The translations under genes were made by a program, and so were the position numbers. Below are positions 1 to 46,702 of a stretch of 46,702 nucleotides of DNA, in pieces. Numbering within the stretch: position 1 is the stretch's first letter; every line of letters starts with the position of its first letter. The notes below the pieces were generated by a model. That model searched no databases. It was not told the DNA's origin and was given only the letters and a program-made list of their open reading frames with translations. Origin of the DNA: Minisyncoccota bacterium (GTDB lineage: Bacteria; Patescibacteriota; Minisyncoccia; JAHIHE01; JAGLIN01); NCBI GenBank assembly GCA_028690055.1, contig JAQVBZ010000013.1, forward strand, positions 1-46,702, read 5' to 3'.

Positions 1-22
1 GATATACGTTAAGCTGTAATCC

Positions 23-619
23 ATGTTTATGTCAATACCAAGAATTGAATTTTGTTATTCCTGGGTTTATGACAATCACTGGCGGGAATTTTATCCAAAT
101 TGTGAAGGGTATCCGTCAAGCGAAAAAATTGAGAAGAATCTTTTGAGAATTAAAACGGAATGGCAGAAATGTGGTGATGAAATACTGAAGGAACTAGAGA
201 AGATTTCGGGACTGAAATGGAGAGACAAGACCATTCCTTGCTATGTAGTGGGCAAGTGCATTCCTTTCTCGTCTCCGCTGACGATAATGGTATATGGAGA
301 TTACCCTCTCGACTATGTTGCAGATGTGCTGACACATGAGCTTGTTCATCGGCTTCTTATCCAAAATGAAACTCAGACGGGAAATATCTGGAAGTATCTC
401 TTTAGGAAATATAAAAAAGAGGAATTCAACACTATTATTCATATCCCGGTTCATGCGATTCACTGTCATATTTTTATGAAATATTTCGGTGAAGAAAGGC
501 TAAAAAGAGAGATGGAAATTATGAAGGATCTGCCTGATTATAAGAGGTCGTGGAATATTGTTATGGAGGAGGGCGCTGAAAAAATCATGGAGGAATTTAG
601 GGTGAGGATAAAAGTGTAG
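23..619 (+). CDS. putative zinc metallopeptidase-like protein (HExxH motif)
   Basis: 198-aa ORF with LTHELVHRLL (HExxH-type) motif; no specific family recognised. Confidence 0.5.
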   Translation: MFMSIPRIEFCYSWVYDNHWREFYPNCEGYPSSEKIEKNLLRIKTEWQKCGDEILKELEKISGLKWRDKTIPCYVVGKCIPFSSPLTIMVYGDYPLDYVADVLTHELVHRLLIQNETQTGNIWKYLFRKYKKEEFNTIIHIPVHAIHCHIFMKYFGEERLKREMEIMKDLPDYKRSWNIVMEEGAEKIMEEFRVRIKV

Positions 620-652
620 ATTATCTCGAGAGTAATCTATCGGTATCCGATG

Positions 653-764
653 TCTGTCATTACCGTCAACGCCGTCATCAATTTCACAACATTGTTATTA
701 TGCATCTATGAAATCTTCGGTTCCGTTAAGGATGTGGGTTCTAACTACTCCCACCCAGCGGAGC
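653..764 (+). repeat. direct repeat copy A (~112 bp), partner at 4499-4611
   Basis: tctgtcat(t/c)accgtcaa(c/t)(g/a)ccgtcatcaattt...atctatgaaatcttcggttcc(g/a)ttaagga(t/c)gtgggttctaac(t/a)actccca occurs in both places. Confidence 0.9.
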
Positions 765-924
765 CAGGCAAATTACAACCGTACCCTTTTGGGTGCGTTG
801 TGTTTTGCTTGTTTACATAATAGGATTCGAATTCAAAGGATAACGAACTATTCTAACTGGTCAAAATGTCAACGACGCGTGATGAAGTAGCAAAATAGTT
901 TGACAAATACCTAAACGATGTTAA

Positions 925-996
925 TATGCTAGAGTTTATATCGATTACTTATTCTTGCGAGACAGAATGCGCTTAATCAACTGAACTACTAGCATA
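925..996 (-). tRNA. degenerate tRNA-like sequence (possible tRNA pseudogene)
   Basis: Reverse complement TATGCTAGTAGTTCAGTTGATTAAGCGCATTCTGTCTCGCAAGAATAAGTAATCGATATAAACTCTAGCATA: 8-bp acceptor-like stem TATGCTAG/CTAGCATA, D-arm-like TAGTTCAGTTGATTAAGCGC, ATTCT/AGAAT anticodon-like stem, weak T-arm; 72 nt. Confidence 0.45.
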
Positions 997-1118
997 TAGC
1001 GAACGAAATTGAAATTGAGAGAACTTATTCGACAAAACCACTGTTTTTATATCTCAATTCTTTTCTCGGTAAATGGAGCATTTGCAGTCCGCATGGGTTA
1101 CTAAATTATCTGAAATTC

Positions 1119-2180
1119 ATGAATAAGATTAAGAAAGTAGGATGGGGATTTGAAATCTGCAATATGCATTGCAGGCACTGTTACAACTCCTCCACAGAAA
1201 GAGGGTGCAAATATACTTTCGAACAGCTGAAAGAAATCGCGGACAAGATATGTCCGCAGATTGAAGACATTAATTTTGGGACGGGCGAGTTTATCTGCAA
1301 TCCGAATGCCTTGGATCTGGCCCGCTACATCAAAGATACCTATCCGCACGTGAAGATGGCGGTTACTTCCAACGGCTCGACTATTGTCCAGATGGAACCG
1401 GAAGAGGTCAAGCGGTTGTTCAGCGATATTGATATCTCACTCGACTATCCAGACGAGAAGAAACACTGTGACTTTCGTCGTCACGAGAAGTCGTGGGAAT
1501 GGGCAATCGGTGCGCTAAGGGTACTGGATGAACTTCAAATGCCACACAGTATCGTCACCTGTATTACTTCCGAGACTAAAAACGAAGATCTGGAGGGGTT
1601 ACTCGGGATTGCCAGACAATATCGTGCTAACCTGCGGTTTAACTGGTTCCGAAAGGTGGGGCGTGGCAACGAAGATCTCCGCATCACCGCCCGGCGCGCC
1701 TGGGAGATTATTGAGTTTCTGTCGGACAAGGTGGTGTTCGAATGCATTGATCCTATCTTTGCCGGCGTGCTTGGGGTGGAAGCCATCCCGTGTCCGGCAG
1801 GTCGGATCAGCTGCCGGATCCACGCCAGCATGGACATCTCCTGTTATCCGTTCCTGAAGGGTGCGGAATGGAGCGGAGGTAATATCCTCGATAAAGGTAT
1901 TGACTTGGATGCGATTTATACCTCCGCGATTTTCCAGAAGCTGCGCGCTCGCAAGGTCGCGGCCTGTCAGGACTGCGAATTCGAGAAGACTTGCAAAGGG
2001 GGCTGTATTACCCGTGCGGTCTTGCACAATGGGAGTATGAGCGAGGTGGATGACTATTGTCCGGTGGCGGCCAGTCTGGACATCAATAGACTGAAGCGGA
2101 TCAAGATCAGGCTCCAGCCGACGAGCGAACTGGTGCATAACGGCTACCTGTGTACCACTATCTGTCGTCCCATCGTCTAG
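1119..2180 (+). CDS. radical SAM/SPASM domain protein
   Basis: CNMHCRHC (CxxxCxxC) near the N-terminus; C-terminal SPASM-like cysteines CQDCEFEKTCKGGC...YC. Confidence 0.9.
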   Translation: MNKIKKVGWGFEICNMHCRHCYNSSTERGCKYTFEQLKEIADKICPQIEDINFGTGEFICNPNALDLARYIKDTYPHVKMAVTSNGSTIVQMEPEEVKRLFSDIDISLDYPDEKKHCDFRRHEKSWEWAIGALRVLDELQMPHSIVTCITSETKNEDLEGLLGIARQYRANLRFNWFRKVGRGNEDLRITARRAWEIIEFLSDKVVFECIDPIFAGVLGVEAIPCPAGRISCRIHASMDISCYPFLKGAEWSGGNILDKGIDLDAIYTSAIFQKLRARKVAACQDCEFEKTCKGGCITRAVLHNGSMSEVDDYCPVAASLDINRLKRIKIRLQPTSELVHNGYLCTTICRPIV

Positions 2181-2343
2181 CTCCCGGGCAAGCTCGTCCA
2201 CATCGCGTGGAAGGGCTCCCCGGGCGTTAGCCCAAGACGGACGGTTCTGCCATTTTAGTGTCGGAGCTTCGTTGGAAGACCATCGAGCGGTCCCGAACAG
2301 CACATTGAAACATTAAAAACAAGAATAAAAAGGAGCTGATAAG

Positions 2344-3009
2344 ATGAAGAAAGGGGTTTTTGTAGTATTTGAATCGGCACCCAAATGTGGCAAGACGGCC
2401 GCTGCGACCCAACTGGAGGAAAGGATGGAGGTTGTCGGCGAGCGAGTGCTGCATAAACGGGGGGCTCTCAGCGTTTCGGAATTTGCCGAGAACTACAAAG
2501 GGCTGAAAGTCGACGACGATATCGGCTATTCGACGGCGTTCTATTGGGCGGATACGGTGTTCGATACCGGCGACTGCATCGCGCCCGCACTCGCACAGGA
2601 AGTAACAGTTATTCAGGAAAGATATGATCTGTCCGTGGTCGCCTATCGAGAGATACACGGCTACGAGGGGGATTTCTTCCTATTGAAGGAATACCGGAAG
2701 CGGAGGATGATCATCGATCCTGACTTGACGGTATTCTTGACGGCCGCGCCGGAAACGGTGTTCGAGAGGATAAAACAGGGAGCCGATAGCAGTGTGGTGG
2801 ATCTGGCTTTCGTGAATGAGACGAAAAAATTCCAAGGGATGCAGGATTCGATCCGGCAGCATTTGGAAGATCTGGGCAGGAACTACATCACTATCGAGAC
2901 TGATATGATCAGTGTCGAAGAGACGGTCGACATCGTCATGAACGAGATGGTGAAGATCGGTGGAAAGAACCTAATAGATGATACAACGGCAAGCATAGGA
3001 GGAATATGA
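2344..3009 (+). CDS. thymidylate kinase-like P-loop nucleotide kinase
   Basis: VFESAPKCGKTAAATQLEE P-loop plus ERYDLS and dTMP-kinase-like layout; overlaps the next ORF by 4 nt. Confidence 0.75.
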   Translation: MKKGVFVVFESAPKCGKTAAATQLEERMEVVGERVLHKRGALSVSEFAENYKGLKVDDDIGYSTAFYWADTVFDTGDCIAPALAQEVTVIQERYDLSVVAYREIHGYEGDFFLLKEYRKRRMIIDPDLTVFLTAAPETVFERIKQGADSSVVDLAFVNETKKFQGMQDSIRQHLEDLGRNYITIETDMISVEETVDIVMNEMVKIGGKNLIDDTTASIGGI

Positions 3010-3899
3010 ACATGAAAGACATCTTCATAAATTATGATGGGCTGGAGAAATTCAGGCAGCAAAATGAGGTCAAAGTGGCCGTGATTGCACGACCTGACTG
3101 GTTCATGAAGGATGCGAAGATTTCGCACCTGATCGTGGAAACCGAAAGCGGGATACATAATAGGTGCTATCTGACAGAGTATGAGGGCATAAGCTTTATC
3201 ATTGTATATGGCAGGTTTGACCGGGTAAGGGGATTGTCTTCCGACATCAATTACGAATTGACTCAGGAAACCCTGTCTGCGCTCGGCATCGAGACTATCA
3301 TCGGTACTTTTGTCGGCGGTTCGATCAAAGATGAAGACTTTGCGGGGAATATTTATATTCCGCACGATTTCTTCGGGATGGGAAACTATTCCCAATCGCG
3401 CAACCGTCAGAAGGGATTCCGGAACGTGGACATGTACGAACCTTTCTGCGCCGAGGCCAGGGGAGCTCTGGTCAGGGCGGCGGATAATGTGGATTATCCC
3501 GTCAAGCGCGAGGGGGTGTATGTGTGTTTCCACGGATATCCTCGCATCGAAACTAAGGCGGAGCTCGACTTCTATAAAAGGATGGGTTGGGACATTGTCG
3601 GACAGACTCTGGACCCAGAGGCGACCTTGGCGAAAGAAGCCGGTTGCCACTATGCCGCCCTCGCAGGCGCGATTGATGACAGAGCACTCCGACAAAAGTT
3701 TATGGACAACGATCCGACCGCCAAAGATGAGATAGAGCAAAATATCATCGGCGTTAGAAGGAAAACTTTCGAAATCTTTCTGCACGCTCTACCCAGCCTC
3801 GTAAGGAGCGGGTTCGAGTGTAATTGCGAGCAACAAAAGAAACATATCGGGCAGCAGAACTATAAGTTTTACTATATGCCACGGTATCTCGTGGAATGA
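3006..3899 (+). CDS. MTAP/purine nucleoside phosphorylase-like protein
   Basis: HGYPRIETKAELDFYKRMGWDIVGQTLDPEATLAKEAGCHYAALA resembles the MTAP GPRFETPAEI...GADVVGMTxxPEVxLAREAGxxYA region. Confidence 0.8.
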   Translation: MNMKDIFINYDGLEKFRQQNEVKVAVIARPDWFMKDAKISHLIVETESGIHNRCYLTEYEGISFIIVYGRFDRVRGLSSDINYELTQETLSALGIETIIGTFVGGSIKDEDFAGNIYIPHDFFGMGNYSQSRNRQKGFRNVDMYEPFCAEARGALVRAADNVDYPVKREGVYVCFHGYPRIETKAELDFYKRMGWDIVGQTLDPEATLAKEAGCHYAALAGAIDDRALRQKFMDNDPTAKDEIEQNIIGVRRKTFEIFLHALPSLVRSGFECNCEQQKKHIGQQNYKFYYMPRYLVE

Positions 3900-4036
3900 A
3901 ATAGACATTTGAAACGATTCAAGTGTTGGCCTAAAAACCGACACTTTTTTATTGTATTGGGCAGGACTTGAATATATATCGGTATTATATATACTATGGA
4001 TAGGGAGAGTAACCATTATTAACCTCATAAAATCAT

Positions 4037-4387
4037 ATGGAAGAATATCTGGGCAAGATAGTTCATATCATCATGGACCGGCCGCTGGACAGTCTGCATC
4101 CGAAGCACGGTTTTCGATATGAAGTGAATTACGGATACGTTCCGGATACGGTGAGTGGTGACGGGGAAGAAATAGACGCGTATGTTCTCGGTGTGGATAT
4201 CCCATTGAAGGAATATGAGGGCAAATGCGTGGCGATTATACGCCGTCAAGAGGAGGATGACGATAAACTGATAATCATTCCTCGCGCAATGGGGGATATT
4301 ACCGACGATGAAATCATCAAAGCCACACATTTTCAAGAAAAGCCATATCATATAGAGATAATCAGGCCGGGCCGGATTGCGAAATAA
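4037..4387 (+). CDS. short inorganic pyrophosphatase-family protein
   Basis: HPKHGFRYEVNYGYVPDTVSGDGEEIDAYVLGVD resembles the soluble PPase active-site region. Confidence 0.8.
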   Translation: MEEYLGKIVHIIMDRPLDSLHPKHGFRYEVNYGYVPDTVSGDGEEIDAYVLGVDIPLKEYEGKCVAIIRRQEEDDDKLIIIPRAMGDITDDEIIKATHFQEKPYHIEIIRPGRIAK

Positions 4388-4498
4388 AACAATGATTTCC
4401 TTGCTGGAGGCAGTTCGCTCGTTAGATGTGTAGGCTGATGTTTGTAAACAGGAAGGAAGATATAATATTTGTAGTACAGAGTCTTTGCTTTACTTGCT

Positions 4499-4611
4499 TC
4501 TGTCATCACCGTCAATACCGTCATCAATTTCGCAACATTGTTGTTTACATATCTATGAAATCTTCGGTTCCATTAAGGACGTGGGTTCTAACAACTCCCA
4601 TCCAGTGGAGC
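4499..4611 (+). repeat. direct repeat copy B (~113 bp), partner at 653-764
   Basis: Visual alignment with copy A; one-nt length difference near gtttacatatctatg. Confidence 0.9.
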
Positions 4612-4655
4612 AAATAAAGAAAAGCAGTCTTTTTTAAGACTGTTTTTCTTTATTT
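4612..4655. terminator. strong (near-symmetrical) intrinsic terminator hairpin
   Basis: AAATAAAGAAAAGCAGTCTT-tttt-AAGACTGTTTTTCTTTATTT, ~20-bp stem. Confidence 0.85.
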
Positions 4656-4901
4656 ATTTTGAGATTGAGATTCGGAGTTTATTCCCCAGAGGGTAAATCC
4701 CTCTCGCGGAGCCAATAAAGGAATCACTTATGTTAGTGTTGTTTTTTTATGGATTAGAGAGATTTGGGCCTGTGTAGGCAATAGACTAAAGGCTCATATT
4801 ATGTTATATTTCTTGCAGAATATGCTCGTGTTTTGTTTAGTGAAAAAGCGAGAGTTTGTGATGAGCTGAAAACTGATAAACTGTTTTAAGCGAAAGGGGA
4901 T

Positions 4902-5891
4902 ATGAAAGATAAAAAAACAGAGAATAACCTAATAATCTATCAGGCGAAAAACGGAGCTATAGAACTCCGCGGTGATTTTGAACATGAAAATATTTGGGCA
5001 ACACAGGCACAAATTTCAGAAGCATTCGGGGTGGATGTGCGCACTGTGAATGAACATATAAAAAATATCTACAAAACAAAAGAACTTGAGGATAGGTCAA
5101 CTGTCCGGAAATTCCGGATAGTTCAAAAAGAAGGAAAAAGAGATGTCGAACGTGAGGTTATGCACTACAATTTGGATATGATCATTTCTGTCGGTTATCG
5201 AGTCAATTCAAAAATCGCCACAAAATTTCGCCAGTGGGCAACAAAAACCTTAAAAGACCATCTCGTCAAAGGATACACCATTAACCGCAAGCAAATCGCG
5301 AAGAATTATGATGCATTTATGCAAGCGGTCGCCAGCGTTCAAAGTCTTTTGCCCGAGCATATCACGCTTGACCCCAAAGCGGTGCTGGAACTTATCAAGG
5401 AATTTGCCGGAACTTGGGTAGTGTTGGACGCTTACGACAGAGAGTCGCTTGCTTCCGCTGGCACAATCAAGAAAGCGGTCAAATTTTCCGCCGTGGAATT
5501 GACCGAGGTAATCGCAAGTTTGCGCAGGGAATTGATCAAGAAAGGCGAAGCGACGGAACTTTTTGCGCAGGAGAAAAGGTTGGGGAGCGTTGAGGGCATC
5601 GTGGGTAATGTGATGCAATCATTCGACGGCAAGCCACTCTACGCGACCGCCGAAGAAAAAGCCTCCCATCTTCTTTATTTTATGATCAAAGACCATCCGT
5701 TCAGCGACGGCAACAAGCGTTCGGGTGCGTTTGCTTTTGTTTGGTTTTTGCGCAAGGCGGGAATCAAAGGGGCGAGAAATATCAACCCAAGCGCACTTAC
5801 GGCACTCACGCTTTTGATTGCAGAAAGCAGTCCAGACAAAAAAGGCCAAATGGTGGCATTAGTCACCACTCTTTTGTCAGTAAAGAGATAG
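4902..5891 (+). CDS. RhuM-family / Fic-Doc fusion protein
   Basis: N-terminal RhuM-like IWATQAQISEAFGVDVRTVNEHIKNIYKTKEL; C-terminal Fic/Doc motif HPFSDGNKRSG. Confidence 0.9.
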   Translation: MKDKKTENNLIIYQAKNGAIELRGDFEHENIWATQAQISEAFGVDVRTVNEHIKNIYKTKELEDRSTVRKFRIVQKEGKRDVEREVMHYNLDMIISVGYRVNSKIATKFRQWATKTLKDHLVKGYTINRKQIAKNYDAFMQAVASVQSLLPEHITLDPKAVLELIKEFAGTWVVLDAYDRESLASAGTIKKAVKFSAVELTEVIASLRRELIKKGEATELFAQEKRLGSVEGIVGNVMQSFDGKPLYATAEEKASHLLYFMIKDHPFSDGNKRSGAFAFVWFLRKAGIKGARNINPSALTALTLLIAESSPDKKGQMVALVTTLLSVKR

Positions 5892-6224
5892 ATACGTTGA
5901 TGAAAGATGAGTTGGTTTTAAAATTAAGAATCCGAGTGCCTATCTTTACAATATTTATTTTTAGGCGGTTGTACCTGAAAAGCTACGAAGAAATATATGC
6001 AGGATTTTGCGCATCTTTTGAAGGGAAAGGGAATGAAACCAGATAAGATAACATTATATAATTAACGCGAATAGTAAGGCTGAGAGTATCTTTCTCCGGA
6101 GGTGAATCGAGCGAGAGGATACTAAACAGAAGAAAGCTAAGGGGCAACTTATTATCAAGGGCTAAATAATTAATGGGCTGGCTGATGCCAGAAACCTTAT
6201 TTACTAGTAATTAATAATAAATAT

Positions 6225-8054
6225 ATGGATCCTAGCTTTTTTAGTTCGAAATCATTTCTAATTTTTGTAGCATGCTCCCTTTTGATGGTGCCGGTTTTGG
6301 TGTATGTCTTTCGTACCGATAGTAAATATGTTGAGGTCTGCGATGAGAATAATGGCGAATGCTATAGCGCCAGTATCCCTTATAGAGATTCTAAGCTCTC
6401 GGTTGAGGAAAGGTTGGATGACTTGATGGGGAGGATGACGATCGCTGAAAAAATTGGGCAGATGGCTTTGATTGAGAAAAATAGTATCAAAGATCCCGAT
6501 GATATCGCGAAATACGGGCTGGGAGCATTGGTTAGCGGGGGCGGGGGAAAACCTGCTGATAATTCGCCTGCAGGCTGGCTCGGCATGGTGAATGATTTTC
6601 AAAGTTATAGTCAAAAAACGCGACTGGGAATACCTCTCTTTTATGGCATTGACGCCAACCATGGACACGGCAATGTCATCGGAGCAACTATTTTTCCTCA
6701 CTCTATCGGCTTGGGCGCGAGCGGAGATCCTGACTTGGTGCGGGAAGTGGCGAAGGCAACCGCGGAAGAAGTAGCGAATACCGGGATCAATTGGATTTAT
6801 TCGCCTGATATGGATGTCGCTTTGGATATGAGGTGGGGTAGGGTCTATGAGACATTCGGTTCCGATCCCGAGGTGGCAGGTGTTCTCGGTGCGGCATATA
6901 TAGAAGGAACTCAATCTTTTGATTTGGGCGGTCAGAAGGTAGCTGCTGCCGCCAAGCATTACGTCGGTAATGGTTCCACGAAGTGGGGCAGTGCTATGAG
7001 TAAGGATTATTTTATCGATCAAGGGGATTCTGATATCAGTGAGGAGGAGATGCGTCGTATCCACATCGCACCTTTCCAAAAGGCGGTAGATGTCGGCGTA
7101 AAATCAGTCATGGTGGGGTTGAATCGTTGGAATGGGGAAAAAGTTTCTGCCGATAAACATCTTATCACAGATATCTTGAAAGAGGAGATGGGCTTTCAGG
7201 GCTTTGTCGTTTCTGATTGGTATGGTGTTTATGATAAAGAGAGCGACAGATATGATGCGACAGTGAGAGCGATCAATGCGGGAGTAGATATTGCGATGCT
7301 TCCTTATAATTATAAATATTTTTCCGATAGTATGCATAAGGCGTTGGCAAATGGAGATATCTCTCAAGCGCGCGTTGATGACGCGGTGCGCAGGATATTG
7401 AAAGCCAAATTCGAGATAGGCCTTTTTGACGAGAATACAGCAGACGTATATGACCTGGAAGTGGTTGGGTGCGAGCCACACAGGGAATTGGCTCGAAAGG
7501 CAGTCAGGCAGTCTTTGGTTCTGTTGAAAAATAACGGGACTGTTCCCATATCGAAAAACACTCCGAAAATTTTTGTGTCCGGTTCGGCTGCAGATAATAT
7601 CGGCAAACAGTCAGGAGGATGGACGGTGGAATGGCAGGGCGTCGATGGCAATTGGTTGCCCGGTACGACAATTTTGCAGGGCATAAAGAATGCAGCGTCT
7701 CCTGCTTCTAAGGTGGAATATAACTTGAGCGGCGACTTCGATAGTCTGGAGGGTTTGGCAGATATCGGTATTGCTGTTGTCGGGGAAGAGCCATACGCTG
7801 AAGGATGGGGGGATAATCCCAATCCAATTTTGTCTGCAGAGGATTTAGAGTCTATCGCTAATTTGAAAAAACATAGCAAGAAAATCGTTGTAATAATAAT
7901 ATCCGGCCGCCCCCTGGATATTAAACCATATGCCAAAGATTGGGACGCTATTATCGCGGCTTGGTTGCCGGGAAGCGAGGGGCAAGGAGTAGCGGATGTC
8001 CTGTTCGGCGATTATGCTTTTATGGGGACTTTACCTGTTGAATGGGAGCTGTAG
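6225..8054 (+). CDS. glycoside hydrolase family 3 (beta-glucosidase-like), membrane-anchored or secreted
   Basis: N-terminal hydrophobic segment; GH3 motifs KHYVGNG, VVSDWYGV, SLVLLKNNGTVPI, GSEGQGVADVLFGDY. Confidence 0.9.
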   Translation: MDPSFFSSKSFLIFVACSLLMVPVLVYVFRTDSKYVEVCDENNGECYSASIPYRDSKLSVEERLDDLMGRMTIAEKIGQMALIEKNSIKDPDDIAKYGLGALVSGGGGKPADNSPAGWLGMVNDFQSYSQKTRLGIPLFYGIDANHGHGNVIGATIFPHSIGLGASGDPDLVREVAKATAEEVANTGINWIYSPDMDVALDMRWGRVYETFGSDPEVAGVLGAAYIEGTQSFDLGGQKVAAAAKHYVGNGSTKWGSAMSKDYFIDQGDSDISEEEMRRIHIAPFQKAVDVGVKSVMVGLNRWNGEKVSADKHLITDILKEEMGFQGFVVSDWYGVYDKESDRYDATVRAINAGVDIAMLPYNYKYFSDSMHKALANGDISQARVDDAVRRILKAKFEIGLFDENTADVYDLEVVGCEPHRELARKAVRQSLVLLKNNGTVPISKNTPKIFVSGSAADNIGKQSGGWTVEWQGVDGNWLPGTTILQGIKNAASPASKVEYNLSGDFDSLEGLADIGIAVVGEEPYAEGWGDNPNPILSAEDLESIANLKKHSKKIVVIIISGRPLDIKPYAKDWDAIIAAWLPGSEGQGVADVLFGDYAFMGTLPVEWEL

Positions 8055-8111
8055 TGTATGGTTGTTCGGGCACAGGTCATTTGATTTGCAGATTTTTTAA
8101 TTATGCTATTC

Positions 8112-8225
8112 TGTCATCCTGAAACCTAGGCCAGTAATATGCGGTTATTAAATTGAAACATAGTGTCTGTCTTGCATAGTTGCGGGATTCCGGATATTTT
8201 AGAGTACTAAAATTCCGGAATGACA
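8112..8225. repeat. small inverted-repeat (MITE/REP-like) element, copy 1
   Basis: TGTCATCCTGAA ... TTCCGGAATGACA termini, no ORF inside. Confidence 0.6.
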
Positions 8226-8348
8226 AATTAAAAAAGGGGAATCTTTGCAAGCAGAAAAAAGGCGCGTATGAACAAAAAAGCGAATATAAAATCGCTTTTT
8301 TGATTGCGCCGATATTTTCTTTTCTCGGCTATGTGTTTTGACAAAGTC

Positions 8349-8708
8349 TTATTTATCCTGTTGGTCCAGTTTCTCTTTTGCTTCCTCAGTCGTTACCGGT
8401 TGCCCCATCATTATCAGTTTGATGATGGTGTAGGCTATCACCCAATAAACGAAGATGGCAAGCAAGGTGGGCCATTCGAAAATCTTATTTTCGGAAGAGC
8501 TGACACTGAATACATTCAGAAAAGGGGCGACAAGCGGGTGAGAAAAATCGTAAACGAAATTAGTGAACCCGGCGTTGGCGTTTGCTCCCATAAGCTTCAA
8601 AACGAAGCGGAAGGCGAGCAGAACTTCAATCAGATAAAGTAAATACCAGACGACCTGCGTACCTCGATATAAGGGCTTGATGCTGGAAGAATTATTGGAT
8701 GGATCCAT
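8349..8708 (-). CDS. YggT-family membrane protein
   Basis: VVWYLLYLIEVLLAFRFVLKLMGANANAGFTNFVYDFSHPLVAPF. Confidence 0.8.
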   Translation of the reverse strand: MDPSNNSSSIKPLYRGTQVVWYLLYLIEVLLAFRFVLKLMGANANAGFTNFVYDFSHPLVAPFLNVFSVSSSENKIFEWPTLLAIFVYWVIAYTIIKLIMMGQPVTTEEAKEKLDQQDK

Positions 8709-8741
8709 ATTCTTAATCTTAGCTGATTATCAACGTCCGCG

Positions 8742-8891
8742 TTAAAAAGGTTTTTTACCCCTGATAACCCTGATTAAAACCATAATGACGGCGAGCACCA
8801 ATAGAAAATGGATGAAGCCGCCGAGCGTGTATGAAGTAACCATTCCTAGCAGCCATAATATTACTAAAATGATAATGATGGTCTCAAGCAT
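8742..8891 (-). CDS. short lmo0937/DUF5670-like membrane protein (49 aa; absent from the ORF track)
   Basis: Reverse-strand translation MLETIIIILVILWLLGMVTSYTLGGFIHFLLVLAVIMVLIRVIRGKKPF*. Confidence 0.7.
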   Translation of the reverse strand: MLETIIIILVILWLLGMVTSYTLGGFIHFLLVLAVIMVLIRVIRGKKPF

Positions 8892-9018
8892 ATGTTTGGA
8901 CTTAGTGATTATCTTTCTATTAATGTCGACCTTGGTAATGAACAGTGCCTTTAACGATTATCTTGCGTTCTCTTCTTATAGTCTGATATAAATTGTTCTT
9001 TGGGTCAAATAATATGAC

Positions 9019-9403
9019 TTAAATTCCACTTTGAAGTGCAATTCCCTTTCAAACAAAAGATATCTCGTTTCGGGGTATAATAGTTACGTAGAATAACTAA
9101 TCATTTCATTAACTCTAACAAAATGTCTTATCAACAGCTTACTTTAAAACAATGTTTTCAGCTAGAGACACTGTTACAAACTATGGAGAACTAGAAATAG
9201 AGAGCAATGTGGATGAGGATTAGCGCCAGTACTGTTTCTCGTGAACTGAGAAGAAATGGGAAGGAAGAATATGAGGCGCGTAGCGCCCATAGCCTCTGTA
9301 AGAGGTGCAGGAAAACTGCCAAAAGAGGAACCAAGAGACTGCTTAATGATAAAGGGGTCTACTCCTTCGTAGAAGAGTATATCACGATAGGTTGGTCGCT
9401 AGA
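9019..9403 (+). pseudogene. IS30-family element remnant: left end plus truncated, frameshifted transposase 5' part
   Basis: ATG at 9123 gives MSYQQLTLKQCFQLETLLQTMEN*; after a frame change ISASTVSRELRRNGKEEYEARSAHSLCKRCRKTAKRGTKRLL...VEEYITIGWS (IS30 N-terminus). Upstream ~100 bp matches 46578-46675. Confidence 0.85.
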
Positions 9404-9404
9404 G

Positions 9405-9841
9405 TAACTATTTACGACGAAGAAGTTCGGCAAGCAATTGTAGGTCTTAAGGGTAGAATCGATAGTGAAGCGGTGACTGTGATATGGGATGAAGCCATCG
9501 CGACAACATGGCAAAAATCACCCCGTGTGGGTTTATGGAGACGTCAGTACCGGTAATTTATTGGTAAAGAATGGTCAACTGAAGACTGTTATCGATTTTG
9601 GATGTTCAGCTGTAGGAGATCCTGCTTGTGTTTTATCAATTGCATGACACTTCTTGAAGGAGAAAGCCGAGAAGCTTTCCGTGCAGCCCTTTCTGTTGAC
9701 ACCGAAACCTGGGCCAGGGGACGTGGCTGAACACTATGGAAGACCTTTATTGCCCTTGCTGAATCTTACAGGTTAAATCTTTCTGAAGAAACAAAAAAAT
9801 CTCGAAAGATAATCAATGATTTGCTGAGCGATACGAATTAA
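9405..9841 (+). pseudogene. aminoglycoside phosphotransferase (APH)-family remnant
   Basis: Across frameshifts and stops: YDEEVRQAIVGLKGRIDSEAVTVIWDEAIATTWQKSP/VWVYGDVSTGNLLVKNGQLKTVIDFGCSAVGDPACVLSIA*HF/LEGESREAFRAALSVDTETWARGRG*TLWKTFIALAESYRLNLSEETKKSRKIINDLLSDTN. Confidence 0.85.
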
Positions 9842-9852
9842 AGCAAATTTTT

Positions 9853-9892
9853 AGAAGATATAAAGATAGAATAAATTTTTATATCTTCTTTT
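9853..9892 (+). terminator. intrinsic terminator
   Basis: AGAAGATATAAA...TTTATATCTTCT followed by TTTT. Confidence 0.75.
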
Positions 9893-10041
9893 CAAGCACA
9901 CCGTACATATTTGTGGTTTCGGAAAAGAAAACAATGAATTCTGGTCAGTTGCCCTATGCAGTGATTGCAATGAAGTGATAAAATATTGCCTTACTGTCTG
10001 CTTTCGGGTTATAGTAAAGTATAATAGTTGAAAAAATAGTA

Positions 10042-10677
10042 ATGAATACAAATATGAATTATTCCTTTATTTTTGATATAGGCGGAGTTTTGGTTGATTT
10101 TGATCTCAGTATAGCCATCAGAAGGCTTGAAAAGTTTTCTCCTTTCGGAGGTGAGGAAATAAGGGGGAAAATTTTTGACCAGAACATTGATGGCAGGAAT
10201 TTATTTGTCGATTATGAAACGGGCATCGTGGGTTCGTCGGAGTTTTTTGAGCAAGTAAAGCAACGGACGTGTTTGGATATGGATTATGAAGATTTTGCCA
10301 GGGATTGGTCGGATATCTTTACCGAGAATACGAAAATTTCTCATTTTCTGGAATCGATAAAAGACGATCCGAAAGTCATTGTTTCAAATATCTCTCCTTT
10401 GCATTGGGAGAGTTTATCAAAATATTACAATATAGACAATTTTTTCACAGAAAGTGAGATAATAAAATCTTATGAAGTCGGACTTCGGAAACCTGATTTC
10501 AGAATATTTGAAATGGCAAAAAAGATTCTTCCCGCTGATACGGAAATCATATATTTCGATGATTCGGAGGAGAATGTGAATGCGGCGTCCGAACTGGGAA
10601 TCCGGGGGATCAAATATGATTGCAGAGATAGCGATATCGATAAAATCGTAAATGAGCTTATCTATTTAAAAGGATAA
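10042..10677 (+). CDS. HAD-superfamily hydrolase (HAD-IA-like)
   Basis: FIFDIGGVLVDFD; VSNISPLHW; GLRKPDFRIFEMA; IYFDDSEENVNAA. Confidence 0.85.
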   Translation: MNTNMNYSFIFDIGGVLVDFDLSIAIRRLEKFSPFGGEEIRGKIFDQNIDGRNLFVDYETGIVGSSEFFEQVKQRTCLDMDYEDFARDWSDIFTENTKISHFLESIKDDPKVIVSNISPLHWESLSKYYNIDNFFTESEIIKSYEVGLRKPDFRIFEMAKKILPADTEIIYFDDSEENVNAASELGIRGIKYDCRDSDIDKIVNELIYLKG

Positions 10678-10708
10678 TTGAGAAGATACAAGGATTCTGA
10701 CTACATAC

Positions 10709-10740
10709 TAAAAAACAGACATCTTTATGCCTGTTTTTTG
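10709..10740. terminator. intrinsic terminator
   Basis: AAAAAACAGACATCTTTATGCCTGTTTTTT. Confidence 0.75.
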
Positions 10741-10812
10741 GTACGATTTAAGTGTTTGAATATCTTATAAATGGACTTAGAAGAGCTTGGATAGTTTTAG
10801 TATCTTATTCTG

Positions 10813-11574
10813 TTACTTGAATAGTAGAGGCAATAAGGTGAGCAGAAAAATATCGGTCGTAAAATGAGCTATCATTGCCGATTCAAGACCTTTCTTCCAA
10901 AAGAGCCACCCGAAAAAGATTCCTCCTATACCATTCAAAACAATTGCACGACCGATAATAAGCGGACTTAATGCCGTTAAAGATGCCGTAATGGGTAAGT
11001 GACCCAGGCCGAATATGATAGCGGCGAGAAGAATTGATATTATTATACCTGTTTTCGTCGGTTGATTTCGTTTAAACAGTTTCATGCCGATCCATATAAA
11101 GAATGTCATCAGAAACAGTCTCATCAATATCTCTTCCGCTATGCCCCCATAAAAGGAGGCTAGAAGTTTTTGCCAGATAGGCGCATAGCTTTGATGTGTG
11201 CTGATAGCAGCTCCTAGTGTGGTAAAAATAGCATCTGATACATAAATAAGCATAGCGGTGACAACGCCTATAAGGACAGATTTTCCTAGGATATCTTTTA
11301 GGATCTCATTATAGTTTTTCTTTTCTACCATTGCCTCAATGAGCGGGAGATGAAAGTCGATTTTTTTTGTAAAAAATAAGCCCAGGAATATGGCGATAGA
11401 AAAAAGGAGCAGGCTTTGAATAAATTGAGCGATAAATATGATTTCAATCGGCTGTCCTATCGCTTTTAATGTCTCTTCTTGAACGGTAACTATATACGGG
11501 AACACGCAGATTACGCTTATCATGCTTAAACTTAGCAGGATGGAAAATGTTTTCCAATTGATATAGTTCTTCAT
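10813..11574 (-). CDS. CPBP-family intramembrane metalloprotease-like protein
   Basis: GGIAEEILMRLFLMTFFIW (EExxxR), IFGLGHLP, multiple TM segments. Confidence 0.8.
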   Translation of the reverse strand: MKNYINWKTFSILLSLSMISVICVFPYIVTVQEETLKAIGQPIEIIFIAQFIQSLLLFSIAIFLGLFFTKKIDFHLPLIEAMVEKKNYNEILKDILGKSVLIGVVTAMLIYVSDAIFTTLGAAISTHQSYAPIWQKLLASFYGGIAEEILMRLFLMTFFIWIGMKLFKRNQPTKTGIIISILLAAIIFGLGHLPITASLTALSPLIIGRAIVLNGIGGIFFGWLFWKKGLESAMIAHFTTDIFLLTLLPLLFK

Positions 11575-11742
11575 ATTAGAATAAGTTAGTATAAATTAAT
11601 ATAATCCTTCATCTGTGAATAATTTAACACAAAATAAATGTGTCTGCCAGCATCTTACGCAATCGCTACTTTGTGTTATAATGCGGTAACAAAAATAACG
11701 GAACCGATGTTTCTTTTAATAGCTAATCATTAGACTAAAAGT

Positions 11743-12552
11743 ATGGTGATATCAAAAAAATCGATAGGACTTTCGATCCTAGCGGGTATCCTGATGGGGT
11801 GGGCGAGCTTTCAGGGGATATATCGAGCAGGTGCCTATTCGAACGAGACTTTAAATTGGGCGGCTCAGGCAATGGCGCAGGATTATGTAAGTCTTTATCT
11901 CGCTTGCCCTGCGCTTCTCATAAGTGCCTACCTTGCTTATAAAGGATCGTTCAAGGCATATCTTGTGTGGTTGGGGACTCTGATTTATGTGATATATTCC
12001 TATGCTCTTTATTCTTTTGCTATTCATTTCGGTCCGAACTTCCTGGTCTATGTCGCGGTGTTGGGGTTTTCTTTTTATGCCGCCGTCGGAAGTCTGATGG
12101 ATCTCTCGTGGCATAATCTTGCGGATAGTTTTGTCAGAGTAAAAACGAAATATCCGGCAATTCTTTTGTTTGCCATCGGTTTTATGTTTTATTTTCTCTG
12201 GCTAAGTGACATCTTTGCGGCGCTTTCCGATAATTCTCTGCCTGCTGATCTTGCCGAAACGGGACTTATCGTGAATCCTGTGCACGTTCTCGATATGGCG
12301 TTCATCTTGCCGGGGGCGATTTTTACGGCGTTAGCTTTGAGAAGGCGCAAGACCATAGGGTATCTATCCGCAGTTCCTTTTATGGTATTTTTCGCTATCA
12401 TGGGAATCGCCATCCTTTCCATATTTCGAGTTACTGCTCAATCGGGCTTTTCTGTAGCCGCTCCGCAGGTAATAATAATGACGGTTATCGTCATCCTCAG
12501 CCTAGCCGCCTCTCTACGGTTTCTTGGTGGAGTGAAAGATAAAGATAATTAA
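11743..12552 (+). CDS. multi-TM integral membrane protein, unknown function
   Basis: 269-aa hydrophobic ORF. Confidence 0.7.
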   Translation: MVISKKSIGLSILAGILMGWASFQGIYRAGAYSNETLNWAAQAMAQDYVSLYLACPALLISAYLAYKGSFKAYLVWLGTLIYVIYSYALYSFAIHFGPNFLVYVAVLGFSFYAAVGSLMDLSWHNLADSFVRVKTKYPAILLFAIGFMFYFLWLSDIFAALSDNSLPADLAETGLIVNPVHVLDMAFILPGAIFTALALRRRKTIGYLSAVPFMVFFAIMGIAILSIFRVTAQSGFSVAAPQVIIMTVIVILSLAASLRFLGGVKDKDN

Positions 12553-12609
12553 AAATAGGGTTTTTAGATTTTAGTGGTAAGACCGGCATCGGCGGAAAAA
12601 TAGATTAGC

Positions 12610-12744
12610 ACCGGGCTAACTTAGTCTGTGGCATAATGATTTTACCTTTATTCCCCCTCACCCCGACCCTCTCCCGGTGGGAGAGGGAGAAACACCGAAT
12701 GCTGTATGATTGGATTATAGAACAGATTCGGTTACTTTGGTATA
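12610..12744 (+). repeat. ~135-bp inverted repeat, left arm (partner 13801-13934)
   Basis: Aligns with the reverse complement of 13801-13934 over its length; core tctgtg(g/a)cataatgattt...ccccctcaccccgaccctctcccg. Confidence 0.85.
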
Positions 12745-12830
12745 AGCTCTTTTAAAGGAGCTTTTATTGCGTATAAAACAATCAATAATTCGGAATAATT
12801 TGACCGCATATTCAAAAAGGCATAATATAT

Positions 12831-12856
12831 ACTATATGAATACATATTGATATAGT
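12831..12856 (+). promoter_or_regulatory. candidate ArsR operator (dyad ACTATAT-N12-ATATAGT)
   Basis: 7-bp dyad arms abutting the ArsR ATG; TATAAT-like sequence just upstream. Confidence 0.45.
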
Positions 12857-13156
12857 ATGAAACCGGAATGTTGCAATAATGATAAGCGTATCGAAGAAAC
12901 TCGACAAACAGTCGAGCTTTTGAAAGTTGTTGCCGAAGACAACCGGCTGAAGATACTATGCCTCCTTAAAGAGGGGGAACTGTGCGTATGCAAAATCATT
13001 GAACATCTGGGATTGTCCCAGAGTCTGGTTTCGCATCACTTGAAAGTTTTGAAGGATGCAGGACTGATTGAGGATAGCAAGAGGGGTTTGTGGGTGTATT
13101 ATTCGCTTACGCTGAAAGGAAAGAAGACGGCAAGTCTTATTTTGAAAATGAATTGA
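12857..13156 (+). CDS. ArsR/SmtB-family transcriptional regulator
   Basis: LLKEGELCVCKIIEHLGLSQSLVSHHLKVLKDAGLIEDSKRGLWVYYSL, with the CVC metalloid-site motif. Confidence 0.92.
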   Translation: MKPECCNNDKRIEETRQTVELLKVVAEDNRLKILCLLKEGELCVCKIIEHLGLSQSLVSHHLKVLKDAGLIEDSKRGLWVYYSLTLKGKKTASLILKMN

Positions 13157-13317
13157 GAGGTTGAGGGGTATAGAAAATACATCAGAGATTACGAATATTG
13201 TTTATAAAAATAGCTGTATTATCAAACGTATCAGCTTTCCCAGGTTTCTCAATCACAAGGGCACAAGATATTGTGCCCCTACGACTCGGAATGACATAAT
13301 TTGTAAGATTATAACAA

Positions 13318-13583
13318 TGAAAATAGAAGTGCTGGGCTCTGGATGCCCGAGCTGTCACAAGCTTTTTGAATTGACTAAACAGGCTGTTAAAGATATGGGG
13401 CTTAAGGATGAAGTGGTGTATATTACTGATATACAAAAGATTATCGAGATGGGAGTGATGCAGGTTCCGGTTTTGGCGATTGACGGCAAGGCGGTAATGA
13501 CCGGAGCGACGAGTGATATTGAGAAGATAAAAGGGGTTATTGTAAAATATAGCGATACTGCCGGATTTGAGGCGAAAAAATAA
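13318..13583 (+). CDS. small thioredoxin/redox-active disulfide protein
   Basis: MKIEVLGSGCPSCHKLFELTKQAV...VMQVPVLAIDGKAVMTG; start preferred inside the longer ORF 13161-13583. Confidence 0.85.
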
Positions 13584-13648
13584 GCAGTAATGGTTTAGGA
13601 TTACCCGAATAATCCCGTTAATATTATTTCCTGAGATAAAACATGATT

Positions 13649-13788
13649 TGTCATCCCGAAAGATGTACTCATCTGAGGGATCGGAGAAATGCGGAAGAAT
13701 CTTCTGACGTTATATTTATATAAAACATTATAAGTAAATAGTACTATTCCCAGATTCCTCAATCGGAGTACCTCATTTCGGAATGACA
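13649..13788. repeat. small inverted-repeat element, copy 2
   Basis: TGTCATCCCGAA ... TTTCGGAATGACA termini. Confidence 0.6.
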
Positions 13789-13800
13789 ATATCTTTATAT

Positions 13801-13934
13801 TATGCCAAATTAACTAAAGCTGTTCTACGATCCAGTCATATAGCATTTGGAATTTATCCCGCTTCGGACGGGAGAGGGTCGGGGTGAGGGGGAGCAAAAG
13901 TGAAATCATTATGTCACAGATTAAGTTGATTGGT
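13801..13934 (-). repeat. ~135-bp inverted repeat, right arm (partner 12610-12744)
   Basis: See left arm. Confidence 0.85.
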
Positions 13935-13987
13935 ATTATCTGTCGTACGAATCAGTTTTACGGTTACAATCATTATCTATTAAAACT

Positions 13988-14968
13988 ATGGACATTTTTT
14001 ATCCCGCGCAGCTGTTTGCCGATGTGGTTTCGTATGGATGGATGGGGTTGATTGAGGGCTCGTATTTTGGCAGTGCCGTCAATTTCTTCGTTTACGATAC
14101 GATCAAGATCGGTTGTTTGCTTCTGGTCATCAATTACATCATGGCTATCACCAGATATTATTTTCCGCTGGAAAAAGCGCGGAGTATACTTACCAGGAAA
14201 AGGTGGTTCGATTCTAATTATCTGATAGCTGCCATACTAGGGATAGTGACGCCTTTTTGTTCCTGCTCTTCTATCCCTCTTTTTATCGGTTTCTTGAGCG
14301 CCGGTATCCCCCTAGGGGTAACTTTTGCGTTTCTGATTAGCTCTCCTCTTATCAATGAATCGTCTTTATATATTTTTCCGGCCCTGTTTGGTTGGAAAGT
14401 CACGATTTTGTACAATCTGTTCGGATTGGCAATCGCGGTCTTGGGAGGAATGTTGATTCAGAAACTGAATGTCGAAAAATATATAGTGCCGGAATTTTTG
14501 CGATTCAAATCGCGTGCGCAAGTGGAAGCGGAAAACGGAGGCGATAAGCTCCGATTCAAGCAACTTGCTGTGTATTTCTGGAAAGACGGTATGAGTATTA
14601 CCAGAAAAATATTCCCTTATGTGGTTTTGGGTGTCGGCGTGGGGGCGATCATCCACGGATATGTACCTAGCAGTCTGGTGGAGCGTTATCTCTCTACTGA
14701 TTCTATCTGGACGGTTCCTCTGGCGGTTATTTTGGGGGTGCCGTTCTATGCCAATTCGGTCAGCGTGCTTCCGATTATGGAAGCGATGGCGGGCAAAGGT
14801 GCGCCTTTGGGTACTCTGCTGGCTTTTATGACGGCCATCGTTACTCTCTCTATTCCTGAGGCCTTGATCTTGAAGAAGGTTATGCGTTGGCAGCTGTTGG
14901 CGATATTTTTCGGTATCACGACTGTCGGAATCATCATTATGGGTTATTTATTCAATGCTATCTTATAA
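13988..14968 (+). CDS. permease (DUF318/ArsP-like)
   Basis: TPFCSCSSIPLFIGFLSAGIPLGVTFAFLISSPLINESS; 8-10 TM-like segments. Confidence 0.85.
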   Translation: MDIFYPAQLFADVVSYGWMGLIEGSYFGSAVNFFVYDTIKIGCLLLVINYIMAITRYYFPLEKARSILTRKRWFDSNYLIAAILGIVTPFCSCSSIPLFIGFLSAGIPLGVTFAFLISSPLINESSLYIFPALFGWKVTILYNLFGLAIAVLGGMLIQKLNVEKYIVPEFLRFKSRAQVEAENGGDKLRFKQLAVYFWKDGMSITRKIFPYVVLGVGVGAIIHGYVPSSLVERYLSTDSIWTVPLAVILGVPFYANSVSVLPIMEAMAGKGAPLGTLLAFMTAIVTLSIPEALILKKVMRWQLLAIFFGITTVGIIIMGYLFNAIL

Positions 14969-14972
14969 CATT

Positions 14973-15476
14973 ATGAACAAAAAGATTTTTGCGATTGCTG
15001 TCGGGATAATCATGGTCGCAGCAGTTGCGTTTGCAGTCAAAAATAAAAACGAATCGGTTGGAAAGCAGGATGATGCCAGTCAGGTTGCGGACATTCAAGG
15101 CAATGTTGATAATCAAAGCGGTGAAGAAGAGCAAGCCGCCGAGATAGTACAAGTCTATTTATTTCATTCTACCCTGCGCTGTTCCACTTGTATCGCTATC
15201 GGTAGCTTGGCAGGAGAGACTGTAAACGAGTTCTTTCAGCCGGAGCTTCAAGCGGGGAAGATAGAATTTCGCGAGATTAATATTGATTTGCCGGAAAACA
15301 AAGAGTTAGCTGCCAAGTTCCAAGCCAGCGGGTCGGCTCTTTACGTCAACGCCATCGTGGGCGGTCGAGATAATATCGTTCAGGATACGGCAGTGTGGCG
15401 ATTGACGCAGGACGAGGTCAAATTCAAAAGCTATCTTCGGGGCGAAATAAACAAGCGTTTTAAGAAAATAATATGA
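14973..15476 (+). CDS. membrane-anchored thioredoxin-like protein (ArsF-family-like)
   Basis: N-terminal TM; VYLFHSTLRCSTCIAIGSLAGETVNEFFQPELQAGKIEFREINID. Confidence 0.7.
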   Translation: MNKKIFAIAVGIIMVAAVAFAVKNKNESVGKQDDASQVADIQGNVDNQSGEEEQAAEIVQVYLFHSTLRCSTCIAIGSLAGETVNEFFQPELQAGKIEFREINIDLPENKELAAKFQASGSALYVNAIVGGRDNIVQDTAVWRLTQDEVKFKSYLRGEINKRFKKII

Positions 15477-16192
15477 TAGATGCTATTAATTTTTTGATCG
15501 ACAGTTATAATGTCCCGCTTCTTACCGCCTTTCTTTTGGGCGTGCTCGCCTCAATCAGCCCCTGTCCTTTGGCTATGGATATTACGGCTATTGCGTTTAT
15601 TTCCAGAGAGATTAAAACCGCAAGACATACTTTGCTGAGCGGTTTTTCTTATACCTTGGGGAGGGGATTAAGCTACACGCTGCTCGCAACTCTGATCTAT
15701 TCGGGGCTGTCCTCATTTCAGATTTCAAGCGTTTTTCAGGGCTGGGGTGATAAGATTTTGGGGCCGATTCTGATAATTATCGGGCTGGTGATGTTAGGGT
15801 CGATAAAAATAAATATTCCCGGTGGCGGAGAAAAGGTCGAAAGAGTGAAAATCTGGCTCGCGAAAAAAGGCTATCTTGGTTCATTCTTTTTGGGTATGCT
15901 TTTTGCCCTAGCCTTCTGCCCATATAGCGGCGTACTTTTTTTCGGTGTGCTTATCCCTTTGATCCTGCAATCGGGGGAGGGGGTGCTCTTGGCGCCTATT
16001 TTCGCTTTGGGCACGGGGCTTCCGGTAATCATCTTTTCCTTCCTGATCGCTTTTGCCATGCAGAAGGTGGGACAAGCTTTTCAGATTATGCAAAAAATAG
16101 AAAAAATAATGCGTTATGGTGTGGCGGTAATCTTTATCGGCGTAGGGGTTTATTATACGCAGTATCTAGTTGAATATTTGATTAATAGATAG
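15473..16192 (+). CDS. CcdA/TauE-like membrane transporter (ArsG-family-like)
   Basis: LGVLASISPCPLAMDITAIAFISRE; LAFCPYSGVLFFGVLIPL; overlaps the upstream gene by 4 nt. Confidence 0.75.
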   Translation: MIDAINFLIDSYNVPLLTAFLLGVLASISPCPLAMDITAIAFISREIKTARHTLLSGFSYTLGRGLSYTLLATLIYSGLSSFQISSVFQGWGDKILGPILIIIGLVMLGSIKINIPGGGEKVERVKIWLAKKGYLGSFFLGMLFALAFCPYSGVLFFGVLIPLILQSGEGVLLAPIFALGTGLPVIIFSFLIAFAMQKVGQAFQIMQKIEKIMRYGVAVIFIGVGVYYTQYLVEYLINR

Positions 16193-16323
16193 ATAGTATC
16201 GTGGCGCTTTCCTAGAGACGTTGATTTTTGAAAGGAGAGAGGATTTTTTTTCGGAGTGGCTTATGTTATAATTATCACGACAGACGGCGGAATTTTAGCT
16301 TATAAATATAATGATATAAAATT

Positions 16324-16803
16324 ATGCGAACTAGAATCGTGGCGCGGGCGGTGGTACTGGATCGGGACCGGAATGCAATCTTGCTGGTTAGGAATAAAGG
16401 TGCTGAGTATTGGTATATTCCGGGCGGCGGCTGGGAAGCGGAGAGGGAAAATATCTTGGAATGCGCGGCGCGGGAAGTAAAAGAAGAGACGGGGCTGGAA
16501 GTCACGATCGGGAAATTTGTTTATCTGCAGGAATTTCACGCTTCGGAGGATTCGATCGTGTTTGAGGCGTTCTATCTGGCCTGCGCGGTAGAGGATGTAA
16601 CGCTGGACAAGAACCATATAGATACGGATCCCGACGGAGCTGTCGGAGAGGCGAGGTGGTTCACCAGGGATGAGGCAGTGGCGATCGAAATCTATCCGAA
16701 AGTGTTCGAGAAGAAGTTCTGGGATGATTTGGATGGCATCGTGAATGGTGCGGACAGATTTATCGGGGTGAATGGGAAAACTTCGAAGGAAGGGAGTGAG
16801 TGA
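16324..16803 (+). CDS. NUDIX hydrolase
   Basis: GGGWEAERENILECAAREVKEETGLEV. Confidence 0.92.
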   Translation: MRTRIVARAVVLDRDRNAILLVRNKGAEYWYIPGGGWEAERENILECAAREVKEETGLEVTIGKFVYLQEFHASEDSIVFEAFYLACAVEDVTLDKNHIDTDPDGAVGEARWFTRDEAVAIEIYPKVFEKKFWDDLDGIVNGADRFIGVNGKTSKEGSE

Positions 16804-16852
16804 ATAGAAGTATATTTGAAATTGGCATCATGATTTATCTGAAATCAAAAAC

Positions 16853-16877
16853 AAAACCGCTTACAATAGCGGTTTTT
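16853..16877. terminator. bidirectional terminator between convergent NUDIX genes
   Basis: AAAACCGCT-tacaat-AGCGGTTTTTT. Confidence 0.8.
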
Positions 16878-16903
16878 TGAGTTGCTGAGCTTGTGCTTTT
16901 ATT

Positions 16904-17317
16904 TTATCGTGATGGCAATATTTTTCCCGAATCTATATACTGTTTCAAATAGGGGACCAGCTCGCGATTTTTTATTTCCTCGGGGCTATCCCATAAAAAT
17001 TCGCTATGTTCTTCGGGGCAGAGTTTTATCTCTGTGATGTCAGAATCGGTTTTTGCCAAGAAAATCAGTGTGATGAATTGCTTATTTTTCGTTTCGTCCA
17101 CGTTGGAATAGTAAGAGGAGAGAGTGAGGTCGTAAACGTCCAGCCCCGTTTCTTCGCGGGCCTCTCTGATTGCGCCTGCCGCCGGATCCTCGCCGTCCTC
17201 CAAAGTACCGCCGGGCAAATCCCAATAATTACCTTGATATGTATCTTGTACCCTTTTTAATATCAGGAGTTTGTTCTCTTTCATTATAGCGCAGTGAACG
17301 ATGATTCCCTTATCCAT
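16904..17317 (-). CDS. NUDIX hydrolase
   Basis: GGTLEDGEDPAAGAIREAREETGLDV. Confidence 0.92.
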   Translation of the reverse strand: MDKGIIVHCAIMKENKLLILKRVQDTYQGNYWDLPGGTLEDGEDPAAGAIREAREETGLDVYDLTLSSYYSNVDETKNKQFITLIFLAKTDSDITEIKLCPEEHSEFLWDSPEEIKNRELVPYLKQYIDSGKILPSR

Positions 17318-17515
17318 ACTTTTAAGATTAGAAATAGATTAATTCTATTATAGGTTATTACTGTCCTTTGGTAAAATCGGCGATTAGTTGTTGTGCGAGA
17401 TATAACGGGATTCTTCGGGGTACCTCAGAACGACAGAGAGCGGGAATATCCCTTTTAGGTAAAAAAGTATTGACAATAAAATAATGCTTTGCTATACTCA
17501 CTTTAGTTAAGTAAA

Positions 17516-17863
17516 GTGACTTTCAAATGTATGTTTACTAAAACGGACAAAAAGAAAATAAATGAGCTGATGGGCGTGATTATGCTCTTGAAAACCCCTG
17601 AGGAGGCGGAGAAGTTTTTTCGCGACCTTTTGACCGAGAAAGAGCTGATTGAATGCGGAAACAGGTGGAAGGCGGCGCAGATGTTGAGAGATAAGGAGTC
17701 GTATATTGCTATCGCCAAAGAAACCGGACTCAGCTCGACTACGATTGCCCGGGTTTCGAAGTGGCTCGGCGAGGGTGCGGGTGGATACAAGATAATTTTG
17801 CAGAGGATGCAGTCAGGCAAGAAGCATCACAACCTTTCTTCAATCGGGAAAGGCTTGTGTTAG
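17516..17863 (+). CDS. TrpR/YerC-YecD-like transcriptional regulator
   Basis: LKTPEEAEKFFRDLLTEKELIECGNRWKAAQMLRDKESYIAIAKETGLSSTTIARVSKWL. Confidence 0.85.
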   Translation: MTFKCMFTKTDKKKINELMGVIMLLKTPEEAEKFFRDLLTEKELIECGNRWKAAQMLRDKESYIAIAKETGLSSTTIARVSKWLGEGAGGYKIILQRMQSGKKHHNLSSIGKGLC

Positions 17864-17887
17864 AATTGTCATAAATATTCGAAAGTA

Positions 17888-17915
17888 GCCCCTTCCCGAT
17901 TTGGGAAGGTTTTTT
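17888..17915 (+). terminator. intrinsic terminator
   Basis: CCCCTTCCCGATTTGGGAAGGTTTTTT. Confidence 0.65.
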
Positions 17916-17926
17916 GTTGTCTACAG

Positions 17927-18490
17927 ATGATGGAGAATAGAAATAAAAAGAGGGAAACAAAAATGAAAATGGTCAGTTTTTCAAGCAGAGCAGGTATGGA
18001 AAGTTTCAGGGAATGCGCAGATGTCTACTGCAAAATCTTTGCAGAGCCACCGTGGAATGAGAATTGGGCTGCCAGTAAGGTACTGCAAGATATGATGGAT
18101 CAAGCGGCTATGCCTGGATTTTGCGGTTTGTTCGCCAGGGAGGAGGACAAAATAATCGGTTTCACTTGGGGCTATCTTGTTTCTAAAATAGAGATGCAAG
18201 AAATTGCCGGCAATACGGAACTGGACTTTATCTTTGACGGATGCAAGCAGGTTTTTTATGGCGACGAGCTTGGAGTAAGTGCTCCTTTTAGGGGTAAAGA
18301 ATATGGTAGGCAGTTATGCCAAGGTTTGATTGATCAGGTTAAAAAGGACAACAGGACTTCAGCGTTTGTACTGCGCACCGATACGATGGCGCAGACGGCA
18401 CGAAGCCTTTATCACCACCTGGGTTTCATCGATCTTCATATCCGGGACAATGTTTACGAAAACAGAACTTATTGGAGGTTACTTCTGTAA
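17927..18490 (+). CDS. GNAT-family N-acetyltransferase
   Basis: LGVSAPFRGKEYGRQLCQGLIDQV; LRTDTMAQTARSLYHHLGF. Confidence 0.8.
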   Translation: MMENRNKKRETKMKMVSFSSRAGMESFRECADVYCKIFAEPPWNENWAASKVLQDMMDQAAMPGFCGLFAREEDKIIGFTWGYLVSKIEMQEIAGNTELDFIFDGCKQVFYGDELGVSAPFRGKEYGRQLCQGLIDQVKKDNRTSAFVLRTDTMAQTARSLYHHLGFIDLHIRDNVYENRTYWRLLL

Positions 18491-18562
18491 AAAAAGAATG
18501 AGGCAGGCAGTCGGAATCGACTTTCTGCCTCTAAAATCATTATTAAATCTAATCTTATATTT

Positions 18563-19267
18563 ATGAAAAATAAGCTGCTTGTAATCTGCGCCACACACGG
18601 TAACGAGAGGATAGGAATAGAGACGGTGGAGAGACTAAGGGCGAAAAAGCTTGATTGCTATTTCGACTGCGTGATCGGCAATCCGCTGGCTATGGAAAGG
18701 AATATCAGGTTTTGCGATTGCGACCTGAACCGATCTTATCCTGGAGAAAAACGATCTGGGCTTTATGAAAAAAAGCGGGCGTGCGAAATCTTGTCGATGG
18801 CCGAAGGGTATGAATATGTGCTGGATATGCACGAGGCCAGCTGTGGCACGGATAATTTTATCATCATTCCCCGCAAGAGGCGTAATAAAGTTTTTCCTAT
18901 CGATTTGATAGACCTCGAAGTTGCTTTGCTCTGGCCGGACCCCGTGGGGCCGCTCGGTTCGGTGCTCAAAAATGCGGTTGAGTTGGAATTCGGAGTCAAG
19001 GATAAAGGAAGAGAGGCTATTATCTCTGTCGCGACAGACATTGTTGAAAAATTCATATTAGGAATATATGCGGACGCTTTGAAGCAAAAAAAATATCCGA
19101 AAAAAATCTATCGGGTATATGGAAAATTAAATAAAACCGATTTCAAAGGAGACATCGGCAGATTGAAGGATTTCGAGAAAGTAAATGTGAATGGGGAAAA
19201 TTTCTACCCCTTGTTAGTCGGGCAGTATCTTGGGGAGGGTGTTGTGTGTTATAAGATGAAACTGTAG
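18563..19267 (+). CDS. succinylglutamate desuccinylase/aspartoacylase-family protein
   Basis: VICATHGNERIGIE; NPLAMERNIRFCDCDLNRSYPG; LDMHEASCGTDNF. Confidence 0.85.
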   Translation: MKNKLLVICATHGNERIGIETVERLRAKKLDCYFDCVIGNPLAMERNIRFCDCDLNRSYPGEKRSGLYEKKRACEILSMAEGYEYVLDMHEASCGTDNFIIIPRKRRNKVFPIDLIDLEVALLWPDPVGPLGSVLKNAVELEFGVKDKGREAIISVATDIVEKFILGIYADALKQKKYPKKIYRVYGKLNKTDFKGDIGRLKDFEKVNVNGENFYPLLVGQYLGEGVVCYKMKL

Positions 19268-19308
19268 AATAGTGAAAGATCTATTATTCTAAAGATATTC
19301 ATGAAGTA

Positions 19309-19343
19309 AAACCGCATAAAGAAATGGTCTTTGTGCGGTTCTT
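19309..19343 (+). terminator. intrinsic terminator
   Basis: AACCGCATAAAGA...TCTTTGTGCGGTTCTTTT. Confidence 0.7.
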
Positions 19344-19416
19344 TTAAGTAATTTGTGGTGCATTTTTTTTATCCGGTACCGGGATGCCAATCGTTTTTAG
19401 CCTGAGACTAACGTTT

Positions 19417-19575
19417 TTATTGTTCATTTTTAGTGATCACCTCCCTGTTTTGTCTAAAAAGGAAGACGCTCAATTTGTCCATGTGCTCGACGGCGCTTTT
19501 TTGGCAAAAAGGGTTGTCCGGATCGTCGAATTTGGCACGTTCGATTACAGACTCTACTGTTTCTTTTTTCTGCAT
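19417..19575 (-). CDS. possible 52-aa short protein (not in ORF track)
   Basis: Reverse translation MQKKETVESVIERAKFDDPDNPFCQKSAVEHMDKLSVFLFRQNREVITKNEQ*. Confidence 0.4.
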   Translation of the reverse strand: MQKKETVESVIERAKFDDPDNPFCQKSAVEHMDKLSVFLFRQNREVITKNEQ

Positions 19576-19728
19576 GCTTGATGCCTCCGACCAGTTTGTT
19601 TTTGTATCAAGCCTTATAGCTTGACCATAATTATTTTAAAGCTGAAATCGTTGTGTGTCAATGCCTGCGGGTCAGAGATAAAAAGCCGTAGGGAAAATCC
19701 GCTACGGTTTATTTTAATCTGGGAAATT

Positions 19729-19974
19729 TTAATTTTTTATTTGGGTGGGGTGTGGGTTGGTTATTTTTCTTTTTTCTGTATGGCTGCATTCGGGGTTAAA
19801 GCAGAATATCACCCCGTTACTTTGGTAGGTGTTTTTTCCACACTCAGGGCAGATTCCCCATGAGTGTTCTAATTTCCAGCAAGAGAGATTGCCTTTTTTC
19901 TCAATCTCTAGCTATATTGCTTTAGGACATAATGTTTTAGATCTAGGACCATCTAAAACCGTTTTGGGTTTCAT
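19729..19974 (-). pseudogene. zinc-ribbon-like small protein gene interrupted by one TAG
   Basis: MKPKTVLDGPRSKTLCPKAI*LEIEKKGNLSCWKLEHSWGICPECGKNTYQSNGVIFCFNPECSHTEKRKITNPHPTQIKN*. Confidence 0.5.
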
Positions 19975-20325
19975 TTTTGTTTCACCTTTTCGTTGGATTG
20001 CGATAGTACAAGTTTTACTGTGCATATGTTAAATCACATAAAGGATACTGTCAATGGGTGGTGAATTAGAAAGGGAATATAGCCGTGTTTATGTGACTAT
20101 AAAAGATGGTCAAGACACTACTGGTACGCAGAATATCAATAATACTGCAAATGCCAGCTGAGTGAAAGAGGTATGGTATAATGTGATTATGGGTAGCGTT
20201 GTTTTTGCGTATGAACCACAAGCATATCTATAATAAACGATAATCATACGTTAAAAGATAAATGTCGCATCGATTCGGCGTGGGCGTTGTAATCGTTTTT
20301 TTTGAAATCAATTTAATATAAAAAT

Positions 20326-20643
20326 ATGCCGGAATTAAAAGATGAACCTACGATGAAGGATTTTCAGAACTATGTGACTGAGTTGGAGCAGGAACGCGGA
20401 TTTACGGAGCAGACAGCATTGCAACGGGCACTTCATTTGGGCGAGGAAATAGGTGAACTCTTCAAGGCTATTCGTAAGGCGGAAAAAATGAAGATGGATG
20501 AGAATTCGAAGGTGACTTCAGTCGATGAGGAATTGGCGGATGTTTTGATTTTTGTGTGTTCTATCGCCAATCGCTATGATATCGATTTAGAGAAGGCTTT
20601 TCGAGAGAAGGAGGAGGTAAATAAGAAGCGGGTTTGGCTGTAG
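20326..20643 (+). CDS. MazG-like nucleotide pyrophosphohydrolase
   Basis: ALHLGEEIGELFKAIRKAEK...VDEELADVLIFVCSIANRYDIDLEKAFREKEEVNKKR. Confidence 0.88.
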   Translation: MPELKDEPTMKDFQNYVTELEQERGFTEQTALQRALHLGEEIGELFKAIRKAEKMKMDENSKVTSVDEELADVLIFVCSIANRYDIDLEKAFREKEEVNKKRVWL

Positions 20644-20937
20644 AGACGCATAATCATGCGTCTCTGAATGCGGGGTGGAAAATTTGATGTGGCGAATTAG
20701 ACGCAAAATATTGCGTATTTACAGATAAATTGGGTTAAAGATGAATATAATCAGGGTATTTTTTGTAGAGTCTATGAATACGGGGTGGAAAATTTGATGT
20801 GGCGAATTAGACGCAAAATATTGCGTCTCTACAGAATGCGGGATGGATTGTTTAGTTCGAAAGATTAGACGCAAATTGTTGTATTTCAATGATATGCAAT
20901 GGAATGCCGATACAAGACGCAAAATATTGCGTCTCTA
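20641..20937. repeat. REP-like palindrome cluster upstream of the RAYT
   Basis: GAGACGCATAATCATGCGTCTC and several AGACGCAAAATATTGCGTCT-type palindromes plus shared GAATGCGGGGTGGAAAATTTGATGTGGCGAATT spacer. Confidence 0.9.
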
Positions 20938-21011
20938 CCGGGAATATCTGATTTTGTAGTATAATGTAGATATGGTATTTTGTTTCGTGTTATAACTCAT
21001 GAAACTGATTC

Positions 21012-21629
21012 ATGATGAAGGATAATTCTAAATTCAAAAATAAATATCGTATCGCTTCGGCACGGCTGCGTGAATTTGATTATTCTACGGATGGATACTA
21101 TTTTGTCACTATCTGCACTAAAAATCATCGACATTTTTTCGGGGAAATTGCGGATGGGGAAATGCGTTTGTCGGAGATGGGAAAGATTGCGCAAAAATGT
21201 TGGGCGGAGATTCCCGAGCATTTTCCGTTTGTGAAATTAGATGAATTTGTTGTAATGCCGAATCATATCCACGGAATAATAATTATTGATCATAGTCCCG
21301 TAGAGACGCATAATTATGCGTCTCCGGTTTGTGAGAAAAGCATAGAGAAGCAGGATCTTATGGTTTTACAGGATATCAAAAAGACGCAAAATATTGCGTC
21401 TCTACGGGATGTAAATGGAAGTGGAGCGGGCGGGCAATCGGGAAATCTGGCGTCTGTTGTCAGGGGTTTTAAAATCGGTGTTACAAAATTTGCAAAAGCG
21501 AATCGGATAAATTTCGCTTGGCAACCGCGGTTTTATGACCACGTTATCAGGAAAGATGAATCGTTGTCGAGAATTCGGGAATATATTCGCTATAATCCCA
21601 TAAATTGGAATAAAGACCAATATAATTAA
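21012..21629 (+). mobile_element. REP-associated tyrosine transposase (RAYT, Y1/IS200-like)
   Basis: YYFVTICTKNHRHFFGEI; VVMPNHIHGIIII (HUH); LSRIREYIRYNPINW (catalytic Tyr region). Confidence 0.92.
21302..21403. repeat. two REP-like palindromes inside the RAYT coding sequence
   Basis: GAGACGCATAATTATGCGTCTC (~21303-21324) and AGACGCAAAATATTGCGTCTCTAC (21382 on). Confidence 0.9.
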
Positions 21630-21640
21630 GGTATTTTTTG

Positions 21641-21782
21641 TAGAGACGCATGATTATGCGTCTCTGAATGCGGGGTGGAAAATTTTGATGTGGCGAATTA
21701 GACGCAAAATATTGCGTCTCTACGGAATGCAGGATAGAATGTTTTTGACTGAAAGATTAGACGCAAAATGTTGCGTTTCTAC
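21641..21782. repeat. REP-like palindrome cluster downstream of the RAYT
   Basis: GAGACGCATGATTATGCGTCTC, AGACGCAAAATATTGCGTCTC, AGACGCAAAATGTTGCGTTTC with shared spacer. Confidence 0.9.
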
Positions 21783-21812
21783 GGGGGAATAGATTCGTTT
21801 AAGTTTAAATAT

Positions 21813-22568
21813 ATGAAAAAGATAGTTGCAATCGGTGGAGGGGAAATCGGGCGGGCGGGGTATCCTGTCGAGACGATGGAGATCGATCGGGAGATTATAA
21901 GGCTAACGGGAAAGAAAAGGCCGAAATTGCTTTTTATCCCTACGGCTAGTTCGGACGCTCTTGGTTATGTCGAGGACGTAAAGAGGCACTTTGGCGGCAG
22001 TCTCGGATGCGAGGTTGATGCGTTGATGCTTTTGCGCGAGAAGCTGAGCTTGAAGAAAATGACCGAGAAGATTATTGGCGCGGATATCATTTATGTCGGG
22101 GGCGGCAATACGCTACTACTTATGAAAACGTGGCGGAAATGTGGGGTCGATAAGATATTGGAACGAGCCTATAGAAAGGGGATCGTGATGGCGGGGGTCA
22201 GTGCCGGTTCGATTTGTTGGTTTCGTGATGGTCTTAGTGATTCGGTTAAAAAATTTGAGGATGGTAAGTCCGGTTATATAAAAGTTTCGGGCTTGGGATT
22301 CATCAATGCCCTTCACTCGCCTCATTATGATTTCGAAAAAGAAAGGCCTCTGGCGCTGGAGAAGATGATGCAAAAGACATCGGGTGTCGCTGTCGCATTG
22401 GAAAATTGTGCGGCGTTGGAGATTGTAGACGATACTTTTCGGATTATAACCTCACGTAGCGGTGCCAAGGCTTATAGAATATTTTTTAGTAGAGGTGAAT
22501 ACCATAAAAAGGAAATCGAACAGACAAAAAGATATCGTCCGCTTGGGGAGCTTCTGGCTAAAATTTAA
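21813..22568 (+). CDS. peptidase E / S51-family peptidase
   Basis: MKKIVAIGGGEIGR; LLFIPTASSDA; YVGGGNTLLLM; MAGVSAGSICWF; start preferred over 21768, which lies in a REP sequence. Confidence 0.88.
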   Translation: MKKIVAIGGGEIGRAGYPVETMEIDREIIRLTGKKRPKLLFIPTASSDALGYVEDVKRHFGGSLGCEVDALMLLREKLSLKKMTEKIIGADIIYVGGGNTLLLMKTWRKCGVDKILERAYRKGIVMAGVSAGSICWFRDGLSDSVKKFEDGKSGYIKVSGLGFINALHSPHYDFEKERPLALEKMMQKTSGVAVALENCAALEIVDDTFRIITSRSGAKAYRIFFSRGEYHKKEIEQTKRYRPLGELLAKI

Positions 22569-22595
22569 AAGTTTATCATAACTAAATATAAAATT

Positions 22596-22937
22596 ATGCT
22601 ACATCAGATGAAATTGCAATCGGATCCATTTGAGAGGATAAAAAACGGGGAAAAGGTTTTAGAGCTTCGGCTTTATGATGAGAAACGGCAGAAAGTCGAG
22701 GTGGGGGACGAGATTAAATTTTCCAAAATGGAGAATTCGGAGGAGAAGATCAAGGTCGGGGTTGTCGGACTTTTGCATTATAAAAAGTTTGCGGATATCA
22801 TCCAAGACCTGCCTGCTGCGTATTTGGGGTACAAAGAATCGGAAAAGGACTATCTTAAGAATAGTATGTATGAAATTTATACGAGAGAAGACGAAGAAAA
22901 GTATGGCGTGCTGGGGATAAGGATCAAATTGATTTAG
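22596..22937 (+). CDS. ASCH-domain-like protein
   Basis: MKLQSDPFERIKNGEKVLELRLYDEKRQKVEVGDEIKFSK. Confidence 0.8.
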   Translation: MLHQMKLQSDPFERIKNGEKVLELRLYDEKRQKVEVGDEIKFSKMENSEEKIKVGVVGLLHYKKFADIIQDLPAAYLGYKESEKDYLKNSMYEIYTREDEEKYGVLGIRIKLI

Positions 22938-22950
22938 ATTTTATAAAATA

Positions 22951-22978
22951 AAAACCTCTTTCGGGAAGAGTTTTTTTT
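22951..22978 (+). terminator. intrinsic terminator
   Basis: AAACCTCTTtcgggAAGAGTTTTTTTT. Confidence 0.75.
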
Positions 22979-23045
22979 GTTTGGAAGTCTATATATTTTC
23001 TGAATCAAAGTCGAATGGAGCTATTTTCTAATTCGTGGTATCCTA

Positions 23046-23546
23046 ATGGAGTACGCTAAGATCAATAATATCAATAATATGTACAATAACACGCCATCAG
23101 GTTATAAATGTCCGATTTGCTTGGCGATTCTTGGTATTGAGAATGAAGACACTTGGATAAAGCAAGAAGATATCTTTTATCGGGATGATTTGATTTTGGG
23201 GTTTATCAGTTCGAAATTTGTGGAAGGCAACGAGGGGCACCCTCTCCTCGTACCTATAGAACATTTTGAAAACATATATGATCTGCCACAAGATTGCGGG
23301 AATCGTATATTTGAAGTGGCAAAGAAAACCGCATTTGCATTGAAAGAGATAAGGGGGTGTGATGGTATAACGATTTTGCAAAATAACGAGTTGGCGGGAG
23401 ATCAACACGCTTTTCATTACCATCTGCATATATTTCCCCGTTTCACGGACGATAACTTTCATAGAAATCTTGTGAAAGACAGAGTTTCGGAACCGGAAGA
23501 AAGGACCGTGTATGCGCAGGAGCTAAGGGAATACTTTAGGCGATAA
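23046..23546 (+). CDS. HIT-family protein
   Basis: CPICLAI...; HAFHYHLHIFPRF (HIT triad). Confidence 0.88.
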   Translation: MEYAKINNINNMYNNTPSGYKCPICLAILGIENEDTWIKQEDIFYRDDLILGFISSKFVEGNEGHPLLVPIEHFENIYDLPQDCGNRIFEVAKKTAFALKEIRGCDGITILQNNELAGDQHAFHYHLHIFPRFTDDNFHRNLVKDRVSEPEERTVYAQELREYFRR

Positions 23547-23571
23547 ATATAAGTAGAGATAAGGGTTAATT

Positions 23572-24921
23572 ATGAAACAAAAGGAATCTTTAGAAATATT
23601 AAAAACTGGCAAGAGTGTTTTTTTGACTGGGCCGGCGGGGTCGGGGAAGACTTTTTTGCTGACTGAGTATATCGAATATCTTAGGAAAAACGAGGTGGCG
23701 GTGGCAGTAACGGCTTCGACCGGTATTGCGGCCACACATATAGGAGGAAGGACCATTCATTCTTGGTGCGGGATGGGGATAGAAGATGATTTGCCTATCG
23801 ATAAGATAAACGCTCTCAAGAAAAAGGAATATTTGGCGCGCAGTGTGGCGTTTACCAAAGTGCTTATTATCGATGAAATCTCGATGCTCAGCGCCAAGCA
23901 GCTCGATCTCGTGAATCGTATCTGCCAGATGTTCAAAGAAGATATGCGGCCCTTCGGCGGGATGCAGGTGGTTTTTTGCGGTGATTTTTTCCAGTTGCCA
24001 CCGGTGGGGAGAAACGGCAAAGATGTGCGATTCGTTACGGAGTCGGAGGTCTGGAACAATATGGATCTCAAGATATGTTATCTTGATGAGCAACACCGTC
24101 AGTCGGATAAGAAATTTCTGAAGCTGCTGCGGAGTATCCGTGAGGGCGAGGTGACGGAGGAGATGCGCGGTGTTCTAAATAAGAGGCTTAATAAAAAAAT
24201 TAAATCTTCAATCACCCCGACAAAACTGCATACACACAATATCGATGTAGAGGCATATAATCTCAGAGAACTGGGGAAGATAAAAGGCGAGGAGTCTGTA
24301 TATGAGATGAAAGGTGAGGGGCTGGAAAAGTTGGTGGAGAATATGAAAAAAGGAAGCTGTCTGGCGCCTCAGCTTTTGGGACTAAAGGTTGGAGCGACAG
24401 TGATGTTTGTAAAGAATAATTTTGTAAAACATTTTGTTAATGGCACCCTCGGCAAGGTGACGGAGTTTGACAGTGATAGCGGCTATCCGTTGGTGGAGAC
24501 TTTTGATGGGGATATTATCGAGGCCAGTCCGGAGCAATGGGTGATCGAAGATGGCAAGGAGATAGTCGCTTCGGTGCGACAGGTGCCTCTGCGGCTGGCG
24601 TGGGCGATTACAGTGCACAAGAGCCAGGGGATGAGTCTGGATGCGGCGGAGATGGATCTGCGCAAGACTTTCGAATACGGAATGGGGTATGTGGCATTGT
24701 CGCGAGTGCGTTCTCTCGCGGGGATGTATTTGGTGGGTTTCAATGATATGACGCTGAAAACCAGGCCGGAAGTGATTGTGCTGGATCAAGAACTCCAGGT
24801 ACGTTCAGATGGGGATTTGAAAGAATTCAGTGGTGCGAATAAGAAAGAAATCAAAAAAATGCAGGAGGATTTTGTGGGTAAGATAGCCGGGGCGAGATTT
24901 GCCGGTGGGCTTTTTGATTAA
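23572..24921 (+). CDS. PIF1/RecD-like helicase (AAA ATPase)
   Basis: TGPAGSGKTFLLTEYI; IIDEISMLSAKQLDLV; FCGDFFQLPPV; AWAITVHKSQGMSLD; YVALSRVRSLAGM. Confidence 0.93.
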   Translation: MKQKESLEILKTGKSVFLTGPAGSGKTFLLTEYIEYLRKNEVAVAVTASTGIAATHIGGRTIHSWCGMGIEDDLPIDKINALKKKEYLARSVAFTKVLIIDEISMLSAKQLDLVNRICQMFKEDMRPFGGMQVVFCGDFFQLPPVGRNGKDVRFVTESEVWNNMDLKICYLDEQHRQSDKKFLKLLRSIREGEVTEEMRGVLNKRLNKKIKSSITPTKLHTHNIDVEAYNLRELGKIKGEESVYEMKGEGLEKLVENMKKGSCLAPQLLGLKVGATVMFVKNNFVKHFVNGTLGKVTEFDSDSGYPLVETFDGDIIEASPEQWVIEDGKEIVASVRQVPLRLAWAITVHKSQGMSLDAAEMDLRKTFEYGMGYVALSRVRSLAGMYLVGFNDMTLKTRPEVIVLDQELQVRSDGDLKEFSGANKKEIKKMQEDFVGKIAGARFAGGLFD

Positions 24922-25078
24922 AAATAAAAGGAAACTTTTGTTCCCCCTCACCCTAGCCCTCTCCCGATGGGAGAGGGGACGTGTTAATTACAATAGAATT
25001 GTTTATGCTCATTTCATCGCGTATCATATTTTGAAGTAATATATAGTATTCAAGATCTATCCCAGAATTACATTCCAA

Positions 25079-25109
25079 AAACAACCTGTCACATACAGGT
25101 TGTTTTTCT
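25079..25109. terminator. bidirectional terminator
   Basis: AAAACAACCTGTcacatACAGGTTGTTTTT. Confidence 0.8.
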
Positions 25110-25115
25110 ATTTCG

Positions 25116-27251
25116 TTATTTTCTTGAATCTATCAATATCCCCGCCAGACGGATGTCGTCGTAGGAATATTCTTCGCCCAGATAGTCGAAGACGGGTTTC
25201 AGTCTTTCATTGCCACATTCTTCAAAGGCGGATTCGATTTTACTGAATTTCTCTTGGGGGAAATCTATATAACTTAAATCCAGTATCTCTCCCTCTGCCA
25301 GCAGTTGCGTGATATGGTTGATGATGGTGCCGATTTTGAAATTTTCTCTTTTGGCGATTTCTGCGAGCGGGACTTGCTGTATTATAAGCTCTTTTGTGGT
25401 CAGCGCGGTTTTAGAAATAGATTCTTTGATGACGCGAGCGGAGGGCTTGTCGGGAATATCTTTGGGAACAAGATTGTTTTCTGTGGTGAAATCTATAATC
25501 TCACCGAGAAAGGATTCGCTCAAGTCTTCCAGCTTTTTCGCACCTACTCCGCTGATGCGCGCGAAGTTGTCTCTATCTTGCGGTAAGTAGAAAGCCATTT
25601 CTTGCAGACTCTGATCTCCGAAGATGACGAATGGGGGAACATTGGCTTCTTCTGCCAGAGTTTTGCGCAAACCGCGCAGCTTTTCGAATAGCTCAGCGTT
25701 GTAATCGAGCTTGCCGGTTTTGACTTCTTTTATGATGTCGACTTGAGGTTTTGGAATCTCTAAGATTTCGCTTCCTTTCAGGAATTCTACTCCTTTTCGT
25801 GTGATGCCTAGCGTCGGATATTTGCCTATGTCTTTTCGCAGATATTCCAAGCCGACTAGGTGATTTATGATCTGCCCCAGTTCGTTCTCGGAGAAATCCT
25901 CGACGATGCCGAAGACAGACAATTTGTCGTGTCCATTCGCTGAGATTTTCTGACTTTTCTTCCCGCGCAAAACTTCCGCGATATAGCCTTTGCCGAATCG
26001 GTTCTCGGTCCGAACGACGGCGGAGATTATTTTTTTGGCAATGATGGTCGCATCGAAAATCACTCTATCGGCGAGGCAGATGTCGCAACCGCCGCAATTA
26101 TCTTTTTCAAAATTTTCTCCGAAATAGCGGAGGATATATTTTTTTCGGCAGGTGGTAAGCTCACCATAGGTCATCATTTCTCCCAGCTTTTCTTCGGCGC
26201 GACTTTTCAGGTCCTGGTCATAGATCTGATTGATAAAAAACTCGTGCTTGCGGGTGTCGGCATAGGTATAGAACATCACACAATCGCTCGGTAGTCCGTC
26301 ACGTCCGGCACGACCGATTTCTTGGTAGTAACCTTCGAGGGTCTTGGGGTAAGTATAATGCACAACAAGGCGCACATCCGGCTTGTCGATACCCATTCCG
26401 AAAGCGATAGTCGCGACTATGACATTAACTTTGTCTTTTATAAAACGATCCTGGGCCTTCTTTCTTTTCTCTTTTGTAAGCCCTGCGTGATAGGCGCAGG
26501 CCTTGAAGCCGTTGCCTGTGAGTTTTTCCGCGATTTTTTCCGTTTCTTTGCGCGAAAAACAATAGATGATGCACGATTCATCTCTGTATTTTTCCAAAAT
26601 GTTAAGAAGTTTGGGGAAAGCGTTTTTCTTTTCCACGACGCTCAGGTTTAGATTTTCTCGATTGAAACTTGAGATAAAAAGTTTAGCTTCTTGAAGGTCG
26701 AGCTGATTGACGATGTCTTCCCGGACTTTGTCGGTGGCGGTTGCTGTCAGAGCGATAAGAGGTACGTCTGGAAAAAGTTTGCGAAGATGTCTCAGATTGC
26801 GATACTCGGGACGGAAATCGTGTCCCCATTCGGAAATGCAGTGCGCCTCGTCAATGGCAATGAGGCTTACGGGGAGTGACTTGACCCAAGATTGGAAAAT
26901 CTTGAGAGCGAATCTTTCCGGTGCGATATAGAGAATTTTGATTTCATCACTTTCCACTTCTTCGTAGATTTCTCTTATTTCCCCTGCGCTTTGGCTGGAA
27001 TTGATAAACTCCGCGCGGATGCCGCAAGACTGCAGCGCATCCACTTGATCTTTCATAAGCGCAATCAGAGGAGAGACGACTAACGTAATCCCTTTGAATT
27101 TCAGCGCCGGCAATTGATAGCAGAGAGACTTTCCTCCGCCGGTCGGCATCAGTACAAAAGTGTCATTTTTCTCTATGACATTTTGGATAATTTCCTCTTG
27201 GAGCGGACGGAATTGATCGTATCCGAAATATTGTTTTAGAAGAGTTTTCAT
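25116..27251 (-). CDS. recQ: ATP-dependent DNA helicase RecQ
   Basis: FRPLQEEII; MPTGGGKSLCYQLPAL; DEAHCISEWGHDFRPEY; QEIGRAGRDGLPSDC; Zn-binding cysteines; HRDC region. Confidence 0.95.
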   Translation of the reverse strand: MKTLLKQYFGYDQFRPLQEEIIQNVIEKNDTFVLMPTGGGKSLCYQLPALKFKGITLVVSPLIALMKDQVDALQSCGIRAEFINSSQSAGEIREIYEEVESDEIKILYIAPERFALKIFQSWVKSLPVSLIAIDEAHCISEWGHDFRPEYRNLRHLRKLFPDVPLIALTATATDKVREDIVNQLDLQEAKLFISSFNRENLNLSVVEKKNAFPKLLNILEKYRDESCIIYCFSRKETEKIAEKLTGNGFKACAYHAGLTKEKRKKAQDRFIKDKVNVIVATIAFGMGIDKPDVRLVVHYTYPKTLEGYYQEIGRAGRDGLPSDCVMFYTYADTRKHEFFINQIYDQDLKSRAEEKLGEMMTYGELTTCRKKYILRYFGENFEKDNCGGCDICLADRVIFDATIIAKKIISAVVRTENRFGKGYIAEVLRGKKSQKISANGHDKLSVFGIVEDFSENELGQIINHLVGLEYLRKDIGKYPTLGITRKGVEFLKGSEILEIPKPQVDIIKEVKTGKLDYNAELFEKLRGLRKTLAEEANVPPFVIFGDQSLQEMAFYLPQDRDNFARISGVGAKKLEDLSESFLGEIIDFTTENNLVPKDIPDKPSARVIKESISKTALTTKELIIQQVPLAEIAKRENFKIGTIINHITQLLAEGEILDLSYIDFPQEKFSKIESAFEECGNERLKPVFDYLGEEYSYDDIRLAGILIDSRK

Positions 27252-27427
27252 GGCGCTTAATATACAGAAAAAGAATTTGATTGCAAAATATGCTTGTATG
27301 ATAGCATATTATATAAAGTGAGGACACCCTCGAAGTGGGAATATGATATACTGTTAATATGGAGTTATTCTTGGGTCATGTATGTTTGTGTCCGTAATCC
27401 TTATCTAGTAATATAAATTTTAAAAAA

Positions 27428-28087
27428 ATGGCTAAAAAGTATAATATAAAATTTATTGCCGTCGGCAGTATTATGGCGGTATCTTTTGTCGGAATCAGAA
27501 TACATTTGAATATGAATAAATTACCGATTACCTGCGTGGTCAGTTCTCAGTGGGGGCAGGAATTGGATAGTTATGAGGGGACTATGGAAGCAGCTAGCAA
27601 TGTCTTTGTGGGTAGAGTTATAAAACAAGTGGGGACTCGAGCAAGATTCGAAGAGCCTGAGACGCAATTCGAAGTTGAAATCATATACAATATAGAAGGA
27701 GATTTGCAGGATAGGGCTATTGTTAGCCAAGCGGGTGGTTATAAAAACGGAGTTTTATATCGGACGTCTGATGATATAACAATCGCTACCGATAAATCAG
27801 TTAAAGAGAATGATAGTGGGTTGATAAAAGAAGGCGAGACTTATTTATTTGTCACGCGTTATAGTGAGATGGGGGATTGGTATTCTATTTACACCCATTC
27901 AAAAGGAACTAAAATCTTAAGCAAAGATAAAAATCTGGATAAGACGGCTCTTAAAAGCTTGTATGAAAACGATGAAAGATTTATCAGGCTGAAAGATGCT
28001 TATGAAAAAGGAAAATCGACGGATATAAGAGTAGAGAAAGATAGCGCTAAAAACGGCGAGCAATCGCTTCAGAAAGCAGAGGAATAG
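27428..28087 (+). CDS. hypothetical membrane-anchored/exported protein
   Basis: 219-aa ORF with N-terminal hydrophobic segment; no known motif recognised. Confidence 0.65.
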   Translation: MAKKYNIKFIAVGSIMAVSFVGIRIHLNMNKLPITCVVSSQWGQELDSYEGTMEAASNVFVGRVIKQVGTRARFEEPETQFEVEIIYNIEGDLQDRAIVSQAGGYKNGVLYRTSDDITIATDKSVKENDSGLIKEGETYLFVTRYSEMGDWYSIYTHSKGTKILSKDKNLDKTALKSLYENDERFIRLKDAYEKGKSTDIRVEKDSAKNGEQSLQKAEE

Positions 28088-28319
28088 TTTCTTACCGGCC
28101 CGGTCGTAATGACTGGGCTTTTTATATTTTAGAATACGATAGGGGGGGCAGTGTATTCCTGCCGGTTTATATCATCTCGTTATGCTAAATATTACATTTT
28201 ATAAATGCGTTAAGGTATAGAGTTTATCTTTGAATGGACATATCTTTTGACTTTGTTTTTATTTGTGAGATAATTTACTCAGAACAATCAAATGTCGTAT
28301 AGCAAATAAGCAATAAAGC

Positions 28320-28601
28320 ATGTATTACCTCTATATCTTGAAATGCGCTGATGACACGTTATACACCGGGATTACTGTGGACTTGTCTCGAAGAGTGAAA
28401 GAACACAATACTTCCAAATTGGGTGCTCGATACACGAAATGCCGCAGGCCGGTGGAGCTTTTATTTTCCAAGCCTTTTGGCACGCGCTCTGTAGCGTCCA
28501 AGGAAGAATTTAGGATTAAGACTTTGTCGCGGGAGGAAAAGTTGAATATTGTGAAAAAAGGGAATACTAATCGTGAGTCAAAAGCGAAAAAAGACGGTTG
28601 A
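28320..28601 (+). CDS. GIY-YIG domain nuclease
   Basis: MYYLYILKCADDTLYTGITVDLSRRVKEHN. Confidence 0.93.
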   Translation: MYYLYILKCADDTLYTGITVDLSRRVKEHNTSKLGARYTKCRRPVELLFSKPFGTRSVASKEEFRIKTLSREEKLNIVKKGNTNRESKAKKDG

Positions 28602-28694
28602 TTTATTGTAGGAGCAATATCGCTCTGTTTTTTAAGGTAAAATTGGATAAAAAATAACTTATTTCTATATATCTAAGAATTAAATTATAAACGA

Positions 28695-29195
28695 ATGAAA
28701 AAAGTAGCAGTGTTTCTTGTCGCTTGTCTGGCGATGTTTCCTGTTCTTGCTTTGGCTGTATCCAATGATGAACCGCCAGTACTGGAGCCAACGGTCACAA
28801 TAACTTCGCCGACAGATGGCGCTATTGTCTCCAGTCCAGTTGTTATTAAGGGTTATGTGGAAAATTTTGAATTCGATAGCTACAGCGTGACGGTGAAAGG
28901 GGAAGGTGATTCTACCTATACGATAGGGACAGGAGATCTTTCGGCAGACTTATTCAATCCAGACTCTCTCTATAGTTGGGATACGACAGGTCTCCCCGAT
29001 GGATCGTATTCTATAAAACTTTCGGCTACGAATGGCGTTGACACTATACTTTCTACTGTGCAAGTTTCGATTGGTGGCGAGATATTCGATGAGAACCAAT
29101 GCAAAAAAGGCGGATATAAGGAATTAGGTTTCAGAAATCAGGGGCAATGTGTCAGTTATGGAAATACCCATAGATACAGAAATAATTCTTTTTAA
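28695..29195 (+). CDS. secreted protein with bacterial Ig-like domain
   Basis: Signal peptide-like N-terminus; VTITSPTDGAIVSSPVVIKGYVENFEFDSYSV. Confidence 0.75.
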   Translation: MKKVAVFLVACLAMFPVLALAVSNDEPPVLEPTVTITSPTDGAIVSSPVVIKGYVENFEFDSYSVTVKGEGDSTYTIGTGDLSADLFNPDSLYSWDTTGLPDGSYSIKLSATNGVDTILSTVQVSIGGEIFDENQCKKGGYKELGFRNQGQCVSYGNTHRYRNNSF

Positions 29196-29205
29196 AAAAT
29201 AATAA

Positions 29206-29239
29206 AAACAATCCGTCGATTTCGATGGATTGTTTTTTT
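29206..29239 (+). terminator. intrinsic terminator
   Basis: AAAACAATCCGTCGATTTCGATGGATTGTTTTTTT. Confidence 0.75.
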
Positions 29240-29307
29240 GTGGAAAAAGTGACTCGTTACTTATTTTATGTCATAATTAATTCAATAATAGCCATTAGAG
29301 CAATCAT

Positions 29308-29673
29308 ATGAGGAGGATAAAAAAACTTACTCCGGAGGAGACCGAGGTGATTGTTAAAAAGGGGACTGAGAGGCCTTTTTCTGGTAAATATTGGAATTTT
29401 GACGGCGAAGGAATTTATTCTTGCAAGAGGTGTGGAGCTGAACTTTATCGTTCTAGGGACAAATTCGATTCCGGATGCGGTTGGCCGAGTTTTGATGATG
29501 AAATTCCCGGTGCGGTAAAAAGGATTCCTGACCGGGATGAGATGCGGACAGAAATAGTATGCGCGAATTGCGGCGCTCACTTGGGGCATGTTTTTTCTGG
29601 AGAAGGGATGACACCGAAAGACACGCGACACTGTGTTAATTCCATTTCTTTGGATTTTAAAGAAAAAATATGA
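29308..29673 (+). CDS. msrB: peptide-methionine (R)-S-oxide reductase
   Basis: [44 protein letters not shown]. Confidence 0.95.
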
Positions 29674-30161
29674 AAGATGATATCCAAAAAGCGTATTTTG
29701 CGGGCGGATGTTTCTGGGGAATCGAATATCACTTCCAGGATTTGGAGGGAGTAATTTCGACGCGAGTCGGATATATGGGCGGCAGTACGGAAAAGCCTAC
29801 CTATGATGAAGTCTGCGCCGGGCGGACGGGGCACGTTGAAACATTGGAGGCGGTTTTTGATGCGGACAAGGTGAGCTTTGAAAAACTCGCCAAGCTGTTT
29901 TTTGAAATACACGACTCGACGCAGAAAAATCGTCAAGGACCTGATATTGGCGAGCAATATCGCAGTGTGATTTTTTATACAGACAAGGAACAGAGGGAAA
30001 TTGCGGAAAAACTTATCGGAATATTGAAAGGAAAAGGTATAAATGCCGTTACGGAGCTTGTTCCAGCTGAAATCTTTTATGCGGCTGAAGATTATCATCA
30101 GAAATATTATGCCAAAACCGGTAAGTCGCCATATTGCCACATAAGAAAAGAGATATTTTAG
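29670..30161 (+). CDS. msrA: peptide-methionine (S)-S-oxide reductase
   Basis: [50 protein letters not shown]. Confidence 0.95.
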
Positions 30162-30197
30162 ATAGATACTCTTGTGCTTTAAAAACCAAATATATTT

Positions 30198-30357
30198 TGT
30201 CATTCCGAATTGTAGGGGCACAATGTCTTGTGCCCTCTGCGACCCCGGAATCTGGGAAAAACAACATACTTGATAATAAAGTTATCTTTAGAAATAACAT
30301 TTGCGATCGTTTATATATTCCCGGGATCCTTCAGTCGAATACGTCTTTCGGGATGGT
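30198..30357. repeat. small inverted-repeat element, copy 3
   Basis: TGTCATTCCGAA ... TTTCGGGATGG(T)A termini; contains a GGGGCACAATGTCTTGTGCCC hairpin. Confidence 0.5.
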
Positions 30358-30514
30358 AAATCACAGGCGTATTTGTTTTAATCAAGATTCTGTCAGTGAA
30401 TTATCAAACTTGTACAGAAACGGCAAGGGATGTGTATTATCGCAGGAAAATAAGTTTTGTATGCTTGAACTGTTTACTAAGGTTATGTAGAACTTCAACT
30501 ATTAATTCACATAT

Positions 30515-30892
30515 ATGAAGTCAATCTGGAAATATCTCGGGTTAATATCCGTGTACGCTTTGATTTTCATACCGCCTGTCATCCGTGAGCCGGAAAGTGG
30601 CGCTAGATTTAATGCAGTTTTTGTCGCGGTTTTTCTGTTTCTTGTTCTTCTGACAATCTTTAGTGGTTCTTTTTTCTATAAAAAAATCTTATCGGCGTTG
30701 GGAATTCGCGTTTTATCATCCGGCGGGGATATTATCAAGACGGATTTTGGACATAATCTTAAGAACGTTTTTGCTAGAAATTTGATAAATATTACAGGCG
30801 ATGCTTTTTTTAATCTGGTTTTTATCTTGTTTCTTATATTCTTTGCCGTAAGCTCGGCCGCGGTCGCCAGTGATGCGGCAAGTTCGATATAA
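30515..30892 (+). CDS. membrane protein, unknown function
   Basis: Three or more hydrophobic segments. Confidence 0.6.
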   Translation: MKSIWKYLGLISVYALIFIPPVIREPESGARFNAVFVAVFLFLVLLTIFSGSFFYKKILSALGIRVLSSGGDIIKTDFGHNLKNVFARNLINITGDAFFNLVFILFLIFFAVSSAAVASDAASSI

Positions 30893-30909
30893 ATTAATGT
30901 ATATAAAAT

Positions 30910-31734
30910 ATGAATATTAAAGGAGATTACAAAATATTTTTGATTTTTCTTGCTATAGTTGTTGCGGGAATATATTTTTTTAGAGATGGCATAGGGGGTT
31001 TATCCTATCGTACGGAGGAGACGGAAAAAGAAGACATTACTTTTGACACTGCTCAGGATATTACGGATGAAAGCGAAGAAGAGGAGACCCCGGAAGAAGA
31101 AACTGTTTCATTGCCGATTGAGGAATCGGCGGAAGAGATGTCCTTGCCACCCACAGCAACGATTGTGAACGTACCTTTCACTTCGCAGGCGCCTTTCGGG
31201 GACTGGGCGGATCCGAGGCAGCAGCACGGATGTGAGGAGGCATCACTTTTGATGGCGCATTATTGGATGCAGGCGAAAAAACTAACTAAAGAAACCGCTC
31301 TTTTGGAGATTTTTGCGATGTCGGAATATGAGGAGGCTAATTATGGTGGTGCGCACGATCTTTCTTTGGAGGATACTTTGAAATTCTATCGCGAGTATTA
31401 CGGTTACAAAAAATCTTTCACGAAATATGACATTAGCGCCCAAGATATCAAGCGAGAAATCGCGCAGGGCAATCCGGTTATCACGCCTATGGATGGAAGG
31501 AAGCTCGGGAACCCCCAGTATACGGCACCCGGTCCGGAGCTGCACGAGTTGATCGTGATCGGGTATGATGATGGCACGGGGGAATTCATTACCAACGACC
31601 CTGGCACCAGATTCGGCGAAGGCTATCGCTATGATTATGAAATATTTATGGATTCGATTCGCGATTATAAGACGGGGTTCGATGAGCCGATTGATACTGT
31701 GTTAAAGGCGATGTTGGTTATAGAAAAAGAATAG
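30910..31734 (+). CDS. membrane-anchored C39-like family peptidase
   Basis: VPFTSQAPFGDWADPRQQHGCEEASLLMA; GNPVITPMDGR; HELIVIGYDDGTGEFITNDPG. Confidence 0.85.
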   Translation: MNIKGDYKIFLIFLAIVVAGIYFFRDGIGGLSYRTEETEKEDITFDTAQDITDESEEEETPEEETVSLPIEESAEEMSLPPTATIVNVPFTSQAPFGDWADPRQQHGCEEASLLMAHYWMQAKKLTKETALLEIFAMSEYEEANYGGAHDLSLEDTLKFYREYYGYKKSFTKYDISAQDIKREIAQGNPVITPMDGRKLGNPQYTAPGPELHELIVIGYDDGTGEFITNDPGTRFGEGYRYDYEIFMDSIRDYKTGFDEPIDTVLKAMLVIEKE

Positions 31735-31793
31735 AATGTTAGTTTATATTATTTGTGATATAATGAAAAACAATAATTACATAATAATAAATA

Positions 31794-32390
31794 ATGAAGA
31801 AATTAATCGTTGTTGGTGTCTTTTTTGTGGTGATAGCTATCGCCATACTTATAAATGGAGCTAAATTTGTCGAAGAAGACAATGAAAGTAGAAGCGAACA
31901 AGGACTGGAAGATATGAATGAGCTGGAAAAAATGGAAGATACGAAAAATGGGCAGGATACGCAGGAAGTCACTGACAAGCAGGATATAAAATATCGGACG
32001 GTTGATATCTATTATTATGATCTTCAAAAAGATAATTGTAATATCTATAAGGATGGACTAGTTGCCCTAAAGAGAGAAGTGCCGGATTCGGATGATGTTG
32101 TAGATGTGATAAAAAGCACGATTAATCTTTGGTTGGAAGGAGAAATAACCGAGGACGAAACTTCCGGTGAGCTTAGTGCTGAACTTTCTGCTGATGATGG
32201 AGTAAAATTAACCGATGCTTCTCTCGATGAGGGTGGGGTTCTGATTTTGACTTTTAGCGATCCTGATTATAAGACAAATGGTGGCTCTTGCCACGTGGGT
32301 GTCATAGCGGCGGAAATCGATGCTATAGTAAAACAGTTTGCCGAAGTCAAAACGCTTAATATTTTTCCAAAAGACATATTCGACGCCTAG
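31794..32390 (+). CDS. GerMN-domain exported protein
   Basis: VDIYYYDLQKDN...LWLEGEITEDE...GVKLTDASLDEGGVLILTFSDPDYKTNGGSCHVGVIAAEIDAIVKQF. Confidence 0.8.
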   Translation: MKKLIVVGVFFVVIAIAILINGAKFVEEDNESRSEQGLEDMNELEKMEDTKNGQDTQEVTDKQDIKYRTVDIYYYDLQKDNCNIYKDGLVALKREVPDSDDVVDVIKSTINLWLEGEITEDETSGELSAELSADDGVKLTDASLDEGGVLILTFSDPDYKTNGGSCHVGVIAAEIDAIVKQFAEVKTLNIFPKDIFDA

Positions 32391-32603
32391 GTGCGTGCGA
32401 GTTGTGGTTTTTAATGATTAGATAAGTATGAAATATACTTATCTTTTTGGTTTAATGATTTTGTGCTATAATCTTTGTAATCGGCAATAACTGTAAAACA
32501 GATTCTAATAAAACGGTATTTTTTGGAGATAAAAATGTGACGATGGGGAGCTAAAGATGTAAAACCGATTGTTTAAAATTTATATTTTAAATAGTCCTTA
32601 TAA

Positions 32604-35093
32604 TTGAAACAAATGAAAATCTTAAAGCATCTGCTGTTTCTTGTTCTTATTTCATTTTCTTTTTGTGTCTCTGCCGGTCCTTGTATGGCGGCAACTTTAA
32701 ACTGGAAGGGGTATACTTGGACTTTGGCTAACGGTGACGCATGGGATGCCGAATTAAATACTTATTCAAGTTCTAATGTTGTCGGTCCGGATGCTAACGG
32801 CTATATCACTCTTAAATTAACTAATCCATCAGGAGAAGATCCTATCGGAGCGGATATGTATTGTGAGCAGGATAGGTTCGGTTATGGGACTTACACTACT
32901 GTCATCGGGTCAAGATTGGATAATCTTGACAAAAACATCGTTTTTAGCGGGATGACAGTGAGGCGTGATAAAGATCCTTGGTTTGAGTTTGACGGAAGCG
33001 AGGCATCTCGATGGGATTATTGGGATTCCGATGTAGAGATAAGCCATGAGCTTTGGTTTGGTGATGATTATGATGTGGACTGGCATGGAGATTCGATGAG
33101 TATCGCTTCGGATTCGGTTCAGACTCACCGTATGGTATGGGAACCGGGCAAGGTGACCTTTGATTCTTTTTTGGGAACAGGTATCGGCGGTACCAATTAT
33201 TTCCATACGGTCATAACACGGGATGTACCTGAACCGACTGATGACGAATATGTCGAGTTTATGATGTGGGTTTATGCTGACGGATATCCAAACTCCGGTG
33301 ATTGGGACGTACCTGCCACTAGTGTAGTGGTGCGAGATTTCACATTCGTATCTTATTATGCGCATGCTCTGAATGTCACGAATGGTACTGGCGATGGTAC
33401 TTACGAATCGGGTGATAGTATCACCATCACCGCTGACGCTCCATCTTCGGGACAAGTATTCGATAAATGGACAGGGGATACTTCCTATCTTGCCAGTACA
33501 ACTTCGGCTACCACCACGGTTACTATGCCCGCCCAAGCAGTCGCCATTACCGCTACTTATAAGACGGCTCCCGTTACTACTTACGCCTTGACCGTCAATA
33601 GCGGTACCGGGGACGGTTATTACACTTCGGGGGCAGGTATCTCTATCGCCGCTGATGCGCCCGTAAATGGTAAGGTCTTCGACCGATGGACGGGAGATAC
33701 TACATATCTCTCCGGTATCTACACCGCGACTGCAACCGTGACGATGCCCGCTCAAAGTATTGCTCTTACGGCTACTTATAAAGATGCAACTATTGCCACT
33801 TACGCCTTGACTGTCACGAGCGGTACCGGAGACGGTTCGTACGCTTCGGGAACTAGTGTTACTATCACTGCCGACGCTCCCGTCTCGGGGCAGGTCTTTG
33901 ATAGATGGACGGGGGACACGGCTTATCTTTCAAGTATTTATACTTCGACCGCTAATGTAACGGTGCCGTCACAGGCTATTGTCCTTATCGCTACCTACAA
34001 GACGGCAACCTCTATAACTTACACTTTGACTGTCACGAGCGGTACCGGGGATGGAACTTATGCTACAGGAACGAGCGTCACTATCACTGCCGACGATCCC
34101 GCCTCGGGACAGGTATTTGATAGATGGACGGGGAGCACTCCTTATGTATCCGATACTACTTTATCCACAACTACAGTCACTATGCCTGCGCAGGATATTA
34201 CTCTTGTCGCTGTCTATGAAATCAGTTCCTCGGTTTCTTATGAAGATGATACCCTACTTCGGACTAAGGGGTCTACCGAGATATTTATAATTGTGGACGG
34301 CAAGAAAAAATTGATACCGAATCTTGATGAATTCGAAAGTTTGGGATATGAGTGGATTGATGTACTTATAGTTACTCCGGAAACGCTCGATGCCATTCCT
34401 GATTATACGGGAGAAAACGTTACACTCGGTAATTATAATAATGGTACCCTTATCCAGACTGCCGATTCTTTCAAAGTATACGTAATAATCGATGGCAAGA
34501 AGAAATGGATACCGACTCCTGAAGTATTCGAACAGTTGGGGTATAAATGGACTAGTATCGTACAATTATCTCGAGGTGTTCTTGATTCTATTTCTGACTA
34601 CGAAGATAATCTCATTCGGAGCATTGGAGACTATAAAGTGTATCTGGTGGTGAGCGGAGTAAAAAGACATATCCCGAATCCGGACATTTTCTTGAATTAT
34701 GGTTTCAAATGGGAGGAAGTAAAAGATGTACCGCAGGAGACTATAGATAAATACCGCAATACTTATCTTATCAAGGCTTCAAAGACTGAGGGTGTCTACT
34801 ATTTGTCTCCGCAAGAAATCAAAAAGCTTATTCCTACTACGGAGATTTTCAATTCTTACAATGACAAAACTTCTGATGTTCAGATTATCTCTCAAGTAGA
34901 AATGAATTACTATCCTCTCTCCAACCTTATAAAATTGAGTGGCACTAATGACATCTATCTTGTAGAGGGCACTGTAAAAAGAAAGATTCCTACTGCTGCT
35001 ATTTTCGACAAGTATAGGTTCAACTGGAATTATGTGCTTATTGTCAATCAAACGGAATTCAATTTTTATCAAACCGGGGCAGATCTGAAATAG
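32604..35093 (+). CDS. large secreted protein: GH16/lectin-like N-terminal domain, four divergent InlB B-type repeats, C-terminal repeats
   Basis: Signal peptide; four units ALTVTSGTGDGxYxSGTSVTITADAPVSGQVFDRWTGD; C-terminal repeats of (D)GKKKWIPTPEVFEQLGYKW type. Confidence 0.8.
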   Translation: MKQMKILKHLLFLVLISFSFCVSAGPCMAATLNWKGYTWTLANGDAWDAELNTYSSSNVVGPDANGYITLKLTNPSGEDPIGADMYCEQDRFGYGTYTTVIGSRLDNLDKNIVFSGMTVRRDKDPWFEFDGSEASRWDYWDSDVEISHELWFGDDYDVDWHGDSMSIASDSVQTHRMVWEPGKVTFDSFLGTGIGGTNYFHTVITRDVPEPTDDEYVEFMMWVYADGYPNSGDWDVPATSVVVRDFTFVSYYAHALNVTNGTGDGTYESGDSITITADAPSSGQVFDKWTGDTSYLASTTSATTTVTMPAQAVAITATYKTAPVTTYALTVNSGTGDGYYTSGAGISIAADAPVNGKVFDRWTGDTTYLSGIYTATATVTMPAQSIALTATYKDATIATYALTVTSGTGDGSYASGTSVTITADAPVSGQVFDRWTGDTAYLSSIYTSTANVTVPSQAIVLIATYKTATSITYTLTVTSGTGDGTYATGTSVTITADDPASGQVFDRWTGSTPYVSDTTLSTTTVTMPAQDITLVAVYEISSSVSYEDDTLLRTKGSTEIFIIVDGKKKLIPNLDEFESLGYEWIDVLIVTPETLDAIPDYTGENVTLGNYNNGTLIQTADSFKVYVIIDGKKKWIPTPEVFEQLGYKWTSIVQLSRGVLDSISDYEDNLIRSIGDYKVYLVVSGVKRHIPNPDIFLNYGFKWEEVKDVPQETIDKYRNTYLIKASKTEGVYYLSPQEIKKLIPTTEIFNSYNDKTSDVQIISQVEMNYYPLSNLIKLSGTNDIYLVEGTVKRKIPTAAIFDKYRFNWNYVLIVNQTEFNFYQTGADLK

Positions 35094-35346
35094 GAGAGAC
35101 TTTCAATCTTAGATAAAAGGATATTTGAATCGATAGTTTTTTGTTGAATGACAATATGGCAATTCCTCGTCATGTTTTTAATAAAAATAGCAGGGGGCGC
35201 GGATTGGTTCCGCCTCTGTTTTTTATCACAAGCAAAAAAACCACCGGTTCTGCCGGTGTGTGTATTTAGAGCGATAGTTCTCTCATAAGGATAACACTAT
35301 GATCATCCGATCATCATTTCCTTACATCAGTATAATCCCGAGACTG

Positions 35347-35453
35347 TGTCATCCTGAACTTGTTTCAGTATCTTCTTTATATTACACATAAGCAGTATAT
35401 CGTACAGCATTAACGATATATAACGAAGATTCCGGATCAAGTCCGGAATGACA
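35347..35453. repeat. small inverted-repeat element, copy 4
   Basis: TGTCATCCTGAA ... ATTCCGGATCAAGTCCGGAATGACA. Confidence 0.65.
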
Positions 35454-35663
35454 GACAGAGAAAGCAATGTGCCATGAACAACAAATACGAAATTACCATT
35501 ACCCTCTGGCGTTTTAGCCGGGGTATGATCATTATTGGTAGAATTATTCATCAGCATAGATATGATTTTCTTTGAGGGCGGAAAAAGACAAGGCAAAACG
35601 ATTTTTTGTTCTGGCGTATTTTGTGCTATAATTTAGCCATATGATAATTATTAAGCTAAAGCG

Positions 35664-36641
35664 ATGAAAAAAAGCGATAAAGTTCTAATTCTTTCATTGA
35701 TTTTTCTCGCAATCATAGGAGTTATAATCTGGCATTATTGGGACAAGGTGGATGACGGAGGGGATGACGGCGATACTCCCCAGGTCGCAGTGGTCAATAA
35801 CTTCGACGAATGCGCATCTGCCGGATACGTAATCGGAGAGTCTTATCCTAGACAGTGCTGGACTCCTGATGGGAGGACTTTTGTGGAGGATATTGGCAAT
35901 GAACTCGAAAAGACAGACCTAATACGCATTTCTACACCGAGGCCCAACACTACGATCCAGAGTCCGGTAAAAATCACAGGCGAAGCGCGCGGCTATTGGT
36001 TTTTCGAGGCGTCTTTTCCTATCAAAATCTATGATGCCGACGGCAAGGAATTGGGAATGGCGATTGCCGAAGCTAAGTCGGAATGGATGACGGAGGGGTT
36101 TGTGCCGTTCGAAGCGATGCTGGCATTCGATTTGCCAACAACAGCGAAGGGAACTTTGGTATTGCAAAAAGACAATCCTTCCGGACTTCCGGAAAATGAA
36201 GATAAGCTGGTCGTGCCGGTAGTCTTCGGTGCGGGAGAAAATTCCCAGGCAGTCTCTCTTTATTATTACAATCCGGACAAAGACCAAGATGCGAGCGGGA
36301 ACGTCCAGTGTTCAAAGCAAGGGCTTGTCCCGGTGAGCAGGAATATCACTTCCGGCGACAATGCGATTCGGGATACCATCAAACTTCTGCTTGAGGGGGG
36401 ATTGACGGCGGAAGAGAAGAACGGGGGCGTAACGACTGAGTATCCTATCGCTGGTCTTTCGCTCAAAGATGCCAATTTGCGAGATGGAACTCTGACACTG
36501 ACTTTCGATGACAGTGAGGGTAGGACAGTCGGCGGAGCCTGTCGTGTCGGTGTACTCTGGTCGCAGATTGAATCTACGGCCAAGCAATTCCCGGAGGTAA
36601 AAGAGGTAAAGTTTATGCCGGAGGAATTGTTCCAGCCGTAA
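35664..36641 (+). CDS. exported Gmad2 (Ig-like) + GerMN domain protein
   Basis: IRISTPRPNTTIQSPVKITGEARGYWFFEASFPIKIYDADG (Gmad2-like); SLYYYNPDKDQ...LKDANLRDGTLTLTFDD...GGACRVGVLWSQIESTAKQF. Confidence 0.82.
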   Translation: MKKSDKVLILSLIFLAIIGVIIWHYWDKVDDGGDDGDTPQVAVVNNFDECASAGYVIGESYPRQCWTPDGRTFVEDIGNELEKTDLIRISTPRPNTTIQSPVKITGEARGYWFFEASFPIKIYDADGKELGMAIAEAKSEWMTEGFVPFEAMLAFDLPTTAKGTLVLQKDNPSGLPENEDKLVVPVVFGAGENSQAVSLYYYNPDKDQDASGNVQCSKQGLVPVSRNITSGDNAIRDTIKLLLEGGLTAEEKNGGVTTEYPIAGLSLKDANLRDGTLTLTFDDSEGRTVGGACRVGVLWSQIESTAKQFPEVKEVKFMPEELFQP

Positions 36642-36923
36642 AATGAAACAGGTAGAGGCGGAGGCATTGCTTCGTCTCTTTTGATATATTGAAAATATTT
36701 ATAACATCTTGAAAGATTGCGAAGATGGGGTGCTACTATCGTTTTGACGGAATGCCAAGTAATTTTATAGTTCTCCTTCATACCATTTCGCTACGCCGTA
36801 TTCTTTGGCTAAGTGGAGAACCTCTCCCTGTCGCCGCGATTACGCTATGACGTGGCAATGTCGATGGGAGAGAAGATTTTTGCTCACGATATGATTAATT
36901 TTAATAATCTAAAATCATAAGAT

Positions 36924-37499
36924 ATGATAGAATTTGAAATGACCATTCCCAATGTTGAAATTGATGATGCCCGACGGCGTTTGCGGGAATGCGGCGCGGT
37001 TTTGCAGAAAGATTCGTATATCCAGAAACATATCGTATTTAATCTTCCTGAAGAGAGAAAAATAGAAGGCGCTTGGATGCGAGTGCGCGAAGAGAGCGAT
37101 AGGATTACAATGAGCATGAAGATTATCGACGGGAAAAACATTTCTGATCAGCAAGAATATTTTTTTATTGCCGAGAATACGGAAGATGCCTGCAAATTTC
37201 TGACACTCTTGGGCGGAACAGAAAAGGCGAGACAAGAAAAACGCCGGGAGATATGGATGCTGGGACAGTGTGAAATAACAATCGATGAATGGCCATTTCT
37301 TGAGCCGTTCCTTGAAGTGGAGGGAAAAAATGAAGAGATGGTAAGGGAAACAGTAAGTCTTCTGGGGTACGAATACGATAAATGCCGGGTGTGCGCGGTG
37401 GACGTGCTCTATAGTGAGAAATACGGAATTTCTGAGGATATTGTCGACAATCACACGTCGCGGATTCTTTTTGATATGGAGAATCCGTTTTTGAGGTGA
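36924..37499 (+). CDS. CYTH-domain / class IV adenylate cyclase-like protein
   Basis: IEFEMTIPNVEIDDARRRLRECGAV; WMRVREESDRITMSMK; CEITIDEWPFLEPFLEVEG. Confidence 0.75.
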   Translation: MIEFEMTIPNVEIDDARRRLRECGAVLQKDSYIQKHIVFNLPEERKIEGAWMRVREESDRITMSMKIIDGKNISDQQEYFFIAENTEDACKFLTLLGGTEKARQEKRREIWMLGQCEITIDEWPFLEPFLEVEGKNEEMVRETVSLLGYEYDKCRVCAVDVLYSEKYGISEDIVDNHTSRILFDMENPFLR

Positions 37500-37811
37500 T
37501 AACTTGCGATTCTCTTACTAATTCTTTCTCAGGTCATTTCTGCATTTTTACTAGAAACGATAATATATTTTTTGGGATTGAATAGGTAGTGTCGATACTC
37601 GCATTGGCTAAGGCTTGTTATTTTTATTTTTTTAGTTTATTGTATAAGCAGAAACTATCATTAATGGAAATATGTATCAGTCTGGAACCAATCTAGCATT
37701 CTGCTTATACTGTTTTCTCTGGAAACTCTGCTAATCATAACGGCAGGGTTTTTTAAAATCTAAACTTTTAAAGATATAGAAGGAGGGGTTTAATTACCTA
37801 AAAGAACGGTT

Positions 37812-40800
37812 ATGAAAAAAGGATTATCTTTGTTAGCTGTTTTATTGCTAACGGTTTTTGGGATAGGATTTTTGATTTTTAATGCATATCAAAAAGTAAG
37901 TGCTGAAGAAGTGGTGCTTGGTGTTTGTGGTGACGGTCTGGATAACGATGGTGACGGACTTGTCGATGCCAGTGATTTCGGTTGTCATACCGATTGGGAT
38001 GTAAATAACACTATTTCGTACGACCCTTTGGGAAACAGTGAAAAAGAAATCCAGAAAGTAAGCGTAGCGTGGGACAGTGCCGAAAGCGATGGTGACTCCT
38101 GCCACTCTTTTGTCAGCGCAGATGGACACTATGTGACCTTTGCCTCTTCTGCAACTAATCTGGTACCAATCTATTCTTCCTATTTCATTGATAATGGCGT
38201 GGTTGATATCTTTATATATGATCGCTTTACAAAAGAGATGAAGAAGGCAAGCGTTTCTTCCGGTAGGACTGGGGGCGATGGTTCCTCATATGAGCCTTCT
38301 GTCAGCGCAGATGGACGCTATGTAGTCTTTAAATCTTACGCCAGTAATTTAGTATCGGAAGATAATAACGACAATGCGGATATTTTTATACATGACTTCC
38401 AGACGGATGATACGAAGCGCATCAGCGTCGCGCCAGATGGTGCGGAGGCAGACGACAGATCTGAATATGCTTCGATCAGTTCTGATGGCAAGTATGTGAA
38501 ATTTTATTCTTATGCCACTAATCTGATTGTCGGAGGTACGGATCCTGGAGTCGGATTAAGGGTATATATTTATAACGTTGAAACGGGTACAATCTCGCTC
38601 GCTTCGACGGACATAGAAGATATGCAAAAAGAAATGCTGTCTTTTTCGGCATTCAGCGCGGATAAGCGGTTTACTGTTTTTTCTTCTCCTTTAAACAGTT
38701 TCGTACCAGGAGATACCAATGAAGTCGCCGATATCTTTGTGTATGATAATTTGGACGGAGCAACCGAGCGTGTCAGTGTCGCAACGGATGGAACACAAGC
38801 AGAGAAAGCTTCCAACTCTCCTTCTATCAGCGCTGACGGACGTTATGTCTTTTTCGAGTCTATGAGCGACAATCTAGTGTCGGGGGACAATAACGGCAAA
38901 GAAGATCTTTTTGTTTATGATCGTCAAACCAAAACTATCGCGCGTGTGAGTCAAGACATTTCGGCTCTGTTCAACCCCGGTATCATCAGCGCCAGCGGTG
39001 AATATATTACCTTTGCTACAGACTCTGGCGACCTGGTTCCTAATGATTCTAACGGAAAATATGATGTTTTTATAGTGAGAAATCCCTTATTTGAGGGTTC
39101 TTTATTTGAGCTACCGATTGAGAGCATACTCAAAATTCCGACTGACCTGAAGCAACAGAACGGATCTGACGGTGCGGAAGTGGAAGTCGGAAAAATTATA
39201 AATGAAGGCTTAGAATCTGCGGATTCGGTAATCTTGAGTGCCAGAGTTGCCAATGAAAAAGGCGGGGAGGTGTCTTTGGAGGTGCAGATAGAGAAGGTAA
39301 ATCCGATGGGAATGGAATCTGGCGGTAAAAGTGTGATGAGCGAGCCCGTAAACAGTGGCGAGATAGCTTCGATTAGCTATACTCCGGAACAAGGAGGGCT
39401 TTATCTCTGGAAAGCAAGAACCGTCAATGAGTTTGGGGATAAGAGTGATTGGGCGGAGTTCGGAGGTAATAGCACAATAGAGACAGACTTTATCTCTTCC
39501 AATTTTTCTTTCGTGCATTTGACGGATGTGCATCTGGGAAGTAATACCGCTATCGTTGCGACCGCCGCATCAAAAGATTGGTACGAGACGTGGTCTTATC
39601 CTCGTTTTACCGATGTGCTCTATGATATCGAGCAGCTCAGTCCTCGACCGGATTTCATCTTGATGAGTGGAGATTGCGTAGAATATAACAACGCGCGATG
39701 GCTCTGGGATTTTAAGTATATTATAGAAGACTTCAGTAAAAGGACCGGGATAGAAATATATTTAGTACCGGGAAATCATGACAGATACGACAGTGAGTCT
39801 TCCGGATTTTCATTGGGAGATGTAAACTTTTCGGGAGGAAACGATTATCTGGAAAAATTTTTGAGCGTATTGGATCTGCCTGAAAACGTAACTTCTTTTT
39901 TTGCGGACACCGAGATTATGCATCTTGCGACGAGTGGAGCACAAGGTTTTAATAAATTTAACTATTCTTTTGATTATGAGGGGGTGCAATTTATCGGGCT
40001 GGATTCGGGAGAGGATACCGGAATAGGAGACCCTGATCCGGAAGGTAGCGGACTGAGTGGTGACGTTCTAAATGAACTGGAATCATTGATTACGGAAACA
40101 CCGGACACTTCAAGAGTCATATTTATGCATCATCCCGTGTTTGCTGATCAAGAGGAACCTCTTTTTTATAATAAGCTTTTCTATAAGGAGCAAGAAAGAA
40201 CCGATACCGGCGAAATAGCTGAAGATGGGGCAATCGTAAATAATTGGAAGAGGTTCATCGGTGATTGTAACAGTGACAGTAATAACGTACAGCTTATCCT
40301 TTCTGGCCATACTCACAAAAGTTTAGTTTCTGATTCTCCCGATCATGATTTTGAATTATCGGATTGGGTGTCGGATAAGACTTATCCTCTGTACATACAG
40401 ACGCAGAGTACGAGCAAGGGTGATGATTCTGGTTATAGAGTGGTAGAAATAAAAAACGGAAAAGCGATTCCACGGGAATCTAAAACTGACATTACAAGAT
40501 ATGAGAAAATTTATTCTGATCTTGAAGCTGGCACGGGAATGGATTTAAGAACTTATGATGTTAGTAACGGTCAAGAAATCACGAATGAAAAAAACCAGGA
40601 TTCAACATCGTTCTTTGCTCCTGCTACTGATAAAATAATCATATATAAGACAACAGAAGAGTCTCAGTTTGAAGTCAAAAACAGCAACTTATCAGAAAAG
40701 AATTATGATTTGCAGCTACAGAAACGGGAAGAAGGTATTGATAATAGATATAATATGGCGCCAGTTTTCGGATATAAGATTATGAATTCGGTTTTATGCG

Positions 40801-42098
40801 GCGGTTCGGGTTATTGCTCGCTTGTTACCATACAAGAAGGAAATGGATACACGGATTTAAATTTTAAAAACATCAAGGTTAATAGCAACTCTTCGAATAC
40901 GGTTTTTGTTAATTGGGATGAGATAAATAAAAGCAACTTTTCTTCAGAAATCGATGGGTTAAGTTTTGGAGCCGGAGATAATTATGTTACAAATTACAGT
41001 TATTTGCCCATATCGGTAACTATCGATCTCAATTCACCCGGAGAATTGCGTGCTTATGATAAAAATGGCAATGTAACTGGATTGGTGGATGGTGAAATCG
41101 TAGAAAATATCCCCGACTCAATGTATGTGCCGGAAACGGAAACAGTATATATATTCGGTAATACAAAGCAAGAAATCGTTGAAGGTCTTAAGAATCAGGT
41201 GGTCGGATCTTATGAGGCGACCTATGATTTTAGTGCCACTCTTTCTGAAAACGGTGAAGAAAAAGACAAGTTTATAGCGAATGATGTCTTAATAAATGGC
41301 GATACGACTCATCAATTCAGTGTGGATTGGGAAGTATTGGCTCATGGCGGAAAGGGAGTGAAAATGGAATTTGACGAAAACAAAGACGGTAAATTTGAAA
41401 AGTCAGTTTCTTTGGGCAAAAATTTAAGCGCTCCTGAAGCTAAATTGAGCTCAGAAAAATATGTGACGGATGAAGGAACAAAAATCAAATTCAATGCCAA
41501 AGCATCTTCAGATCCTGATGGTAAGATAACGCTTTACGAATGGGATTTTGAAGGAGATGGAATCTATGACGCAAAATCTTCATCCCCGACGATGACACAT
41601 CTTTATGCCGATGATTTTCAAGGCAAAGTTTTCTTGAGGGTGACAGGTCAAAAAGGACTAACAAACGTAACCAGTGCAGAAGTCGCAGTTACGAATGTGA
41701 AACCGACGGTAACGATCTTGAAATTTGAGAAGGCGGAGAAAGAAGGCGGATATATGTGGTATGGAGGGCGTTTACGTCTCTGGGCATCCGAAGCGACAAA
41801 TAAATATATCCTTGAAGGGAAATTCACCGATTCCGGTTGGCTTGATACGCACAAAGTATCGATTGATTGGGGTGATGGCAGCGTGGAAAATATCCCAGTG
41901 TCAGAAAAAAATCGTTCTCCCCGTGCTACCGGCAAAATCAGTGCCACGCACGAATACAACCAAATGAAAAAATATGTGGTAAAATTAACCGTGACGGACG
42001 ATGATGGAGGAGCTGATACCCAGGAGATTTATTTGAAGAGTGTTGATACTTATAGCGGGTTTGGTGCACATAGCATTCTAAACAGATGGTGGAAATGA
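37812..42098 (+). CDS. very large secreted protein: TolB/WD40-like propeller + calcineurin-like metallophosphoesterase + PKD-like domains
   Basis: Signal peptide; DGLDNDGDGLVDASDFGC; repeated SISADGRYVxFxSxAxNLV; HLTDVHLGSN...MSGD...VPGNHDRYD...ILSGHTH; PKD-like YEWDFEGDGIYD and VSIDWGDGSVENIP. Confidence 0.88.
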   Translation: MKKGLSLLAVLLLTVFGIGFLIFNAYQKVSAEEVVLGVCGDGLDNDGDGLVDASDFGCHTDWDVNNTISYDPLGNSEKEIQKVSVAWDSAESDGDSCHSFVSADGHYVTFASSATNLVPIYSSYFIDNGVVDIFIYDRFTKEMKKASVSSGRTGGDGSSYEPSVSADGRYVVFKSYASNLVSEDNNDNADIFIHDFQTDDTKRISVAPDGAEADDRSEYASISSDGKYVKFYSYATNLIVGGTDPGVGLRVYIYNVETGTISLASTDIEDMQKEMLSFSAFSADKRFTVFSSPLNSFVPGDTNEVADIFVYDNLDGATERVSVATDGTQAEKASNSPSISADGRYVFFESMSDNLVSGDNNGKEDLFVYDRQTKTIARVSQDISALFNPGIISASGEYITFATDSGDLVPNDSNGKYDVFIVRNPLFEGSLFELPIESILKIPTDLKQQNGSDGAEVEVGKIINEGLESADSVILSARVANEKGGEVSLEVQIEKVNPMGMESGGKSVMSEPVNSGEIASISYTPEQGGLYLWKARTVNEFGDKSDWAEFGGNSTIETDFISSNFSFVHLTDVHLGSNTAIVATAASKDWYETWSYPRFTDVLYDIEQLSPRPDFILMSGDCVEYNNARWLWDFKYIIEDFSKRTGIEIYLVPGNHDRYDSESSGFSLGDVNFSGGNDYLEKFLSVLDLPENVTSFFADTEIMHLATSGAQGFNKFNYSFDYEGVQFIGLDSGEDTGIGDPDPEGSGLSGDVLNELESLITETPDTSRVIFMHHPVFADQEEPLFYNKLFYKEQERTDTGEIAEDGAIVNNWKRFIGDCNSDSNNVQLILSGHTHKSLVSDSPDHDFELSDWVSDKTYPLYIQTQSTSKGDDSGYRVVEIKNGKAIPRESKTDITRYEKIYSDLEAGTGMDLRTYDVSNGQEITNEKNQDSTSFFAPATDKIIIYKTTEESQFEVKNSNLSEKNYDLQLQKREEGIDNRYNMAPVFGYKIMNSVLCGGSGYCSLVTIQEGNGYTDLNFKNIKVNSNSSNTVFVNWDEINKSNFSSEIDGLSFGAGDNYVTNYSYLPISVTIDLNSPGELRAYDKNGNVTGLVDGEIVENIPDSMYVPETETVYIFGNTKQEIVEGLKNQVVGSYEATYDFSATLSENGEEKDKFIANDVLINGDTTHQFSVDWEVLAHGGKGVKMEFDENKDGKFEKSVSLGKNLSAPEAKLSSEKYVTDEGTKIKFNAKASSDPDGKITLYEWDFEGDGIYDAKSSSPTMTHLYADDFQGKVFLRVTGQKGLTNVTSAEVAVTNVKPTVTILKFEKAEKEGGYMWYGGRLRLWASEATNKYILEGKFTDSGWLDTHKVSIDWGDGSVENIPVSEKNRSPRATGKISATHEYNQMKKYVVKLTVTDDDGGADTQEIYLKSVDTYSGFGAHSILNRWWK

Positions 42099-42263
42099 TA
42101 ATACGATAATCGTTTTATTTATGAAAAGAAGACAAGAATGTTTTGTTTGATATCTTTCCGGTAATACTACTGTTTATGAAACAGAAGCATGGCGGAGATT
42201 AAACGATAAAACGGTCCAGTCGTAAGCCCATAGTGAGATACGTAATAACGATGATTAAATCTT

Positions 42264-43034
42264 ATGAAGAACGAGAACGTGGGAGACAAGAAGATTGATA
42301 CTTTTTGGGGCAATCGTCTCAAAATCTATGGGGTGGTATTGTTTGTAGTCATAACATCTTACTCGGTTTTTGGGGAAAATTTGGGATCTCAGGTCGTAGC
42401 AGTTAAAACGGTACTGTCTCTCTCTGTGATTATTTTACCGATATTGGCAGTCGAATCAATCTTCGCTTCGAAGCGATTCATTAAATTACTGCTTCTTCTT
42501 ACCGGCATGATTATGCTTATGGGGAATATATTTTTTAAATTATGGCCACTGGGAGAAGACAAACGTGGTATTATATATACACCCTTGCTTTCTTTGACAA
42601 TAGCTTTTCTTGTGATTTATTTTAAATTGATAAAAGACTCGAAAAAGTCAAAGATGGAATATCTAAAAATAGATGGTGTAAGAGATTTGGTAGGATTTTG
42701 TTTCAGTGTAAAATCGTTCGGTGTATTGCTTGTTTTGGAGTTGTGGACATTGTTGTTGGGAGCTTTCTCTCATATATTGGTAGTCCTGTATGGTAATGAT
42801 GAATTGTCAGGTATAGCCGTGTTGTTCCTCTATTTGGTTTGCTCGGTAGTATTCTTCTTTGCCAATCTGATTGCTATGTTCTTTATCACCAGAAAGATTG
42901 AAAAATCTACCAGTTCTGTCATTTTGTTTGCAATCATTACTCCTATAGTCATTCCTCTGTGCATAACATATTTCGTAATATTTCTTTTGATATCAGAAAT
43001 ATTGACAGGAGGAGTGGTGGGGGTGTCTTGGTGA
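42264..43034 (+). CDS. multi-TM membrane protein, unknown function
   Basis: Hydrophobic 256-aa ORF. Confidence 0.65.
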   Translation: MKNENVGDKKIDTFWGNRLKIYGVVLFVVITSYSVFGENLGSQVVAVKTVLSLSVIILPILAVESIFASKRFIKLLLLLTGMIMLMGNIFFKLWPLGEDKRGIIYTPLLSLTIAFLVIYFKLIKDSKKSKMEYLKIDGVRDLVGFCFSVKSFGVLLVLELWTLLLGAFSHILVVLYGNDELSGIAVLFLYLVCSVVFFFANLIAMFFITRKIEKSTSSVILFAIITPIVIPLCITYFVIFLLISEILTGGVVGVSW

Positions 43035-43219
43035 TAAAGTTTTTATGATAATCAAAGGCTTTCGTTGATTCGCCCGTTTCGATTGAATCTTTTGTTTTGA
43101 TTGTAGTGAGGATAATATCAGACTACATCTGAGCTGGTGAGGTGGAAGCAATCTGTATCGGAAAAGTGTGTGTTGTCATCGGAATTGGTTTCCAGATCCG
43201 GCGTATAGCTATTAAACAC

Positions 43220-43252
43220 AAAAAAGACACCTATTTAACTGGTGTCTTTTTC
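43220..43252. terminator. bidirectional terminator
   Basis: AAAAAGACACC-tatttaact-GGTGTCTTTTT. Confidence 0.8.
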
Positions 43253-43268
43253 TATCTATGATAATCGC

Positions 43269-45035
43269 TTATCTAGAAGAAGTCTGCCTGGAGCTACTTC
43301 CTGTGTTGCTTCGATTGTTGGAATAGCCCGATGAACGCTGTCCTCCGCTTCGGCCGGCGAAGCTGGGGCGCATACCTCCTTTTCGCTTGTGGCTGTTGAA
43401 AGTACTATGTACTTCATCTGGAGTCATATATTCATCTTGGGAAGAGCTACTAACCGCTTTAGCTCTGTTGGGAACAAACGATTCTTTTTTCTGGTAATCG
43501 TTTCGTCCGCGCTGGCTCTGTGGTCGGGCAGGCTGTCTGTCGGAGCTTTGCTTGGCGCCGATGCGGTCGGATTTCTGGTAGTCGTCAGTCTTGAAAAAGC
43601 TTTTTTCAGGGAATTCGGCATAGAAATCTTTTCCTTTGGAGGCGGCTGTTGCTACTACTCGAGAGTCTTTGCTTTCGGAAGCGCGCTGTGGCGTTCTTTT
43701 GGGCAAGAATCCTCGTCTGTCTTTCTGTCCGCGAGAGTTTCTGTCTTCGCTTGGTCTCTCGCTGCGGCGTGAGTCGGTTTGAGAAGAGGCTGTTCTGCTG
43801 CCATAACGACTGCCAGAAGCGCTGCGTCCGCGGCTCTCGCCTCGGAAGCTTCTACCGCCTTCGCCGTGATCTCTTCGTTCGCCTCTTTCCGGCATACCTT
43901 CCATAATGGAAGCGTCCAGTTTTAGGAGCTCGGGGAGCGGGGAGACTGGTAATTGTTTTTTGATTAGTCTCTCTATGATACGAATATCGTGCAATTGGCG
44001 CGGTGTGGCAAAGGAGATGGCGTGGCCGAGTTCTTCGGCGCGTCCAGTCCTGCCGATGCGGTGTACGTAGTCTTCCGGAGAATCCGGCAAGTCGTAATTT
44101 ACTACAACCTCGATGCCTTTGACGTCGATACCACGGGCAGCGATGTCAGTGGCAACCATGACCTGGTATCTGCCTTTCTTGAATCCTTCCAGCGCTGCCA
44201 CTCTTTGTGCAAGAGTACGGTTGGAATGGATTTCAGTCGAGGTAAATGTCATCTTGCGCAAGGCGAAAGCGATACGCTTGGCGCCGTGCTTGGTGCGAGA
44301 GAAAACCAGGATACTTCCTTTTCTCTCTTTGACGATGGATTCCAAAAGTGCCAACTTCGAACCTTCTTTTACGAAGAAAATTTCGTGTGTGACGTTGTCA
44401 GCCGCACTTCCTGCCGGAGCGACTTCCACTCGTAGAGGTGTTTTCATGTATCGATTGGCGATACTGACGATTTCGGCCGGCATCGTGGCACTGAAAAGCA
44501 TAGTCTGCCTTTCTGCAGGAACTTCTTGAAGAATGCGTTTGATTTGCGGCGCGAATCCCATATCAAGCATTCGGTCGGCTTCGTCCAACACCAATATCTT
44601 CACATTATCCAAGCGCACGGTTTTTCTTTCCAAATGGTCGATTAATCGTCCCGGCGTAGAAACGATGATGCGCGGGTTTGTTTTTAGGTCGCGTAGTTGT
44701 TTATTCATATTCTGGCCACCGATAAGTACGGCTGAGCGCAGATTGAAGAATCTGCCGATTTTACTAAGGGCCTCATCTACCTGAAGCGCCAATTCGCGGG
44801 TAGGGAGGATGATAAGCGCTGTGCCTTGTGAGGTCATGAGCTTTTGGATGGTAGGAACGCCGAAAGCAAGTGTTTTACCTGTTCCGGTCTGGGCGATTCC
44901 TATTACGTCGTTACCCTCGATAGCCACAGGAATCGCTTGGCTTTGAATCGGGGAGGGGATTGTGAATTTTAATTTGTTCAGAATCTCCAGAATTTCGGGT
45001 TTTATTCCTAGTTCATTGAATGTCTTTGTTTCCAT
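43269..45035 (-). CDS. DEAD-box RNA helicase with long RS/RG-rich tail
   Basis: QTGTGKTLAFGVP; PTRELALQV; VLDEADRMLDMGF; SATMP; HRIGRTGRAEELG; low-complexity Ser/Arg/Gly C-terminus. Confidence 0.94.
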   Translation of the reverse strand: METKTFNELGIKPEILEILNKLKFTIPSPIQSQAIPVAIEGNDVIGIAQTGTGKTLAFGVPTIQKLMTSQGTALIILPTRELALQVDEALSKIGRFFNLRSAVLIGGQNMNKQLRDLKTNPRIIVSTPGRLIDHLERKTVRLDNVKILVLDEADRMLDMGFAPQIKRILQEVPAERQTMLFSATMPAEIVSIANRYMKTPLRVEVAPAGSAADNVTHEIFFVKEGSKLALLESIVKERKGSILVFSRTKHGAKRIAFALRKMTFTSTEIHSNRTLAQRVAALEGFKKGRYQVMVATDIAARGIDVKGIEVVVNYDLPDSPEDYVHRIGRTGRAEELGHAISFATPRQLHDIRIIERLIKKQLPVSPLPELLKLDASIMEGMPERGERRDHGEGGRSFRGESRGRSASGSRYGSRTASSQTDSRRSERPSEDRNSRGQKDRRGFLPKRTPQRASESKDSRVVATAASKGKDFYAEFPEKSFFKTDDYQKSDRIGAKQSSDRQPARPQSQRGRNDYQKKESFVPNRAKAVSSSSQDEYMTPDEVHSTFNSHKRKGGMRPSFAGRSGGQRSSGYSNNRSNTGSSSRQTSSR

Positions 45036-45470
45036 TTATACATTATAAAAAATAAAAAGTCCGACCCGATTATCCTTAAGGTCAGATTTTTTATAAGCTG
45101 AAAAAGAATTGTCGTTAGTCTGCTAACAAATATAGCATAGATGATTTTATTTGTCAATGACTTGGGGGCTGATTTTAGAGATATTCGACCCCTCTGCCCT
45201 TTAAACCCTTTGTTTCAGCCAAATATTTTGATATTATGTATTTCGATTCCCCTCTTTAAGAGGGGTGGCGCTGAAAGCGACGGGGTGTGTGGGAACATTC
45301 TGCGACTAATAGCTCTAATTCTACGTGGTAATCAATCCTATAAGATATAAATCGTCAGTAATTGACCGATTCAGCACACCCCGCACGGTGGGGTCAGTAG
45401 CCCCCTCTGCCGGTAGGAATGTGAAAGTAGTTATAAAATAAAAGAGCTAGAAAAAATCCAGCTCATAATC

Positions 45471-46511
45471 TTAAAACCACAACATATCCTTTATTCGATA
45501 TTTTAACCTCCCCCATATGGTGCTATATTTTTCTCCTTTTTTATCCCATTGCTGCAGAAGTTTAGCTTTAACATCATTGAACCTCTGCGACAATTTCTCG
45601 TTGTCCGCAAGGCTGATAAATCTTTTTAGCCCTTCAAGCTTTCCGATTAACGCAATGGTGTTTTCTTTATATTCTTTGAGATTGTCATCGAGGTAATTCC
45701 CGAAAGGATCATTACCTCCTTTTATGTCTTTCTCATATCGTGATACGACATAATCGCTGTATTTTACGATATAAGGAAGCACTTCATCCGGAAGACTTTC
45801 CCGCAAATCCGTGCAAATCTCTATTATTTTTTTTACATATACTCCTATGTCTGAAATAAGCTCCGGAGTATTCCTCCAAGGTAACTCATGCGCTATCAGG
45901 CGTTCCAGCTCCTTGCGGCTAATGTCCGTTTTTAACTGCGTGAGGACATCTTCAGGTACTTTTAATTCTCGGGCTTTTCCCCGTAGCGCTTCCGCATATT
46001 CCATTTTTTCGCTGGATTCTCTATGGACAGCGGCCATTTCATCCCTCGGTAGACCGCTGATGTCTGAACAGGAGATGCTCTTTAACGTCTTTTGGATGAG
46101 TTCGAGCACTACCTGTGAATCTTCGCACACTCCATCTGGTAAACCTACGATTATAAAGGTGCTTTTAGCACCAAAATACTCTCCGTCCCACATAGCGTGG
46201 TGTAAGGTGGCTCCGGAAATGTTTGTCGGAGACCACCATTGAGATTCATAGTAAGTAGGGCTTTCGTCGTCAAAGATAATAAAACGTTCCGGTACGACGG
46301 CCAATTTTTCCATTAATATCTTAGTTTCTTCTTCCGTGAAGTCCAAGGAAATTTCATTTTTCGGTAGCACCGGTCCGTTAGTTTTGTAGTAATGAGAGCC
46401 AAACCTTCCACTTTTCTCTGTCGATATATTAATCCAAACGATAGCCGGATCGCCCTTTTGGGCTATTTTTTTTATTTCTTCGATAGCTATATCAATTTTC
46501 GTTTCATCCAT
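45471..46511 (-). CDS. hypothetical soluble protein, family not recognised
   Basis: 346-aa ORF with no recognisable motif. Confidence 0.6.
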   Translation of the reverse strand: MDETKIDIAIEEIKKIAQKGDPAIVWINISTEKSGRFGSHYYKTNGPVLPKNEISLDFTEEETKILMEKLAVVPERFIIFDDESPTYYESQWWSPTNISGATLHHAMWDGEYFGAKSTFIIVGLPDGVCEDSQVVLELIQKTLKSISCSDISGLPRDEMAAVHRESSEKMEYAEALRGKARELKVPEDVLTQLKTDISRKELERLIAHELPWRNTPELISDIGVYVKKIIEICTDLRESLPDEVLPYIVKYSDYVVSRYEKDIKGGNDPFGNYLDDNLKEYKENTIALIGKLEGLKRFISLADNEKLSQRFNDVKAKLLQQWDKKGEKYSTIWGRLKYRIKDMLWF

Positions 46512-46577
46512 CGTTAATTCTCCCTTTATGGTGTCTCTGTAATAGCACCTTAATTCTAATTTGTCAAGATTATACTC

Positions 46578-46702
46578 TTAAATTCTATTCTGAAGTGCAA
46601 TTCCCTTTTAAACAAAAGACATCTCGTTTGAGGTATAATAGTTACGTAGAATAACTAATCATTAACCCTAACGAAATGTCTTACCAACATCTTACCTTAA
46701 AA
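46578..46702 (+). mobile_element. IS30-family element, 5' end (truncated by window edge)
   Basis: ATG at 46676 gives MSYQHLTLK; upstream ~100 bp matches 9019-9122. Confidence 0.8.

Follow-up and report, generated by a model that had tools for sequence, protein, structure and literature searches.

Rare chemistry arises when nucleosides are remodelled by radical SAM enzymes, as in the oxetane rings of albucidin and oxetanocin and, perhaps, in nucleocidin with its fluorinated sugar. The nucleocidin cluster of Streptomyces calvus carries NucPNP, a phosphorylase active on MTA, alongside the radical SAM protein NucJ (PMC8694150). Albucidin formation needs two radical SAM enzymes, one of which is OxsB-like (PMC7074753, PMC13331322). 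Here we describe a cassette in a Minisyncoccota bacterium that is akin to these known nucleoside-tailoring clusters but is not an established pathway. It lies within positions 1 to 46,702 of contig JAQVBZ010000013.1, a stretch referred to below as the window; the host assembly is a 54-contig draft of 1.46 Mb that is 99.5% complete, and relatives have genomes of 0.5-1.5 Mb. The open-access literature yielded no description of this exact gene set, although subscription journals may hold one.

The cassette resembles the nucleocidin cluster, whose nucleoside pathway likewise couples a nucleoside phosphorylase to a radical SAM protein (PMC8694150). NucPNP is active on both MTA and adenosine, whereas its counterpart in the window lacks canonical MTAP motifs, NucPNP and NucJ being compared here by description. 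The likeness to the albucidin (AlsA/AlsB) and oxetanocin (OxsB/OxsA) systems lies in the relatives of the cassette, which, as in albucidin, pair a cobalamin-dependent radical SAM protein nearest to OxsB with a second radical SAM protein. In contrast, no cobalamin radical SAM protein was matched in the genome of the window, and the cassette has no OxsA-like gene. AlbA has moreover been described as biotin-synthase-like, whereas the radical SAM protein of the window is of the SPASM type.

The core of the cassette is a GC-rich operon of three genes on the forward strand, encoding a SPASM radical SAM protein (1119..2180; 353 amino acids), a kinase of the thymidylate kinase superfamily and fold (2344..3009; 221 amino acids) and a protein of MTAP/PNP fold (3006..3899; 297 amino acids). 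The three co-directional genes, and the 4-nt overlap between the second and the third, lie exactly where the initial annotation had placed them. Its impression of a GC-rich stretch is likewise borne out by the composition: the GC contents of the three genes (0.51, 0.51 and 0.49, in the order given) exceed that of the window (0.42), and their GC3 values (0.63, 0.63 and 0.60) exceed those of the other open reading frames, which fall mostly between 0.35 and 0.55. Good ribosome-binding sites precede the kinase and MTAP-like genes. A promoter-like site is present upstream of the operon (900..927, forward strand; TTGACA-16-TAATAT with a TG before the -10 element, i.e. an extended -10), and a stem-loop with a T run, resembling an intrinsic terminator, is present at its end (3921..3946, forward strand; z = -2.8); both sites are consensus matches from a scan that rose weakly above shuffled sequences.

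Two elements went unmentioned in the initial annotation. A short gene for an inorganic-pyrophosphatase-like (PPase-like) protein (4037..4387, forward strand; 116 amino acids) follows the terminator-like site and is probably a separate transcription unit. Furthermore, a direct repeat of ∼112 bp is present in two copies genome-wide, at 654..764 and 4500..4611 of the window (both on the forward strand, 88% identical to each other), and these bracket the four genes. The repeat matches no tRNA or Rfam family; it folds moderately, and no clear recombination-site structure was seen in it.

The segment between the repeats was probably acquired laterally, as judged from its GC3 contrast, the direct repeats themselves and the rarity of the radical SAM protein in the host phylum. 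Homologues of the gene on the left flank are present in close relatives of the host, and the family of a gene further along the window is spread across the same relatives, a pattern that suggests a native backbone and a block brought in from elsewhere. Because no integrase is encoded within the segment, its mobility is something that we infer. A phage or viral source was considered and set aside, as searches of phage and viral contigs returned no relatives of the radical SAM, kinase or MTAP-like proteins; a plasmid search returned none of the kinase. Elsewhere in the window, a RhuM/Fic-domain protein is encoded just beyond the right repeat (4902-5891), and a protein with InlB-like B-repeats (32604-35093) has ∼40 matching stretches in its own genome, and is probably a member of an expanded surface-protein family. 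Repeats of ∼50-70 nt with palindromic cores (GTAGAGACGCATAATCATGCGTCTC) occupy positions 20639-21783.

The first protein of the operon matches the Pfam family Radical_SAM (PF04055, E 3e-15) and the SPASM-domain model TIGR04085 (31.2 bits against a cut-off of 27). Its cluster-binding motif CxxxCxxC, at residues 14-21, reads CNMHCRHC, and it ends in the tail LVHNGYLCTTICRP. A conserved C-terminal tail, LVHMDYLCTWIGKP, marks a scattered family of radical SAM proteins to which the window protein belongs; this protein carries the tail form LVHxxYLCTxIxxP and is linked to a gene of the MTAP-like clade described below. The best relatives in the plasmid search, from Enterococcus, Streptomyces clavuligerus and Phaeobacter, all end in LVHMDYLCTWIG[KS]P. 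A genome scan located 23 loci of the family with a nearly invariant tail, variants being NGYLCTTICRP in the window and RGYLCTLIFAP in a Parcubacterium. This uniformity is partly a product of selection, because one of the two scan patterns included LVH..YLC; the plasmid matches were obtained without that pattern. The window protein is a divergent member (26-33% identity) and the sole one among 380 genomes of the host phylum. An AF2 model (pLDDT 78) has as its best match in the PDB the blasticidin S enzyme BlsE (7vob, E 1.8e-9, TM 0.55-0.59), at 15% identity and with a fold-level similarity that is common to many SPASM enzymes. Structure prediction drew on a reduced alignment without plasmid proteins. 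At another locus of the family, in Parcubacteria GWA2_36_10 (L059:2044-3053), the tail-motif gene is present as two overlapping frames with the middle part missing, and is either a broken gene or a sequencing error.

The radical SAM and MTAP-like genes are associated in distant bacteria. When the window proteins were compared with the loci by tblastn, an MTAP-like gene was found 1-2.5 kb from the radical SAM gene in nine actinobacterial clusters. A profile search over the 23 genomes gave a bimodal result, with members of the MTAP-like clade scoring 255-488 bits and all other MTAPs ∼100 bits or less. Eleven of these genomes have the clade, and in each of the 11 it is on the same contig as the radical SAM gene. 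The two members beyond the actinobacterial nine are on radical SAM contigs of Rhizobium (29,745 bases) and Methylocystis (27,323 bases), the former carrying the radical SAM, MTAP-like and PPase-like genes together. By an arithmetic estimate, two given genes of a 5-11 Mb genome would be ∼16 kb or less apart in well under 1% of cases; linkage in 11 of 11 genomes is therefore not attributable to chance. Within the host phylum the clade is confined to the window (426.9 bits), 11 other genomes having ordinary MTAP matches of at most 113 bits. The initial annotation had proposed searching for co-occurrence of all three operon genes, and the outcome is divided: the radical SAM and MTAP-like genes travel together, whereas the slot of the kinase is not conserved.

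Other neighbours of the pair include several proteins resembling nucleoside enzymes. Thymidylate-synthase (ThyA)-like and nucleoside-deoxyribosyltransferase-like proteins are encoded nearby in Nocardia, adenosine-deaminase (ADA)-like and TMK-like proteins in an alphaproteobacterial MAG, and a 5′-deoxyadenosine-deaminase-like amidohydrolase (162 bits, under its cut-off) in a Parcubacterium. A cobalamin radical SAM gene is present at the start of many clusters and was not seen in several other loci of the family; among PDB entries, the product of the Parcubacterium gene comes closest to OxsB (1.9e-14). Remnants of a lost gene of this kind were sought by blastx in the gaps at 620-1130 and 2170-2350 of the window, and nothing was found. 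Genes for aminotransferases, acetyltransferases (GNAT), NRPS-like and nitrogenase-like proteins and exporters also occur around the family. The aminotransferase, acetyltransferase, NRPS-like and exporter neighbours fit small-molecule biosynthesis, though not exclusively that of nucleosides, and because some members sit among genes for enzymes unrelated to nucleosides, the shared chemistry need not take place on nucleosides. In a rumen Clostridia MAG (L046:2742-6254), the tail-motif gene follows genes judged by eye to be NifH-, NifD- and NifK-like, together with other radical SAM genes. The cluster of Nocardia arizonensis encodes a SelD-like protein (L038:8200-9249; selenide, water dikinase model, 256 bits against a cut-off of 125), for which selenium chemistry or a repurposed kinase is a possibility.

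The third protein of the operon shares the fold and superfamily of MTAP. It matches PNP_UDP_1 (PF01048; 62.3 bits, cut-off 25.1) and scores 93.8 bits against the MTAP equivalog TIGR01694, short of the cut-off of 274.85. A model of moderate confidence (AF2, pLDDT 75.8, pTM 0.80) matches human MTAP (3oze, E 5.8e-17). The protein is 51% identical to its Rhizobium homologue and 48% to that of N. arizonensis. In contrast to this shared fold, the cluster-linked proteins, including that of the window, form a clade apart from canonical MTAPs with support of 100/100, in a tree that has a long branch among its canonical rows. The GG[ST]G loop is missing from every one of the eight cluster-linked proteins compared, a four-residue gap taking its place in the alignment; all eight likewise have YGR[FH] instead of RHG and GQ[ST]xD instead of [GN]MT, with loss of the canonical MTAP methionine. 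Among the canonical MTAPs compared, G[GS][ST]G is present in 11 of 11 and RHG in 10 of 11, and [GN]MT is likewise retained. We take the GG[ST]G, RHG and [GN]MT positions to bind phosphate and ribose in MTAP, and because these motifs are missing, ordinary phosphorolysis of MTA or 5′-deoxyadenosine is unlikely. The initial annotation had suggested that the phosphorylase could cleave 5′-deoxyadenosine made by the radical SAM enzyme; the loss of GG[ST]G, Arg-His and Met throughout the eight argues against such a simple reaction, which the sequences make improbable.

The kinase belongs to Thymidylate_kin (PF02223; 48.4 bits, cut-off 27) and falls short of the dTMP-kinase model TIGR00041 (57.6 bits, cut-off 83.25). 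Its motifs are non-canonical (SAPKCGKT and QERYDLS): the first glycine of the G-x4-GK[ST] P-loop, the EPGG motif and the dTMP-kinase signature are all missing. The signature, run as a regular expression, is weak evidence when taken alone, because the TMK of L059 fails it and yet passes TIGR00041. No orthologue of the kinase was found in the other radical SAM clusters; the kinases of two loci (L053 and L059) are only distant relatives, and that of L059 resembles an ordinary tmk product.

The small PPase-like protein matches the Pfam Pyrophosphatase family (33.1 bits, cut-off 23.5). It retains the central motif (YEVNYGYVPDTVSGDGEEIDAYV), and the N-terminal part of the pyrophosphatase fold is unaligned. 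It is 57% identical to its homologue in a Parcubacterium and 44-45% to those of Nocardia. Such genes are present in radical SAM clusters of Rhizobium, two Nocardia, Phaeobacter, Enterococcus, Sporolactobacillus and a Parcubacterium; members of the family are frequent elsewhere too, so the MTAP-like gene has the stronger link to the radical SAM gene. A plasmid of Streptococcus suis carries a short PPase-like gene between pyrF and pyrE (L119:2307-4091), a setting that hints at a pyrophosphate-removing role beside phosphoribosyl transfer.

Taken together, we lean somewhat towards the view that the repeats enclose a compact pathway, acquired laterally, for tailoring a nucleoside or nucleotide. The TMK-fold kinase would phosphorylate a nucleoside or nucleoside monophosphate. 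The SPASM enzyme, judging from its partners and the weak structural match to BlsE, may carry out hydrogen-abstraction chemistry on the sugar of that nucleotide or on a sugar phosphate. The MTAP-like protein would make or break the N-glycosidic bond of the modified compound, with something other than free phosphate as nucleophile or leaving group, as the loss of the presumed phosphate site suggests, and the small PPase-like protein might pull a pyrophosphate-releasing step. The cassette may be incomplete, because the cobalamin radical SAM partner and any exporter are absent. The dedicated nucleoside pathway of the initial annotation gains from the co-occurrence of the radical SAM and MTAP-like genes in distant bacteria and from their nucleoside-enzyme neighbours. 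More tentatively, the cassette could represent an undescribed class of pathway, in which an enzyme of PNP/MTAP fold working without free phosphate and a tail-motif radical SAM enzyme build or dismantle a modified nucleoside. It might then have spread, as a repeat-bounded cassette, between Actinomycetota, Alphaproteobacteria and a small-genome (Patescibacteria-like) lineage, with an unusual TMK-fold kinase taking the place of the kinases of other clusters.

Two other readings would divide the operon into parts with separate purposes. The radical SAM enzyme could have an unrelated target, with the MTAP-like protein merely removing 5′-deoxyadenosine, an inhibitor of radical SAM enzymes. Two papers describe this compound as a toxic by-product that cells need to remove (PMC8102628, PMC6079011), the MTAP fold is in keeping with such a task, and in three genomes (a named Parcubacterium and two of the host phylum) an MTAP gene overlaps or abuts the gene of another SPASM radical SAM protein. 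At these loci (L093:4275-6411, reverse strand; L105:1405-3632, reverse strand; L106:3-2244, forward strand), the MTAP gene directly follows the different radical SAM gene and is itself followed by a gene for an ABC-F-like ATPase, an independent pair that would suit 5′-deoxyadenosine disposal. However, GG[ST]G and RHG are intact in the MTAPs of L093 and L105, the two compared, and both are lost, along with the methionine, in the clade of the window. In addition, most actinobacterial hosts retain an ordinary MTAP, which leaves no obvious need for a second disposal enzyme, and we regard this reading as rather unlikely. The kinase, for its part, could be the dTMP kinase of the organism itself, lodged in a foreign block whose other genes are unrelated passengers. 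At E ≤ 10, no PF02223 protein besides it turned up in the nearly complete draft, the further hits being short or adenylate-kinase matches, of which the strongest are adenylate kinases; a candidate second tmk on contig C9 proved to be adenylate kinases adjoining secY/map. The initial annotation had counted a kinase that is the sole housekeeping tmk of the genome as a sign against its proposal; the apparent uniqueness of the kinase points that way, and its missing motifs do not. Against a housekeeping role stand these motifs and the missed TIGR00041 cut-off, the distantly related and quite different TMKs of relatives (one of which has none detected), and the place of the gene in a GC-rich operon with its own ribosome-binding site. 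The sequence and setting of the kinase lead us to favour a dedicated role, and to consider it unlikely that it serves as the housekeeping enzyme.

Other proposals start from the radical SAM enzyme. Prokaryotic viperins with kinases resemble the cassette in joining a radical SAM gene to a nucleotide-kinase-like gene, and by analogy the enzyme, supplied by the kinase, might produce a modified nucleotide that acts as an antimetabolite against phage. Weak PADLOC matches point this way, namely of the radical SAM protein to pVip (5.8e-15), of the kinase to PDC-M51B (1.3e-9) and VakA (4e-5), and of the cobalamin radical SAM protein of L059 to PDC-M51A (6.7e-9), and viperin structures occur among the fold matches. 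Nevertheless, the protein scores far below the cut-off of the NCBIfam viperin model (NF038283, 44.1 against 180 bits), its SPASM domain and C-terminal tail are foreign to viperins, and its relatives reside in biosynthesis-like clusters, several of them with exporters, which makes a role in defence improbable. Modification of a RiPP-type peptide is a further idea, raised in part by the initial annotation, and among NCBIfam models the protein comes nearest to MftC (TIGR03962), the maturase of the mycofactocin peptide, with SuiB and sactipeptide maturases among the fold matches. Yet the score of 105.8 bits against MftC is well below its cut-off of 265, and the protein likewise fails the cut-offs of other peptide maturases. 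Nor was a gene for a small precursor recognised within the segment, and the conserved associations are with nucleoside enzymes; peptide modification thus finds no support and appears very improbable.

The nucleoside-tailoring reading gives the locus its wider interest. The conserved pair of radical SAM and MTAP-like genes flags uncharacterised clusters in several phyla that are ready for expression and assay, and because the distant clusters with this pair resemble pathways to unusual nucleosides, the group offers an entry point to nucleoside chemistry that is still unexplored. The MTAP-like clade provides a case in which to examine how the reaction of a nucleoside phosphorylase changes once its phosphate site has been lost. 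Finally, a minimal version of such a cassette in a small-genome bacterium is unusual, its radical SAM gene being present in one of the 380 genomes sampled from the phylum.
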